Assembly: GCA_013389015.1 (NCBI GenBank)
Contig: JACAEE010000034.1
Location: 1 to 64,000, forward strand
Origin: Hydrogenophilaceae bacterium
GTDB lineage: Bacteria; Pseudomonadota; Alphaproteobacteria; Caulobacterales; Aquidulcibacteraceae
Direction of reading: 5' to 3'
DNA length: 64,000 nt
Part shown: positions 1-64,000 of the stretch, piece by piece
Layout of the letters: each line of letters starts with the position of its first letter
Position numbering within the stretch: the stretch's first letter is position 1
Notes under the pieces: generated by a model
Database searches by the model: none
Told to the model about the DNA's origin: nothing
Seen by the model: only the letters and a program-made list of their open reading frames with translations
Made by a program: the position numbers and the translations under genes

Positions 1-391
1 CGGCCTCGGCGCGGCGCACCACGCGCCGGCGCACGCTGTCATCGAGCCGCTCAAGCGCGCGCATCCCGTCGCGGCGCAGCGTGGGCGCCATTTCCGCCTG
101 CACGCCTTCCTGCTGGGCGGCGGCGGCGACCTGCTCTTCAACCGCCGCGCCCACGACGATCTCGCCCGGCGCCACCAGCACCGGCGCGGGCGCGATGAGC
201 GCCGCCATCTCCGCTTCAGGCCTGACGCCGCCGGCGATGGCGCGCGCTTCAAGCGCGACGCTGTCAAGCGCGACCGGCCCGCCCCCTTGGCTGGCGCGCT
301 CGGCCATCTTGGCCGCCTGATCGCACGCCATCAGCGCGACGATCGGCGCCAGGGCCAGCACGAGGAGGCTCGTTCGGCGGCGTTGCGTCAT
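1..391 (-). CDS. putative lipoprotein, truncated by window start
   Basis: Reverse-strand reading from ATG at 391: MTQRRRTSLLVLALAPIVALMACDQAAKMAERAS...; signal peptide with LMAC lipobox; frame open to window edge. Confidence 0.65.
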   Translation of the reverse strand, partial: MTQRRRTSLLVLALAPIVALMACDQAAKMAERASQGGGPVALDSVALEARAIAGGVRPEAEMAALIAPAPVLVAPGEIVVGAAVEEQVAAAAQQEGVQAEMAPTLRRDGMRALERLDDSVRRRVVRRAEA

Positions 392-580
392 CGGACATCT
401 CCCCAACCAGGCAAGCTCAGCCTTCTCACCGGGCGAGCGGGGCGCTGCGCCGCGGGCGAGACCCCGCCGGAAAGCCAAGCGATGAGGCGAGCAGTCTTTA
501 CCCTGGCGCCGGCCCATGACAAGCGCATTAGCCATGTGCACGGACGCGCGCGCGGACCCGAGCGCGCCTATGTTGAAGCC

Positions 581-1270
581 ATGAGCCGGTTCCCCATCGG
601 GGCGAGCGTGCGCGATGCGCGCGCGGCGGATGCGCCGACGGCGCGGACGGCGGAGGAAGCCGCCGCGCGCATCGGCGGCCCTGTCTTCCTCGCCTCGGAG
701 GAGCTGCCCGAGAGCTTCGCGGCGCCCGAAGCGGCGGAAGCCGCGATCCCCGATCTCTATGGCGGCGGGCGCTACGAGCTCTTATGGCGCGACAATTCCT
801 GGCGTGTCGCGCTGCGTTATTGGCGCCCGGCGCCGCCGGCGCCGGTGGCGCGCTCGGTGGAGGCGGCCGTCAAGCGCCCGCTGGGCGCGGCGCGCACGCC
901 GGAAGAAGCGCGCGCCATTCTCCAAGCGCCGGCCGAACTCGCCACCGAGACGCTCCCGCAGCGCTACGCCACCCGCGCGCGGCTGATGGCGCGCTGGGGC
1001 GCGCTGGCGGCGGTGGGCCTCGCCGAAATAGTGGAGCGCGAAGGCCGCTTCGCCGTCGCGGTGCATTATTGGCGCCCGATCGTCTCGCCCGTGCGCGCGC
1101 CGCAGCTCGCGCCGGCCGAGCGCCACGAACTGGCCGAGCGCATCGCAGCGCCGCTTAAGGGGCAAGCGCCGCAGGCGCCGCTCGACATCGGCCTGTTCGA
1201 GCAGCCCGCGCCGGAGAACCCCGACATCGTGCTCGCCGAAGAAGGCGACGGCCGCGTCCGCGGCGAATAG
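581..1270 (+). CDS. hypothetical protein with two internal YWRP repeats
   Basis: ORF 287..1270; ATG at 581 (MSRFPIGASVRDARAADAP) is the likely start because upstream sequence is the divergent intergenic region; two repeat units each ending in YWRP. Confidence 0.6.
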   Translation: MSRFPIGASVRDARAADAPTARTAEEAAARIGGPVFLASEELPESFAAPEAAEAAIPDLYGGGRYELLWRDNSWRVALRYWRPAPPAPVARSVEAAVKRPLGAARTPEEARAILQAPAELATETLPQRYATRARLMARWGALAAVGLAEIVEREGRFAVAVHYWRPIVSPVRAPQLAPAERHELAERIAAPLKGQAPQAPLDIGLFEQPAPENPDIVLAEEGDGRVRGE

Positions 1271-1272
1271 CG

Positions 1273-1914
1273 CTACGCCGCGTCCTTCCTGAAATCGCCG
1301 AGCTGCGCATCGAGGGCGCGCTTGAACGCCGGGCGCGCGGTGCAGCGCGCGACATAGGCCGCCAGGTTTGCGTGCTGCGCGGTCAAATCGGGCATGATGC
1401 GCAGGACCGTGGCCATGAGGAGGTCGCCGGCGGTGAAGCGGTCACCGTCGAGGAACGGCTTATCGCCGAGCGCCGCAGCGAGCCCGGCGAGGCGCCGGTT
1501 GGCCAACGCCAGCGCGCTGGGACGGGCAAGCTTCGACCATTCCTGGTCAGCGAGGAAGAGATCGAGCTGCACCACCCGCATGATGAAGGGCTCGACCGAG
1601 TTGAGCGCGGCGATCACCCATTGCACAGCGCGGGCCCGCGCCTGCGCATCCTTGGGCAACAGCGCCTCGCTGCGCTCTCCGATATGCAGCACGATCGCGC
1701 CCGTCTCGAACAGCACGAACCCGTCCTCCTCGAAGATCGGCACCTGCCCGAACGGCTGCAACGCGCGGTACTCGGGCTTGTCCTGATCGCCCTGGGCGAG
1801 CAGCCGCGCGCGATAGGGCAGCCCGGCCTCCTCCAGCGCCCACCGCACGCGCAGATCGCGCACTTGCCCGCGCGCGAAATCGGGAACCCATTCGAAGGCG
1901 GAAATCGTGATCAT
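1273..1914 (-). CDS. glutathione S-transferase family protein
   Basis: MITISAFEWVPDFARGQVRDLRVRWALEEAGLPYRARLL...QPFGQVPIFEEDGFVLFETGAIVLHI, GST N-terminal pattern. Confidence 0.85.
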   Translation of the reverse strand: MITISAFEWVPDFARGQVRDLRVRWALEEAGLPYRARLLAQGDQDKPEYRALQPFGQVPIFEEDGFVLFETGAIVLHIGERSEALLPKDAQARARAVQWVIAALNSVEPFIMRVVQLDLFLADQEWSKLARPSALALANRRLAGLAAALGDKPFLDGDRFTAGDLLMATVLRIMPDLTAQHANLAAYVARCTARPAFKRALDAQLGDFRKDAA

Positions 1915-1931
1915 GGCGTTTCCCCCAGCGC

Positions 1932-2282
1932 TCACATCGTCAGGACGGGCAGGCATTCCATGATCTCGACCCGCTCGCCGGGAAAGATCGTGAAGTGCGG
2001 ATGGTTCTCGAACAGGCGCGCGGCCGCCTCATGCGATTCCGCTTCGAGGATCACGTATCCGGCCATCGCATTGCGGACGTCGCGCACGCCTTCGGGGCCC
2101 ACGCTCTTGGTTCTGCCGAGCGGCCCGCCGCCATCGACGAGCGCGCGCCCCTGCGCCTCCTGCCACGCGAGCCAGGCCTTCATCCCGTCGGCCTCCCGCG
2201 CCTTGCGCACGGCGGGATCCATTGCGTCCCAGGCCGCCCGCCTCTCGGCGGATACAAGATAGATGGCGAGAAACTTCTTCAT
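1932..2282 (-). CDS. YciI-like (YCII) domain protein
   Basis: MKKFLAIYLVSAERRAAWDAMDP...GYVILEAESHEAAARLFENHPHFTIFPGERVEIMECLPV. Confidence 0.7.
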   Translation of the reverse strand: MKKFLAIYLVSAERRAAWDAMDPAVRKAREADGMKAWLAWQEAQGRALVDGGGPLGRTKSVGPEGVRDVRNAMAGYVILEAESHEAAARLFENHPHFTIFPGERVEIMECLPVLTM

Positions 2283-2305
2283 GGCGGCCTCCTTGGGCGA
2301 ACAAA

Positions 2306-2764
2306 TCAGCGATCCGTGAGCGAGCGGGCATAAGCGGCGAGCTTGTCGAACGCGCTCGACCAGCCGCCGACATGGCTGTCGCGCCGCTCCACATCGAGGA
2401 ACGGCGTCTGGTGGAAGGTCTGCGTGGTTTTGCCGTCGCGCTCGGCGAACGTGATGGTGATCAGCGTCTCCACACCGGCGGAGGGGCCCGCGTCCCAGGC
2501 GAACGTGAACACGAGCCGCTTCTCCGGCGCGATCTCGCGATAGACGCCGCCGAACCAGCTCTCGCCATATGCGGCGGACTTGATCATCCCGCGATAGGCG
2601 CCGCCGACGCGGAAATCGATGTCCATGGCCTCGCAGGTGAAACCCTCCGGCCCCATCCAGGCCTGCATGTGCGCGGCCTCGCTCCAGAGCTGGAACACCA
2701 GTCGCGCCGGCGCATCGAAGATGCGGGTGATGAGGAGTTCGTGGTCGGCCAGTTCAGCGCTCAT
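2306..2764 (-). CDS. SRPBCC/AHSA1 family protein
   Basis: LLITRIFDAPARLVFQLWSEAAHMQAWMGPEGFTCEAMDIDFRVGGAYRGMI. Confidence 0.85.
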   Translation of the reverse strand: MSAELADHELLITRIFDAPARLVFQLWSEAAHMQAWMGPEGFTCEAMDIDFRVGGAYRGMIKSAAYGESWFGGVYREIAPEKRLVFTFAWDAGPSAGVETLITITFAERDGKTTQTFHQTPFLDVERRDSHVGGWSSAFDKLAAYARSLTDR

Positions 2765-3099
2765 TCGCCCTTCTCCTTGCGTTTCAGGTCGTCGAGATAG
2801 GCCTGCATCTTGTCGAAGCCGCCGCTCCAGAAGCGCCGGTAGCGCTCAAGCCAGTCATCGAGGCGCTTGAGCGCCGCCGGCTCGAGCCGGCACGGCCGCC
2901 ACTGCGCGTCCCGTCCGCGCGTGATGAGGCCGGCCGCCTCCAGCACTTTCAGATGCCGCGACACCGCCGGCAGGCTGATCGCGAACGGCGCCGCGATCTC
3001 GTTCACCGTGGCCTCTCCCTCGGCGAGACGGGCCAGGATCGCGCGCCGCGTGGGATCGGCGAGGGCGGAAAAGGTCTGGGAGAGGGCGTCGGCGTTCAT
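2761..3099 (-). CDS. ArsR family winged-helix transcriptional regulator
   Basis: LSQTFSALADPTRRAILARLAEGEATVNEIAAPFAISLPAVSRHLKVLEAAGLI; ATGA overlap with downstream SRPBCC gene. Confidence 0.9.
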   Translation of the reverse strand: MNADALSQTFSALADPTRRAILARLAEGEATVNEIAAPFAISLPAVSRHLKVLEAAGLITRGRDAQWRPCRLEPAALKRLDDWLERYRRFWSGGFDKMQAYLDDLKRKEKGE

Positions 3100-3294
3100 T
3101 TAACAAACTATGCAATTAACAGATGCGCTAAATACGAGATGCGCTGTGCAACGTCAAGCGCCAGTGCGCGTCCTTCCGCCGGGACAGCGGCCGACGCGCG
3201 TTAGAGCACCCGGCAGGTGACCGGCGTCACCGCGGCCCGGGCAGGCGTCGCCTAGGGTCACGTCATCGAACCACAACGCCAGTGAGGACCGCCG

Positions 3295-3387
3295 ATGCCC
3301 CGCCTTCTCTCTCTCGCCCTCGCCTTCGCGCTTTCCGCCCCGCTCGCCATCGCGATCCTGCATCAAGGCGCGCAAATCCTGGCTTGA
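3295..3387 (+). CDS. 30-aa hydrophobic small protein, copy 1
   Basis: ATG-TGA read directly: MPRLLSLALAFALSAPLAIAILHQGAQILA; GAGGA upstream; own terminator at 3447-3485; paralogous to 3596 and 3754 ORFs. Confidence 0.65.
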   Translation: MPRLLSLALAFALSAPLAIAILHQGAQILA

Positions 3388-3446
3388 GCGCTTCCCGCTT
3401 CGATCGTCGCGCAGCTCCTCCCTCCCTCGTTGCGACGATCTTCCCT

Positions 3447-3485
3447 GCGGCCCGGACCTGGCTCGGTTCGGGCCGCTTTTTTTTT
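3447..3485 (+). terminator. Rho-independent terminator after small ORF 1
   Basis: Perfect stem GCGGCCCG/CGGGCCGC followed by nine T. Confidence 0.85.
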
Positions 3486-3595
3486 CGCAGGACCCGTCCG
3501 CGTTTTTTCTGCATCGGCGCGCATCCATCCGCCGATCCGCCGGCATCTCCATGGCGTAAGACAACGACGATCACACAATTCCCACGGAGCCCATC

Positions 3596-3688
3596 ATGAA
3601 CAAGTTCTACGCGCTTCTCGCCGCAGTCGCTCTCGTCGCGCCGTTCGCCGCCGTCACGCTGGCGCAAGCTGCGCAGATTGTCGGCTGA
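3596..3688 (+). CDS. 30-aa hydrophobic small protein, copy 2
   Basis: MNKFYALLAAVALVAPFAAVTLAQAAQIVG; upstream GGAG; gapless alignment to copies 1 and 3. Confidence 0.65.
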   Translation: MNKFYALLAAVALVAPFAAVTLAQAAQIVG

Positions 3689-3753
3689 ACGCACACGCGC
3701 CCTTCGTTTCAATCTGTTTCAAAGCATCTCGCACTCGAAAGGAAGTTGAGACA

Positions 3754-3846
3754 ATGCCCCGGCCTCTTTCCCTGTTGGTCGCCGTCGCCCTCTATGCGCC
3801 GCTCGCCCTCGCTGCGCTCTATGTCGCGTCCAACATCGTCGCCTAA
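3754..3846 (+). CDS. 30-aa hydrophobic small protein, copy 3
   Basis: MPRPLSLLVAVALYAPLALAALYVASNIVA; upstream AAGGA; 17/30 identical to copy 1. Confidence 0.65.
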   Translation: MPRPLSLLVAVALYAPLALAALYVASNIVA

Positions 3847-3876
3847 GCCCGCCCGCCTGGCGACGAATCAAGGGAA

Positions 3877-3908
3877 CGCGGACCTCTTCGGAGGTCCGCG
3901 TTTTTCTT
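3877..3908 (+). terminator. Rho-independent terminator after small ORF 3
   Basis: CGCGGACCTC-TTCG-GAGGTCCGCG followed by TTTTTCTTT. Confidence 0.9.
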
Positions 3909-3914
3909 TGCGCA

Positions 3915-6002
3915 TCAGCTTCCCGTCTCTCTGATCCGTACACGGACATGAGCGCTCTTCCCGTCCGCGTCGATGACGCTGACGGTGTGGAATCCCGGCG
4001 CGCTCGGGCGCCAGATCGCGCGCCCGCTGGTCGCTTCGCTCGCCACCGCGCGGCCTTCGGCGTACCATGAGAGCGGCGCGCGCCCGCCCCGCGCGGAGAG
4101 CGAGAGCCCGCGCGAGGCGGCGCCGTAATCGAGCACCAGAATCTCCACGCCGTCCGGCGGAAACAGGATCGTCGGCCCGGCGTCCTCGCCGCGACGCGGC
4201 CGCAGCCGCTCAAGCCCTGGCGCAGCCTCAGCGATTTCTTGCGACGCCGCTCGCCGCGGCGCGTTCGGCGCGATGAGGTCGAACGCTTCAAACAAGAGCG
4301 GCACAGCATCGCTGCGCCCGGTCGCGCCCGCGCGCGGCGCGCCGTCGGGCCGGCCCACCCACACGCCGACGACATGGCCCTCGCCCACGCCGATGGCCCA
4401 TGCATCACGGAATCCGTAAGACGTGCCGGTCTTGAACGCGATGAGCGGCGCGCCTTGCGCCAGGGCCGCGGGCGTGCGTCCGGCCGGCGAAGGCGAACGG
4501 CGCAGGATCTCGAGCACGCGCTCAGCCGTATCGGCGCGCACGAATCGCCCACGCCGCGCCGCGCGATCATTCTGCAGCAGCGTCAAATCGCCTGCGCGCC
4601 CGCCATCGCCGAGCGCGACATAGAGCGACACCAGCTCCTCCAGCGTCATGCCCACGCCGCCGAGCGCGAGCGCCAGCCCCGGCGCCGCCAGCTCGCGGCG
4701 CGGGATGCGCGGACGCGCGCCAGCCTGCGCCAGCGCCGCCTCGAACCGCGCCGGACCGATCCGATCGAGCGTCGCCACCGCCGGCACGTTGAGCGAATGC
4801 TGCAACGCCTCCGCCAGCCGCACGTCGCCGTGGAAGCGCCGATCGAAGTTCTCCGGCAGGTAGCCGGCGAAGCGCTGCGGCGCATCGAGGATGATCGTGT
4901 CCGGCGCCGCGATCCCGTCATCGATGGCGATCGCATAAATGAACGGCTTGAGCGCCGAGCCCGGCGAGCGCACGGCCTGCGTCATGTCCAGATAGCCGCC
5001 CGCGCGATCGAGACCCGCTCCGCCGACGCTGGCGCGCACGGCGCGCGGTTCGATCTCCACCGCCAGCATCGCAATCGAAGCGTCCCGCTCGAGCTCGGCG
5101 GCGTGGCGCGCGGCGAGCGCTTCGAGCGCGCGCTGCAGATCGGCGTCGAGCGTGGTGCGCAGCACCGCCGCGCGCGGATTCTCCCGCGCAAGCCGTTCGG
5201 CCGTTGCGAACGCCATGACCGGGAACGGCGTGCGCGCGGGCAATGGATCGCCCTGCGCTTCGCGTGCGCGTTCTCTCGTGATCAGTCGCGCCGCCGCGAA
5301 ACGATCGAGCATGGCGTTGCGCGCCTGGCGCGCAGCGTCGGGGCGCCGATCCGGCCGGCGCGCTTCCGGCGCCTGCGGCAGCGCGATCAGAAGCGCCATT
5401 TCGCTGTCGTCGAGCCAGACCGGGTCGCGCGCGAAATAGGCGCGGCTCGCCGCGCGCACGCCTTCAAGATTGCCGCCATAGGGCGCAAGCGTCAGATAGG
5501 CGGCGAGGATTTCCCGCTTCGACCAGCGCCGCTCGATCTGCAGCGCGCGCACGATCTCGATGAATTTCGATCCGATGGTGCGCGGGCGCGGCTCGATCAA
5601 CCGCGCCACCTGCATCGTGATGGTGGAGCCCCCGGAGGTGACTTCGCCGTTGCGCAGATAGCTGGCGCTCGCCCGCGCCAGCGCGAGGGGATCGACTCCG
5701 GGGTGAAACCAGAAGCGGGAGTCCTCGATCCTGATCAGGCGGCGCCTGAATTCCGGATCGATCTCATCGAGCCGCGCCGCCAGCCGCCAGCGCCCCTCCG
5801 GCGTCTGCAAGGCGCGAACCCACTGGCCGTTGCGGTCAAGCACGACCGGCGAGACGATATCGGCGCGATGAAGCGGCGGGGGAAACGCGAGATCGAGCGC
5901 AAACAGGATCAGCGACGCGATGATGAACGCCCACGCGATCCGCTTGCCGCGCGGCGAGAGCGGCGGGGGAACGCGCGGCCCTCGCCGCGTCCGTCCGAAC
6001 AC
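3915..6002 (-). CDS. pbpC: penicillin-binding protein 1C (transglycosylase/transpeptidase)
   Basis: [52 protein letters not shown]...[18 protein letters not shown]...[20 protein letters not shown] extends to 6167 but the extra N-terminus is a repeat pair, so GTG at 6002 is proposed. Confidence 0.85.
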
Positions 6003-6150
6003 GGACGATATGCCCCTTCCCCCTTGCGAAGAGGGGGAAGGGGGCGGGGGGCTCTGAGATTGAGCCGCTACGGCGCCGTTTGCGCCTCCGCTTGGACGCC
6101 CCCCCTCCCTACCCTCCCCCGCAAGGGGGGCGGGACGCGACGGAGAGGGC
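6003..6150. repeat. REP/BIME-like inverted pair of G/C-rich hairpins
   Basis: CCCCTTCCCCCTTGCGAAGAGGGGGAAGGGGGCGGGGGGC and, inverted, CGCCCCCCCTCCCTACCCTCCCCCGCAAGGGGGGCGGG; similar pair at 28352. Confidence 0.7.
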
Positions 6151-6163
6151 TCGCGCGCGGCCA

Positions 6164-9100
6164 TCACCCGCCGGGCGGCGCGATGGCGATCCGCCCGACC
6201 GACGTGCGCGCATAGACGCCGGGGCGGTACATGTCCTCCACCTGCGCCGGCGGCATCGTGAAGCTCCCCGCCGTCACCGCGCGCGCCACGTACGCGAAGC
6301 GGAAGCTGGTGTTGCGGATGTCAGCGGCGGCGACGAAACGGTCGTCGCGCGCCTCCGCTATCCGCGCGTACGAAATCACGCCCAGGAACGCGAACGGCCC
6401 GTTGCGCTGGCCGCCGCCATAATAATCCGGCTGCACGCCGTCCTGCGGCCCGAGCACGCTTTCGATCTCCAGCCCTGCCGGCAGGAGGTCGACGAGCACG
6501 GTCGGGAACATGCGCACGCCGGCGGGTTGGCCGCTGATCGAGACGATCACGCGATCGCCCTGGCGCAACTCGCCGAGGTTCGCTACGCGCCCATCGAGCG
6601 TGTAGACGGTCTTGTCGAGGCTGTAGCCGGCGCTGACGGCCGGCGGCGCCTCGCGCGGCGGGCCCTGCAATGTCAGCGTGCGCCACACCGCGCCGCGCCC
6701 GTCATTGCGGAACACCAGCCCGCGCGCGAGCTGCGCGGCGTCGGCGGTGACGCGTCGTCCCGCGCCTGCCGCGCCGTTGAGCGATACGTTCACCGGCCCG
6801 GCGGCGCGCGAAAGCGCGTTGACGGCGAGCAGCGTCTGCGCCTGTTCCTGCGTCATCATCGCTTCCGGCTCGCGCTCCATGCGCGTGAGCCGCGCCCGCA
6901 GCCGCGACACGGTCGCCGTTTCGCCCGCCTCCGCCGCGAGCGCGATGACGCCGGTGAGATCGCGCAGCGGCGTCTGGTACCAGTCGCCCGTATTCTCGTA
7001 GCCGATCGCTTGTTCGGCCAGACGGAACGCGTTGCGCGCGCGCGCGCGGTCGCCCAGATGCGCCAGCGCCGCGCCGATTTGCGCCCGCGCGAGCGGCGAG
7101 GGCTCGTTCCTGAGCGGCGTGTCGTGGAAATAGCGCAGCTGGCCGATATCGGCCTGCCCGGCCTTGGCCAGCACATAGAGCGCATAGGCCGCCGAGCGCG
7201 AGCGCAACAGCTCTTCGGTGTCGTTCGAGCCCGGCCAGCGATAGACTTCGAAATCGTAGGCGACGCCGGCGAAGTCGTTGAGCCGCGCCACGCGCCGGAG
7301 CGCGGCGTAGGCAAGCTCAAGCGCCGCGTCGGGCACGATGTAGCCTTGCGCCTTGGCGCGGACGAGGAAGTCCACAGCGTACGCGCCGACCCATGGCGTC
7401 GAGGAGGCGTCGTTCGCACGCCAGAGCCCGATCGCGCCGTCCGCGCCCTGCCGGTCGAGGATGCGGGTGATCGCGTCCTGCACGCGCCGCCTGAGCCGTT
7501 GATCCTGCGCGCGTCCCACCGCCTGCGCCACCGCGTTGAAATAGAGCAGCGGCATGGATGTGGAGACCAGCTGTTCGGTGCAGCCGTAAGGATAGCGTTC
7601 AAGCTGCGCCAATAGGGGCGCCGGATCGAGCCCAGCGAGCGCCGAGTAGGAGACGACCAGCGATCCTTCCCGCGGCGCGAACCGCGCAAGAACATCCGTA
7701 GGCGGACGATAGCTGACGTTCGGCGCCTGCTCTTCGATCTGCGTTTCGGTGATCGGAAGGTACGGCGCGCGCGCCTGGATCGAATACTCGCGCACCACCC
7801 GCTCGAAGCCCGCGGGCCCCGTAAGCGTAAGCTGCACCTGCCCGAGTCCCGCCGCCGGCGCCGTGATCGCGACCCGCGCCGTGCCGCGCTGGCGCCGCTG
7901 CAGGCGCATGCGCTCGGCCTGCGCCGTCGTGCGCGCCGCGCCGGTCGCGGCGAACGCGGTCTGGTAGGTTCCAGCCGCCCCCTCGACATTGTCGACCGTC
8001 AGCGTCGCCAGCGCCTCATCGCCAGGCGCGAGGAAGCGCGGCAGCACGAGCTCAGCCACCACCGGATCGCGCACGACGAGCGCATGCTCGCCCTCTCCCA
8101 CCGCCGAATTCGACCAGGCGACCGCCATGATCCGCAATCGCCCGTTGAAGTCCGGCACGTCCAGCGGAACGGTCACGCGCCCGTTGCGCCCAACCTCATA
8201 GGCGTTGGTGAACAACGACACCGTCTTCGTCGGCACCACCGTAAGCCCTTCGCCGCCGAGACTGTCGCCGCCCTGGCGCGGTCTGGACGGCGCGCCGAGA
8301 TTGGGATTGAGCAGACGTCCATAATCATCACGCACGAGGACGCCGAGCGCACGGCGCCCGAAGAAGTGCTCGCTCGGATTCGGGCTCTCATACTTGGTGA
8401 GCTGCAGGATGCCTTCATCCACCGCCGCCAACATGACGTTCACCGTCTCGCCGCGCGGCATGTTCTCGATGGCGATGGGCACATTGATGGTTTGGCGCGG
8501 GCGCACCACGCCCAGCCCTTCGCCGACCGCCACCTCCATCGTGCGCGAACCGGTGTCGACCGGCACGTAGGTCACGCCGATGGCGCGCCGCGGCACCGGC
8601 AGGTTGGCCGGATCGCGCGGCGTCATCACCGTGACGAGCACATAGGCGCCGCCGCCCCAGCTCTCTTCGACCGGCAGCGAGATCGTCGCGCCTTCGGCCG
8701 CCACGCTCACAGTGCGCATCGAGAGGACCCGGTCGGTGGCGACCACGACCTGCGCTTCGCCAGCGTAAGGCGCGCGAATCTGGATGTCGGCGCGCCGCCC
8801 GGCGCGCACCGGCTCGCTTGGCCCTGCGACGGTCACCATGTCGGGCGTGTCGCTGTCCTCGCCCCCGCCCCAGCCGGCGTAGAAGCGCGACGAGGTTTCA
8901 GCGCCCTGCCCGTCGCGCACGATCAGCCGGTAGGAGCCGTGATCGAGCCCGCCGCGCGAAATGCGCACCGGCGCATTGGCGGCGATGTCGGTCGTCCCGC
9001 CCGCGATCGGCACGTCGCGCCCGGTGCGGCGCCAGCGCCAGCGGCCATTGTCGAGATACCAGTCATAGCTCCAGTCCTCGCGCACCAGCGTCCATGACAC

Positions 9101-11146
9101 GCCGCGCGCCGCCACGCGCGCGCCGTTGGCGTTGACGGCGATGACGTCGAAATTGGCCGTTCCGTTGTGCCTGACGGCGCGATTGTCGAAGCGCTGGCGC
9201 ACGCCAAGATAGCGGTTTGAGAGCCGCACGGGCGCGGAAAAGCTCTCGCGCACCACGCGCCCGCCCGGATCTTGCACGCTCGCCACCAGCCGCGCGCGCA
9301 GCGGCAGCGTCGTCTGCGGCGGATCGTCGATGCCGGCGATGATCTGCGCGTGGCCGTCGCCGTCCGTCGTCGTTTCCGGGAGCTGGAAGAACCGCTCCTC
9401 GAAGCTCTCATCCTCGACGCCGAACGTGTACTGGCGGAAGCTCGGGAACGGGTTCGGATCAATCTGCAGGCGGCCCTCCGCCGTCACCTGCAGCCCGGAG
9501 CCCGGCGCGCCATAGAGGAAGTCGGCTTGCACGTCGATGGCGCGGCGCTGCGACCCGATGATCGGCGTCTCATCCGCGGTGATCTGGACGCGCAGACGCT
9601 GCGGCACGAAGTCTTCGATCGACCACGACGTCTGCCCCGCCGCTTGCTCCTGCCCGTCGACGATGAGTTCGGCGCGCCAGACCCCGCGCGGCGCGCCGCG
9701 GTCCATCGCGATGTTCCTGGCGACGCCGCCGGCGCGCTCGGCCGCGTTCAGGCGCAGCCGCCGCGCTTCGGTGCCGTTCGGGCGATAGACGACGAGCGTG
9801 GACGGCCGGTCCGAGATGGCGCGCCCGGCGATGTCGCGGATGAGGCCCATCAGGCGCACGGTCTCGCCAGGGCGATAGATTCCGCGCTCGGTGTAGAGGA
9901 ACGCGTCGATGTCGCCCGGCGGGGTGCGCCCGTCGATGCCGCGTTCCGAAAGGTCGAGCGCGCCGGTGTCGAGATCGAGCGCGGCGAAATCGCCGTCGCG
10001 GCTGTACGCCATCACGTAGCGCGGCCGCGCCGGCCCTTCGCCTTCGGTCAGCGCACGGCCGAACCGGACATGGCCGTTGGAATCGGTCTGCGCGCGCGCC
10101 AATTCGTCATTGTTCTGCGCGATCAGCGTAAGCGTGACGCCGCTCATCGTGTCGGCGCTGGAAAGCCCGCGCACCACGACGTCAAGCCCGTCCGCGCCGG
10201 TGAAGGTCTGCAGCGCCATGTCGGTGTACATGATCCAGCGATAGGCGCCGGCCGGGCGGTCGGTGTCGCCGCCGGTCTGGCCCGCGCCCGGCGTGCCGTC
10301 GATCAGGCGCACGACGTACGCGCCCGGTCGGCGGTCCTCCAGAACCGCGCCGAGCGGAAAGACCGTCGTGACCGCCTGATTGCGCCGCTCGCGGGCGCGC
10401 GCGACGTCGATCTCGCCTTCATAGACCTTCACGCCGACGTCGGAGGCTTCGTATTCGAGCGACCAATAGCCGTAGCCGCCTTCCTCGATGATCTCCCCGA
10501 CATTGAGCCCGCGCTGCGAGAGGATCCTGTCGTTCACACGCAGCACCTGGATCTTGATCGTCGAGACATTGACCGTCTCGATGGCGAGCCCATCGGCTTC
10601 GCTGCGCGGCAGGATCACGCCGTCGCCGACGAAGCCGACATAGGCCGGCCGGTCGCCGAACGAGAGCGTGAAGGTCTCGTCGCGCGCCGTGCGCTCGCCG
10701 CTGGTGGACAGGAGGCCTCGGCGGATGGTGACCTGGCGGTCCGGTTCGAAGGGCAGGCCCGAAAGGCACATCAGCGTATCCGACGCCTCGACCTGCACCT
10801 GCGCTTCGGGCTCGATCACGAGATAGTCGCGCAGATTGATGTCGCCGCCGGCGGCGATCGGCTTGGTGAATTCGAGGCACGCACGCGGCGTGGCCGTCGA
10901 CGTGTCGATGCGCACATTCATGAACGCCATGCCGGCGGGGCGATCCGCCGGCGCGCGCGGCTCGTCGGCGGCGCGGATCGGGTCGGGGCCCTGGAGCGCC
11001 ATCGCGGAAAGCGGCGCCGGTCCACGCGCGCCGCCGGTGAGCGCCATGCTGCCGACCGCCCCGCCCCACACGCCGACCAGCAGGAAAAGCCCGCAGGCGA
11101 TGATCCAGTTGGCGTTTGCGGTCACGAATTGTTTGAATTTGTCCAC
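6164..11146 (-). CDS. yfhM: bacterial alpha-2-macroglobulin (MG2/thioester domain protein)
   Basis: GTG start: [25 protein letters not shown]...; [22 protein letters not shown] thioester region; directly upstream of pbpC. Confidence 0.88.
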
Positions 11147-11341
11147 CGCCGCCTCCCTCGCGCCGCCGCGCTGGCTTCGGCGCGAGCTTTGCCCGACCTC
11201 CAGGCGGCCTTCAAGTTCGGCCATGACACTTTGGCAAGATTTGGCATGACGCCGCGTCTCGGCGGCGCCTGAGCGGTTGCGCCGAACCCGGACGAACCGC
11301 CGAGATTGCGCGCGCAGGGCAGCCGGGCGCATGGTGCGCTC

Positions 11342-12559
11342 ATGTCTGACGCCGCTTCCCTCGACGCCGCCGACCCCTTGCGCCGGTTCCGCGACGCCTT
11401 CGAGCTGCCGCGCGGAATCGTCTATCTCGCGGGCCACTCGTTGGGGCCGGTATCGAAAGCCGTCGTCGCCCGCGTCGCTCAGGCGGTGCAGAACGAATGG
11501 GGCCACGGGCTCGTCGGCGCCTGGAACACGGCCGACTGGATCGGCGCGCCGCAGCGCCTGGGCGCCAAGATCGCGCCGCTGATCGGCGCGCGGTCGGACG
11601 AAGTGATCGTCGCCGATTCCGTCTCGGTCAATCTGTTCAAGCTGGCTGGCGCGCTCTTGGCCGCCGCGCCGGGGCGCAAGGCCATCCTCGTCGAGGGCGG
11701 CGAGTTCCCCACCGACATGCATATCGCTCAGGGCCTCGCGGCGCTCGCCCGCGCCAAGGTCCGCTTCGCCAGGAAGGGAACGCTCGCCGAGCGCATCGAC
11801 GCGCGCACCGGCGTGATCATCGTCTCGCACGTGCACTACCGTGACGCGTCCGTGCGCGACATGGCGGCGCTGACCGCCCAGGCGCACGCCGCCGGCGCCG
11901 AGATCGTGTGGGATCTCTCCCACTCGGTCGGCGCCATCGACGTCGATCTGGCCGGCGCCGGGGCCCGCTTCGCGGTGGGCTGCACCTACAAATATCTCAA
12001 CGGAGGCCCCGGCGGCCCCGCCTTCCTCTATGTCGCGCGCGACCATCAGGAGCGCCTCGCCAACCCGATCTCCGGCTGGCTCGGCCATGCCGATCCGTTC
12101 GCCTTCGCCGATCGCTACGAGCCCGCGCCCGGCGCGCAGCGCTTCGTCTCCGGCACGCCCCCGATCCTCGCCTACGCCGCGCTCGAAGCGGCTCTCGACC
12201 TCATGGCCGAGGCCCCGGGCGCCTTGCGCCGGGCGAAATCGCAGGCGCTGTCCGAGCGCTTCCTCGCCCGCGTCTTCGCCAAGAAGCGCCCCGGCCTCCA
12301 GCTGATCAGCCCAGCCGATCCCGCCCGGCGCGGCGGTCACGTCACGCTGAAACACAAGGACGCCTACGCCGTCGTCAAGGCGCTGATCGCGCGCGGCGTG
12401 ATCGGCGACTTCCGCGCGCCCGACGCCATGCGCTTCGCCTTCCCCGCCCTAACGCTGACCTATGGTGAAGCCGACGCGGCGGCGGACGCGCTGATCGAGG
12501 TGCTCAAAACCGGCGTCTATCGCGATCCGGCCTTCACAGTTTCCGCCAAGGTGACTTGA
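11342..12559 (+). CDS. kynU: kynureninase
   Basis: LPRGIVYLAGHSLGPVSKAV...VDLAGAGARFAVGCTYKYLNGGPGGPAFLYV...GHADPFAF PLP-enzyme pattern. Confidence 0.88.
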   Translation: MSDAASLDAADPLRRFRDAFELPRGIVYLAGHSLGPVSKAVVARVAQAVQNEWGHGLVGAWNTADWIGAPQRLGAKIAPLIGARSDEVIVADSVSVNLFKLAGALLAAAPGRKAILVEGGEFPTDMHIAQGLAALARAKVRFARKGTLAERIDARTGVIIVSHVHYRDASVRDMAALTAQAHAAGAEIVWDLSHSVGAIDVDLAGAGARFAVGCTYKYLNGGPGGPAFLYVARDHQERLANPISGWLGHADPFAFADRYEPAPGAQRFVSGTPPILAYAALEAALDLMAEAPGALRRAKSQALSERFLARVFAKKRPGLQLISPADPARRGGHVTLKHKDAYAVVKALIARGVIGDFRAPDAMRFAFPALTLTYGEADAAADALIEVLKTGVYRDPAFTVSAKVT

Positions 12560-12612
12560 CGCTCCTGTCACGCTCTTCTTCTTAGGCGCAACGAGAAAAC
12601 GAGGAGGACGTC

Positions 12613-14370
12613 TTGGGCGCAGTCGAACAAGCGCCGGCTCAGGCCGGCTTTCCCGCGATGTCGATCGCGCAAGCCCACGCGCTGCTCAATCAGCCGGGCA
12701 GCCCGTTCGAGGTCGAGGAGCGTGAGATCCGGGGCGTTCGCCTGAAGACCTGGAAGAACGCGCCGCCGACCTTGCGCGAACTCTTCGCCGCCACAGCCCA
12801 ATGGCCCGACCGGGATCACCTCGTCTACGAGAACGAGCGCGTCACCTTTCGCGCCCTGAACAACGCCGTCGCCAAGCTCGCCGCCCAGCTCGCCGCCGAC
12901 GGCGTCCGCAAGGGCGACCGCGTCGCCATCATTATGCGCAACGTCCCGGAATGGCCGGTCGCATTCTGGGCCTGCGTGCATCTGGGCGCCATCGCCACGC
13001 CGCTCAATGCGTGGTGGACGGGGCCGGAGCTCGAATACGGCCTCACCGATTCCGGGGCCAAGATCGCGATCGTCGATTCCGAGCGGTGGGAGCGCATGCG
13101 CGAGCACGTCGACGCCTGTCCCGCCCTGACCAAGGTCTATGTCTCGCGCCTCTCCGATGACGTCGCCGACCCGCGCGTCACGCGCCTGGAGAGCATCATC
13201 GGCGGCCCTAACGACTACGCCGCGATCCCTGCAGCGCCTCTGCCGCAGACTCCGCTCGATCCCGACGATGATGCGGTGATCTTCTACACCTCGGGCACCA
13301 CCGGAAAGCCCAAGGGGGCGATCATCACCCATCGCAACATCATCTCCAACATCTTCAACGCCATGAACGCGCAGGCGCGCGCCTTCCTGCGCCGCGGCGA
13401 AGCGCCCCCTGCGCCCGATCCGCAGGCGCCGCAGAAAGCCGTGCTGCTCTCGGTGCCGTTCTTCCACGCGACCGGCTGCTTCGCCGTGCTGTGCCCCCAC
13501 GCCATGAGCGGCGGCAAGATCGTGCTGCAGCGCCGCTGGGACGTGGATGCGGCGCTGCCACTGATCGAGAAGGAGCGCATCAACCAAGCCGGCGGCGTGC
13601 CCACGATCGCCTGGCAGATTCTCGAGCATCCGAAGTTCAACGACTACGATCTCTCCTCGCTGGAGACGATCTCCTATGGCGGGGCGCCCTCGGCGCCGGA
13701 GCTTGTGCGCCGCATCCGCGAGCGCTTCCCGCAAGCCAAGCCCGGCCAGGGCTGGGGCATGACCGAAACCTCCGCCACCGCAACCAGCAATTTCGCGGAA
13801 GACTATGAGCGCAAGCCCGCAAGCTGCGGCGTGCCGTCCTTGACCGGCGAAGCCAAGGTCGTCGGCCCGGACGGACGGACGCTCGGCCCCGACGAAGTCG
13901 GCGAACTCTGGTATCGCGGCCCGATCGTCGTGCGCGGCTATTGGCAAAAGCCGCAGGCGACGGCCGAGACTTTCGTCGATGGCTGGGTGAAGACCGGCGA
14001 TCTCGCGCGCATCGACGAGGAAGGCTTCATCTATATCGTCGACCGCGCCAAGGACATGCTGATCCGCGGCGGCGAAAACATCTATTGCGTGGAAGTGGAG
14101 AACGCCCTCTACGACCACCCGGCCGTGATGGACGCCGCGGTCATCGGCCTGCCGCACAAGACGCTCGGCGAAGAACCCGCGGCGGTGGTGACGCTCAAGC
14201 CAGAGATGCACGCCGACGAACAGGAGCTGCGCCACTGGGTCTCCCAGCGTCTCGCCGCGTTCAAGGTCCCCGTGCGCATCGCGTTCTGGCCGGAGACGCT
14301 GCCGCGAAACGCCAACGGCAAGATCATGAAGCCGGAGCTGAAGAAGGCGTTCCCCGACGCGTTCGGCTAA
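12613..14370 (+). CDS. AMP-binding long-chain acyl-CoA synthetase
   Basis: VIFYTSGTTGKPKGAIITHRN, GWGMTETSA, KTGDLARIDEEGFIYIVDRAKDMLIRGGENIY, NANGKIMKPELK. Confidence 0.92.
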   Translation: MGAVEQAPAQAGFPAMSIAQAHALLNQPGSPFEVEEREIRGVRLKTWKNAPPTLRELFAATAQWPDRDHLVYENERVTFRALNNAVAKLAAQLAADGVRKGDRVAIIMRNVPEWPVAFWACVHLGAIATPLNAWWTGPELEYGLTDSGAKIAIVDSERWERMREHVDACPALTKVYVSRLSDDVADPRVTRLESIIGGPNDYAAIPAAPLPQTPLDPDDDAVIFYTSGTTGKPKGAIITHRNIISNIFNAMNAQARAFLRRGEAPPAPDPQAPQKAVLLSVPFFHATGCFAVLCPHAMSGGKIVLQRRWDVDAALPLIEKERINQAGGVPTIAWQILEHPKFNDYDLSSLETISYGGAPSAPELVRRIRERFPQAKPGQGWGMTETSATATSNFAEDYERKPASCGVPSLTGEAKVVGPDGRTLGPDEVGELWYRGPIVVRGYWQKPQATAETFVDGWVKTGDLARIDEEGFIYIVDRAKDMLIRGGENIYCVEVENALYDHPAVMDAAVIGLPHKTLGEEPAAVVTLKPEMHADEQELRHWVSQRLAAFKVPVRIAFWPETLPRNANGKIMKPELKKAFPDAFG

Positions 14371-14506
14371 GGCCTTGCTCCCTCGCTCACGGGATCGAGA
14401 ATCGCGGCTATGGATGGGGGCGACTGAACTCGCGCTTCCCGGCGGCGGCCAAATTCGGCTCTATCAGCCGCTACACCCCGGCGCGATCAAGGTGTAAGAC
14501 GACCAC

Positions 14507-15280
14507 ATGGTCCTGCTCATCGAACGCGACGGCCCGGTCGCCGTCGTGACGCTCAATCGCCCCGAAGCCATGAACGCGCTGTCGCGCGAACTGCGCGCCG
14601 CCATCGCGCGTGCGTTCAAGGAACTTGATCACGACGAGAGCGTCCGCGCCATCGTGCTGACCGGCGCCGGCAAGGCGTTCACCGCAGGCCTCGATCTCAA
14701 GGAGCTGGCGAGCGGCGGCCGCGTGGTGGAGGACGCCAATCCCACGGACCACGACCGCGATCCCGTCCGTGCGCTGACGAAATGCCGAAAGCCGATCATC
14801 GGCGCGATCAATGGCGCCGCCATCACCGGCGGGTTCGAGATCGCGCTGGCCTGCGACATCCTCTACGCCTCCACCAACGCCCGCTTCGCCGACACCCACG
14901 CGCGCGTCGGCATCCTGCCCGGCTGGGGGCTCTCCCAAAAGCTCTCCCGCCTCGTCGGCATTCATCGCGCCAAGGAGATCTCGCTCTCCGGCAATTTCAT
15001 CGATGCGGAAACCGCGCGCGATTGGGGCCTCGTCAATCGCGTGTTCGAGCCGGCCGAGCTGCTGCCCGCCGCGATCAAGCTCGCCCAGGACATCGCGACC
15101 GTGCCGGCCGACAAGGTCGAAGCCTATAAGCGCCTGATCGACGACGGCTTCGGCATGAAGTTCGAGAAGGCGCTGAAATACGAAACCAAGTTCACCGCAT
15201 CGCTGAACGCCGCCGTTACTGCGGACTCAATCGCCGAGGCCCGCGAAACCGTAATGGCCCGCGGCCGCAAGCAGAAATAG
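14507..15280 (+). CDS. enoyl-CoA hydratase/isomerase
   Basis: VAVVTLNRPEAMNALSRELR...AAITGGFEIALACDILYASTNARFADTHARVGILPGWG. Confidence 0.92.
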   Translation: MVLLIERDGPVAVVTLNRPEAMNALSRELRAAIARAFKELDHDESVRAIVLTGAGKAFTAGLDLKELASGGRVVEDANPTDHDRDPVRALTKCRKPIIGAINGAAITGGFEIALACDILYASTNARFADTHARVGILPGWGLSQKLSRLVGIHRAKEISLSGNFIDAETARDWGLVNRVFEPAELLPAAIKLAQDIATVPADKVEAYKRLIDDGFGMKFEKALKYETKFTASLNAAVTADSIAEARETVMARGRKQK

Positions 15281-15281
15281 C

Positions 15282-15767
15282 TTACGGCTGTTCCTCGCCC
15301 CTCAAGGGCGGAATCGCCTGCCAATCGACCCCGAGTTCGGCGAGCCGCTGGACATAGCGCAGCACCGCGCGATGGCCCTCCTCCAGGAGGTGCTGCGCGA
15401 ACGGATTGTCGAGCTCCTGGGTGATCCGCACGCGGTCCTCTTCATCCACACGCAGCACGCCCATTGCGGCCAGTTCGCTCGTCTTGCGGCGCACCGTCTC
15501 GCGCGGCAGCCCGAGCTTGTCGGCGATCATCCGTCGCGAAATCGAGCCGCGCACCGATTCGGGCGGCTTTGGCGCATGCAACACTTCACGCGGCGTCGCG
15601 GGATCGAGCACGAAGGGACGCATCGTCGCCTCGTTGACGCAGGCCACGATCAGCAGGCTCTCCAGATCGACCGGAAAGTACGTGCGCGCAGCGTGCACGA
15701 GGTCGAGCAACAGCTCACTGCCCGCGAAAGAGAGCGGCCGGACGTGCGGCGGCAATAGTTCGGTCAT
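15282..15767 (-). CDS. winged-helix DNA-binding regulator
   Basis: GSISRRMIADKLGLPRETVRRKTSELAAMGVLRVDEEDRVRI helix-turn-helix. Confidence 0.7.
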   Translation of the reverse strand: MTELLPPHVRPLSFAGSELLLDLVHAARTYFPVDLESLLIVACVNEATMRPFVLDPATPREVLHAPKPPESVRGSISRRMIADKLGLPRETVRRKTSELAAMGVLRVDEEDRVRITQELDNPFAQHLLEEGHRAVLRYVQRLAELGVDWQAIPPLRGEEQP

Positions 15768-15891
15768 GCGGCAATTCCCGAAGCTAGTGTGCCGAAACCC
15801 AGGCCAGGGTCAAACGCGCTCGGCAGCCGCGCGCGCGGCGACGAAGGCCACGGATTGACGCGCCCCGCCTTCATCGCGCTCTATCGCGGCC

Positions 15892-17274
15892 ATGACCTCT
15901 CCCGCCGGCGATGCGCCGAAGCCCGCCGCGCCGGAACGCCATATCTCCACCGCCTATGTGGTCATGCTTGCGGTCGGCATGGTCGTCGGCGCCGGCATCT
16001 TCAAGGCGCCGGCGGATGCGGCCGCCGCAGCCGGCTCGGTCGCCTGGCTCTACGCAGCCTGGATCGGCGCGGGCCTCCTCACCCTCGCGGGCGCGCTCTG
16101 CTACGCCGAACTCGCCGCCGCCTTCCCCAACGCCGGCGGCGACTACCACTTTCTCGGCCTCGCCTACGGCAAGCGCGTCGCGTTCCTGTTCGCCTGGGGC
16201 CGCTTCGCGATCATCAATTCCGGCTCGATCGCCTTCCTCGGCTTCGTGATCGGGGACTATCTGAACGCCGTGCCGCAGTTTCACTTGGGGCCCGACGGGC
16301 CTGCGCTCTACGCCGCCGCCGCCGTGCTGGCGCTGACGCTGTTCAATCTGCGCAACGCGCGCAAGGACGTGGCCGCGAAGTATTCCGTCACTGGTCTTGA
16401 AGTGGCCGGCCTTGCGATCATGGGCGCGGCTGCATTGTGGCTGGCGCTGCGCGGCGTCGCGCCGCTCACGCCCATCGCGCCCCTCGCCGCGCCGCCGCCG
16501 GGATCGTTGGGGCTCGCGCTCGTCTTCGCGCTGCTGGCCTATGGCGGCTGGAGCGAACTCGCCACCCTCTCCGCTGAAGTGAAGGACGCCAAGAACGGCA
16601 TGGCGCGCGCGCTCATCACCTCCACGCTCGTGGTCATGGCGCTTTATGTCTTGGTGAACTGGGCCTTCCTGCGCGGCTTGGGATTCGAGGGCCTGGCGAC
16701 GAGCGCCGCGCCCGCCGCCGATCTCATGGCCCGCGCCTTCGGCGCCAACGCAGCGCTGATCATCGCGCTCGCCGTCGCCTGCGCGGCGATCACCTCGATC
16801 AACGCCACCATCATCGTCGGCGCGCGCACGACCTACGCGGCCGCGCGCGACTTTCCCGCGCTCGGCGCGCTGGGGCGGTGGGACGCGGGGCGCGGCATCC
16901 CCGCCGCGGCCACCTGGACGCAAGGCGCGATGGGCCTGGCGCTCGTGGCCCTGGGCGCCTGGACGCGCAACGGCTTCCAGACGACGGTCGACTACACCTT
17001 CCCCGCCTTCTGGTTGTTCCTGAGCCTGAGCGGGATCGCGCTTATCGTCCTGCGCGTCACGCGCCGCGACGCGCCGCGCCCGTTCAGGACGCCGCTCTAT
17101 CCGCTGACGCCGATCCTCTTCGTCGCGTCGAGCCTCTACATGCTCTGGTCGAGCCTCGCCTATATCGCGAGCCTGCCCAACGCCCGCATCGGCGCCTGGG
17201 TGGGCGTCGGCGTGTTGGCGCTGGGAGTTGTCGCGCTCGTCATTGTGGAACGCAGCACGAAGCGCAGCGCCTAG
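15892..17274 (+). CDS. APC family amino acid permease
   Basis: HISTAYVVMLAVGMVVGAGIFKAPADAAAAAGSVAWLYAAWIGAGLLTLAGALCYAELAAAFPNAGGDYHFL. Confidence 0.9.
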   Translation: MTSPAGDAPKPAAPERHISTAYVVMLAVGMVVGAGIFKAPADAAAAAGSVAWLYAAWIGAGLLTLAGALCYAELAAAFPNAGGDYHFLGLAYGKRVAFLFAWGRFAIINSGSIAFLGFVIGDYLNAVPQFHLGPDGPALYAAAAVLALTLFNLRNARKDVAAKYSVTGLEVAGLAIMGAAALWLALRGVAPLTPIAPLAAPPPGSLGLALVFALLAYGGWSELATLSAEVKDAKNGMARALITSTLVVMALYVLVNWAFLRGLGFEGLATSAAPAADLMARAFGANAALIIALAVACAAITSINATIIVGARTTYAAARDFPALGALGRWDAGRGIPAAATWTQGAMGLALVALGAWTRNGFQTTVDYTFPAFWLFLSLSGIALIVLRVTRRDAPRPFRTPLYPLTPILFVASSLYMLWSSLAYIASLPNARIGAWVGVGVLALGVVALVIVERSTKRSA

Positions 17275-17275
17275 C

Positions 17276-17414
17276 TTTTTCCCTTCTCCCGCATGGGCGG
17301 AAGAAGGCGGCCCGAAGGGCCGGATGAGGGTGGGCGTCAGACATGAAACGCGCCCCCTCATCCGTCAGCTTCGCCGCCACCTTCTCCCCCTCGCGGGGGA
17401 GAAGGGGAACGAAA
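17276..17414. repeat. REP/BIME-like inverted hairpin pair
   Basis: CCCTTCTCCCGCATGGGCGGAAGAAGGCGGCCCGAAGGGCCGGATGAGGG ... CCCCTCATCCGTCAGCTTCGCCGCCACCTTCTCCCCCTCGCGGGGGAGAAGGGGA fill the convergent intergenic space. Confidence 0.7.
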
Positions 17415-17416
17415 CT

Positions 17417-18382
17417 TCAAAGATCCTTGAGCCATTCCACCAGCAGCGCGTTCACAGCCGCCGGCGCCTCCTGCTGCGTCCAGTGGCCGACGCCAGGCAG
17501 GATATGCGCGCCCCGCAGATCGGGAACCATCGGCTTCATCATCGCCACGATGTCGACGCCCGGAAACATTTTCAGCACCAGATCGCGCTCCCCGCCGATG
17601 AACAGCGCCGGCTGATCGATCGTCCGGGTACGGAACGGCGACAGGAACGCATGGTCGCGCCGGTGATTGCGGTAGCGGTTGAGCGGGCCGCGGAAGCCCG
17701 AACGCTCGAACTCGCCGACGAAATAGTCCTCATCGGCCTTCGTCAGCCAGGCGGGAAAGGGATCGGGGTTGGGCAAGCGGTGAAGCAGGGCGTCGCCGTG
17801 CTTCTTGTCCGGCGGCCACGTATTGTCCGGCGCTTCCCCGCAGATGGCGTAATAGAAACGGCGAAGGCCGTCGCGCACGTCGGCCTCGAGCTCCGCTTCC
17901 GCGACGCCCTCGGCCTGGAAATAGACCTGGTAGAAGAACCGCCCGTTCTTGGTGAAGACGGCCTCCGCCAGATCGAGCAGCGAGACCTCGCCCTGCGGCA
18001 CGTACGGCACCGAAAGCCCCGCCACCGCACGCACGCGCTCGGGAAACAGCAGCGCCGTGTTCCACGCGATCGGCGCGCCCCAATCGTGGCCCACGACCAC
18101 GGCCTTCCCGTTCGGCGAAAGCGCGGCGATCACGCCGGCGACGTCTTTCGTCAGCGTCTCCATGTCGTAGGCTTCGATCGCGTGCGGCTTGTCCGACCCG
18201 CCGTAGCCGCGCACATCGATGGCGCATGCGGTGAATCCCGCCTGCGCCACCGGCGCGAGCTGATGGCGCCACGAATACCAGCTCTCCGGGAAGCCGTGCA
18301 CGAACACGACCAGCGGCCCGCTCCCTTCGATCGCGGCGCGCACATTGATCCCGTTCGTCTCGATCATGCGGAAGCTCGGCAT
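17417..18382 (-). CDS. alpha/beta hydrolase (epoxide hydrolase-like)
   Basis: GPLVVFVHGFPESWYSWRHQLAPVAQAGFTACAIDVRGYGGSDKP...VVVGHDWGAPIAWNTALLFPERV. Confidence 0.9.
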   Translation of the reverse strand: MPSFRMIETNGINVRAAIEGSGPLVVFVHGFPESWYSWRHQLAPVAQAGFTACAIDVRGYGGSDKPHAIEAYDMETLTKDVAGVIAALSPNGKAVVVGHDWGAPIAWNTALLFPERVRAVAGLSVPYVPQGEVSLLDLAEAVFTKNGRFFYQVYFQAEGVAEAELEADVRDGLRRFYYAICGEAPDNTWPPDKKHGDALLHRLPNPDPFPAWLTKADEDYFVGEFERSGFRGPLNRYRNHRRDHAFLSPFRTRTIDQPALFIGGERDLVLKMFPGVDIVAMMKPMVPDLRGAHILPGVGHWTQQEAPAAVNALLVEWLKDL

Positions 18383-18439
18383 CGCAGGTTTCCTTCTTCT
18401 TGGACCGCGGCCTATCCAGGCCGCATGCGGAATGCTCGG

Positions 18440-19723
18440 TTAGCGCCGCAGATCGCTCGGCAGCGTCGGTTCGCTCAGCAGGCGCGCCATCGCGTCCCAA
18501 CGCGCCGCCGGATCATCGCCGGCCGCCGCCAGATGCGCCGCGACCCATTCCTCGCCGATCCCGTAATTGATGATGTAGCTGCGATAGTGCTCGGTGAAGC
18601 GCAAGGATTGATCGGCCCTGGCCCGCGACACCAGCTGATAGCGCTGGATCAGATCGAGCGCCGCATCGCGCGAAGCGATCTCGCCATCGAGCCACATCCG
18701 CCCGATCGTCATGCGCGCGCCCTGCAGGTCCTTCATCGCCGCGCGCAGCTCGGCGTAGGCCGGCGCCGATGCAGGATCGAGACCGGCAAGCGGAAACAGG
18801 ACGCGCGCCTCGAACTCCAGGCGCTCCGCGGCCGGGAACGTGAGATCGATGCCGGCGTTGCCTTCGCCTTCGGCGATGAACGAGATCGGCGAGAACAGGG
18901 GAAACACCGTGTTCTCCACCCAGCCGCGACCGCGCACGAGGCTGTATTCCAACAGCGTGTTGTGCGTGTGATGGCCCGGATAGCCTTCATGGCAACCAAG
19001 ATCGAGCGCGCGATCGATGAATACGGGAAAGTCGGTGTTGATCTGGATGAGGCTGTGCGCGCTTCCCTGATACCAATTGTAGCCCGACCAGCTCTGATTG
19101 GCGACGAATTCGAGCGTGAACGCTTCCTCCGCCGGGAGCGCGATGTGCTGCAGCGTGCGCCGCCGGCATTCCGCGATCGCGGCCTGCATCACCGCTTCGA
19201 GCCGGTCGCTTGGGATGGCGTAGCGGTCGCGAAACGCCTGCACGCGATCGGCCAGCGGCCCATCGCCCGGAACCAGCGCCTCGATCCGCGCCAGCACGGG
19301 ATCATAGGCGCTGAGCGGCTTGAGTTCAGGCGTCACGCCGAACAGCGCCTGCGCTTCGGTGGCGAACGGCGCGCGCGCCCCGCCGATCATGTCGATCCGG
19401 AATCGCGCCGCGACCAAGTGCGCGCGCAGAAAGTCGCGCCGCCGTTCAAGCATGGGTTCAGAAACGGTCGCGACGGCCAGCAGGGACAAGAGCCGATCCG
19501 CCTCCTCCGCCAGCGCCGGCAGCGCACGCGGCGCGGCCTCGGCCGCGGCCTTGATCGCGGGATCGCCGAAATAGGCGTCGATATAGCCGTCTTCGTGGGT
19601 CCCGATCTCGAGCTGCAGGCGCACATAATCGCGCGCGACGGCGTCGAGATCGGCGGGGTCGCTCCGCGGCGCCGAAGCGCACGCGGAGAGAACGAGGGCG
19701 AAGGCGAGGATCACAATGCGCAT
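18440..19723 (-). CDS. DUF885 family putative metallopeptidase lipoprotein
   Basis: MRIVILAFALVLSACASAP lipobox; GCHEGYPGHHTHN zinc-binding-like motif. Confidence 0.8.
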   Translation of the reverse strand: MRIVILAFALVLSACASAPRSDPADLDAVARDYVRLQLEIGTHEDGYIDAYFGDPAIKAAAEAAPRALPALAEEADRLLSLLAVATVSEPMLERRRDFLRAHLVAARFRIDMIGGARAPFATEAQALFGVTPELKPLSAYDPVLARIEALVPGDGPLADRVQAFRDRYAIPSDRLEAVMQAAIAECRRRTLQHIALPAEEAFTLEFVANQSWSGYNWYQGSAHSLIQINTDFPVFIDRALDLGCHEGYPGHHTHNTLLEYSLVRGRGWVENTVFPLFSPISFIAEGEGNAGIDLTFPAAERLEFEARVLFPLAGLDPASAPAYAELRAAMKDLQGARMTIGRMWLDGEIASRDAALDLIQRYQLVSRARADQSLRFTEHYRSYIINYGIGEEWVAAHLAAAGDDPAARWDAMARLLSEPTLPSDLRR

Positions 19724-19769
19724 GCCGCGGTTATGAAGCGCCGCATCCGTCCCCGCAATCGCTGGTCGA

Positions 19770-21510
<1,741 letters not shown>

Positions 21511-21706
21511 GTCTTTGCTCCGCTGAAGCGGCGCTTGCGCGCCATTGCGTCCCCAATACGCTGCGCACGCGCCGATGGATGGCTCGCGCGCCAGGCTCGC
21601 GCGTTCGTGATCAGGGCGGCGGCGTCCGTGGATAGCGGGCGCCCGCGCAGCGCGAATCGTCTAAAAGCGAGCGCTTGATCACGACCTCAGCGGGAAGGAG
21701 CGCGGC

Positions 21707-22345
21707 ATGATCGACGCTGCGAAAATGGCGGTCCTGGTGAACCAGAAGCTGTGCCACGATTTCGCCCAGCCCTTGAACGCGCTCGTGACCGGGCTCGATC
21801 TCTTGCGCAGCGCCGGTCTGGCCGAGCGCGCGCCCGACGCGATGTCGCTGCTCGAACAGGGCGTCGCCAAGCATCAGGCGACGCTGCAATTCTTCCGCTA
21901 CGCGCTCGATGATTCCGGCGACGCGAGCGACGGCGGCCTCGACGACCTGCGCGAGACGGCTGATCTCCTCTATGCGCAGCTGCGTCCGGACTTGCGCTGG
22001 AGCGCGCCGCCGATGGCGATGCCGAAGCCGGCGCTGCGGGTGATCATGACCCTCTTGCACATCGCCGCCGACGCCGCGCCGCGCGGCGCTGTAGAAGTGG
22101 ACGCCGGCCCGGGCGAGGTGCGCATCATCGCTTCGGGCCCGAAATCAAAGCTGAAGCCGGACAGCGCGGCTGCGCTCCGCGGCGAGCCGCTGGAAGGCGA
22201 ATATAACGGCCGCTCCATACTGCCGGGGCTCGCCGGCCAGCTCGCCCGGCGCCACGGCATCGAGATCGCCATGCGCGAAAGCGAGGACCGCGTCGAGATC
22301 ATCGTCCGCTCGCCGGCGTTTCGAGCCGTCAGCGCGGCGGCGTAA
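21707..22345 (+). CDS. chpT: histidine phosphotransferase, ChpT-like
   Basis: MAVLVNQKLCHDFAQPLNALVTGLDLL...IRPDLRW-type second half resembling a degenerate HATPase, as in Caulobacter ChpT. Confidence 0.7.
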   Translation: MIDAAKMAVLVNQKLCHDFAQPLNALVTGLDLLRSAGLAERAPDAMSLLEQGVAKHQATLQFFRYALDDSGDASDGGLDDLRETADLLYAQLRPDLRWSAPPMAMPKPALRVIMTLLHIAADAAPRGAVEVDAGPGEVRIIASGPKSKLKPDSAAALRGEPLEGEYNGRSILPGLAGQLARRHGIEIAMRESEDRVEIIVRSPAFRAVSAAA

Positions 22346-22441
22346 AGCCTCGTTAACCCGCCCGCTCCACTCTAGCAGATGGGGATTCCGCTTGGCTCGG
22401 CCGCCGCCGCGCCGAAGCGGATCAGAAGGCGTACGCCTGAG

Positions 22442-22966
22442 ATGGACCAGCGGCTCAGCGACTTTGCAGGCCAGGCGGCGGCGCGCTTGAACGCCGCCGA
22501 GAGCGCGCTCATCCGCGGCGGCGCGCCGCAAGCCCAGATCGCGCGCGCGGCGCTCGGCGCGATCGCGGCGTCCGCGGCGCGCATCGGTCTTTCTCGCTGC
22601 GAAACGATCGCCCACGCCGGCGCCGAACTGATCGCGCAGGGCGAAGACGCCTATCCGATGGCGCTGCGCGGCCTGATGCGCCTGCGCGAGGTTCTGGATG
22701 CGATCGCGGCCGGCGGCCGCGAACCGCCCGGCGCCGACGACGATCTCGTCGCCGCCGCGACGCAGACCTTGCCGCCGTCGATCGCCGACACCCTCGCCCA
22801 AGCGCGCGAGCGGCTCATGGAGATCGCGCCGGGCGCCCGCGATCCGCGCCTGGCCGCCATCATCGATCGCCTCGCCGATCTCAGCGCCGAGATCGGTCAT
22901 CATCGTCAGGACGAAGCCCCGGCCAAGCCGCCGGGCGCGCGCCGCAGCAAAGGACCAAGGCCATGA
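22442..22966 (+). CDS. Hpt/CheA-P1-like protein lacking the canonical HxxKG
   Basis: MDQRLSDFAGQAAARLNAAESALIRGG...CETIAHAGAELIAQGEDAYPMALRGLMRLREVLDAI; ATGA overlap with next gene. Confidence 0.5.
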   Translation: MDQRLSDFAGQAAARLNAAESALIRGGAPQAQIARAALGAIAASAARIGLSRCETIAHAGAELIAQGEDAYPMALRGLMRLREVLDAIAAGGREPPGADDDLVAAATQTLPPSIADTLAQARERLMEIAPGARDPRLAAIIDRLADLSAEIGHHRQDEAPAKPPGARRSKGPRP

Positions 22967-23328
22967 AATCCTGCCTCGTCGTCGACGACAGCCGCGTCAT
23001 CCGCAAGGTGGCGCGCCGCATCCTGGAAGACCTCGATTTCGAGATCGAGGAGGCCGCCGACGGCCTGGAGGCGCTGCAGGCGTGCCGCAAGGCGATGCCC
23101 GACGCCATCCTGCTCGACTGGCAGATGCCGGTGATGTCGGGCATCGATTTTCTCCGTACGCTGAGAAACGAGCAGGGCGGCGAGCGCCCGGTCGTCGTCT
23201 TCTGCACCACCGAAAACGACGTCGAACGCATCAGCGAGGCCATCAAGGCCGGCGCCGACGAATACATCATGAAGCCGTTCGACGGCGACATCCTCCATTC
23301 CAAATTCGCCGAAGCCGGCCTGATCTGA
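22963..23328 (+). CDS. CheY-like response regulator
   Basis: MKSCLVVDDSRVIRKVARRILEDLDFEIEEAADGLEAL...ILLDWQMPVMSGIDFLRTLR. Confidence 0.92.
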   Translation: MKSCLVVDDSRVIRKVARRILEDLDFEIEEAADGLEALQACRKAMPDAILLDWQMPVMSGIDFLRTLRNEQGGERPVVVFCTTENDVERISEAIKAGADEYIMKPFDGDILHSKFAEAGLI

Positions 23329-23338
23329 AGTAGACGCG

Positions 23339-24169
23339 ATGCTCACCGAAGCCCAGTTCGCCCTCATCGCCCGCCAGGCCAAGCGCCGCGTCGGCTTGGC
23401 GCTCAAGCCCGACAGGCTGGCCGTCGTCGATGCGCGCCTGGCCCCGCTCGCACGCCGCGAAGGCTGCGCCTGCGCCGGCGAATTGGTGCAGGCCACGCAG
23501 GAGCGCAGCGACGATCTTCTGTGGGATGCGATCGTGGATGCGCTGGTCGATCCTTCCACGCACTTCTTCCGCGACCGCGCCGCCTGGCGCGCGCTCGCCG
23601 AGCGCGCCATTCCCGACATTCTGCGCGGCCGCGCCCCGAACGCGCGCCTGCGGATATGGAGCGCAGGCTGCGCCACGGGCCAGGAGCCGTTCTCGCTGGC
23701 GATCCTGATGGACGAGCTGCGCGAGGAAGGCCAGGGCGCGACGACCGAGATCGTCGCGACCGACGTGTCCGCGCGCCTGCTCGACAAGGCGACAGCCGGC
23801 ATCTTCTCGCAATTCGAGGTGCAGCGCGGCCTTTCCGTGCGCCGCATGATCGCCCGCTTCGAACGCATCGGCGAGATGTGGCGGGTGATGGACCGCGTGC
23901 GCGCCGCCGTCCGCTTCGAAGCGCACAATCTCATGAGCGAGCCTGCGGCGATGGGACCGTTTGATCTCATCCTGTGCCGCAATGTGCTTTGCGGCATGGA
24001 CGACGAGGATCGCAAGGCGACGCTCGAGCGGCTGGCCGGCGCGCTGGCGGAGGACGGCATGCTGATGCTCGGCGCCGGCGAACACGCCGTCGACGTCACC
24101 GACGCGTTCTCCCGCACGGGCGAAGACGGCTTGTTTCTCCGCAACGCCTATTGGCGCAGGGCCGCCTAG
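23339..24169 (+). CDS. cheR: CheR-type chemotaxis protein methyltransferase
   Basis: VDPSTHFFRDRAAWRAL...RIWSAGCATGQEPFSLAILMDEL...FDLILCRNVL. Confidence 0.92.
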   Translation: MLTEAQFALIARQAKRRVGLALKPDRLAVVDARLAPLARREGCACAGELVQATQERSDDLLWDAIVDALVDPSTHFFRDRAAWRALAERAIPDILRGRAPNARLRIWSAGCATGQEPFSLAILMDELREEGQGATTEIVATDVSARLLDKATAGIFSQFEVQRGLSVRRMIARFERIGEMWRVMDRVRAAVRFEAHNLMSEPAAMGPFDLILCRNVLCGMDDEDRKATLERLAGALAEDGMLMLGAGEHAVDVTDAFSRTGEDGLFLRNAYWRRAA

Positions 24170-24292
24170 AATTTTTTCGGCGCGCGGGCGCCGCGACGGC
24201 TGCCCCATCGGCATGGCGCGCGGATGGGGGCAATCGCCGCGCGAGGGCGGGGTTGCTTGCGGACGTTGCAGGTAAAGCGCCCCACACCGCCT

Positions 24293-24340
24293 CCCTCATT
24301 CCGGCCATTGCGCAGCAATGCGCAGAGCCGGAACCCAGGG
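24293..24340. repeat. REP-like hairpin
   Basis: TTCCGGC CATTGCGCAGCAATGCGCAGA GCCGGAA with nested ATTGC-GCA-GCAAT. Confidence 0.45.
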
Positions 24341-24397
24341 CCGCTGCAGTTTCCCCTCAATCGCCGCCCGGAAAGCGATGCGCCACCATAGCAAAGC

Positions 24398-25546
24398 TCA
24401 GATGTTGAACAGCGGCATGCCGTTCACGTTCTCCAGCCGCGCGCGATAGAGGCTTGCGTCATAGTCCGACACCGGATCGACGCGGCGCTCGCCCAAGAGC
24501 GGCGCATCGACCGGCGCCGCCGCGAAGCGGCCGTCGCGGATCGCGCACATCTTGCCGAAGTCGCCCCGGGCGATGAGCTCCACGGCGAGCCGTCCGAAGC
24601 CGAGCGCGATCAGCCGGTCGGTGGCGTCCGGCGGCCCCGAACGCATCAGATAAGCCAGCCGCTGCACGATCACGCCCTCACCGCTCTCGCGCGCGCACGC
24701 CTCTGCGATGAGGTCGCCGACGCCGCCAAGCCGTTTGCGCCCGTAGGCGTCCGCGCCGGCCTGTTCGGAGAGGCCGCCGTCCTTCGGCCGCGCGCCCTCT
24801 GAAACAACGCATACGGAATAGCGCGACGGATTGGCCAGCCGGTCCGTCTCAAGCAGCCGCGCGATTTCGGCAAGATCGAACGGCGATTCCGCGATGATCG
24901 TGCGATCGGCGTCCGCCAGCAGGCCGGCATAGAGCGCCGTCTGCCCGGACAGGCGCCCGAACAGCTCCACGATCATGATCCGCTCATGGCTGCCCGCGGT
25001 GGAGCGCAGCGCCGCGATCGCATCGACGCTGCGCGTCACTGCGGTGGAGAATCCGATCGCGTAATCAGTGCCGTACACGTCGTTGTCCATCGTCTTCGGG
25101 ATCGACACGACGGGCACGCCCTCCTGCGCCAGCCGCGCCGCGAATCTGAGCGTGCCGTCGCCGCCGAGCGGCACGACGACATCGATATTGAGCGCGCTCA
25201 GAGTTTCCATCGCGAAGCGCGTGGCGTCGATCGGCTGGTCGTCGGCGAAGGCGGGAAGCAGCCGCGCCGGCGCCAGCGCCTTCGGCAGCTTCTGCGGCGC
25301 AAGCCGGCTCGTGTGCAGGATCGTGCCGCCGTCGCGGTCGATGCCGCGCACGCTTTCGCGATCGAGCGGAACCGTCCAGGCCTCGATCGTCTCGGGATCT
25401 TTCGGGTCGATCGACAGCGGCCCGAGCCAGCCGCGTTTGAAGCCGGTGACGCTCCAACCGCGCGCGGCCGCGGCCTCGACCACCGATTTGATCGCGACAT
25501 TGAGGCCCGGCACGTCGCCGCCGCCGGTAAGGATGCCAATGCGCAC
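24398..25546 (-). CDS. pfkA: 6-phosphofructokinase
   Basis: MRIGILTGGGDVPGLNVAI...VVPLGGDGTLRFAARLAQEGVPVVSIPKTMDNDVYGTDYAIGF. Confidence 0.9.
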   Translation of the reverse strand: MRIGILTGGGDVPGLNVAIKSVVEAAAARGWSVTGFKRGWLGPLSIDPKDPETIEAWTVPLDRESVRGIDRDGGTILHTSRLAPQKLPKALAPARLLPAFADDQPIDATRFAMETLSALNIDVVVPLGGDGTLRFAARLAQEGVPVVSIPKTMDNDVYGTDYAIGFSTAVTRSVDAIAALRSTAGSHERIMIVELFGRLSGQTALYAGLLADADRTIIAESPFDLAEIARLLETDRLANPSRYSVCVVSEGARPKDGGLSEQAGADAYGRKRLGGVGDLIAEACARESGEGVIVQRLAYLMRSGPPDATDRLIALGFGRLAVELIARGDFGKMCAIRDGRFAAAPVDAPLLGERRVDPVSDYDASLYRARLENVNGMPLFNI

Positions 25547-25614
25547 GCGCTTCTCCGTCTAGGCAGCGCCTGCCTAGCGTGGTTCGGTGTCCGGAAAAAG
25601 AATGGGAGGTCCCT

Positions 25615-26445
25615 ATGTCTGCAGAAGCGCGCTATGTGCGCCCGCCGAGCGCGGAAAGCCTGGGCGAGGCGCCGGGCCGCGGGCGCCTGGCGGGCCGGCG
25701 CATCCTGGTCGTCGGCGGCGGCCAGCGCGTCACCAACGCCGCCACCGACCCGATCGGCAACGGCCGCGCCATGAGCCTGCTGTGCGCGCGCGAAGGCGCC
25801 CGCGTCGCCGTCGCCGACATCAATCTCGACAGCGCCCGCGAGACGGTCGCGATGATGCTGGAGGGCGAGGGCGCGGCTTTTCACGCCGACGTGGCGAAGG
25901 AAGAGGATTGCGTGCGTCTCATCGCCGACGCGCACGCCGCGCTCGGCGGCCTTGACGGCATGGCGCTCAATGTCGGCGTCGGCTTAGGGGGCCTCGGCCT
26001 GCGCAACACCGAGGCCGCGCATTGGGACAAGACCTTCGCCATCAATGTCCGCGCGCCGATGCTGCTCTGCCGCGAGGCGCTGCCGATCCTGGACGAAGGG
26101 TCCTCGATCGTCTTCATCTCCTCGATCGCTTCGATGCGGGCCGGCAGCCGTTTGGTCGCCTATGACGCATCCAAGGCCGCCCTCGGCGGGCTGATGCGCC
26201 AGGTTGCGGCCGAAGGCGCGCGCCGCGGCGTGCGCGCCAACATCCTGGCGCCGGGCCTGGTCGATACGCCTCTTGGCCGCGCGGCGACTCAGGGGCGCCC
26301 CTCCCGCGCCGCCGCCGAGGTCCCCCTCGGCCGCCAGGCGACGGCCTGGGAGATCGCCTATGCGGCGCTCTTTTTCCTGAGCGATGAGAGCGTCTACGTC
26401 ACCGGCCAGACGCTCGCCGTCGATGGCGGCATCACGGGCTTCTGA
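25615..26445 (+). CDS. SDR family oxidoreductase
   Basis: GRRILVVGGGQRVTNAATDPIGNGRAMSLLCAREGARVAVADIN...YDASKAALGGLMRQVAAEGARRGVRANILAPGLVDTP. Confidence 0.88.
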   Translation: MSAEARYVRPPSAESLGEAPGRGRLAGRRILVVGGGQRVTNAATDPIGNGRAMSLLCAREGARVAVADINLDSARETVAMMLEGEGAAFHADVAKEEDCVRLIADAHAALGGLDGMALNVGVGLGGLGLRNTEAAHWDKTFAINVRAPMLLCREALPILDEGSSIVFISSIASMRAGSRLVAYDASKAALGGLMRQVAAEGARRGVRANILAPGLVDTPLGRAATQGRPSRAAAEVPLGRQATAWEIAYAALFFLSDESVYVTGQTLAVDGGITGF

Positions 26446-26448
26446 GGC

Positions 26449-28350
26449 TCAGATCTCCCAGGTGCCGACGTCGCCGACGCCGGTGATGCGCGTGACGATC
26501 AGCTCAGCCGCGCTCGCCGGATCGAGCGTAGTCGTATCGATGCGGATTTCCGGGTTCTCCGGCGCTTCATAGGGGCTGTCGACGCCGGTGAAATTCTTGA
26601 GCGCGCCGGCGCGCGCCTTCTTGTAGAGGCCCTTGACGTCGCGCTTCTCGGCTTCCGCCAGCGGCGTATCGACGAAGATCTCGAAGAACTCTCCTGGCGC
26701 CATCAGCGAGCGCGCCAGCGCGCGCTCGGCGCGGAAGGGCGAGATGAAGCTGACGAGCACGATCAGACCCGCATCCGTCATCAGCTTGGCCACTTCCGCG
26801 ACCCGGCGGATGTTCTCCACCCGGTCGGCGTCGGTGAAGCCGAGATCGCGGTTGAGGCCGTGGCGGACATTGTCCCCGTCGAGCAGGATCGTGTGGCGCC
26901 CAAGCGAATGGAGCTTCTTCTCCACCAGGTTCGCGATCGTGGATTTGCCGGCGCCGGAGAGCCCGGTGAACCACAGCACCGCCGCCTTCTGGCCCATGAT
27001 GTTGGCGCGCGCGTCGCGATCGACGTCGAGCGCCTGCCAGTGGATGTTCTGCGCCCGCCGGAGCGCGAAGCGAATGAGCCCCGCGCCCACGGTCGCGTTC
27101 GTCATCCGGTCGATCAGGATGAAGCCGCCCATGTCGCGGTTATCCGCATAGGGATCGAACGCGACCGCCCGGTCGAGCGCGATATTGCACACGGCGATGT
27201 CGTTGAGCTCCAGCGTCTTCGCCGCGAGCTGTTCGAGCGTGTTGACGTTCACCTTGTGCTTGATGTCGGTGACTTGCGCGCTGACGAGCTTGGCGCCGAT
27301 CTTCATCTGATAGGCGCGCCCCGGCAAGAGCTCCTCCTCCGCCATCCAGATGATCGTCGCTTCGAACTGGTCGGCGGCTTCCGCCGGGCTCGCCGCCGCC
27401 GCGATGACGTCGCCGCGCGAAATGTCGATCTCGTCGGCGAGCGTCAGCGTCACCGATTGGCCGGCCTGCGCGCGCGTGAGATCGCCGTCGCGCGTCACGA
27501 TCCGCGCCACGCGGCTCGACTTGCCTGAGGGCGCCGTGCGGATCGCCTCGCCCACGCGCACCGCCCCCGACGCGATCTGCCCGGCGAAGCCGCGGAAATC
27601 CTGGTTGGCGCGGTTCACCCATTGCACCGGCATCCGGAACGGCGCATTGACGAGCCTGTCCTCATCGAGGGGAACGGACTCAAGATGCGCGATCAGCGTC
27701 GGCCCCTCATACCAGGGCGTCGCCTGGCTCGCGGCAGTGATGTTGTCGCCCTTGAGCCCCGAGATCGGCAGCGCGAACACGTCGCTCAGCCCGATCCGTT
27801 GCGCGAAAGCCGAGAAATCCGCGACGATCGCGTCGAACGTCGCCTTGTCGTAGCCGACGGCGTCCATCTTGTTCACCGCCAGCACAACATGGCGGATGCC
27901 CATCAGCGAAACCAGGAACGCGTGCCGGCGCGTCTGCGTCAGCACGCCCTTGCGCGCATCGATGAGAATGATCGCGAGATCGGCCGTCGACGCGCCGGTG
28001 ACCATGTTGCGCGTATATTGTTCATGGCCGGGCGTATCGGCGACGATGAACTTGCGCTTCTCGGTCGCGAAGAAGCGGTAGGCGACGTCGATGGTGATCC
28101 CCTGCTCGCGCTCGGCCGCGAGCCCATCGACCAGCAACGCGAAATCGATCGCGCCGCCCTGCGTGCCCTGCGTTTTCGACTCCGCCTCGAGCGCGGCAAG
28201 CTGATCCTCGAACAGGAGTTTGGAATCATAGAGCAGCCGCCCGATCAGCGTGGATTTGCCGTCGTCCACGCTGCCGCAGGTGATGAACCTGAGCAGCGAC
28301 TTGCGTTGCTGCTGATCGAGATAGGCGTGGATGTCCGGCGCGGCTGACAT
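26449..28350 (-). CDS. cysNC: bifunctional sulfate adenylyltransferase subunit 1 / adenylylsulfate kinase
   Basis: [25 protein letters not shown]...[13 protein letters not shown] and C-terminal [46 protein letters not shown]. Confidence 0.95.
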
Positions 28351-28351
28351 C

Positions 28352-28482
28352 ACGCTTCCCCTCCCCCTTGGGGGAGGGGGTAGGGGGCGGGGGGCGCGCA
28401 AGATGAGGAGACGGCCGCGGCGCCAGCGCCAGATTCCGCCTGCCCCCCATCCCTACCCTTCCCCCAAGGAGGAAGGATTCTG
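28352..28482. repeat. REP/BIME-like inverted hairpin pair
   Basis: CCCCTCCCCCTTGGGGGAGGGGGTAGGGGGCGGGGGGC ... GCCCCCCATCCCTACCCTTCCCCCAAGGAGGAAGG; homologous to 6003-6150. Confidence 0.7.
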
Positions 28483-28528
28483 CGTTCGCCTTCAAACAAT
28501 CCGTATGCAGACAAACCACGAGCGGGCA

Positions 28529-29479
28529 TCAGAAATACCCTTCCTGCTTCTTCTTCTCCATGCTCGCGGTCTGGTCGCGGTCGATCACGCGCCCTTGCCG
28601 CTCACTGGTGGTCGCCACGAGCATTTCCTGCACGATCTTTTCGAGCGTATCGGCGTCGCTCTCGACGGCGCCCGTCAGCGGATAGCAGCCGAGCGTGCGG
28701 AAGCGCACGCGCCGCATCGCCGGCTTCTCCCCCGGCTTCAGCCGCATGCGTTCGTCTTCGACCATGATCAGCGCGCCGTCGCGTTCCACGATCGGCCGCT
28801 CGGCCGCGAAATAGAGCGAGGCGATCTCGATGCGCTCCTGCAGGATGTATTGCCAGATATCGAGCTCGGTCCAGTTCGAGAGCGGGAACACGCGGATGCT
28901 TTCGCCCTTGGCGATGCGCGCATTGTAGAGCTTCCACAATTCCGGCCGCTGGTTCTTCGGATCCCAACGGTGCTGCGCGGTGCGGAACGAGAAGATGCGC
29001 TCCTTGGCCCGCGATTTCTCCTCGTCGCGCCGCGCGCCGCCGAACGCGGCGTCGAAGCCGTACTTGTCGAGCGCCTGCTTCAGCCCTTCGGTCTTCCACA
29101 TGTCGGTGTGCAGCGGCCCGTGATCGAACGGATTGATCCCTTTGGCCAGCGCCTCCGGATTCTGATGCACCAGCAGCTCCATGCCGAGTTCGCGCGCCGT
29201 GCGGTCGCGGATCTCGTACATCGCCTTGAACTTCCACGTCGTGTCCACATGCAGCAACGGGAACGGCGGCGGCGCGGGAAAGAACGCCTTCGCCGCCAGA
29301 TGCAGCATCACGGCGCTGTCCTTGCCGGCGGAGAACAGCATGACCGGCTTCTCGCACTCGGCCGTCACCTCGCGCATGATGTGGATCGATTCCGCTTCGA
29401 GGCGCGCGAGATGCGAGAGGCGCGGCGCCGGCGCAACTGCGGCGCGGTCTTCGGCAAGGGTGGCGGCGTTTGAACTCAT
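28529..29479 (-). CDS. cysD: sulfate adenylyltransferase subunit 2
   Basis: [40 protein letters not shown]...[16 protein letters not shown]. Confidence 0.95.
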
Positions 29480-29540
29480 AACAATCTTGCGTCACGACAT
29501 AGGACGGCGCCGGCAATGGAGGTCTGCTAAAAACAGCTCC

Positions 29541-29578
29541 CACAAAACTGCTCCGCGGCCAAGCGCCGTAGGCGGAGC
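29541..29578 (-). terminator. putative terminator between SDR gene and cysD
   Basis: Minus strand GCTCCGC-15 nt-GCGGAGC followed by AGTTTTG. Confidence 0.4.
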
Positions 29579-29613
29579 TTGGCTTCATCGCATGAGCGAT
29601 GCGCGCCCGCGGC

Positions 29614-30294
29614 CTAGACCCTGCCCGTCACCGGCAGCAGCGCGCCCGTCACCGCACGCGCCTCTTCCGAGGCGAGGAAGAGGATCACGGCGGCCAGATC
29701 GGCGGGCGCGACCCACTTCTTCGGATCAGCGCCGGGCATGTCGGCGCGATTGGCCGGCGTATCAAGCACCGAGGGCAGCACCGCGTTGACGCAGACGTTC
29801 GTCTCTTTGAGCTCCTCCGCGAGCGCCTCCGTCAGCCGGTGCACGCCCGCTTTGGACGCGGTGTAGGGCCCCATGCCCGCCCCGCCCTTCAGCGCCGCGT
29901 TCGCGCCGACATTGACGATCCGCCCGGCCGGCGAGGCCTTGAGATGCGGGATCGCGGCGCGCGCGGCGTTCGCGGCCGTCTTCAGATTGATCAGGAACAT
30001 CTTGTCCCAGAGCGAGGGATCGCCGCCCGCGACGGGCTGCCAGGCGAATCCCCCGGCGATGTTGGCGAGCGCATCCACGCCGCCGAGCTGGCGCGCGACC
30101 GTATCGATGGCGCCCTGGGCCGCATCGGCGTTGGTCAAGTCCACCCCGCCCTGCGCAAACGCCGCCGCGAAACCGTCCGGCGGCGGCGCGTAGTCGAGCG
30201 CTGCGACCTTCAGGCCCCGCGCCGCCGCCGCCGCGCACACCGCGCGCCCCAGGACCCCGAACGCGCCCGTCACCACAATCACCCGTTCCGCCAT
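29614..30294 (-). CDS. SDR family oxidoreductase
   Basis: RVIVVTGAFGVLGRAVCAAAAARGLKVAALDY...YTASKAGVHRLTEALAEEL. Confidence 0.9.
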   Translation of the reverse strand: MAERVIVVTGAFGVLGRAVCAAAAARGLKVAALDYAPPPDGFAAAFAQGGVDLTNADAAQGAIDTVARQLGGVDALANIAGGFAWQPVAGGDPSLWDKMFLINLKTAANAARAAIPHLKASPAGRIVNVGANAALKGGAGMGPYTASKAGVHRLTEALAEELKETNVCVNAVLPSVLDTPANRADMPGADPKKWVAPADLAAVILFLASEEARAVTGALLPVTGRV

Positions 30295-30304
30295 ATGGTT
30301 CCCT

Positions 30305-31444
30305 TCAAGCCAGTAAATCGGGCCCCGCGCGGCGCACGTCCGTGCATCCGGTCAGCGCCATCGCCACCCGCAATTCCGCGCGGATGATGTCGAGCGCGCG
30401 CTTGACGCCGCGCTCCCCGTCCGCGGCCAAGGCGTAGGCCCACGCGCGGCCGAGGAAAACCCCCTGCGCGCCGAGCGCCAGGCAGCGCAGCACGTCGAGA
30501 CCTGAACGCACGCCGCCGTCCATGAACAGAGGGACCTTGCCGCCGATCGCATCCACGATCGCCGGCATCGCCTTGACGCTGGAGAGCGCTCCGTCGAGCT
30601 GCCGGCCGCCATGATTGGAGACGATGATCCCATCGGCGCCGTTCGCCAGCGCCTCGCGGGCGTCGGCAGGATCGAGCAGGCCCTTGATCACCAGCGGCCC
30701 CTTCCAGTGCCGGCGCACGAAATCAAGGTCCTTCCAGGTGACGCCCGCATCGAAATTCTGCTGCACCCATTGGGAGAACTGGCCGACGCCGCGCGCGTCC
30801 TTCACCGCATCCTTGAGATTGCCGAAGATCAGCGGCTGGCCGCTCAGCTGCACGTCGAACAGCCAGTCGCGGTGGGTGAGCCCCTGCCAGGCGCGCTGCA
30901 GCGTCGATTTGAGCCCCGGCGGCGCCGACATGCCCGAATGCACATCGCGATAGCGCGCGCCCACGACCGGCAGATCGACCGTCATCACCAGCACCGGCGT
31001 ACGCTGCGCCGTGATGCGCTCGAGAAACGCCGCCATGAAGCCGCGATCCTTGATCATGTAGAGCTGCTGCCAGATCGGCTGCCCCGTCTTGGCGACGACT
31101 TCCTCAAGGCTGCAGATCGACACCGTGGAGAGACAGAACGGCACGCCCGCCGCCTGCGCCGCGCGCGCCGCCTGCACTTCGCCGCGCCGCGCGAACATGC
31201 CGGCGAACCCGACGGGCCCGAGCGCCACCGGCATCGTCGTCTGCTGCCCGAACCATTCGGTTTTCATCGATAGCTGCGAGACGTCGCGCATCACCAGCTG
31301 CCGAAGCGCAAGCGCCTCCAGATCCTCCACGTTCTTGCGCAGCGTGAGTTCGCCGTATGCGCCGCCGTCGAGATAATCGAACATCAGGAGCGGCAGCCGC
31401 CGACGCGCCAGCGCGCGGAAATCCTTCACCGAAGCCGCGATCAC
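30305..31444 (-). CDS. FMN-dependent alpha-hydroxy acid dehydrogenase (L-lactate dehydrogenase-like)
   Basis: GTG start; VKDFRALARRRLPLLMFDYLDGGAYGELTLRKN...GADGIIVSNHGGRQLDGALSS. Confidence 0.9.
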   Translation of the reverse strand: MIAASVKDFRALARRRLPLLMFDYLDGGAYGELTLRKNVEDLEALALRQLVMRDVSQLSMKTEWFGQQTTMPVALGPVGFAGMFARRGEVQAARAAQAAGVPFCLSTVSICSLEEVVAKTGQPIWQQLYMIKDRGFMAAFLERITAQRTPVLVMTVDLPVVGARYRDVHSGMSAPPGLKSTLQRAWQGLTHRDWLFDVQLSGQPLIFGNLKDAVKDARGVGQFSQWVQQNFDAGVTWKDLDFVRRHWKGPLVIKGLLDPADAREALANGADGIIVSNHGGRQLDGALSSVKAMPAIVDAIGGKVPLFMDGGVRSGLDVLRCLALGAQGVFLGRAWAYALAADGERGVKRALDIIRAELRVAMALTGCTDVRRAGPDLLA

Positions 31445-31519
31445 GCGCCTCTCCCCTATTGTCCGCCGTCTCTGAGGGCCTGCTAGCCGGGTTTGGCCTA
31501 GCCCGCTAGGCTCCCCGCC

Positions 31520-32560
31520 GTGTCGCAACCCCACCCCCTCGCCGGCCTCGCCGTCGATTCAACGCTGTTCGCGCAGAAGCTCGAACCGCTGCGCGAGACG
31601 ATGCTGCTGATCCGCATGAGCCGGGAGGCCTTTCGCGAGGCCAGTTTCCTGGACGACCGCATTCTCACGCCGCAAACCAGGGGCGTATGGGCCCGGCACG
31701 ACGACGTCGCCGCGCGCCTCGCCGGCGCGGCCGCCAAGCCGCTGCACTTCATCTTTCACGCGGGCCACGCCGGCTCCACGCTGGTCTCGCGGCTGCTCGA
31801 TGAGACGGGCTGCGTCCAGCCGCTGCGCGAACCGCCGCCCTTGCGCCAACTGGCCGAGCTGCAGGACGGCCTCGGGCGTCCGGAGTCGCTGGTGAGCGAG
31901 GCGCAATGGGCGGTCTGGCTTGCGACCCAGATCGCGCTGTGGCGCCGCGGCTGGCCCGAGTGCGACGCCGTCATCCTCAAGGCCACGTCCAGCGCCGCGC
32001 GCTTGGCCGCGCGCCTCCTCGACGCCGCGCCCGACGCCCGCGCCATCCATCTGACGCTCGCCTGCGAGCCCTACCTCGCCACCCTGCTGGCCGGCGCCAA
32101 TACGCCCATCGATCTGCGCGGCATGGGCGGCGAACGCATCCGCCGGCTCACGGCCTATCTGGGCGAAGCGCCCGGCGCGCTCCACGCGCTGAGCCTCGGC
32201 GAACTCGCCGCCATGACTTGGCTCGCGGAGCGGCTCACGCAGGCTCGCCTCGCCGCGACCCATGGCGCCCGCCTGCGCGTGGTCGATTTCGACGCCCTGC
32301 TCGCCGATCCGCCGGGAGAAATGGCCGCCATCGCCGTCCATTTCGGATTGGCGGCGCCGCCGGGATGGGCCGAACGCCTGCCCCATAGCCGGGCGCTCGC
32401 CACCTATTCAAAGGCGCCGGAGCATCCCTACTCGCCGGCCTTGCGCGCCCAGATTCTGGCTGAAGCCCGCGCCGCCCACGCCGCCCAGATCCGCGCCGGC
32501 CTCGCCTGGCTGGAGCGCCTGGGCGCCCGCCACCGGGAGGTTGCGGCCGTGCTTGGCTAG
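31520..32560 (+). CDS. P-loop sulfotransferase-like protein
   Basis: PLHFIFHAGHAGSTLVSRLLDETGCVQPLREPPPLRQL (PAPS/P-loop-like segment). Confidence 0.5.
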   Translation: MSQPHPLAGLAVDSTLFAQKLEPLRETMLLIRMSREAFREASFLDDRILTPQTRGVWARHDDVAARLAGAAAKPLHFIFHAGHAGSTLVSRLLDETGCVQPLREPPPLRQLAELQDGLGRPESLVSEAQWAVWLATQIALWRRGWPECDAVILKATSSAARLAARLLDAAPDARAIHLTLACEPYLATLLAGANTPIDLRGMGGERIRRLTAYLGEAPGALHALSLGELAAMTWLAERLTQARLAATHGARLRVVDFDALLADPPGEMAAIAVHFGLAAPPGWAERLPHSRALATYSKAPEHPYSPALRAQILAEARAAHAAQIRAGLAWLERLGARHREVAAVLG

Positions 32561-32611
32561 CCCTATACGCATCCACCCGCGTCGGCCGGTCCCCCGCCGA
32601 CGACCCTGGAA

Positions 32612-32686
<75 letters not shown>

Positions 32687-32767
32687 TGACATCGTCGCGC
32701 CCGCTTCGCAGGCCAGCCATACCTGCCCTTAACCCTCGCGCGCGACCTTCCGCGTCGGGGGCAGGTC

Positions 32768-34330
32768 ATGCCGGAGGCAGCGGCGGCGAGAAATGAGGCG
32801 CGCGAAGCGCTGCGCAAGCTGGCGCTGGTGGAGCAGCTCGCCGGCGTCGGCCATTGGCGCTTCGATTTCGTGACCCGCAAGGCGACCTGGTCGCCGCAGA
32901 TGTTTCACATCCATGGCGCAGCGCCCGGCGATTTCGACCCGAGCGATCCGAGCGTGCTCGACGCGCTCGAGGCGACGGATCGCGCCCGGCTCCTGGCGCT
33001 CGTCGCCCGCGCCGAGGCGACCGGCGAAGGCTATGCCGCACGTCTGCGCCTCAACCGCCTCTCCGACGGCGCCCAGCGGATCGTGGTGGTGAGAGCGGAG
33101 GTCGAGCGCGACGAATCCGGCGCGCCGTCCGCGATCTTCGGCGTCTTCCAGGACGTCACCGATCAGGAGCGCGCGGTGCGCGACGCCGAAGCGGCGGTGC
33201 GCGCCAAGCTCAACTTCCTCGCCAATATCAGCCACGAACTGCGCACGCCGCTGACCTCGATCCTGGGCTTCTCGCGCCTGCTTGAACAGGCGGCGGATCT
33301 GCCGGCGGACGCCCATCGCTGCGCCGCGCGCATCGTCGGCGCCGGCGAAACGCTGCTCGCCATCGTCAACGATCTCCTGGACCTCGCGGCGATGGACGCC
33401 GCTTCGCTGCGTCTGCGGACCGAACAGGTTCGTGTTCGCGACCTCGTGCAATCGACGCTCGACCTCGTCGAGGCCGACGCGGTCGCCAAGAACCTGCTGC
33501 TCGCCTGCCGCATCGCGCCCGATGTTCCCGAGCACGTCATGGGCGACGGCGGGCGCCTGCGTCAGGTGCTGCTCAATCTTGTCGCCAACGCGGTGAAGTT
33601 CACCGAATCCGGCGCCGTGCGCGTGCATGTCGAGGCCGCCGGCCGCGCGCTGCGCTTCAGCGTCATCGACACCGGCCCCGGCATCGCGGAGGACCGCCAG
33701 AGCCGCATCTTCGCACGCTTCACCCAGGCCGATCCGGACGTCGCCGCACGGTATGGCGGCGCAGGGCTGGGCCTGGCGATCTGCAAGCGCCTCGTCACGC
33801 TCATGGGCGGCGCGATCGGCGTGCAAAGCGCGCCGGGCGAGGGCGCGAGCTTCTGGTTCATCGTGCCGCTGGCGCCGGCCGCGGCGCAGACCGAATCCGA
33901 ACCCAAGCCGCCCCGCGCGCTCGACATTCTGCTCATCGAGGATCACGCCGCGATCCAGGACGTCGTGCGCGCCGTGCTCGCGCCGCTTGGTTGCCGCATC
34001 GAGGTCGCCGCCGACGGCGCGGCCGCCGTGCGCATCGCCGCGAAGCGCGGCTTCGATGTCATCATCGCCGACGCCAACATCCCGATGATCAAGGGCCCCG
34101 ACGCCGTGCGCGCGATCCGCAGCGCCGGCGCCAACCGGCGCACGCCAGTCATCGCCATGTCCGCGCATTCCGACCCGGGCTTCGAGATCGCGTTTCGCCG
34201 CGCCGGCGCCGACGCCTATCTCGCCAAGCCCATCGTCGTGCGCGATCTGCTCGCCGCCATCGCCAGCGTCACGACGCCGCACGGCGCAAACGAATCGAAT
34301 GAATCCGAATGGGGCTTGGCGCGCGCGTGA
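32768..34330 (+). CDS. PAS hybrid sensor histidine kinase/response regulator
   Basis: NISHELRTPLTSILGFSRLLE H-box; DTGPGIAEDRQSRIFARFTQ; GGAGLGLAICKRLVTLMGG; C-terminal receiver. Confidence 0.92.
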   Translation: MPEAAAARNEAREALRKLALVEQLAGVGHWRFDFVTRKATWSPQMFHIHGAAPGDFDPSDPSVLDALEATDRARLLALVARAEATGEGYAARLRLNRLSDGAQRIVVVRAEVERDESGAPSAIFGVFQDVTDQERAVRDAEAAVRAKLNFLANISHELRTPLTSILGFSRLLEQAADLPADAHRCAARIVGAGETLLAIVNDLLDLAAMDAASLRLRTEQVRVRDLVQSTLDLVEADAVAKNLLLACRIAPDVPEHVMGDGGRLRQVLLNLVANAVKFTESGAVRVHVEAAGRALRFSVIDTGPGIAEDRQSRIFARFTQADPDVAARYGGAGLGLAICKRLVTLMGGAIGVQSAPGEGASFWFIVPLAPAAAQTESEPKPPRALDILLIEDHAAIQDVVRAVLAPLGCRIEVAADGAAAVRIAAKRGFDVIIADANIPMIKGPDAVRAIRSAGANRRTPVIAMSAHSDPGFEIAFRRAGADAYLAKPIVVRDLLAAIASVTTPHGANESNESEWGLARA

Positions 34331-34337
34331 TCGCGGG

Positions 34338-34700
34338 TCACGCCGCAGCGATCACGCGCTCGAGCTCGATCACCAGATCCTTAAGATGGAAAGGCTTGGA
34401 CAGAACCTTGGCGTCCTTCGGCGTGCGGTGCGCCTGGGAGAGCGCCACCGCGGCGAACCCGGTGATGAACACGATCTTGAGGCCGGGATCGATTTCCGCG
34501 GCCCGCCGCGCCAGTTCGATCCCGTCCAGCCCGGGCATCACAATGTCGGTCAGCAGGAGTTCGTAGGCGCTCCGCTCCAGGGCCTCCCAGGCCGAATCGC
34601 CGTCGCCGAAGGAATCGACGTCATGACCTGCGCGCGTCAGGTTAAGGGTCAGGAACGACCGCAGCGAATCATCGTCTTCAGCCAACAGAATCCGCGCCAT
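34338..34700 (-). CDS. cpdR: CpdR-like single-domain response regulator
   Basis: MARILLAEDDDSLRSFLTLNLTRAGHDVDSF...LLLTDIVMPGLDGIELARRAAEIDPGLKIVFITGFAAVALSQ...KVLSKPFHLKDLV matches CpdR pattern. Confidence 0.85.
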   Translation of the reverse strand: MARILLAEDDDSLRSFLTLNLTRAGHDVDSFGDGDSAWEALERSAYELLLTDIVMPGLDGIELARRAAEIDPGLKIVFITGFAAVALSQAHRTPKDAKVLSKPFHLKDLVIELERVIAAA

Positions 34701-34819
34701 CGCGCCCATCACCTTTCTTCCGCCCCTACCCAATAGCGCAGCCAAGGTAAAGACCGGCTTAGAGTTACCATGCGCTGCATGTTGTTGACGGTTTGCGACG
34801 GGATTGAGAACGTCCGCCG

Positions 34820-35740
34820 ATGGATTTGAACGAGGCCTCCGCGATGGTCGCGCTCGACGCGGCGGGCGAGGCCGCGCCGTGGGCGGAGAGCGCCGGCGAG
34901 AGCGCCGCGCCGTTCACCCTGGTCACGCCGCTCGCGCGCACCTCGCCGCTGGTGTTCGCCTCGCCGCACTCGGGCCGGCGCTACCCGGCCGCCTTCCTCG
35001 CGCAGACCCGGGTGAGCCTGCAGAGTCTGCGCCGCGCCGAAGACGCCTATGTCGACGAGCTCTTCAGTGCGGCGGCCGCAGGCCGGGCGCCCCTGATCGC
35101 CGCCGCCTACGCCCGCGCCTATGTCGACCTCAACCGCGATCCCGCCGAGATCGACCCGGAAATGTTTCAGGAGCGCCTGCCGCCACCGCCTGCCGCCGGC
35201 GCCCCGCGGGTGCAGGCGGGGCTGGGCGCGATCCCCCGCATCGCCGGGGACGGCCAGCCCATCTATCGCGGCAAGCTCCGCTACGCCGAGGCCGAGCGTC
35301 GGATCGCCGCCGTCCACCGCCCCTACCACGCCATGCTGCAGACGCTGGTGGAGGAGACCCGCGCCTTCGTCGGCTGCGCCGTGCTGATCGATTGCCATTC
35401 GATGCCGAGCTGCGCGCGCGGCCCCAACGCGCCCGACGTCGTGCTGGGCGACCGCTTCGGCGCCTCCTGCCACCCCACCGTGACCAATCTGGTGGAGGCG
35501 ACGCTGCGCCGGCTGGGCTATCGCGTCGCCCGCAACGCGCCCTTCGCCGGGGGCCACACCACCCAGCTCTACGGCCGCCCCGGCCGGCGCGTGCACGCGC
35601 TGCAGATCGAGCTCTCGCGCGGCCTCTATATCGACGAACGCACCATGCTGCGCACCCAAGGCTTCTTCAAAGTCCGCGCCGACATGGCGCGGCTGGGCGA
35701 AGCGCTGGCCGCTGCGGAGTTGCATAAGAGCTTGGGTTAG
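34820..35740 (+). CDS. N-formylglutamate amidohydrolase family protein
   Basis: PLVFASPHSGRRYPAAFL...YVDLNRDPAEIDPEMF...VLIDCHSMPS...NAPFAGGHTTQLYGRP. Confidence 0.9.
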   Translation: MDLNEASAMVALDAAGEAAPWAESAGESAAPFTLVTPLARTSPLVFASPHSGRRYPAAFLAQTRVSLQSLRRAEDAYVDELFSAAAAGRAPLIAAAYARAYVDLNRDPAEIDPEMFQERLPPPPAAGAPRVQAGLGAIPRIAGDGQPIYRGKLRYAEAERRIAAVHRPYHAMLQTLVEETRAFVGCAVLIDCHSMPSCARGPNAPDVVLGDRFGASCHPTVTNLVEATLRRLGYRVARNAPFAGGHTTQLYGRPGRRVHALQIELSRGLYIDERTMLRTQGFFKVRADMARLGEALAAAELHKSLG

Positions 35741-35783
35741 CCGGGCGCGCGACGCGCGCCTGTCGCGGAAGGCAAGACTGGTC

Positions 35784-36554
35784 ATGGATCTTGGACTCAA
35801 AGGCAAGAAAGCGATCGTGCTCGGCGGCACGCGCGGAATCGGGCGGGCGATCGCCGAGACCCTGGCGCGCGAGGGCGCGGATGTTGCGATTTGCGCCCGC
35901 AACGCCGGACAGGTTGAGGAAGCGGTCGGCGCGCTCAAAGCGCTCGGCGTCAAAGCGACGGGCGCGTCCGTGGATATCACCGACGGCCCGGCGCTGAAGG
36001 CCTGGATCGCCGCTGCGGGCGCGGAGCTCGGCGGCGCCGACATCCTTGTCTCCAACGCCGGGGCCATGGCGCAGGGCGCCGACCCCGCATCCTGGGAGCA
36101 GAACTTCAAGCTCGACGTGCTCGGCGCCGTGAACGCCTTCGACGCCGCGCAGCCCCTGCTCGAAGCCGGCGCCGCGAAGCATGGCGACGCCGCGTTCGTG
36201 ATCATCGCGTCCGTTTCCGCGGCGGTGGCGGACAACGCCAGCTCCTACGGCCCGGTGAAGGCGTCGCTCATCCACATGGCCAAGGGCCTCGCACGCCAGC
36301 ACGCCAAGAGGCGCATCCGCGTCAACGTCGTCTCGCCGGGCATGGTCTATTTCGAGGGCGGCGTCTGGCACATGGTCGAGCAGAACATGCCAGACGTCTT
36401 CAAGACAGCGATGGCGCGCAATCCCACCGGCCGCGCAGCGACGCCGCAGGAGGTCGCCAACGCCGCCGTGTTCCTGGCGAGCCCCGTTTCGTCCTACACC
36501 ACCGGAATCAACCTGCTGGTGGACGGCGCCATCTCAAACCGCGTGAACTTCTGA
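35784..36554 (+). CDS. SDR family oxidoreductase
   Basis: MDLGLKGKKAIVLGGTRGIGRAIAETLAREGADVAICARN. Confidence 0.92.
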   Translation: MDLGLKGKKAIVLGGTRGIGRAIAETLAREGADVAICARNAGQVEEAVGALKALGVKATGASVDITDGPALKAWIAAAGAELGGADILVSNAGAMAQGADPASWEQNFKLDVLGAVNAFDAAQPLLEAGAAKHGDAAFVIIASVSAAVADNASSYGPVKASLIHMAKGLARQHAKRRIRVNVVSPGMVYFEGGVWHMVEQNMPDVFKTAMARNPTGRAATPQEVANAAVFLASPVSSYTTGINLLVDGAISNRVNF

Positions 36555-36690
36555 CGCCGCTTCGGCCCGCGGCGCGCCACTAGCTAAGGCGCCCGATCGC
36601 GGGGGCCGGGCCCGCCCGCACCCCAGAGCCGGTTCCGGCCCGCGGCGCGCCTCGACGGCGCCGCTCGCCGTCACGGTCCCGGCGCGCCAA

Positions 36691-36723
36691 ATAAAGAAAA
36701 CCCCGGTCCAAGGACCGGGGTTT
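36691..36723 (-). terminator. strong intrinsic terminator, T-tract on minus strand
   Basis: AAACCCCGGTCC-TT-GGACCGGGGTTT followed (minus) by TTTTCTTTAT. Confidence 0.85.
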
Positions 36724-36823
36724 GAGTTAGATAGGGAGGAAACGCCCGATAGGGCGGGCGGCGTCGCGAAACGCCGCTGAGGTTGAAAATACGCTGCACC
36801 GCACAAATCGCAAGTCCATTTTT
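36691..36823 (-). ncRNA. candidate trans-acting sRNA with anti-SD segment
   Basis: Minus strand: promoter-like TTGCGT-N17-ATTTAT upstream; hairpins GCGGCGT/ACGCCGC and CGCCC/GGGCG; unpaired UUUCCUCCCUAUCUAACUC; 12-bp terminator stem then TTTTCTTTAT. Confidence 0.45.
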
Positions 36824-37033
36824 ACGCCGCATAAATTCACTGAACGGCCAATTACGCAATAACTGATTGTTTTTGTTGATATAAATTGCCTCTATGATTT
36901 TTTGCGCCTGCACACATGCGCGGATGGCGCCCTCGCCAAGGCGCCCGATCAGCGGCTTTCCTTGCGCGGCGCCCTTCGCGTGTGCAGAAAGCGCCGCCGC
37001 GCTCCTCCTGCGCCTCCGCCAAAACGAGCCTCC

Positions 37034-38875
<1,842 letters not shown>

Positions 38876-39190
38876 GGCGTGGGCGCCCCATCTACGGCGG
38901 CGGAGAGATCGCGCCAGTCTCGGAGGCTGGTTCACAATTGGGGTGGCGGGCGTCCGCCCTTGATTGCGCGATCGACCCTCTCGCGCCAGCAGACCCCGCC
39001 CCGGCGCGCGATTCGCTTCACAAAGTCAAGCGAATACTGATGCATAAATGCCCCGGTCCGGGCCGAATCTCGCCCCGAACGGGAATTGCCTCCTTACCGA
39101 GCCGTTAAGAATGGGCCAAAACGGCGTTGGAGGTTGGGACATGGGACGGCACGGGTATTGCTGAGCCTCGGATCGCAGGTTCAGCCGGCC

Positions 39191-39225
39191 CCTGTCGGGC
39201 GGGCGCCGACGACAGGACTAAAGTC
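39191..39225 (+). promoter_or_regulatory. SD-overlapping leader hairpin of XRE regulator
   Basis: CCTGTCG (39191-39197) pairs with CGACAGG (39210-39216), directly before ATG 39226. Confidence 0.4.
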
Positions 39226-39630
39226 ATGGCGAATGCGATCGACCTTCATGTCGGCAAACGGCTTCGGCGCCGTCGCCGCCTGTTGGGGCTCACCCAACAG
39301 CAACTCGCCGAAAGCATCGGTATCCGCTTTCAGCAGATTCAGAAATACGAATGCGGCGCCAACCGCGTGACCGCCAGCCGGCTCTATGAGCTCTCCGTCG
39401 CGCTCAATGTGCCCGTGAACTACTTCTTCGAGGGCCTCCAGGCTCTGGCCGCGCCGCCGAACCAGCCGGGCGCCCCGGCCAATGACCGCGATCTGATCGC
39501 GGCCGACGTGCTTTCGCAGAAGGAAACCCTTGAGCTGATCCGCGCCTATTACCGGCTGGGCGAACGCCCGCGCCGCCGGCTGCTTGATCTCGCCAAAGCG
39601 CTGCAGGACGAAACGACCGACGCGGCCTGA
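39226..39630 (+). CDS. XRE family transcriptional regulator
   Basis: MANAIDLHVGKRLRRRRRLLGLTQQQLAESIGIRFQQIQKYECGANRVTASRLYELSVALNVPVNYFFEG. Confidence 0.92.
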   Translation: MANAIDLHVGKRLRRRRRLLGLTQQQLAESIGIRFQQIQKYECGANRVTASRLYELSVALNVPVNYFFEGLQALAAPPNQPGAPANDRDLIAADVLSQKETLELIRAYYRLGERPRRRLLDLAKALQDETTDAA

Positions 39631-39670
39631 TCCAGCCGGATCGCCGCTGTCGTCGGGGCAAGTGGGGACG

Positions 39671-39710
39671 ACGGGCCCGCGGGGGAGACCTCGCGGGCCC
39701 GTTTTCTTTT
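39671..39710 (+). terminator. Rho-independent terminator
   Basis: ACGGGCCCGCG...CGCGGGCCCGT followed by TTTCTTTT. Confidence 0.88.
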
Positions 39711-39784
39711 GGGCGATCTTCATTGTCGGGCGGGCGAGGCGCGTTAACGCGCCGCTAACCGCATCGCCAAACGCTCAGACGGCT

Positions 39785-40027
39785 ATGACCAAGCCTACTC
39801 CTGAGCAATTCTCCATCGCCGGCCGCCGCGTCCTGCACGTGCCCACGGGCGCGCGGATCGACTTTCCAGTCGCCCAGCCGTGGACGAGCAACGGCTACTC
39901 GCTCTGCGAGATCTTCATCGGCCGCGCCGATAGCGCCCTCGAGAACGGCGATTTCTATCGCGTCAGCGACATCATCGATGAGGCCCGCCGGCTGATGCTC
40001 GCCCGCGCCCAGGAGCGCGCGGCCTGA
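39785..40027 (+). CDS. small conserved-looking hypothetical protein
   Basis: ATG at 39785: MTKPTPEQFSIAGRRVLHVPTGARIDFPVAQPWTSNGYSLCEIFIGRADSALENGDFYRVSDIIDEARRLMLARAQERAA. Confidence 0.6.
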   Translation: MTKPTPEQFSIAGRRVLHVPTGARIDFPVAQPWTSNGYSLCEIFIGRADSALENGDFYRVSDIIDEARRLMLARAQERAA

Positions 40028-40075
40028 CATCGCCTCTTGGGGGCGGCGCGCCTTCCGGGCTAGAACCCTCGACGC

Positions 40076-40918
40076 ATGCCGAGCGCCGCCGATCTCGCCG
40101 CTTTCCGCGCCTTCGCCGACGCGCTCGCCGACGCCGCCCGCGCAGCGATCCTGCCCCATTTCCGCGCCGACGTCGCGATCACCGCAAAGGACGGCCCGCG
40201 CGGCGGCTTCGATCCCGTCACCGCCGCCGATCACGCCGCCGAGCAATCCATCCGTAGGCTGATTGAAGAACGCTATCCCGATCACGGAATCATCGGCGAG
40301 GAGTTCGGCGAGAAGCCCGCGCGCTCGCCCTATCGCTGGGTGCTTGATCCCATCGACGGCACGCGCGCCTTCATCGCCGGCCTGCCGCTCTGGGGCGTGC
40401 TGATCGGGCTCACTTTCGAGAACCGGCCGATCCTGGGCGTCATCGACCAGCCCTATATCGGAGAGCGCTTCCTGGGCTGGACGACGGCGGGCGCGCGCGG
40501 CGCGACGCTGACCACCGCCGCCGGCGCGGCGCCGCTCAAGACCCGCGCTTGCGAAACGCTCACCAACGCCATCATCGCCACCACCGACGCGAAGCTCTTC
40601 GACGGCGCCGAAGCCGGCGGCTTCGAGCAAGTGCGCCAGACCGCCAAGCTCGCCCGCTATGGCTGCGACTGCTACGCCTACGCCATGGTCGCGCTCGGCG
40701 GAATCGACCTTGTGATCGAAAGCGGGCTGGCGCCGTGGGACGTCGCCGCGCTCGTGCCGGTGATCGAAGGCGCCGGCGGCGAAGTCACCGACTGGCGCGG
40801 CCGCGCGCTCACGCCTGACTTCTTCGCGCAACCGAACGCGCGCGCCCAGATCGTCGCCGCTGGCGATCCGCGCCCACGCGACGAAGCGCTCGTCGCGCTC
40901 CGCCGCGCGGCGAAATAG
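40076..40918 (+). CDS. hisN: histidinol-phosphatase / inositol monophosphatase family
   Basis: DPVTAADHAAEQSIRRLIEERYPDHGIIGEEFGEK...WVLDPIDGTRAFIAGLPLWGVLIGL. Confidence 0.88.
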   Translation: MPSAADLAAFRAFADALADAARAAILPHFRADVAITAKDGPRGGFDPVTAADHAAEQSIRRLIEERYPDHGIIGEEFGEKPARSPYRWVLDPIDGTRAFIAGLPLWGVLIGLTFENRPILGVIDQPYIGERFLGWTTAGARGATLTTAAGAAPLKTRACETLTNAIIATTDAKLFDGAEAGGFEQVRQTAKLARYGCDCYAYAMVALGGIDLVIESGLAPWDVAALVPVIEGAGGEVTDWRGRALTPDFFAQPNARAQIVAAGDPRPRDEALVALRRAAK

Positions 40919-40955
40919 TCCGCACCGCAGCGTCGCATCACCCGCGCGCCGAGGG

Positions 40956-40984
40956 TTGACAGCGCATGTCCCTTGATCCCTATC
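40956..40984 (+). promoter_or_regulatory. sigma70-type promoter candidate for ATPase cassette
   Basis: TTGACA-N17-CCTATC, 21 bp upstream of ATG 41006. Confidence 0.45.
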
Positions 40985-41005
40985 CCGGGGGCGTTGGGAG
41001 TGAGT

Positions 41006-42631
41006 ATGTTTGCTGACATTCCAAGCGACGTCGCCGGCTATTTCAAGCCCGAAATGCCCCTCGGTCCAACCAAGGGCGAAAACATAAAGTCCAGCGCCGC
41101 GGCGGCGTTCCTGCTTCGCTTGGAGAATGCGGCGTTCGCTGGAATCGCCACACGCGCTTCAGTCCTGATTGGCCGTCGCGGCGCAGGCAAGAGCGTTCTG
41201 TTGCGCAGCTTCACCAACAGCTATGAGATCGCGAGCCACGTCGAAGCCTACCTTCATGAGGCCGACATCCGCCGCCTCATCCGTTCGCAGAACGAGTTCA
41301 CCCAGAAGTACGACATCGTCCTGACGTTGGATAAGCCTGACGAAGCGACGTCAGTCGTCAAGGAGATCGTGCAAGAGGGTCTGTTTACTCCCGAGCACGC
41401 TGCACGCATCTGGGAGGAGCGTTTATGGACCCATGTCCTGCGCGCGCTGGTCCTGGACAAGAAACTGTGGCCGAGGCTCCAGCCGCAGCGGCGCCAGCTG
41501 CTCGGTCTGCTCGACAAGACTGGACTCTTCGACAGGCGCCACCAGCCGGACCTGGCCGCGCTGATCAAAGCCGCCCAAGAGGAAGTGTCCACATCGAGCC
41601 TCGTCGATTTCGCCAAGGACTGCGTCCACGACCATGACATCCAGATCCTCGCCATCATCGACTCGATGGAGGAATACGATGTCCAGAACCCCGCGATGGT
41701 GCGCGCCATCGGCGGTCTCCTGCAGCTCGTCGGCTCGCTCACATCGCCCGCGAACGGCTCGGTGCACATCAAGATCTCGCTTCCCTCCGAAATCTATCCG
41801 CTCATCGCCGAATCGTCGAACATCGGCAAATACTACATTAACTCGGAACTGATCCGATGGCAGCCGGTCGAGCTGATGCGCATCCTTGCTCATCGCTACC
41901 TCACCGGTCTGCATTTCCTGAACTACCCCGCTTTCAACGATCTCTGGATCAAGTACAACAAGAGCCTGTTCAAGGATCGTGACCGCTTGCGCGCGTTTTG
42001 GGACGAGTGCTTCGGCTCTCACCTCACCAACGAGGCCGGTCACCCCGAAAGCGCTATTCTCTTCATCCTGCGCCACACCCAGCTCCTTCCCCGGCAACTG
42101 ATCAACTTCGTGCAGGCTCTGATCAAGAGGTCGTTCGACAGCACCGGCTCATACGAGCGCCTGGACCCGACGCTCCTTGCGGATCGCGAACTCATCACCA
42201 ACGCCGCCGACTACATTCAGAAGGAGGTCGCGTTCGGCTACAAATACGTCTACCCGAAGACCGTCGACGTCTGGCGCATGATCCTTCCCCGTTGCGATGT
42301 GATCACAAGCTACGGAGAGCTGCAGAGCCGCTACACCAACAGCTCGGTCCGAGGGCTGGGTCACGAATACTGCATGGCGTTTCACAACTTCATCCGCGCC
42401 ATGGTGGAGATGGGCGTGTTCGGCATCGTGGTCGACGACCACTCGAGCGATCGCTACATCAAGGCCGCTTTCGAATATAATCGCGGCACCGAGATCGCTC
42501 TCGACGAAGGCACCAAGCTCGCAATGCACCCCGTTTTCAGCGCCCGCCACATGACCGACCCGGCGAAGCGCGCCGCGCCGGGCCGCGCCATCTTGCCGAT
42601 CGGCTCCTTCGACGGACTCGAGGACTCGTGA
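41006..42631 (+). CDS. P-loop ATPase (AAA/STAND-like), hypothetical
   Basis: Walker A LIGRRGAGKSVLL; Walker B-like ILAIIDSMEEYD; RHTQLLPRQLINFVQALI lid-type segment. Confidence 0.75.
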   Translation: MFADIPSDVAGYFKPEMPLGPTKGENIKSSAAAAFLLRLENAAFAGIATRASVLIGRRGAGKSVLLRSFTNSYEIASHVEAYLHEADIRRLIRSQNEFTQKYDIVLTLDKPDEATSVVKEIVQEGLFTPEHAARIWEERLWTHVLRALVLDKKLWPRLQPQRRQLLGLLDKTGLFDRRHQPDLAALIKAAQEEVSTSSLVDFAKDCVHDHDIQILAIIDSMEEYDVQNPAMVRAIGGLLQLVGSLTSPANGSVHIKISLPSEIYPLIAESSNIGKYYINSELIRWQPVELMRILAHRYLTGLHFLNYPAFNDLWIKYNKSLFKDRDRLRAFWDECFGSHLTNEAGHPESAILFILRHTQLLPRQLINFVQALIKRSFDSTGSYERLDPTLLADRELITNAADYIQKEVAFGYKYVYPKTVDVWRMILPRCDVITSYGELQSRYTNSSVRGLGHEYCMAFHNFIRAMVEMGVFGIVVDDHSSDRYIKAAFEYNRGTEIALDEGTKLAMHPVFSARHMTDPAKRAAPGRAILPIGSFDGLEDS

Positions 42632-42999
42632 TCCTCGTTTCGCTCATCTCGCTGGCGGGGATGATTGTGTTCGGCGCGCTCGCCCACATGCATCACGACC
42701 CCGCGCAAATGACCATGGCCGGCGGTTGGGTTGCGGTCGTCTCCTCCATCGGCGCGCTCCTCGCGCTGCGATCAGAGCGCAGCGAGCGCCGCCACGTCTA
42801 CTCCATCCGCCGCCTCCTGCGCCTCAGCGTGCGCCCGGTGGCCGTAGAACGCATTGACGCCGGGCTCTCCGAGCGCAACGACAATCGCGCCCAGATTCTG
42901 ATCATTCTCGCTATTCTCGGAAACTCTCTGCAGGCGTTCGCCGAGCCGGCGCTGATGCTGGTGGACGCCGTGGCGGCCTGGCTGGGCGTGAGCGCCTGA
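42628..42999 (+). CDS. small multi-pass membrane protein, coupled to ATPase
   Basis: GTG start overlaps ATPase TGA (GTGA); hydrophobic segments LVSLISLAGMIVFGALA, WVAVVSSIGALLAL, ILIILAILGNSLQAF. Confidence 0.6.
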   Translation: MILVSLISLAGMIVFGALAHMHHDPAQMTMAGGWVAVVSSIGALLALRSERSERRHVYSIRRLLRLSVRPVAVERIDAGLSERNDNRAQILIILAILGNSLQAFAEPALMLVDAVAAWLGVSA

Positions 43000-43036
43000 A
43001 GCGATGCAGTTCACGCGATCGAAGGGAGAGAGACGC

Positions 43037-44470
43037 ATGAGCGACCTGGTCAGCAAATCCGCGCGCGCGATGATCGAGAATCTCGTCGCCAAGCGCGTCT
43101 CGGCGCGCGAGCTGCTCGACGCCCACGTCGCCCGCTGCGAAGCCGTCAATCCCAAGCTCAACGCCGTCGTCGCCACCGATCTCGATCGCGCGCGGCGCGA
43201 AGCGCAAGCCATCGATGACGCGCGCGCCAGAGGCGAGGCGCTGGGCCCGCTCGCCGGCCTGCCGATGACGGTCAAGGACTGCTTCGATGTCGACGGCCTG
43301 CCTTCCGTCGCCGGCAATCCTGCATTCGCGGACCGTCCCAAGGCCTGCCCCGACGCCGATGTGGTCAAGACCGCGCGCGCGGCCGGCGCGATCGTGTGGG
43401 GCAAGACCAACGTGCCGCTGATGGCGAGCGACGTGCAGAGCTTCAATGCGGTCTACGGGACGACCAACAATCCCTATGACCTCGCGCGCACGCCTGGGGG
43501 CTCCTCCGGCGGCGCGGCCGCGGCGCTCGCGGCGCACATCACGCCGCTCGAGATCGGCTCCGACATCGGCGGCTCGCTGCGCCATCCCGCGAACTTCTGC
43601 GGGGTCGCTTCGCTCAAGCCCACTTGGGGCCGGCTCTCGCTGGACGGGCATGTCCCGCCGCCGCCCGGCGTGCGCATGGAGACCGACCTCGCCGTCTCCG
43701 GCCCGATGGCGCGCGACATCGCCGATCTGCGCCTGTTCTACGACGTCCTTCGCGGCGCGCCTTCGCCCACCCGCTCCATCAAGGGCGCACGCATCGCTCT
43801 GTGGACGGACGAACCGGAGTTTCCGCTCGCAGCCGACGTGCGCGCGGCCATCGAGGACGCGGGCGCGGCGCTGGCGCGGCAAGGCGCGGCCGTCACGCCG
43901 ATCGCTGCGCCCGTCGACGTCACGCAGCTCATGGATTCCTACTTCACGATCCTGATCTCGATCATCTCGGCAGGCTTGCCGGAGCCCATCTACGCGGCGA
44001 TGGAGGCGGCCCGGCCGGCCTCTCTGGAAGCGATGAAGGCCGGCGCGAGCCGCTACAGCCAAGCGGGCTACATCGTCGCCTCCACGCCGCCCTACCGCGA
44101 CGTGGCCGCCGCCCGCTATGTCCGCCAGACCCTGAAGGACAGGGTCGCGGGTTTCTTCGCCGAAGGCTGGGACGCGATCCTGGCGCCGATCAGCACCGTG
44201 CCCGCCTTCCCGCATGATCATGAGCCGCAGCAAACGGCGCGCCGGCTGGCGTGCGACGGCCGCGCGGTCGAGTATCTTCACATCCTCGACTGGATCGCGC
44301 TGGCGACGGCGCTGCATTTGCCGGCCGTCGCCGCACCCGTCAGCCGCACGCGCGCGGGCCTGCCTATCGGCGCCCAGATCATCACACGCTGGGACGACGA
44401 AGCCCGCGCCCTCGATCTCGCCGAAGCGCTCGAACGCGAGATCGGCGCGCTGCCTCAACCTGCGCTCTGA
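43037..44470 (+). CDS. amidase (amidase signature family)
   Basis: GPLAGLPMTVKDCFDVDGLPSVAGNPAF...LARTPGGSSGGAAAALAAHITPLEIGSDIGGSLRHPANFCG. Confidence 0.93.
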   Translation: MSDLVSKSARAMIENLVAKRVSARELLDAHVARCEAVNPKLNAVVATDLDRARREAQAIDDARARGEALGPLAGLPMTVKDCFDVDGLPSVAGNPAFADRPKACPDADVVKTARAAGAIVWGKTNVPLMASDVQSFNAVYGTTNNPYDLARTPGGSSGGAAAALAAHITPLEIGSDIGGSLRHPANFCGVASLKPTWGRLSLDGHVPPPPGVRMETDLAVSGPMARDIADLRLFYDVLRGAPSPTRSIKGARIALWTDEPEFPLAADVRAAIEDAGAALARQGAAVTPIAAPVDVTQLMDSYFTILISIISAGLPEPIYAAMEAARPASLEAMKAGASRYSQAGYIVASTPPYRDVAAARYVRQTLKDRVAGFFAEGWDAILAPISTVPAFPHDHEPQQTARRLACDGRAVEYLHILDWIALATALHLPAVAAPVSRTRAGLPIGAQIITRWDDEARALDLAEALEREIGALPQPAL

Positions 44471-44501
44471 GCCCCCTTCTCCCCTCGCGCCGTCGAGGGG
44501 C

Positions 44502-45437
44502 CTATTTCCCGGGGACTACGCGCTGAACAAGCGCATCAAACGCGTCCCAGAACGGCTTCTGGCGATCGTCCGTCTCCATCATGATTTCGTGCATCGCGCC
44601 TGGGATGACGATGTGCGTCGCGTTCGGCAGTTGCGCGACGACGCGCGCATGCGCCGCGTTGTCGACCAGCTTCTCCTCCTCCGCCGTCGCCACCAGCACA
44701 GGCATGGCGAGGGGCTTCAGCGCGCCTGGCTTCTGGAAACCGGCCATCACGCCCGCCGCAGAGGCCGCCCAGCCGATCGTCGGCCCCGCGAGCGCGAGCT
44801 TCGGCTCCTTTTCGATCAAGTCCATCGCGCGCTTGTGGCGCGCCGCGTCATGCGTGACGGGATTGCCTTCGAACGGCTCGCGCGACCAGGCCTTGGTCGC
44901 GCCCGGCGCATAGGCCTTGCCGAAGCCCAGCGCTGCGGCGGCGCGCGCCGCATTGAGCGCGGATCCCTTGAGCGCGGCGATCCCCCACATCGGCGCGGAG
45001 AACACGGCGCCTTCCACCGTGAGATACCTCTTCTGCAGCGCAAGCAGCGAAAGCGCCCCGCCCATCGAATGCGCGAGCAGAATGTGCGGCCGCGGGAGAC
45101 GGTCCGCGTTGCGGCGCACCGCTTCGCCAAGATCGCGCGCAGCGCGATCGAAATCGCCGATATGGCCCTTCTCCTGTTCGCGCGTTTCGCGATCGGAGAG
45201 GCCTTGGCCGCGCCAATCGATGCACATCACGGCGAACCCGCGCGCCTGAAGCTTGGCGATCGTCTCGAAATACTTCTCGATGAACTCCGTGCGCCCGGGA
45301 CACAGGATGATCGAGCCGCGGGCCGCGCCCTGCGCCGGCGCCGTCATCGTGCGGATCTCGAGCCCGCCGACGCCCTTGAAGCGCTGTTCGCGCGCGCCTT
45401 CTGGAACGGGGTTTCCGGGAATCTCGACGAAGCTCAT
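44502..45437 (-). CDS. alpha/beta hydrolase, lysophospholipase-like
   Basis: CPGRTEFIEKYFETIAKLQARGFAVMCIDWRGQGLSDRE...ILLAHSMGGALSLL. Confidence 0.88.
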   Translation of the reverse strand: MSFVEIPGNPVPEGAREQRFKGVGGLEIRTMTAPAQGAARGSIILCPGRTEFIEKYFETIAKLQARGFAVMCIDWRGQGLSDRETREQEKGHIGDFDRAARDLGEAVRRNADRLPRPHILLAHSMGGALSLLALQKRYLTVEGAVFSAPMWGIAALKGSALNAARAAAALGFGKAYAPGATKAWSREPFEGNPVTHDAARHKRAMDLIEKEPKLALAGPTIGWAASAAGVMAGFQKPGALKPLAMPVLVATAEEEKLVDNAAHARVVAQLPNATHIVIPGAMHEIMMETDDRQKPFWDAFDALVQRVVPGK

Positions 45438-46324
45438 GGCGCGCTTTCCGCTGCTTCCGGCTCTGCGGTCGTTTCCGGCTTGCGGAACTTGAGCGTCATG
45501 CGGTCGCTCTCGCCGATTTCGATATAGGGCGCGCTGTCGAATTGCGGATTGTCGGGCTCGCCGAGGGGGGCTGTGCGCAATTCCGGAGGCAGCGTCCACA
45601 CTCCGAAGGGATGATCGCGATCGTCTTTGGGGTTGGCGTTGATGTCCTCCGCGCCGACGAAATCGAGCCCCGCCTCGCTCGCCAGCGCCTTGACGTACGC
45701 CTCCTGCACATAGCCGTCGCGGGCGAGCGGATCGGGATCGCCGGTGGAGGCGGCGCGATGCTGCTCGACGCCAAGCACCCCGCCAGGACGCAAGCACGCG
45801 GCGATGTCGCGGAACGCCTTTTCCGCGAAACCTGCGGCGATGAAGGTGTGGACATTGCGCGCCACGATCGCAAGATCGACGCTATTGGCCGCGGTGATCG
45901 GCCCGCTCTCGGCGTCGAGCACGGCGTGTTCGATGATCCCGAAGCGCGCGCGGTCGGCGAACCGGCGCGCCAGCGCATCCATGGTTTCACGCTGCGCCGG
46001 CGTGGCGGTGGAGCGGTCCCACTCCGCCACGATCAGGCGTCCGTCGGTCGCACGCAGATAGGGCGCCAGGATTGAGGTATACCAGCCGCGGCCGGGATAG
46101 ACCTCAAGCACGGTCATTCCCGGCGCCAGCCCCCAGAAGCGCAGCGTATCGAACGGGTGGCGGTAGCGGTCGCGCTCGGGCTCGAGCCGCCAGGGCCCCG
46201 CGATCGCCCATTCGAGCGTCCCCTCGACGCCCGCCGCGCCCTTCTCGGAGCCGCCGCACGCCGCGAGCGGCGCGCCCGCCAAGACCGCCATCGCGCCGCG
46301 TCGGGTCCAGGTCTGTTCCCTCAT
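45434..46324 (-). CDS. exported class I SAM-dependent methyltransferase-like lipoprotein
   Basis: MREQTWTRRGAMAVLAGAPLAACGGSE (RR + lipobox); FWGLAPGMTVLEVYPGRGWYTSILAPYL; VDLAIVARNVH. Confidence 0.75.
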   Translation of the reverse strand: MREQTWTRRGAMAVLAGAPLAACGGSEKGAAGVEGTLEWAIAGPWRLEPERDRYRHPFDTLRFWGLAPGMTVLEVYPGRGWYTSILAPYLRATDGRLIVAEWDRSTATPAQRETMDALARRFADRARFGIIEHAVLDAESGPITAANSVDLAIVARNVHTFIAAGFAEKAFRDIAACLRPGGVLGVEQHRAASTGDPDPLARDGYVQEAYVKALASEAGLDFVGAEDINANPKDDRDHPFGVWTLPPELRTAPLGEPDNPQFDSAPYIEIGESDRMTLKFRKPETTAEPEAAESAP

Positions 46325-46380
46325 CGGCCGGACATTGCCCTGCGTCGCCGCAAAGTCAAAAACCCTGGTTGCGGCGGGGC

Positions 46381-46408
46381 CTTGAACCGCCCATTTCCGC
46401 GCCCATCT
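46381..46408 (+). promoter_or_regulatory. RpoH (sigma32)-type promoter for hsp20
   Basis: CTTGAAC-N14-CCCATCT. Confidence 0.6.
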
Positions 46409-46414
46409 CAGCTG

Positions 46415-46540
46415 CGCATGGCGCTCCGGAGAGGCCATGCGGACGGATCGGTCGCCTTGTCTGGGGCCGGACCGTTCCCCGATGCGGCCGCCCGGATAGC
46501 GGTCGCCTTCATGTCGCTGGCGTTTGAGAAAGGACATGTC
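46415..46540 (+). promoter_or_regulatory. ROSE-type RNA thermometer 5'UTR
   Basis: Hairpin CGCATGGC/GCCATGCG at 46415-46441; 3' hairpin CAUGUCGCU/AGGACAUG with UCGCU opposite SD AGGA and one unpaired G. Confidence 0.65.
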
Positions 46541-47002
46541 ATGGCTCAGGATCTTTCCCCCCTCTACCGCACCCTCGTCGGCTTCGACCGGATTTCGAGC
46601 TTGCTCGATCAGGCCGCGCGCCTGGACGGCGCTCCGGGCTACCCGCCCTTCAATATCGAACAGACCGACGAGAACGCCTTCCGCATCGAGCTGGCCGTGG
46701 CCGGCTTCGGCGAGGAGGACCTCTCGATCGAGTACAAGCAGAACATGCTGGTGGTCTCCGGCCGGAAGGCCCCGGTCGAAGAAGGCCGCCGCTACCTGCA
46801 CCGCGGCATCGCCGAGCGCAGCTTCGAGCGCCGGTTCGGCCTCGCAGACCATGTGCGCGTCGACAAGGCGCGCCTCGAGAACGGCCTCTTGACCATCGAT
46901 CTGGTGCGCGAACTGCCTGAAGCGCTCAAGCCCCGCAAGATCGAGATCGGCGCGGCGCCAAAGGCCAAGACCCGCGTCGTCGCCAACGACGAAGCCGCGT
47001 AA
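46541..47002 (+). CDS. Hsp20/alpha-crystallin small heat shock protein
   Basis: YPPFNIEQTDENAFRIELAVAGFGEEDLSIEYKQNMLVVSGRKA...YLHRGIAERSFERRFGLADHVRVDKARLENGLLTIDLVRELPE. Confidence 0.93.
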   Translation: MAQDLSPLYRTLVGFDRISSLLDQAARLDGAPGYPPFNIEQTDENAFRIELAVAGFGEEDLSIEYKQNMLVVSGRKAPVEEGRRYLHRGIAERSFERRFGLADHVRVDKARLENGLLTIDLVRELPEALKPRKIEIGAAPKAKTRVVANDEAA

Positions 47003-47025
47003 CCTCCCTCACCGTCCAACAGATT

Positions 47026-47053
47026 GGCGGCGCGCCTTCGCAAGCGCGCCGCC
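47026..47053. terminator. bidirectional terminator-like hairpin
   Basis: GGCGGCGCGC-CTTCGCAA-GCGCGCCGCC between convergent genes; no strong T-tract. Confidence 0.5.
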
Positions 47054-47080
47054 GCTTCGCGTCGCCGCAACAATGCGGGG

Positions 47081-48415
47081 TCAGCGCGCGCTTTCGGTCG
47101 TCTCGCTCGCCGCGAACGCGCTCGGAGAGACCCGGTCGAGCGCGACCGCAAGCATTGCGCGCAGCCCGTTCTCCAGCGCCGGTTCATGCACGTAGAAGCG
47201 CGGGCTGTGGTTCGACGCCGCGTCGGCGACGCCCGGGGCATTGACCCCGAGCCAGAAATAAAAGCCGGGAACCTCGTTGGCGAAGAACGAGAAGTCCTCC
47301 GCGCCCATGATCGGGCGCCCAGGCTGCACCAGCTCTGCGCCAAGCGCGCGCCGAATCGCCGCCGTCCCCCGCGCCGTCGCGGCGGACTCATTCACCAACA
47401 CCGGATAATTGCCCGGGTCCCAGGTCAGCTCGGCGGTCGCGCCGGAGGCCTGCGCGATCTCCTCGGCGGTGCGCCGGATGCGCGCCATGGCGTCGGTGCG
47501 CGCATCCGCGTTGAGCGTTCTGAGCGTGCCCCAGAGTTCGATGCTGTCGGGGATGATGTTGTTGCGCACGCCGCCGCGGACGCGTCCGACGCTGATGATC
47601 ACCGGGGTATCCACCGCGTTGATCTGGCGCGACGGGATCAGCTGCAGCGCCTGCGTGATCTGCGCCGCGATGGTGATCGGATCGATCCCCTGGTGCGGGC
47701 GCGAGGCGTGCGTCTGGCGCCCGCGCACCACGATGCGCCACGCATCCGCACTCGCCATCATGCCGCCTTCGCCGACGAAAATGCGCCCGCCCTCCTGATT
47801 GCCGACATGCAGCCCGAACACGGCCTCCGGGCGCATGTCGCGGAAGAGGCCCTCCTTCAGCATGAGTTCGGCGCCGCCCTCCTCGCCGTCCGGCGCGCCT
47901 TCTTCCGCCGGCTGGAAGATGAACATGATCGTGCCCGCGATCTCGCTGCGCCGCTGCGCCAGCACCTCGGCCGCCGCCATCAGAATGGCGGTGTGCGCAT
48001 CGTGCCCGCACGCATGCATGACGCCGACTTCTTCGCCGTTATATTGCGTGCGCACGCGCGAGCGGAACGGCACGTCCACCTCTTCCGTCACCGGCAGCGC
48101 GTCCATATCCGCGCGCAGCGCGATCACCGGCCCGGGCTGGCCGCCGCGCAGAATCCCAACGACGCCCGTGTGCGCCACGCCGGTGCGCACTTCGTCGAAC
48201 CGCAGCGCTCTGAGATGCCGCGCCACCAGCGCCGCCGTGCGCGTTTCGCGGTTTCCCAGCTCCGGATTCTGATGGATGTCGCGCCGCCACGCGATCAGCC
48301 GCGGATTGACCGCTTCGATCGCCGCCTCGATCGCCGGCGAGAAGCCGGTCTCCTGCGCCGTCGCCGGCGCCGCCAGCGCCGCAAGCATCATCGCAATCAT
48401 CAGCCTACGCATCAT
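47081..48415 (-). CDS. M20 family amidohydrolase/peptidase
   Basis: WRRDIHQNPELGNRETRTAALV...ALRADMDALPVTEEVDVPF...GVMHACGHDAHTAILM. Confidence 0.93.
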   Translation of the reverse strand: MMRRLMIAMMLAALAAPATAQETGFSPAIEAAIEAVNPRLIAWRRDIHQNPELGNRETRTAALVARHLRALRFDEVRTGVAHTGVVGILRGGQPGPVIALRADMDALPVTEEVDVPFRSRVRTQYNGEEVGVMHACGHDAHTAILMAAAEVLAQRRSEIAGTIMFIFQPAEEGAPDGEEGGAELMLKEGLFRDMRPEAVFGLHVGNQEGGRIFVGEGGMMASADAWRIVVRGRQTHASRPHQGIDPITIAAQITQALQLIPSRQINAVDTPVIISVGRVRGGVRNNIIPDSIELWGTLRTLNADARTDAMARIRRTAEEIAQASGATAELTWDPGNYPVLVNESAATARGTAAIRRALGAELVQPGRPIMGAEDFSFFANEVPGFYFWLGVNAPGVADAASNHSPRFYVHEPALENGLRAMLAVALDRVSPSAFAASETTESAR

Positions 48416-48422
48416 CTCTCCC

Positions 48423-49421
48423 TCACCGCACCCCGGCGCTCAACAGGTCGTGCATGTGCACCACCCCCACCGGCGCGCCGTCGACCACGGCGAACAGCGC
48501 CGTGATCCGCTTTTCGTTCATCATCGCCACCGCGTCGGCAAGCGGCGCATCGGGCGAAATCGTTTTCGGATTCGCCGTCATCAGCGCCCGCGCGGTCTTG
48601 GCGAACGCCGCCGCGTCGAGCTTGCGGCGGATGTCCCCGTCCGTGATCACGCCGACGAGCTTTCCCTTCTCCACCACGCCGACGCAGCCGATCCCGCCCT
48701 CGCTCACTTTCGCCAGCATGTCCTTCACCGGCAGGTCGGGCGCGATCAGCGGCAGCGCGCCGCCCGTCCGCATCACGTCGCGCACATGCTTCAGCATCGC
48801 GCCCAGCCGCCCGCCGGGATGGATCGCGCGGAAATCCTTCGCCGTGAACCCCGCCGCGCGCAAAAGCGCGATCGCCAGCGCATCGCCGAGCGCCAGGCAC
48901 ATCGTCGTCGACGTCGTCGGCGCGGGCGCATTGTCGTCCGCCTCGCCCAGATCGGGCAGCGCCAGCACGATGTCGCTGTCCTTCGCCAGCGTCGATTCCG
49001 CGCGGAACGTCATCGCGATCAGCGGAATGTGCAGCCGCCGGCAATGGTGCACGAGGTCGGTCAGTTCATGGCTCTCGCCCCCGCGCGAGATCGCCAGCAC
49101 GCAATCCTGCGGCGTGATCATGCCGAGATCGCCATGGCTGGCCTCGCCCGGATGCACGAACATCGCCGGGCGCCCGGTGGAGGCGAGCGTCGCCGCGATC
49201 TTGCGCGCGATATGGCCCGACTTGCCCATGCCGGTGATGATCGCCCGCCCGCGCGCGGCCTGCAGCGTCTCCGCGGCCCGCACGAAGGCGCCCGCCATCG
49301 GCCCCTCGATCGCCGCCGCCAGCGCCTCCAGCGCCTTCGCCTCCGCCAGCGCCACCTCCTTCCCCGACGCGATCGCGGCGGCGGGATCGAGGGACGCGGA
49401 CGCCTTGGCCTTGCTGCTCAT
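48423..49421 (-). CDS. kdsD: arabinose-5-phosphate isomerase
   Basis: AIITGMGKSGHIARKIAATLASTGRPAMFVHPGEASHGDLGMI...IHPGGRLGAML + CBS domains. Confidence 0.93.
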   Translation of the reverse strand: MSSKAKASASLDPAAAIASGKEVALAEAKALEALAAAIEGPMAGAFVRAAETLQAARGRAIITGMGKSGHIARKIAATLASTGRPAMFVHPGEASHGDLGMITPQDCVLAISRGGESHELTDLVHHCRRLHIPLIAMTFRAESTLAKDSDIVLALPDLGEADDNAPAPTTSTTMCLALGDALAIALLRAAGFTAKDFRAIHPGGRLGAMLKHVRDVMRTGGALPLIAPDLPVKDMLAKVSEGGIGCVGVVEKGKLVGVITDGDIRRKLDAAAFAKTARALMTANPKTISPDAPLADAVAMMNEKRITALFAVVDGAPVGVVHMHDLLSAGVR

Positions 49422-49517
49422 CCCCTGCTTTTCGCCCGCCCTGGACGCCTTGTCACGCGCCAGCCATGGTTGAGGGAACGGCTCCCGCGGCCTATGTCCC
49501 CGCCCAAGAGGACCCCA

Positions 49518-50369
49518 ATGACCAGCCCGAACCCCGTCGTCCGCGTGGGCGAAACCGTCTCCATCGGCAATAATCTGCCGCTCGCCTTCATCTGCGGCCC
49601 TTGCCAGATGGAAAGCCGCGGCCACGCCTTGGAGACGGCCGAATTCCTGAAGGGCGTGTTCGACCGCGCCGGCGCCGGCTTCATCTATAAGACGAGCTAC
49701 GACAAGGCGAACCGCTCGAGCCTTTCCACCAAGCGCGGCGCCGGCCTCGACGCCGCCGCCCCCGTGTTCGAAGAAATCCGCGCCAAGCTCGGAATCCCGG
49801 TGCTCACCGACGTCCACCTCCCCGAGCATTGCGCCGAAGTCGCGCAGGTCGTGGACGTGCTGCAGATCCCCGCCTTCCTCTGCCGCCAGACCGACCTCCT
49901 CGTCGCCGCCGCCAAGACCGGCAAGCCGATCAATGTCAAGAAGGGCCAGTTCCTCGCGCCCTGGGACATGAAGAACGTGATCGGCAAGATCACCGGCTCC
50001 GGCAACGCCAACGTAATGGCCTGCGAGCGGGGCGCGAGCTTCGGCTACAATACGCTCGTCTCCGACATGCGCGCGCTGCCGATCATGAAGAGCTTCGGCG
50101 CGCCCGTCGTGTTCGACGCGACGCACTCCGTGCAGCAGCCGGGCGGCCAGGGGGACCGCTCCGGCGGCGAACGCCAGTTCGTGCCGGTGCTCGCGCGCGC
50201 CGCCGTGGCCATCGGCGTCGCCGCCGTCTTCATCGAAAGCCATCCGGACCCGGACAATGCGCCCAGCGACGGCCCCAACATGGTCCCGTTCGCCGAACTC
50301 GAAGCCCTCGTGAACGATCTGACGGCGTTCGACCGGCTTGCGAAGCAATCGGCGATCGCCGCGGAATAG
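49518..50369 (+). CDS. kdsA: 3-deoxy-8-phosphooctulonate synthase
   Basis: LAFICGPCQMESRGHALETAEFLK...YKTSYDKANRSS...VFDATHSVQQPGG. Confidence 0.94.
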   Translation: MTSPNPVVRVGETVSIGNNLPLAFICGPCQMESRGHALETAEFLKGVFDRAGAGFIYKTSYDKANRSSLSTKRGAGLDAAAPVFEEIRAKLGIPVLTDVHLPEHCAEVAQVVDVLQIPAFLCRQTDLLVAAAKTGKPINVKKGQFLAPWDMKNVIGKITGSGNANVMACERGASFGYNTLVSDMRALPIMKSFGAPVVFDATHSVQQPGGQGDRSGGERQFVPVLARAAVAIGVAAVFIESHPDPDNAPSDGPNMVPFAELEALVNDLTAFDRLAKQSAIAAE

Positions 50370-50373
50370 CGCC

Positions 50374-51099
50374 GTGGCGCGCCCGCTCGTCCAGGCCCGC
50401 TACGAGCGCTCGATCGCCATCGGGAATGGCGGACGGGTCTCGATCCTTGAGGACTGGCCGTCCGCGGATTTGCGTGACGCGGGCGGAAACATGCGCGCGC
50501 GCGCCGGCTATGTCTTCGCCCATGGCGCCGGCTCGGATATGCGCCATGCCTCCATGACCGCGCTCGCCGAAGGCCTCGCCGCGCGCGGCGTAGCGAGCCT
50601 GCGGTACAATTTTCCGTATACGGAGAATGGGGGAAGGCGTCCCGATCCGCCGAGGATCGCCCACGCCGCCGTCCGCGCCGCGGCGGACGAAGCCGCCAAG
50701 CTCATGCCCGGCCTCCCCCTCTTCGCCGGCGGGCGCTCCTTCGGCGGGCGCATGACGAGCCAGGCGCAGGCGCTCGAGCCGCTCCCCAACGTCCGCGGCC
50801 TCATCTTCTTCGCCTTCCCGCTCCATCCCGCCGGCAAACCCTCCGACGAGCGCGCCAAGCACCTCGACGACGTGCGCATCCCCATGCTCTTCCTGCAAGG
50901 AACCCGCGACGACCTCGCCCATCTCGATCTGCTCGCGCCCGTGGTGAAACGCCTCGGCGACCGCGCAACCCTCAAGCTCTATGACGACGCCGACCACTCC
51001 TTCCATGTCCGCGCCAAGGTCGCCGGCCGCACGGACGCCGAGGTGCGCGAAGAGATGCTTGACGACGCCGCCGCCTGGATCGACAGCGTGATCGCATGA
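50374..51099 (+). CDS. alpha/beta family hydrolase (Tex30-like)
   Basis: YVFAHGAGSDMRHASMTALAEGLAARGVASLRYNFPYTE...LFAGGRSFGGRMTSQ. Confidence 0.85.
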   Translation: MARPLVQARYERSIAIGNGGRVSILEDWPSADLRDAGGNMRARAGYVFAHGAGSDMRHASMTALAEGLAARGVASLRYNFPYTENGGRRPDPPRIAHAAVRAAADEAAKLMPGLPLFAGGRSFGGRMTSQAQALEPLPNVRGLIFFAFPLHPAGKPSDERAKHLDDVRIPMLFLQGTRDDLAHLDLLAPVVKRLGDRATLKLYDDADHSFHVRAKVAGRTDAEVREEMLDDAAAWIDSVIA

Positions 51100-52130
51100 A
51101 AGTTCTCCACGTCATCGCCGGCGCCAAGGACGGCGGCGCCGAGAGCATCATGCGCGATGCGGTCGTGGCGCTGGCCGAGGCCGGGGTCGCACAATATGTC
51201 GTCACCCGCGCGCACAACAAGACGCGCCTTGCCGAATTCGCGGCGCTCGACGTGCCGGTGACGCTCGCCCAGTTCGACAATTTCTGGCGCGTTCCGACGA
51301 GCCTCGCCGTCCAGCATGCGGTCGATGTGTTCCAGCCGGACGTCTGTCATTACTGGATGGCGCGCGCGGGCACTTTCGCCAAGCGTTCGCTCCGTGCACG
51401 GAGCATCGGCTGGTACGGCGATTATTACAAGCTCCGCCGCTTCAGGAATTGCGCCTGGCACGCCGCGATGACGCCCGACATCGTCCGCTACATCAAGGGC
51501 GAGGGCGTGCCGGAGGATCGCGTCGTCCTGCTCGATTCGTACGCCAATCTCGCGCCTGCGACGCCCACGCCGCGCGCGAGCCTCGACACGCCCGACGGCG
51601 CCCCCGCCATCCTCGCGCTCGGGCGCCTGCACAAGGTGAAAGCGTTCGACATCCTGCTCGACGCCGTCGCCGGCCTGCCCGGCGCCTATCTCTGGATCGC
51701 AGGAACCGGCCCTGAAGAGGCGGCCCTCAAGGCTCAGGCCGACAAGCTCAAGATCGCCGACCGCGTCCGCTTTCTCGGCTGGCGCGAGGATCGCGCCGCG
51801 CTCATGGCCGCGTGCGACATCATCGCCTTCCCCTCGCGCTACGAGCCCTTCGGCAACGTCACCATCGAGGCCTGGGCGGCTGGCAGGCCGCTCGTCGTCG
51901 CCGACGCCGCCGGCCCGGCGCAGACCGTGACCAACGAGCATGACGCGCTGCTCGTGCCGAAGGACAATGTGGCGGCCCTGCGCGCCGCGCTCGCGCGCGT
52001 GATCGGCGACAAGGCCCTGGCGCAGAAGCTCGTCGAAAACGGAACCGGCTCTTACGAGGCCCGCTTCACCAAAGCCGCCTTCGTCAAAGCCGCCACCGAC
52101 CTCTACGCCCGCGTCATCGCCAGCGCGTGA
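51096..52130 (+). CDS. glycosyltransferase family protein
   Basis: MKVLHVIAGAKDGGAESIMRDAV...LALGRLHKVKAFDILLDAVAGLPGAYLWIAGTGPEE...FPSRYEPFGNVTIEAWAAGRPLV. Confidence 0.9.
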   Translation: MKVLHVIAGAKDGGAESIMRDAVVALAEAGVAQYVVTRAHNKTRLAEFAALDVPVTLAQFDNFWRVPTSLAVQHAVDVFQPDVCHYWMARAGTFAKRSLRARSIGWYGDYYKLRRFRNCAWHAAMTPDIVRYIKGEGVPEDRVVLLDSYANLAPATPTPRASLDTPDGAPAILALGRLHKVKAFDILLDAVAGLPGAYLWIAGTGPEEAALKAQADKLKIADRVRFLGWREDRAALMAACDIIAFPSRYEPFGNVTIEAWAAGRPLVVADAAGPAQTVTNEHDALLVPKDNVAALRAALARVIGDKALAQKLVENGTGSYEARFTKAAFVKAATDLYARVIASA

Positions 52131-52158
52131 AGTCTTCCGCGCACATGAGCCGCGCCCC

Positions 52159-52605
52159 TCAGCCGGCGCGCGTCTCCCACGCCGCGATGAAATCGGCGTT
52201 CAGAGCCCGCGCTTCCGCCTCCATCAGGCCGACCTCAACCGTGATTCCCGCGCGCGCCAGCAAGTCGATCCCCGCGCCCGAGGCGTTGGGGTGCGGATCG
52301 CGGCACGCGATCACCACGCGGGCGACGCCCGCGTCACGCAGGCGCTGCGCGCAGCTTGCGGCGCCCGTCGAGCGCAGCGCGCACGGCTCCAACGTCACGA
52401 ACGCGTCTGCGCCGTGCGCGGCGGCGCCTGCGGCGTCGAGTGCAATCTCTTCAGCATGCGGGCGCCCGCCAGCGCCCGTCGCGCCTTCGCCGACCACCGC
52501 TCCGTCCTTCACGATCACGCACCCGACGGCGGGGTTGGGCGCGGTCTTCCCCGCCATCTGCGCCGCCAGCGCCAGCGCCCGCGCCATGTGCGCATGATCG
52601 CTCAT
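52159..52605 (-). CDS. stand-alone RibD-type deaminase domain protein
   Basis: MSDHAHMARALALAAQMAGKTAPNPAVGCVIVKDGAVVGEGATGAGGRPHAEEIAL...FVTLEPCALRSTGAASCAQRL; ends with no reductase domain. Confidence 0.75.
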   Translation of the reverse strand: MSDHAHMARALALAAQMAGKTAPNPAVGCVIVKDGAVVGEGATGAGGRPHAEEIALDAAGAAAHGADAFVTLEPCALRSTGAASCAQRLRDAGVARVVIACRDPHPNASGAGIDLLARAGITVEVGLMEAEARALNADFIAAWETRAG

Positions 52606-52609
52606 CGCC

Positions 52610-53317
52610 TCATCCCGGCAGCTTCTCGGCGCGCGCTTCATCGAGATAGCGCGCGCCGCGCGGCTTGAGCGCATCGTCGAGTTCGATCAGCAGCGGATTG
52701 CCGGTCGGGATCTCCACGTTCACGATCGCATCGGCCGCCACGTCGAACAGAAGCTTCACGATCGCGCGCAGCGAATTGCCGTGCGCCGCGACGATCAGAT
52801 TCTTCCCCGCCTTGAGATCGGGAACGATCGCGCCGTCCCAATACGGGATCACCCGCTCGAGCGTCGTCTTCAGCGATTCCGTGTTCGGGATCGCCGCGCC
52901 GGCATAGCGCCGGTCGCGCGCGAAATCATACTCTCCGCCGGGCGCAAGCGGCGGCGGCGCCACGTCATAACTGCGCCGCCAGACCTTCACCTGCTCGTCG
53001 CCGTGCTTCGCCGCCGTCTCAGCCTTGTTGAGCCCGGTGAGCCCGCCATAATGGCGCTCGTTGAGCCGCCAATCCTTCGCCACCGGCAGCCAGTTGAGAT
53101 CAGCGGCTTCGAGCGCGAGATTGCCGGTGCGGATCGCGCGGGTGAGCACGGACGTGTGCATCTTGTCGAACGCCGCCCCGCACGCAGCGAGCAGCGCTCC
53201 CGAACGGCGCGCCTGCGCCTCGCCCTCAGCGGTGAGATCCACGTCCACCCAGCCGGTGAACCGATTTTCCAGATTCCACCGGCTTTGGCCGTGGCGCAAA
53301 AGAGCAAGATGCGGCAT
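52610..53317 (-). CDS. gpmA: 2,3-bisphosphoglycerate-dependent phosphoglycerate mutase
   Basis: LALLRHGQSRWNLENRFTGWVDVDLTAEGEAQA...LNERHYGGLTGLNKAETAAKHG. Confidence 0.95.
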   Translation of the reverse strand: MPHLALLRHGQSRWNLENRFTGWVDVDLTAEGEAQARRSGALLAACGAAFDKMHTSVLTRAIRTGNLALEAADLNWLPVAKDWRLNERHYGGLTGLNKAETAAKHGDEQVKVWRRSYDVAPPPLAPGGEYDFARDRRYAGAAIPNTESLKTTLERVIPYWDGAIVPDLKAGKNLIVAAHGNSLRAIVKLLFDVAADAIVNVEIPTGNPLLIELDDALKPRGARYLDEARAEKLPG

Positions 53318-53515
53318 GAGTTTCGCCCTTAAGGGTAAATGGATAAAAGGTCGAGCGCGTCCGGTTTTGGGGCGATTTCGAGCGCCGGGGGAAGCGGGGT
53401 TTCACCCGTTCGCGCGGCGCCTTCGAGGCGTTGCACTTTTTGCGCTTCTGTCTCAAGAGAGCGCCGTCGCGTCACGATGACCGGAAGCACAGCACGCTAG
53501 CCCGAGAGGCCGAGG

Positions 53516-55039
53516 ATGGAACGAGCGCCCCGCGCCGAGCTCGCGGCGAACACCTATGAATTCGAGACTGTCGCGCTCGTGAAGCCGACCGGCTTTCGCG
53601 AATACGACGCGCGCTGGTGGTTCGGCGCCCCCGGTGCGACGAAAGCGCCGGAGCTCAACCTGCTGGGCGTCCAGGCGCTGGGCCGCGGGCTCGGCGCGCT
53701 GGCCCACGAAATGGGCGTGAAGCCCCAGATCGTGGTCGGCCACGACTATCGCGCCTATTCGCTCTCCATCAAGCAGGCGCTGACGCTCGGCCTCATCCAG
53801 GCGGGCATGGAAGTGCACGATATCGGCCTGGCGCTCTCGCCGGTGGCGTATTTCGCACAATTCGCGCTCGACGTGCCGTGCGTGGCGATGGTGACGGCCT
53901 CGCATAACGAGAACGGCTGGACGGGCGTGAAAATGGGCGTCGATCCCCCGCTCACTTTCGGGCCGGACGAAATGTCGCGCCTCAAAGAGATCGTGCTCGC
54001 CGGCGAGGGCCAGTCGCGCACCGGCGGGGGCTATCTGCGCGTCGACGGGATGCGCGAACGCTATCTCGCCGACGTCTCGGGCAAGCTGAAGCTCTCCCGC
54101 CCGCTCAAGGTCGTGGCCGCATGCGGCAACGGCACCGCCGGCGCCTTCGCCCCCGAAGCGCTGCGCCGCATGGGCGCCGAGGTGGTCGAACTCCATTGCG
54201 ATCTCGATTGGCGCTTCCCGCACTACAACGCCAATCCCGAAGACAAGGAAATGCTGCATGACATGGCCGCGGCCGTGAAGCGGCATGGCGCGGATCTCGC
54301 GCTCGGCTTCGACGGCGACGGCGATCGCTGCGGCGTGGTGGATGACGAAGGCGAGGAGATTTTCGCCGACAAAGTCGGCCTCATGCTCGCCCGCGATCTC
54401 TCGCAGCAGCACAAGGGCGCGCGCTTCGTGGTGGACGTGAAATCGACCGGCCTCTTCGAGATCGATCCGGTGCTGCGCGCGAACGGCGCCGCGGTCGATT
54501 ACTGGAAAACGGGCCATTCCTACATCAAGCGCCGCACCACCGAGCTGCAGGCCCTCGCCGGCTTCGAGAAGAGCGGCCACTTCTTCTTCCGCGAGCCGAT
54601 CGGCCTGGGCTACGACGACGGGATCGTCGCCGCCGGCGCCGTCCTCGCCATGCTCGATCGGAATCCCGGCAAGAGGCTCTCGGACCTGCGCAAGGCGCTG
54701 CCCGTCTCATTCACCTCGCTCACCATGAGCCCGCACTGCGACGACGAGAAGAAATACGCCGTCGTCGACGCCGTCGTCGCGCAATATCAAAAGCTCGCCG
54801 GCGAGGGGGGAACGATCGAGGGCCGCGCCATTCGCGCCGTCAACACCGTGAACGGCGCCCGCGTCACCCTGGAGGACGGCTCCTGGGTGCTGGTGCGCGC
54901 CTCCTCGAACAAGCCCGAACTCGTCGTCGTCGTCGAAAGCATGAAGGACGCCGACGATATGAAGGCGCTGTTCCGCAATGAAGTGAAACCTCGTCTCGCG
55001 CGCTTCGGAGAAGTCGGCGCCTACAATCAGGAGATTTGA
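53516..55039 (+). CDS. phosphomannomutase/phosphoglucomutase
   Basis: FREYDARWWFG...VAMVTASHNENGWTGVKMG...LGFDGDGDRCGVVDDEG. Confidence 0.93.
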   Translation: MERAPRAELAANTYEFETVALVKPTGFREYDARWWFGAPGATKAPELNLLGVQALGRGLGALAHEMGVKPQIVVGHDYRAYSLSIKQALTLGLIQAGMEVHDIGLALSPVAYFAQFALDVPCVAMVTASHNENGWTGVKMGVDPPLTFGPDEMSRLKEIVLAGEGQSRTGGGYLRVDGMRERYLADVSGKLKLSRPLKVVAACGNGTAGAFAPEALRRMGAEVVELHCDLDWRFPHYNANPEDKEMLHDMAAAVKRHGADLALGFDGDGDRCGVVDDEGEEIFADKVGLMLARDLSQQHKGARFVVDVKSTGLFEIDPVLRANGAAVDYWKTGHSYIKRRTTELQALAGFEKSGHFFFREPIGLGYDDGIVAAGAVLAMLDRNPGKRLSDLRKALPVSFTSLTMSPHCDDEKKYAVVDAVVAQYQKLAGEGGTIEGRAIRAVNTVNGARVTLEDGSWVLVRASSNKPELVVVVESMKDADDMKALFRNEVKPRLARFGEVGAYNQEI

Positions 55040-55042
55040 TCC

Positions 55043-56347
55043 ATGCGCGTCACCATGATCGGCGCCGGCTATGTCGGCCTCGTCTCCGGCGCCTGCTTCG
55101 CCGATTTCGGCCACACGGTCACCTGCGTCGACAAGGCGCCGGAGAAAATCGAAAAGCTCAAGAACGGGATCATGCCGATCTACGAGCCGGGCCTCGACGA
55201 TCTGGTGAAGGAGAACGTCGACGCCGGACGTCTCTTCTTCACCACCGAAGCCAAAGACGCCGTCGCCAATTCCGACGTCGTGTTCATCGCCGTCGGCACG
55301 CCCTCGCGCCGCGGCGACGGCCATGCGGATCTCTCCTATGTCTACGCCGCCGCCGAAGAGATCGCCGATCTGATGAGCGGCTACACCATCGTCGTCACCA
55401 AATCGACGGTCCCGGTCGGCACCGGCGATGAAGTCGAGGCCATCATCAGGAAGCGCCGCCCGGACGCCGATTTCACTGTCGTCTCCAATCCCGAGTTCCT
55501 CCGCGAAGGCGCAGCCATCGGCGACTTCAAGCGCCCCGACCGCGTCGTCGTCGGCACCGATGAGGAGCGCGCGCGCGCCAAGATGCGCGAACTCTATCGA
55601 CCGCTCTTTCTCAATGAAACGCCGATCCTGTTCACCGGCCGGCGCACGAGCGAACTCATCAAGTACGCCGCCAACGCCTTCCTGGCGATGAAAATCACCT
55701 TCATCAACGAGGTCGCCGACCTTTGCGAACGTGTGGGCGCGGACGTGCAGGAAGTCGCCCGCGGCATCGGCCTCGACAACCGCATCGGGCGCAAATTCCT
55801 CAACGCCGGCCCCGGCTATGGCGGCTCCTGCTTCCCGAAAGACACGCTCGCGCTCGTGCGCACCGCGCAGGAATACAAGGCGCCCGTGCGCCTGATCGAA
55901 ACGACCGTCGAGATCAACGACGCGCGCAAGCGCGCCATGGCGAGCAAGATCATCGCCGCCATGGGCGGGAGCGTCGCCGGCAAGGCGATCGCGATCCTGG
56001 GCGTGACCTTCAAGCCCGAGACCGACGACATGCGCGACGCGCCCTCGCTCGACATCATCCCGGCGCTGCAGGCCGCCGGCGCCCAGGTGCGCGTGTTCGA
56101 TCCCGAAGGCATGGAAGAAGCCAAGCACCTGCTCCCGGGCGTCGAGTTCCGCGAGGGCGCGTATCAATGCGTCGCCGGCGCCGACGCGGTCGTGATCATC
56201 ACCGAATGGGACGAGTTCCGCGCGCTTGATCTGGCGCGCGTCAAGGCGGCGGTGAAAACCCCGACGCTGATCGACCTGCGCAACATCTACACCCCGGCCG
56301 AAGTGAAGGCCCACGGCTTCACCTACGTTTCAATCGGCCGGCCCTAG
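55043..56347 (+). CDS. ugd: UDP-glucose/GDP-mannose dehydrogenase family
   Basis: MRVTMIGAGYVGLVSGACFADFGHTVTCVDK...FLNAGPGYGGSCFPKDTLAL. Confidence 0.94.
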   Translation: MRVTMIGAGYVGLVSGACFADFGHTVTCVDKAPEKIEKLKNGIMPIYEPGLDDLVKENVDAGRLFFTTEAKDAVANSDVVFIAVGTPSRRGDGHADLSYVYAAAEEIADLMSGYTIVVTKSTVPVGTGDEVEAIIRKRRPDADFTVVSNPEFLREGAAIGDFKRPDRVVVGTDEERARAKMRELYRPLFLNETPILFTGRRTSELIKYAANAFLAMKITFINEVADLCERVGADVQEVARGIGLDNRIGRKFLNAGPGYGGSCFPKDTLALVRTAQEYKAPVRLIETTVEINDARKRAMASKIIAAMGGSVAGKAIAILGVTFKPETDDMRDAPSLDIIPALQAAGAQVRVFDPEGMEEAKHLLPGVEFREGAYQCVAGADAVVIITEWDEFRALDLARVKAAVKTPTLIDLRNIYTPAEVKAHGFTYVSIGRP

Positions 56348-56473
56348 CGCCATCGTCGCGGACGGACGCCGGCGGCCCCTCCCCTCGCGCAAGAGAGAGG
56401 GAATGATCGTGCCTGCCGCTGCAGCGGATCGACGGACGTTCCCAAGGCGCGGGAACGGCACTAGAAGCACGCC

Positions 56474-58036
56474 ATGAATCACCACGAACTGGCGCAGCGC
56501 CTCGCCTCCCTGTCGCTGCAAGATCTTTTCGCTCGCGATCCAAACCGCGCGGCGGCGTTCACGTTCGCCGCGCCGCATCTCACGCTCGACGTCTCGCGCC
56601 AGCGCATCGACGCCGACGCGCTCGCCGCGCTCGCGCAGCTGGCGGACGCCATGGACGTGGCCGGCTGGCGCGACCGGATGGCCGCCGGCGCGGTCGTCAA
56701 CACAACCGAGGTCCGCGCGGCGCGCCACACCGCGCTGCGCGCCGCCGACGCCCCGCCGGAAGTGCGCGAAACCCGCGCCCGCATGCGCGCGCTTGCCGCG
56801 CGGATCGCACGCGGCGATCTCAAAGGCGCGGGCGGCGCGCCGATCTCCAACGTGCTGCACATCGGCATCGGCGGCTCCGATCTCGGCCCGCGCCTCGTCT
56901 ATGACGCGCTCAAGGATCACCGCGGCGCCGGCCTCACGCTGCGCTTCGCCGCCAACATCGACGGCGCCGATTTCGCCGACGCCGTCGAGGGACTCGAGCC
57001 TGACCGTACGCTCGTGATCGTCGTCTCCAAGACATTCACGACGCTCGAGACGCTGTTCAACGCCGGCCTCGCGCGCGACTGGTTGGGCGGGCAAGGACGG
57101 ATCGCGGCAGTCACCGCCGCGCCCGCGCGCGCGAGCGCCTGGGGCGTCGGCGAGGATCTCATCTTTCCGTTCTGGGACTGGGTCGGGGGGCGCTATTCGC
57201 TGTGGAGCGCCGTCGGCCTCTCCTGCGAGATTGCGTTTTCCCGCAGCGCCGGGACCCAGCCTGAACGCACCACCTTCGACCGCTTCCTCGCCGGCGCCGC
57301 GGCGATGGACGCGCACTTCTGCGACGCGCCGTTTGAACGCAACGCGCCGCTTCTCAGCGCGGCCGTCCAGCACTGGAACCGCGCCGCGTTGGGGCGTGCG
57401 AGCTACGCGATCGTTCCCTACGCGCATCGGCTGCAGTTGCTGCCGAGCTATCTCCAGCAGCTCGAAATGGAATCGAACGGCAAGCGGGTGACGCGCGACG
57501 GCGCGGCGCTGACCACGCCGGCAAGCGTCGTCACCTGGGGCGCAGCGGGCGCCAATGCGCAGCACTCCTTCTTCCAGATGCTGCATCAGGGGACGGAGCA
57601 GATTCCGGTCGAGTTCGTGCTGGTGAAGGACGCCGGCGGCGCGGGGCGCACGCCGCTGCTCGCCAATGCGCTGGCGCAGGCGCAGGCGCTGATGCACGGC
57701 AAGTCCGAGGATCAGGCGCGCGCCGACATGATCGCCAAGGGCGTGAGCGAAGCCGAGGCCGCCCGCTTCGCGCCGCACCGCACTTTCCCCGGAAACCGCG
57801 CCTCCACGATACTTGCGCTCGACGACCTCTCCCCAGAAAGCCTCGGCGCGCTGCTTGCGTTCTACGAGCACCGGACTGTCGCCCAGGCCTTCCTCGCGGG
57901 AATCAATCCGTTCGATCAGTACGGGGTCGAGCTCGGCAAGGAGATGGCGGGCGCGCTGCAGCCCGCCCTGGCCGGCGAAGCGCCGCCCCCGGACGATCCC
58001 GCCACCGCCGCCTGGATCGCGCGCCTGCGGCGCTAG
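56474..58036 (+). CDS. pgi: glucose-6-phosphate isomerase
   Basis: VLHIGIGGSDLGPRLVYDAL...FWDWVGGRYSLWSAVGL...NQYGVELGK-type (DQYGVELGKEMA). Confidence 0.95.
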   Translation: MNHHELAQRLASLSLQDLFARDPNRAAAFTFAAPHLTLDVSRQRIDADALAALAQLADAMDVAGWRDRMAAGAVVNTTEVRAARHTALRAADAPPEVRETRARMRALAARIARGDLKGAGGAPISNVLHIGIGGSDLGPRLVYDALKDHRGAGLTLRFAANIDGADFADAVEGLEPDRTLVIVVSKTFTTLETLFNAGLARDWLGGQGRIAAVTAAPARASAWGVGEDLIFPFWDWVGGRYSLWSAVGLSCEIAFSRSAGTQPERTTFDRFLAGAAAMDAHFCDAPFERNAPLLSAAVQHWNRAALGRASYAIVPYAHRLQLLPSYLQQLEMESNGKRVTRDGAALTTPASVVTWGAAGANAQHSFFQMLHQGTEQIPVEFVLVKDAGGAGRTPLLANALAQAQALMHGKSEDQARADMIAKGVSEAEAARFAPHRTFPGNRASTILALDDLSPESLGALLAFYEHRTVAQAFLAGINPFDQYGVELGKEMAGALQPALAGEAPPPDDPATAAWIARLRR

Positions 58037-59739
58037 AACAGGAAGCGCTCGAACAGTGACAAGCCTCTTGGTCCCTTCATACGCAGGCGTCCGTCCTGCT
58101 TCACCAGCCGAAATGAGGCCTCGCGGAACACGCGGTAGCGCCGTTGCATGATCGTGTCGACGGCGACGAACGTGGCGCGGCCCGCTTCGCGTCCAAGCGT
58201 GAGATCGAGATAGCCGTGCGAGCGGCCAGAGACGTAGCGCACCGCCGGGTTCTCGCGGTTGACGAGCAAGCCAAGCGATGTGGCGCGCGATCCGGCCATC
58301 TCCTCCGACAACGGCGAGGGCGACGTGACCGACGCGGCGCCCAGTTCCACGCCGATCGGCGCGCCATCGGCGCATGTCAAATCGTTGGCCCACCAGGTGT
58401 GGGTGTCGCCGGTGAGCACCAATAGATCCCCAACACCGGCCGCGCGCGCGGCCGCGTAGAGCCGCTCGCGCTCGGCCGGATAGCCGTCCCAGGAATCGAG
58501 GCTGAGCGGCAGCCCGAACCGGGACGCGCGCAAGAACCCTTCGGCTTCGCTCCACCGTTCGCGCAGCGCCGCCTCCGTTTCCGGCGTGAGATAGGGCGCG
58601 ACGTCCGGCGTCTTCACCTGCGCCATCAGCGTCTGGTTGGCGATCAGCATCCACGGCCGCCGCGTTCCTTCCAGGACGCCGCGAACATGCGTGAGCTGCT
58701 CGGCGCCAAGCATCCCGCGCTGGTCCGCCCCGACCACGTCGCGCAGGAACGCGACGGCGTCGGCCTGCGTCGCCAGGGCCGCGAGGTCGTTAAAGCTGAT
58801 CGCGCGATCGCGCGCATGGAGGCGCGTCTCCAGCACGACGAGCGTCGCCAAATCTCCGTAGGCTGCATGGGCGAACCGCGCCGCGCCCGCGAACGGACGC
58901 ACCGGCATCCATTCCTCATAGGCCTGCAGCGCGGCCGCGCGCCGCGCCCCCCAGGCGCCCTCTTCCGGCTGGTGGTTTTCGCCGCCTTCCGCCCAGGAAT
59001 CGTTGGCGGCTTCGTGATCGTCCCAGATCGCGATCACCGGATGCGCGGCATGCATCGCCTGCAAGGACGCATCGCGCTTGTATTGCGCATGCCGCGCGCG
59101 GTAGTCCGCCAGCGTCACCGTTTCGTGCGCGGGCTCGTGGGCGCGGTCCGGCAGCTCGGCGGCGCCGTCATAGCCGCCCGGCCCGTATTCGTAGATGTAA
59201 TCGCCGAGATGCAGCACCGCATCGAACGCGCCGCGGGCGATATGGTCATAGACGTTGAAATAGCCGAGCGCGTGGTTGGCGCAGGAGACGACGGCGAACC
59301 GGAGGCTCTCCACTGCGCCCATCGGCAATGTCCGTGTCCGGCCGATCGGCGAGACCGCGCCCGCGGCGCGGAAGCGGTAGAAATAGTCCTGCCCTGGAAG
59401 AAGCCCCGCCGCCTCGGCCTTCACCGTCCAGTCCCGCGCCGCCGTCGCGCGCGCCGCCCCCGCCTGCACGATCGAAACGAAACCCTCGTCCGTTGCGACC
59501 TCCCAGACGACGTCGAGGCCTTCATCGCCCCGCGGGCTCGCGCGCGTCCACAGGATGACGCTGTCGACGGCCGGATCGCCGCTCGCCACCCCATGCGCGA
59601 ACACCGAGTTTCCCATCGGCCGCGCCGCCTCGTACAGCGCCGAGCGCCCGAGGCTGGCGCAAGCGCCCGCCGAAAGCGCGGGCGCCGCCAGGACAAAACG
59701 CCGTGTCACGCCCACCTCAGCCTCGCTCCTTTCGAGCAT
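58033..59739 (-). CDS. phoD: PhoD-like alkaline phosphatase
   Basis: VTRRFVLAAPALSAGACASLG export signal; FAHGVASGDPAVDSVILWTRASP; LHLGDYIYEYGPGGYDG; PVIAIWDDHEAANDSW. Confidence 0.92.
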   Translation of the reverse strand: MLERSEAEVGVTRRFVLAAPALSAGACASLGRSALYEAARPMGNSVFAHGVASGDPAVDSVILWTRASPRGDEGLDVVWEVATDEGFVSIVQAGAARATAARDWTVKAEAAGLLPGQDYFYRFRAAGAVSPIGRTRTLPMGAVESLRFAVVSCANHALGYFNVYDHIARGAFDAVLHLGDYIYEYGPGGYDGAAELPDRAHEPAHETVTLADYRARHAQYKRDASLQAMHAAHPVIAIWDDHEAANDSWAEGGENHQPEEGAWGARRAAALQAYEEWMPVRPFAGAARFAHAAYGDLATLVVLETRLHARDRAISFNDLAALATQADAVAFLRDVVGADQRGMLGAEQLTHVRGVLEGTRRPWMLIANQTLMAQVKTPDVAPYLTPETEAALRERWSEAEGFLRASRFGLPLSLDSWDGYPAERERLYAAARAAGVGDLLVLTGDTHTWWANDLTCADGAPIGVELGAASVTSPSPLSEEMAGSRATSLGLLVNRENPAVRYVSGRSHGYLDLTLGREAGRATFVAVDTIMQRRYRVFREASFRLVKQDGRLRMKGPRGLSLFERFLF

Positions 59740-59769
59740 GGCGCCGCGCCGGCGGTCGCCAACGCGCCT

Positions 59770-60465
59770 TCAGCGCGCGTAGCCCAGCGTGAGGCGAAGC
59801 TGGCCGTCGGCCTCGGCTGCGCCCATGCCCGCAAGATATGCCGCGGTAAGCCGCACGGCGCCGGCGGAAAGCTCGATGCGCGGCCCCCAGTAGCGCGCGC
59901 CGACGTCGACGTCGTCGAAACCTTCCACGCCGAGAGCGACCGCATCAGACGTCCGCCACATGAAACGCGCGGCGTAGCTATGCGACCACTCATCGGAAGC
60001 GCCGCCGCCGACCTCCCGCTCCGCGATGAGATTGAGCCGCGAGGTGAGATCGCCGGCCTGGCGTTCCGCCAGCAGCTTGAGCGTCACCAGCCCCGGCGCG
60101 TCATGCAGATCGTAGCGATACTGCACCTGCCCGCCCAAGCGCACGGGCCATGCGCGTGTGGCCGTGAAATCGAACACGTTGGAGACGCCGAGCGAGCGCA
60201 GTTCGGCCGCCTCGCCCGGCGCCTGCCCGCCGCGCGCGATCAGCGAGAACCGCCACCAATCATTGACGCCGTAATTGACATGCGCGCGATGCGCCCAGCT
60301 CCCGTCGCGCGCGTCTCCGCCGAAATAGGCGGTGCGCGCCTCGAACTCTAGGGCGCCGGCGGCGACGCCCGGCCCAGTGACGCTAGACGTCCCTCCCGGC
60401 TCCGCATTCGCAGGCGAAACGGACGCCGCCATCAGCGCCGTCAGGGCGCAGAACCTTGACCTCAC
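59770..60465 (-). CDS. putative outer-membrane beta-barrel protein
   Basis: GTG start overlapping glmM TGA (GTGA); signal [21 protein letters not shown]; alternating strands ending LRLTLGYAR. Confidence 0.6.
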
Positions 60466-61820
60466 GCCGCCCGCTCCGCGTCGCGCACGGCGTTGGCGAT
60501 TTCGCCGACCACGTCCTGCACCAGCGCCTCGTCGTCGCCCTCGGCCATGATCCGGACCAAAGGCTCGGTGCCGCTCTTGCGCACGACGATGCGGCCTTTG
60601 GCGCCCAGCCGCTTCTCCGCGGCGCGGATGGTCTCCTGCACCTTTTCGTTCTCCAGCGGCGCCGCCCCGTTCTTGAACCGCACGTTCTCCAGAAGCTGCG
60701 GCGCCGGCTCGAACAGATGACAGACCTCGCTGACGGGCCGCTCTGCTTCGACAAGCGCGGCCAGCACCTGCAGCGCCGCGATCAGCCCGTCCCCGGTCGT
60801 GGAGAAATCCGAGAGGATGATGTGGCCGCTCTGCTCGCCGCCGACATTGTAGCCCTTGGCGCGCATCGCCTCGACGACATAGCGGTCGCCCACTTGCGTC
60901 CGCTCGAGCGTCATCCCGTTCTTCTTCAGGTAGCGCTCGAGCCCGAGATTCGACATCAGCGTCGCCACGATCCCGGGCTTTGAAAGCGCGCCGGCCTTCT
61001 TCCAGGCGCCTGCGATCAGCGCCATCAATTGGTCGCCGTCCACGAGCTGGCCTTTTTCGTCCATGATCAGCACGCGGTCGGCGTCGCCGTCGAGCGCGAC
61101 GCCGATATCGGCGCGATACTTCAGCACCGCCTCGCGCAGCGCGCGCGTGTCGGTCGAGCCGCATTCCTGGTTGATGTTGAAGCCGTTGGGCTCCACCCCG
61201 ATCGGGATGACTTCGGCGCCGAGCTCATAGAGCGCCGTCGGCGCCACCTTGTAGCCCGCCCCGTTCGCCGCATCGATCACCACGCGCAGGCCCGCGAGCT
61301 TGAGCTTCTTCGGGAACGTCGCCTTCACGATCTCGACATAGCGGGCCTGGGCGTCGTCTATGCGCTGGGCGCGCCCGAGTTTCGCCGGCGCGGCGAGGCC
61401 CTTGTCCAAAGGCTCCGCCATCAGCCGCTCGATCTCGACTTCGTCGGCGTCGCTCATCTTGTAGCCGTCGGGGCCGAAGAGCTTGATGCCGTTGTCGGCG
61501 TATTTGTTGTGCGAGGCCGAGATCATGACGCCCAGATCGGCGCGCAGCGAGCGCGTCATCATCGCCACCGCCGGCGTCGGCAGCGGCCCGAACAGGCGCA
61601 CGTCCATCCCCACCGCGGTGAAGCCCGCCACCAGCGCCGGCTCGATCATGTAGCCGGAGAGCCGCGTGTCCTTGCCGATCACGACGAGGTGGCGCCGCTC
61701 GTCCTTGCTCATGAAGCGCTTGCCGGCGGCGAGCCCGACGCGAAGCGCGATCTCCGGCGTCATCGGGTGCGCGTTGGCGGTGCCCCGGATCCCGTCGGTC
61801 CCGAAAAAGGCGCGCTGCAT
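60462..61820 (-). CDS. glmM: phosphoglucosamine mutase
   Basis: [26 protein letters not shown]...[22 protein letters not shown]...[16 protein letters not shown]. Confidence 0.96.
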
Positions 61821-61989
61821 GTTGAAAGTTCCCCCTGGATTTCGCCTTGAATCCGGCTGCGGTCCCGCCGGCGCCGGCGATCGGTTAGAGTCTGAAAAAT
61901 CAAGTGAGGTGCGTTTCCCGTGCGCTTAGAGCATAGACCGTTCCATCCAGGAAGGGCCCCGGCCCTTTCCGCGCAGCGGGTGATCAGGG

Positions 61990-62045
61990 CCGAAGAAAGC
62001 AATGTCCGCGCCGGATCGAGCCGGCGCGCGGCTTGCATTGTTAAC
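61990..62045 (+). other. structured glmS leader hairpin
   Basis: CAATG...CGCGCCGG-ATCGAG-CCGGCGCG...CATTG nested palindrome. Confidence 0.4.
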
Positions 62046-62087
62046 GTCCTGGCCGCGGCGAGCGCGGACTTTGAGGGGTGAGCGACC

Positions 62088-63914
62088 ATGTGCGGCATCA
62101 TCGGCGTCTTGGGCGAGGAACCGGCCGCCCCGCGGCTTGTTGAGGCGCTGAAGCGCGTCGAGTATCGCGGCTACGATTCCGCCGGCGTCGCCGTGCTCGA
62201 GAACGGCAAGATCAGTCGCCGCCGCGCCGCCGGCAAGATCGCGGCGCTCATCGCCGAGCTGGAGAAATCCCCCCTCCGAGGCCGCTCCGGCATCGGCCAC
62301 ACCCGCTGGGCGACGCACGGCGCGCCCACCACTTCCAACGCCCACCCCCACGCCGCCGGGGGCGTCGCCATCGTCCACAACGGCATCATCGAGAACTTCC
62401 GAACCCTGCGCGAAGGCCTGCAGGCCAAAGGCTATGTGTTCGAATCCGAGACGGATTCAGAAGTCATCGCCCACCTGATCGCGGACTACCGCAAGGGCGG
62501 GCTCGATCCCCGCGCCGCCGTCGCCGCCGCGGTCGAGCGCCTGGAAGGCGCCTTCGCCATCGCCTGCCTGTTCGAGGGCGAGGACGATATCCTGGTCGGC
62601 GCCCGCAAGGGCTCGCCCCTGGTCGTCGGTCTCGGGGAAGGCGAGAACTTCCTCGGCTCCGACGCGCTCGCCGTGGCCCCCTTCACCCAGACCGTGATCT
62701 ATCTCGAGGAAGGCGATCTCGCCGCCATCACCCGCACCTCTTACGCCATCTATGACGTGAACGGGCGCCCCGTAGAGCGGCCGGTGAAAACCTTCTCAGG
62801 CGGCGCGGCCGCGGTGGAGAAGGGCAATCACCGCCACTTCATGCAGAAGGAAATCTACGAACAGCCGGAAACCACGGGACGCACCATCGCGCGCTATATC
62901 AACGCCTTCGATGAGCGCGTCGAACTGCCCGACCTCGACGGCGTCGATCTCGCCGGCGCCGAGAGCGTCGTGATGGTCGCCTGCGGCACCGCCCATTACG
63001 CCACCCGCGTCGGCGAATATTGGATGGAGCAGATCGCCGGCGTCGCCGTGGAGACCGACATCGCCAGCGAATTCCGCTATCGCAAGCCCGTGCTCCCGAA
63101 GCGCGGCTTCGCCGCGTTTGTCTCCCAGTCCGGCGAAACCGCCGACACGCTGGCCGCGCTTCGCTACTGCAAGGAGAACGGCCTCAAGACGCTCGCCGTC
63201 GTCAACGTGCCGGAGAGCTCGATCTGGCGCGAAGCTGACGCGGTCATGCCCACCCTCGCCGGCCCGGAGATCGGCGTCGCCTCCACCAAGGCCTTCACCG
63301 CCCAGCTTTCCGCGCTCGCCGCGCTCGCGATCGCCGCCGGCCGCGCCAACGGCAATCTCTCTTCGCAAGAAGAGAAGCGCTTCGTCCGCGTGCTGATGGA
63401 GACGCCGCGCCTGATTTCGGAAGCACTCGCCGCCGAACCGGACATCGTCAAGATCGCCCACGAGATCCAGCATGCCCGCGACGTGCTCTTCCTCGGCCGC
63501 GGGCCGCACTACCCGATGGCGCTCGAAGGCGCCCTGAAGCTCAAGGAAATCTCCTACATCCACGCCGAAGGCTACGCCGCGGGGGAACTGAAGCACGGCC
63601 CCATCGCGCTCATCGAGGAAGGCGCCCCTGTCGTCGTCGCCGCGCCCCACGACGCGGTCTTCGACAAGACCCTCTCCAACATGCAGGAGGTCGCCGCCCG
63701 CGGCGGCAAGCTGATCCTCATTTCCGACGCGGCCGGCGCGAAGGCTGCGGGCGACGTCGCCGCCCACACGATCCTGATGCCCGCCTGCGACGATTTCGTC
63801 GCGCCCATCGTGATGAGTGCGGCGGTCCAGCTTTTGGCGTATCACACGGCCGTCGAGAAGGGCACGGACGTCGACCAGCCGCGCAATCTCGCAAAATCGG
63901 TGACTGTGGAATGA
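62088..63914 (+). CDS. glmS: glutamine-fructose-6-phosphate aminotransferase (isomerizing)
   Basis: MCGIIGVLGEEPAAPRLVEALKRVEYRGYDSAGVAVL...ACGTAHYATRVGEYWMEQIAG...QPRNLAKSVTVE. Confidence 0.97.
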   Translation: MCGIIGVLGEEPAAPRLVEALKRVEYRGYDSAGVAVLENGKISRRRAAGKIAALIAELEKSPLRGRSGIGHTRWATHGAPTTSNAHPHAAGGVAIVHNGIIENFRTLREGLQAKGYVFESETDSEVIAHLIADYRKGGLDPRAAVAAAVERLEGAFAIACLFEGEDDILVGARKGSPLVVGLGEGENFLGSDALAVAPFTQTVIYLEEGDLAAITRTSYAIYDVNGRPVERPVKTFSGGAAAVEKGNHRHFMQKEIYEQPETTGRTIARYINAFDERVELPDLDGVDLAGAESVVMVACGTAHYATRVGEYWMEQIAGVAVETDIASEFRYRKPVLPKRGFAAFVSQSGETADTLAALRYCKENGLKTLAVVNVPESSIWREADAVMPTLAGPEIGVASTKAFTAQLSALAALAIAAGRANGNLSSQEEKRFVRVLMETPRLISEALAAEPDIVKIAHEIQHARDVLFLGRGPHYPMALEGALKLKEISYIHAEGYAAGELKHGPIALIEEGAPVVVAAPHDAVFDKTLSNMQEVAARGGKLILISDAAGAKAAGDVAAHTILMPACDDFVAPIVMSAAVQLLAYHTAVEKGTDVDQPRNLAKSVTVE

Positions 63915-64000
63915 GAGACTTGAGAGCAGGCGTGATCGGCGCGGGCGCCTTCGGCCGCCATCACGCGCGCAAATACGCCGAGGATCCGCGGGTAACCCTA
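63911..64000 (+). CDS. Gfo/Idh/MocA family oxidoreductase, truncated by window end
   Basis: ATGA overlap with glmS; MRDLRAGVIGAGAFGRHHARKYAEDPRVTL. Confidence 0.7.
   Translation, partial: MRDLRAGVIGAGAFGRHHARKYAEDPRVTL

Follow-up and report, generated by a model that had tools for sequence, protein, structure and literature searches.

The VcdRP transcript of Vibrio cholerae is short, carries a 29 aa ORF, ends in an intrinsic terminator and is under the control of CRP (PMC8672173). A conserved run of C residues near its 3' end pairs with translation initiation sites; CRP represses the transcript, and its peptide binds citrate synthase (PMC8672173). The peptide family that we describe here is similar in its ORF of about 30 codons, its short terminated transcript, its putative CRP-type control and its 3' C-rich element, but differs in having many paralogues, sites with the geometry of an activator, a predicted membrane peptide, and a C-rich element in only part of the family. 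No sequence relation between VcdRP and the family has been shown.

Three further systems bear comparison. In the CcaF1-CcsR1-4 locus of Rhodobacter sphaeroides the 3'UTR of a small-protein mRNA gives rise to stress-controlled sRNAs, and CcaF1 is itself a small RNA-binding protein (PMC8625941). The present family likewise consists of alphaproteobacterial small-protein mRNAs with RNA elements in the 3'UTR, whose C-rich loops may, by analogy, resemble those of CcsR1-4. However, CcaF1 is a DUF1127 protein, while the family peptides match no Pfam family. ZorO, LdrA/D and IbsC (PMC8309996) are, like our peptides, short hydrophobic single-helix membrane peptides with tandem paralogues, but in our family there is no evidence of antisense RNAs, the C-terminus is not cationic and the promoter is of activator type; toxicity is untested. 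Finally, cAMP-CRP class II promoters have a TGA-N6-TCA core at -41.5, and their activator has an R-E-x-x-x-R recognition helix and a cNMP pocket. We find the same palindrome core, position, recognition helix and pocket here, but the site reads GTGAC-N4-GTCAC, and the strong sites are largely devoted to one peptide family and not to carbon metabolism.

The three ORFs from which the analysis started lie in tandem on the + strand of the window, by which we mean the whole 64,000-nucleotide stretch of DNA analysed. They were proposed in a first-pass annotation, and their sequences match the window exactly: copy 1 at 3295..3387 (MPRLLSLALAFALSAPLAIAILHQGAQILA), copy 2 at 3596..3688 (MNKFYALLAAVALVAPFAAVTLAQAAQIVG) and copy 3 at 3754..3846 (MPRPLSLLVAVALYAPLALAALYVASNIVA), each of 30 codons. 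Its claims of a gapless alignment with 10 of 30 columns invariant, and of 17/30 identical residues between copies 1 and 3 (57%), also held; copies 1 and 2 are 43% identical. The 64 kb contain just 12 ATG-first ORFs of exactly 30 codons, among which copies 1-3 alone consist of at least 60% A/I/L/M/F/V. The annotation further assigned each copy a purine-rich Shine-Dalgarno (SD) sequence, and such sequences can indeed be read upstream of all three (GAGGA at about 3284-3288, GGAGC at 3586-3590 and AGGAAG at 3740-3745, respectively). The intrinsic terminators it placed after copies 1 and 3 are both strong, at 3447..3485 (+) and, with a UUCG loop and a fold z of -6.3, at 3875..3906 (+).

A chance origin of the three ORFs is excluded because orthologues exist: the genome G003, of the same genus, has an orthologous three-copy array adjoining the same pbpC gene, and copy 3 differs from its orthologue there by 4 synonymous and 0 nonsynonymous changes. 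This pbpC gene (penicillin-binding protein 1C; 3915..6167, - strand; Pfam Transgly, Transpeptidase and BiPBP_C) is a neighbour outside the peptide family. By tblastn, pbpC matches lie beside arrays at 15 loci, and arrays adjoining pbpC are seen across genera g1, g8 and g11. Also beside the array, at 1273-3099 (-), is a small cluster with a Pfam-confirmed ArsR-type regulator and with ORFs judged AHSA1/SRPBCC-like, YCII-like and glutathione-S-transferase-like on inspection alone. Elsewhere in the window, at 36686-36762 (-), Rfam places a suhB/mmgR sRNA above its gathering score (45 bits), which is unrelated to the array.

We can also ask how far the family extends. A profile of the three copies gives 8 matches at E up to 10 in the window genome, 6 of them at E <0.01, while each g11 genome gives 13-22. 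Iterating the search yielded 197 distinct units, of which 158 are exactly 30 aa long, with a consensus close to MTKFYALIAACAVFAPMAFATLNQAAQIVA. Homologous ORFs in relatives and a dN/dS not near 1 were the two sequence checks that the first-pass annotation had asked for. At E <1e-5, 36 of the 398 genomes of the order Caulobacterales are positive, all in the GTDB family of the window and in genera g1, g8, g10, g11 and g14; four further genomes give single marginal matches at about 5e-4. The named records with the family are Hyphomonadaceae, Caulobacterales and Alphaproteobacteria MAGs, including Terricaulis sp. The pooled dN/dS is about 0.23, and pS exceeds pN in 2496/2508 pairs; the comparisons are not independent of one another, though they point uniformly the same way. 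Codon evolution thus shows purifying selection at the level of translation.

No family match above the curated cut-offs was found in Pfam, NCBIfam, PHROGs or PADLOC, no relatives were found on viral contigs, and the literature searched, including papers that name Terricaulis silvestris, held nothing on the peptide family. Rfam at gathering score gave no match in the array and only a tRNA in 16 related loci, the best sub-threshold match in the array being the Caulobacter sRNA CC1840 (21 vs 50 bits). The description of an expanded, undescribed small-protein family of single-helix membrane character is therefore supported by match counts that reach 22 in one genome, by purifying selection and the conservation of length, by the lack of library matches and by a predicted helix over residues 3-29, with translation itself not shown. 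Decayed copies with internal stops were also seen, at L058 (downstream of its member), G029:C2:814261 and G026:C32:92388, and thus the family turns over by birth and death.

The peptides are uniform in their charges and hydrophobicity. Among 135 unique 30-mers, all but one (134/135) have K/R at positions 2-4, none has D or E, and the best 19-residue window has a mean hydropathy of 2.2. AlphaFold predicts one helix over residues 3-29 with a mean pLDDT of 90. Nearly invariant are A10, A18, Q24, A25 and I28-V29. The conserved central A-P of the first-pass annotation held only in part, since Pro16 marks one branch and Pro20 a second, and neither is family-wide. We infer, as the simplest reading, that the peptide crosses the membrane once as a helix, one face of which carries the conserved small residues and Gln. 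As to codon choice, CAA is used in 138/148 cases at Q24 and in 45/101 at Q27.

Scanning the array with the sigma-70 consensus gave no promoter, and the promoters emerged only from aligning relatives. Aligned on the palindrome, the consensus of 104 units shows GTGAC-N4-GTCAC before lead genes, with a TASSTT -10 box 36 bases downstream, no gaps, an A at the inferred +1, and no conserved TTGACA-like -35. These positions put the centre of the palindrome at -41.5, as in class II activation by CRP/FNR proteins. For copy 1 the palindrome lies at 3217..3230 (+, GTGACCGGCGTCAC), an exact site and one of 9 in the window genome, and is followed at the conserved distance by the -10 box TAGGGT (3253..3258, +), with +1 inferred at A3265. 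Of 195 units, 97 carry the palindrome directly, 55 are second genes of pairs and 43 are without it.

The palindrome motif is nearly private to the peptide family. For the extended form GTGACN4GTCACAKC, G019 has 6 sites, 5 of them before members, and G029 has 7, all beside members. The exact shorter palindrome precedes a family-like peptide at 6/11 sites in G019, 5/9 in the window genome, 17/20 in G016, 4/5 in G003 and 4/8 in G012; in these five genomes the reversed-pattern control gives 0-2. A count against a dedicated regulon comes from G010, where a peptide follows just 1 of the 8 palindromes newly examined. The strongest test of the link is G016, where the first profile gave no convincing match (best E 0.04) but a search with the palindrome by itself turned up peptides of 30 aa that start 84-93 nt downstream of it. 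Two divergent small ORFs under palindrome control were missed by the profile, one of 44 aa at G000:C10:19088 (MTHTFSRLARRARQGAHAVSVFALCAVASMVLPVTLSALSQYAA) and one of 35 aa at G000:C128:10752 (MFARNAQWAAVCAIVFALVVVVSVQAAGLPQAMVA), the latter conserved in G003 and with an orthologue in L351.

One CRP-like protein is a candidate for the regulator. It has Pfam cNMP_binding and HTH_Crp_2 domains, the cNMP pocket GEMAVLDGGVRSADIAA and a helix SREKVNR, which shares the R-E-x-x-x-R pattern of E. coli CRP. Its orthologue (E <1e-49) is present in 16 of the 37 genomes of the GTDB family, 14 of these having peptides; in G018 and G022 (genus g9) we detected the orthologue and no peptides, and one genome with peptides, that of the window (83% complete), has no detectable orthologue. 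The co-occurrence has a Fisher p of 2.7e-7, but this value is inflated by relatedness, and phylogeny confounds the association. The crp gene lies within a few kb of a member in five g11 genomes and adjacent to one in G016, and a cyclase-like gene adjoins it in G016 (above the Pfam cut-off) and in G003 (below it). That this protein binds the palindrome is inferred, as we have no binding or expression data, including on ligand-dependent activation. We conclude that the family is new to the libraries searched, that selection acts on it, and that a regulator-operator system is largely dedicated to it, the identity of the binder being an inference.

Members inside arrays have a different promoter. 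A genome-wide pattern search with the consensus GCATCC-N16-GCATCT places it at 3521..3548 (+), before copy 2, with copy 3 behind copy 2, and 29/30 array-internal units carry it at fixed spacing; the reversed control patterns were absent in the genome-wide search. The same element lies upstream of an operon of a DUF6249-like protein, an ECF sigma factor and a small membrane protein in G019, G010, G003 and the window genome (G000:C41:25597, G003:C57:24645, G019:C1:412610, G010:C5:532827), and it also precedes genes of DUF2807 proteins. Because the sigma operon and the DUF2807 genes have it in common, this promoter probably belongs to an ECF sigma factor that is autoregulated, and we infer that it likely serves an envelope-type regulon. 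We matched the sigma factor to no named ECF group. In the first genes of several pbpC-linked arrays the CRP-type and ECF-type promoters overlap.

The transcripts have features of their own. Just downstream of the copy 1 ORF is a 3'UTR hairpin (3402..3440, +; arms GATCGTCGC / GCGACGATC, loop GCAGCUCCUCCCUCCCUCGUU) with a fold z of -2.8, conserved in G003, whose C-rich, anti-SD-like loop contains CUCCUCCCUCCC. In the family we counted 34 distinct [TA]GCTCCC segments, and in 23 aligned terminators 10 of the 13 stem pairs show compensatory changes around a nearly invariant GCUCCC loop core. Another subset has a hairpin whose 5' arm is GATCGTCGC, which comprises the I28-V29-A30 codons, and whose 3' arm is GCGACGATC, within the 3'UTR, so that the stop codon falls in its C-rich loop; such hairpins of at least 7 pairs occur in 55/192 units vs 8.7 in shuffles. 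The V29 codon is GTC in 127/142 cases, compared with 115/263 elsewhere, and the SD sequence GGAGC, which is complementary to the C-rich loop, is found in 76% of the family vs 26% of other genes. Thus many transcripts, not all, carry C-rich hairpin loops, which suggests a second function as RNA, the pairing itself being inferred. The element is absent from the ten genus-g14 3'UTRs inspected, and is therefore a secondary trait, not a family-wide function.

The reading that we favour, with moderate confidence, is a CRP-controlled and largely dedicated regulon of single-helix inner-membrane peptides of about 30 residues. A cyclic nucleotide would bind the CRP-family protein, which would then bind GTGAC-N4-GTCAC at -41.5 and recruit sigma-70 RNA polymerase by class II activation. 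The targets would be many small transcription units, each with its own terminator behind a single peptide ORF or a pair of them. The pbpC-linked array copies, including copies 2 and 3 of the window, would be read instead, or also, from the ECF-sigma promoter, which would tie them to an envelope-type regulon. The peptides are predicted to insert in the inner membrane with the N-terminal K/R cytoplasmic and the conserved Ala/Gln face towards a partner. Our best inference is that they act as small dose-dependent modulators of membrane proteins, with no partner protein identified, and the 3' C-rich loop of many transcripts could base-pair with Shine-Dalgarno sequences. The sequences themselves establish the family, the selection on it, the promoter elements, the co-occurrence with the regulator and the hairpins; CRP binding, membrane insertion, modulation and RNA pairing remain inferences without expression, translation or binding data. 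A bolder and less likely reading is also possible: a second-messenger pathway of cyclase and CRP devoted mainly to switching on multi-copy membrane micropeptides. Their mRNAs would at the same time act as regulatory RNAs with C-rich elements, and the last peptide codons would form a hairpin arm, so that protein and RNA constraints overlap.

The alternative that survives best is a dual-function RNA whose main product would be the C-rich loop, pairing in trans with ribosome-binding sites as in VcdRP, with the peptide coming second. In its favour are the compensatory stems with a fixed loop, the codon-embedded hairpin, the GTC skew and the complementary GGAGC. However, the g14 3'UTRs inspected lack the element, many terminators have ordinary loops, some genes with GGAGC have no loop, conservation of SD and loop may partly reflect common descent, and selection at the peptide level is strong. 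On balance we lean against this explanation without dismissing it.

Less plausible is an exported peptide, in which a Sec signal peptide is cut at A18-x-A20 (A16-x-A18 in the P20 branch) to free a signal of 10-12 residues, e.g., TLNQAAQIVA. Judged by motif only, cleavage is possible for 110/135 peptides, which have an A-x-[AGS]-type sequence at 18-20, with P16 lying at -5; A18 is almost invariant, and the last residues are among the most conserved. But such a motif is often expected by chance in an Ala-rich peptide, and copy 2 of the window (F17-A-A-V) and other V20 members have no usable site. We regard export as improbable. Type I toxins of the Ldr/Ibs/ZorO kind, silenced by antisense RNAs, are likewise an unlikely explanation. 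A hydrophobic helix of <60 residues is present, and tandem short hydrophobic single-helix copies were the criterion that found ZorO (PMC8309996). However, antisense promoter-like sites show no excess (12/190 vs 29/190 in shuffles), and only 6/135 peptides have K/R within the last ten residues, although cationic C-termini are usual, not universal, for such toxins (PMC8309996). The activator-type promoter with its many co-regulated copies and the lack of a PADLOC or Pfam match also argue against toxins. A purely RNA explanation was rejected, given peptide-level selection and the missing C-rich element in g14, as were leader peptides, since most units end in their own terminator.

To return to the regulon of membrane peptides, the promoter that members share, the CRP regulator linked to them, the ECF promoter and the C-rich RNA hairpins go beyond the first-pass annotation and are new here. 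Micropeptide families that escape homology searches can be uncovered through a promoter motif. As many as about 20 genes in a genome, below the length of routine annotation, appear to be one co-regulated set with its own nucleotide-sensing activator. A candidate regulator, an operator, a core promoter and many natural replicates are now in hand, and therefore the role of short membrane peptides, and the reason for their multiplication in some lineages, become genetically testable in relatives that can be cultured, such as Terricaulis.
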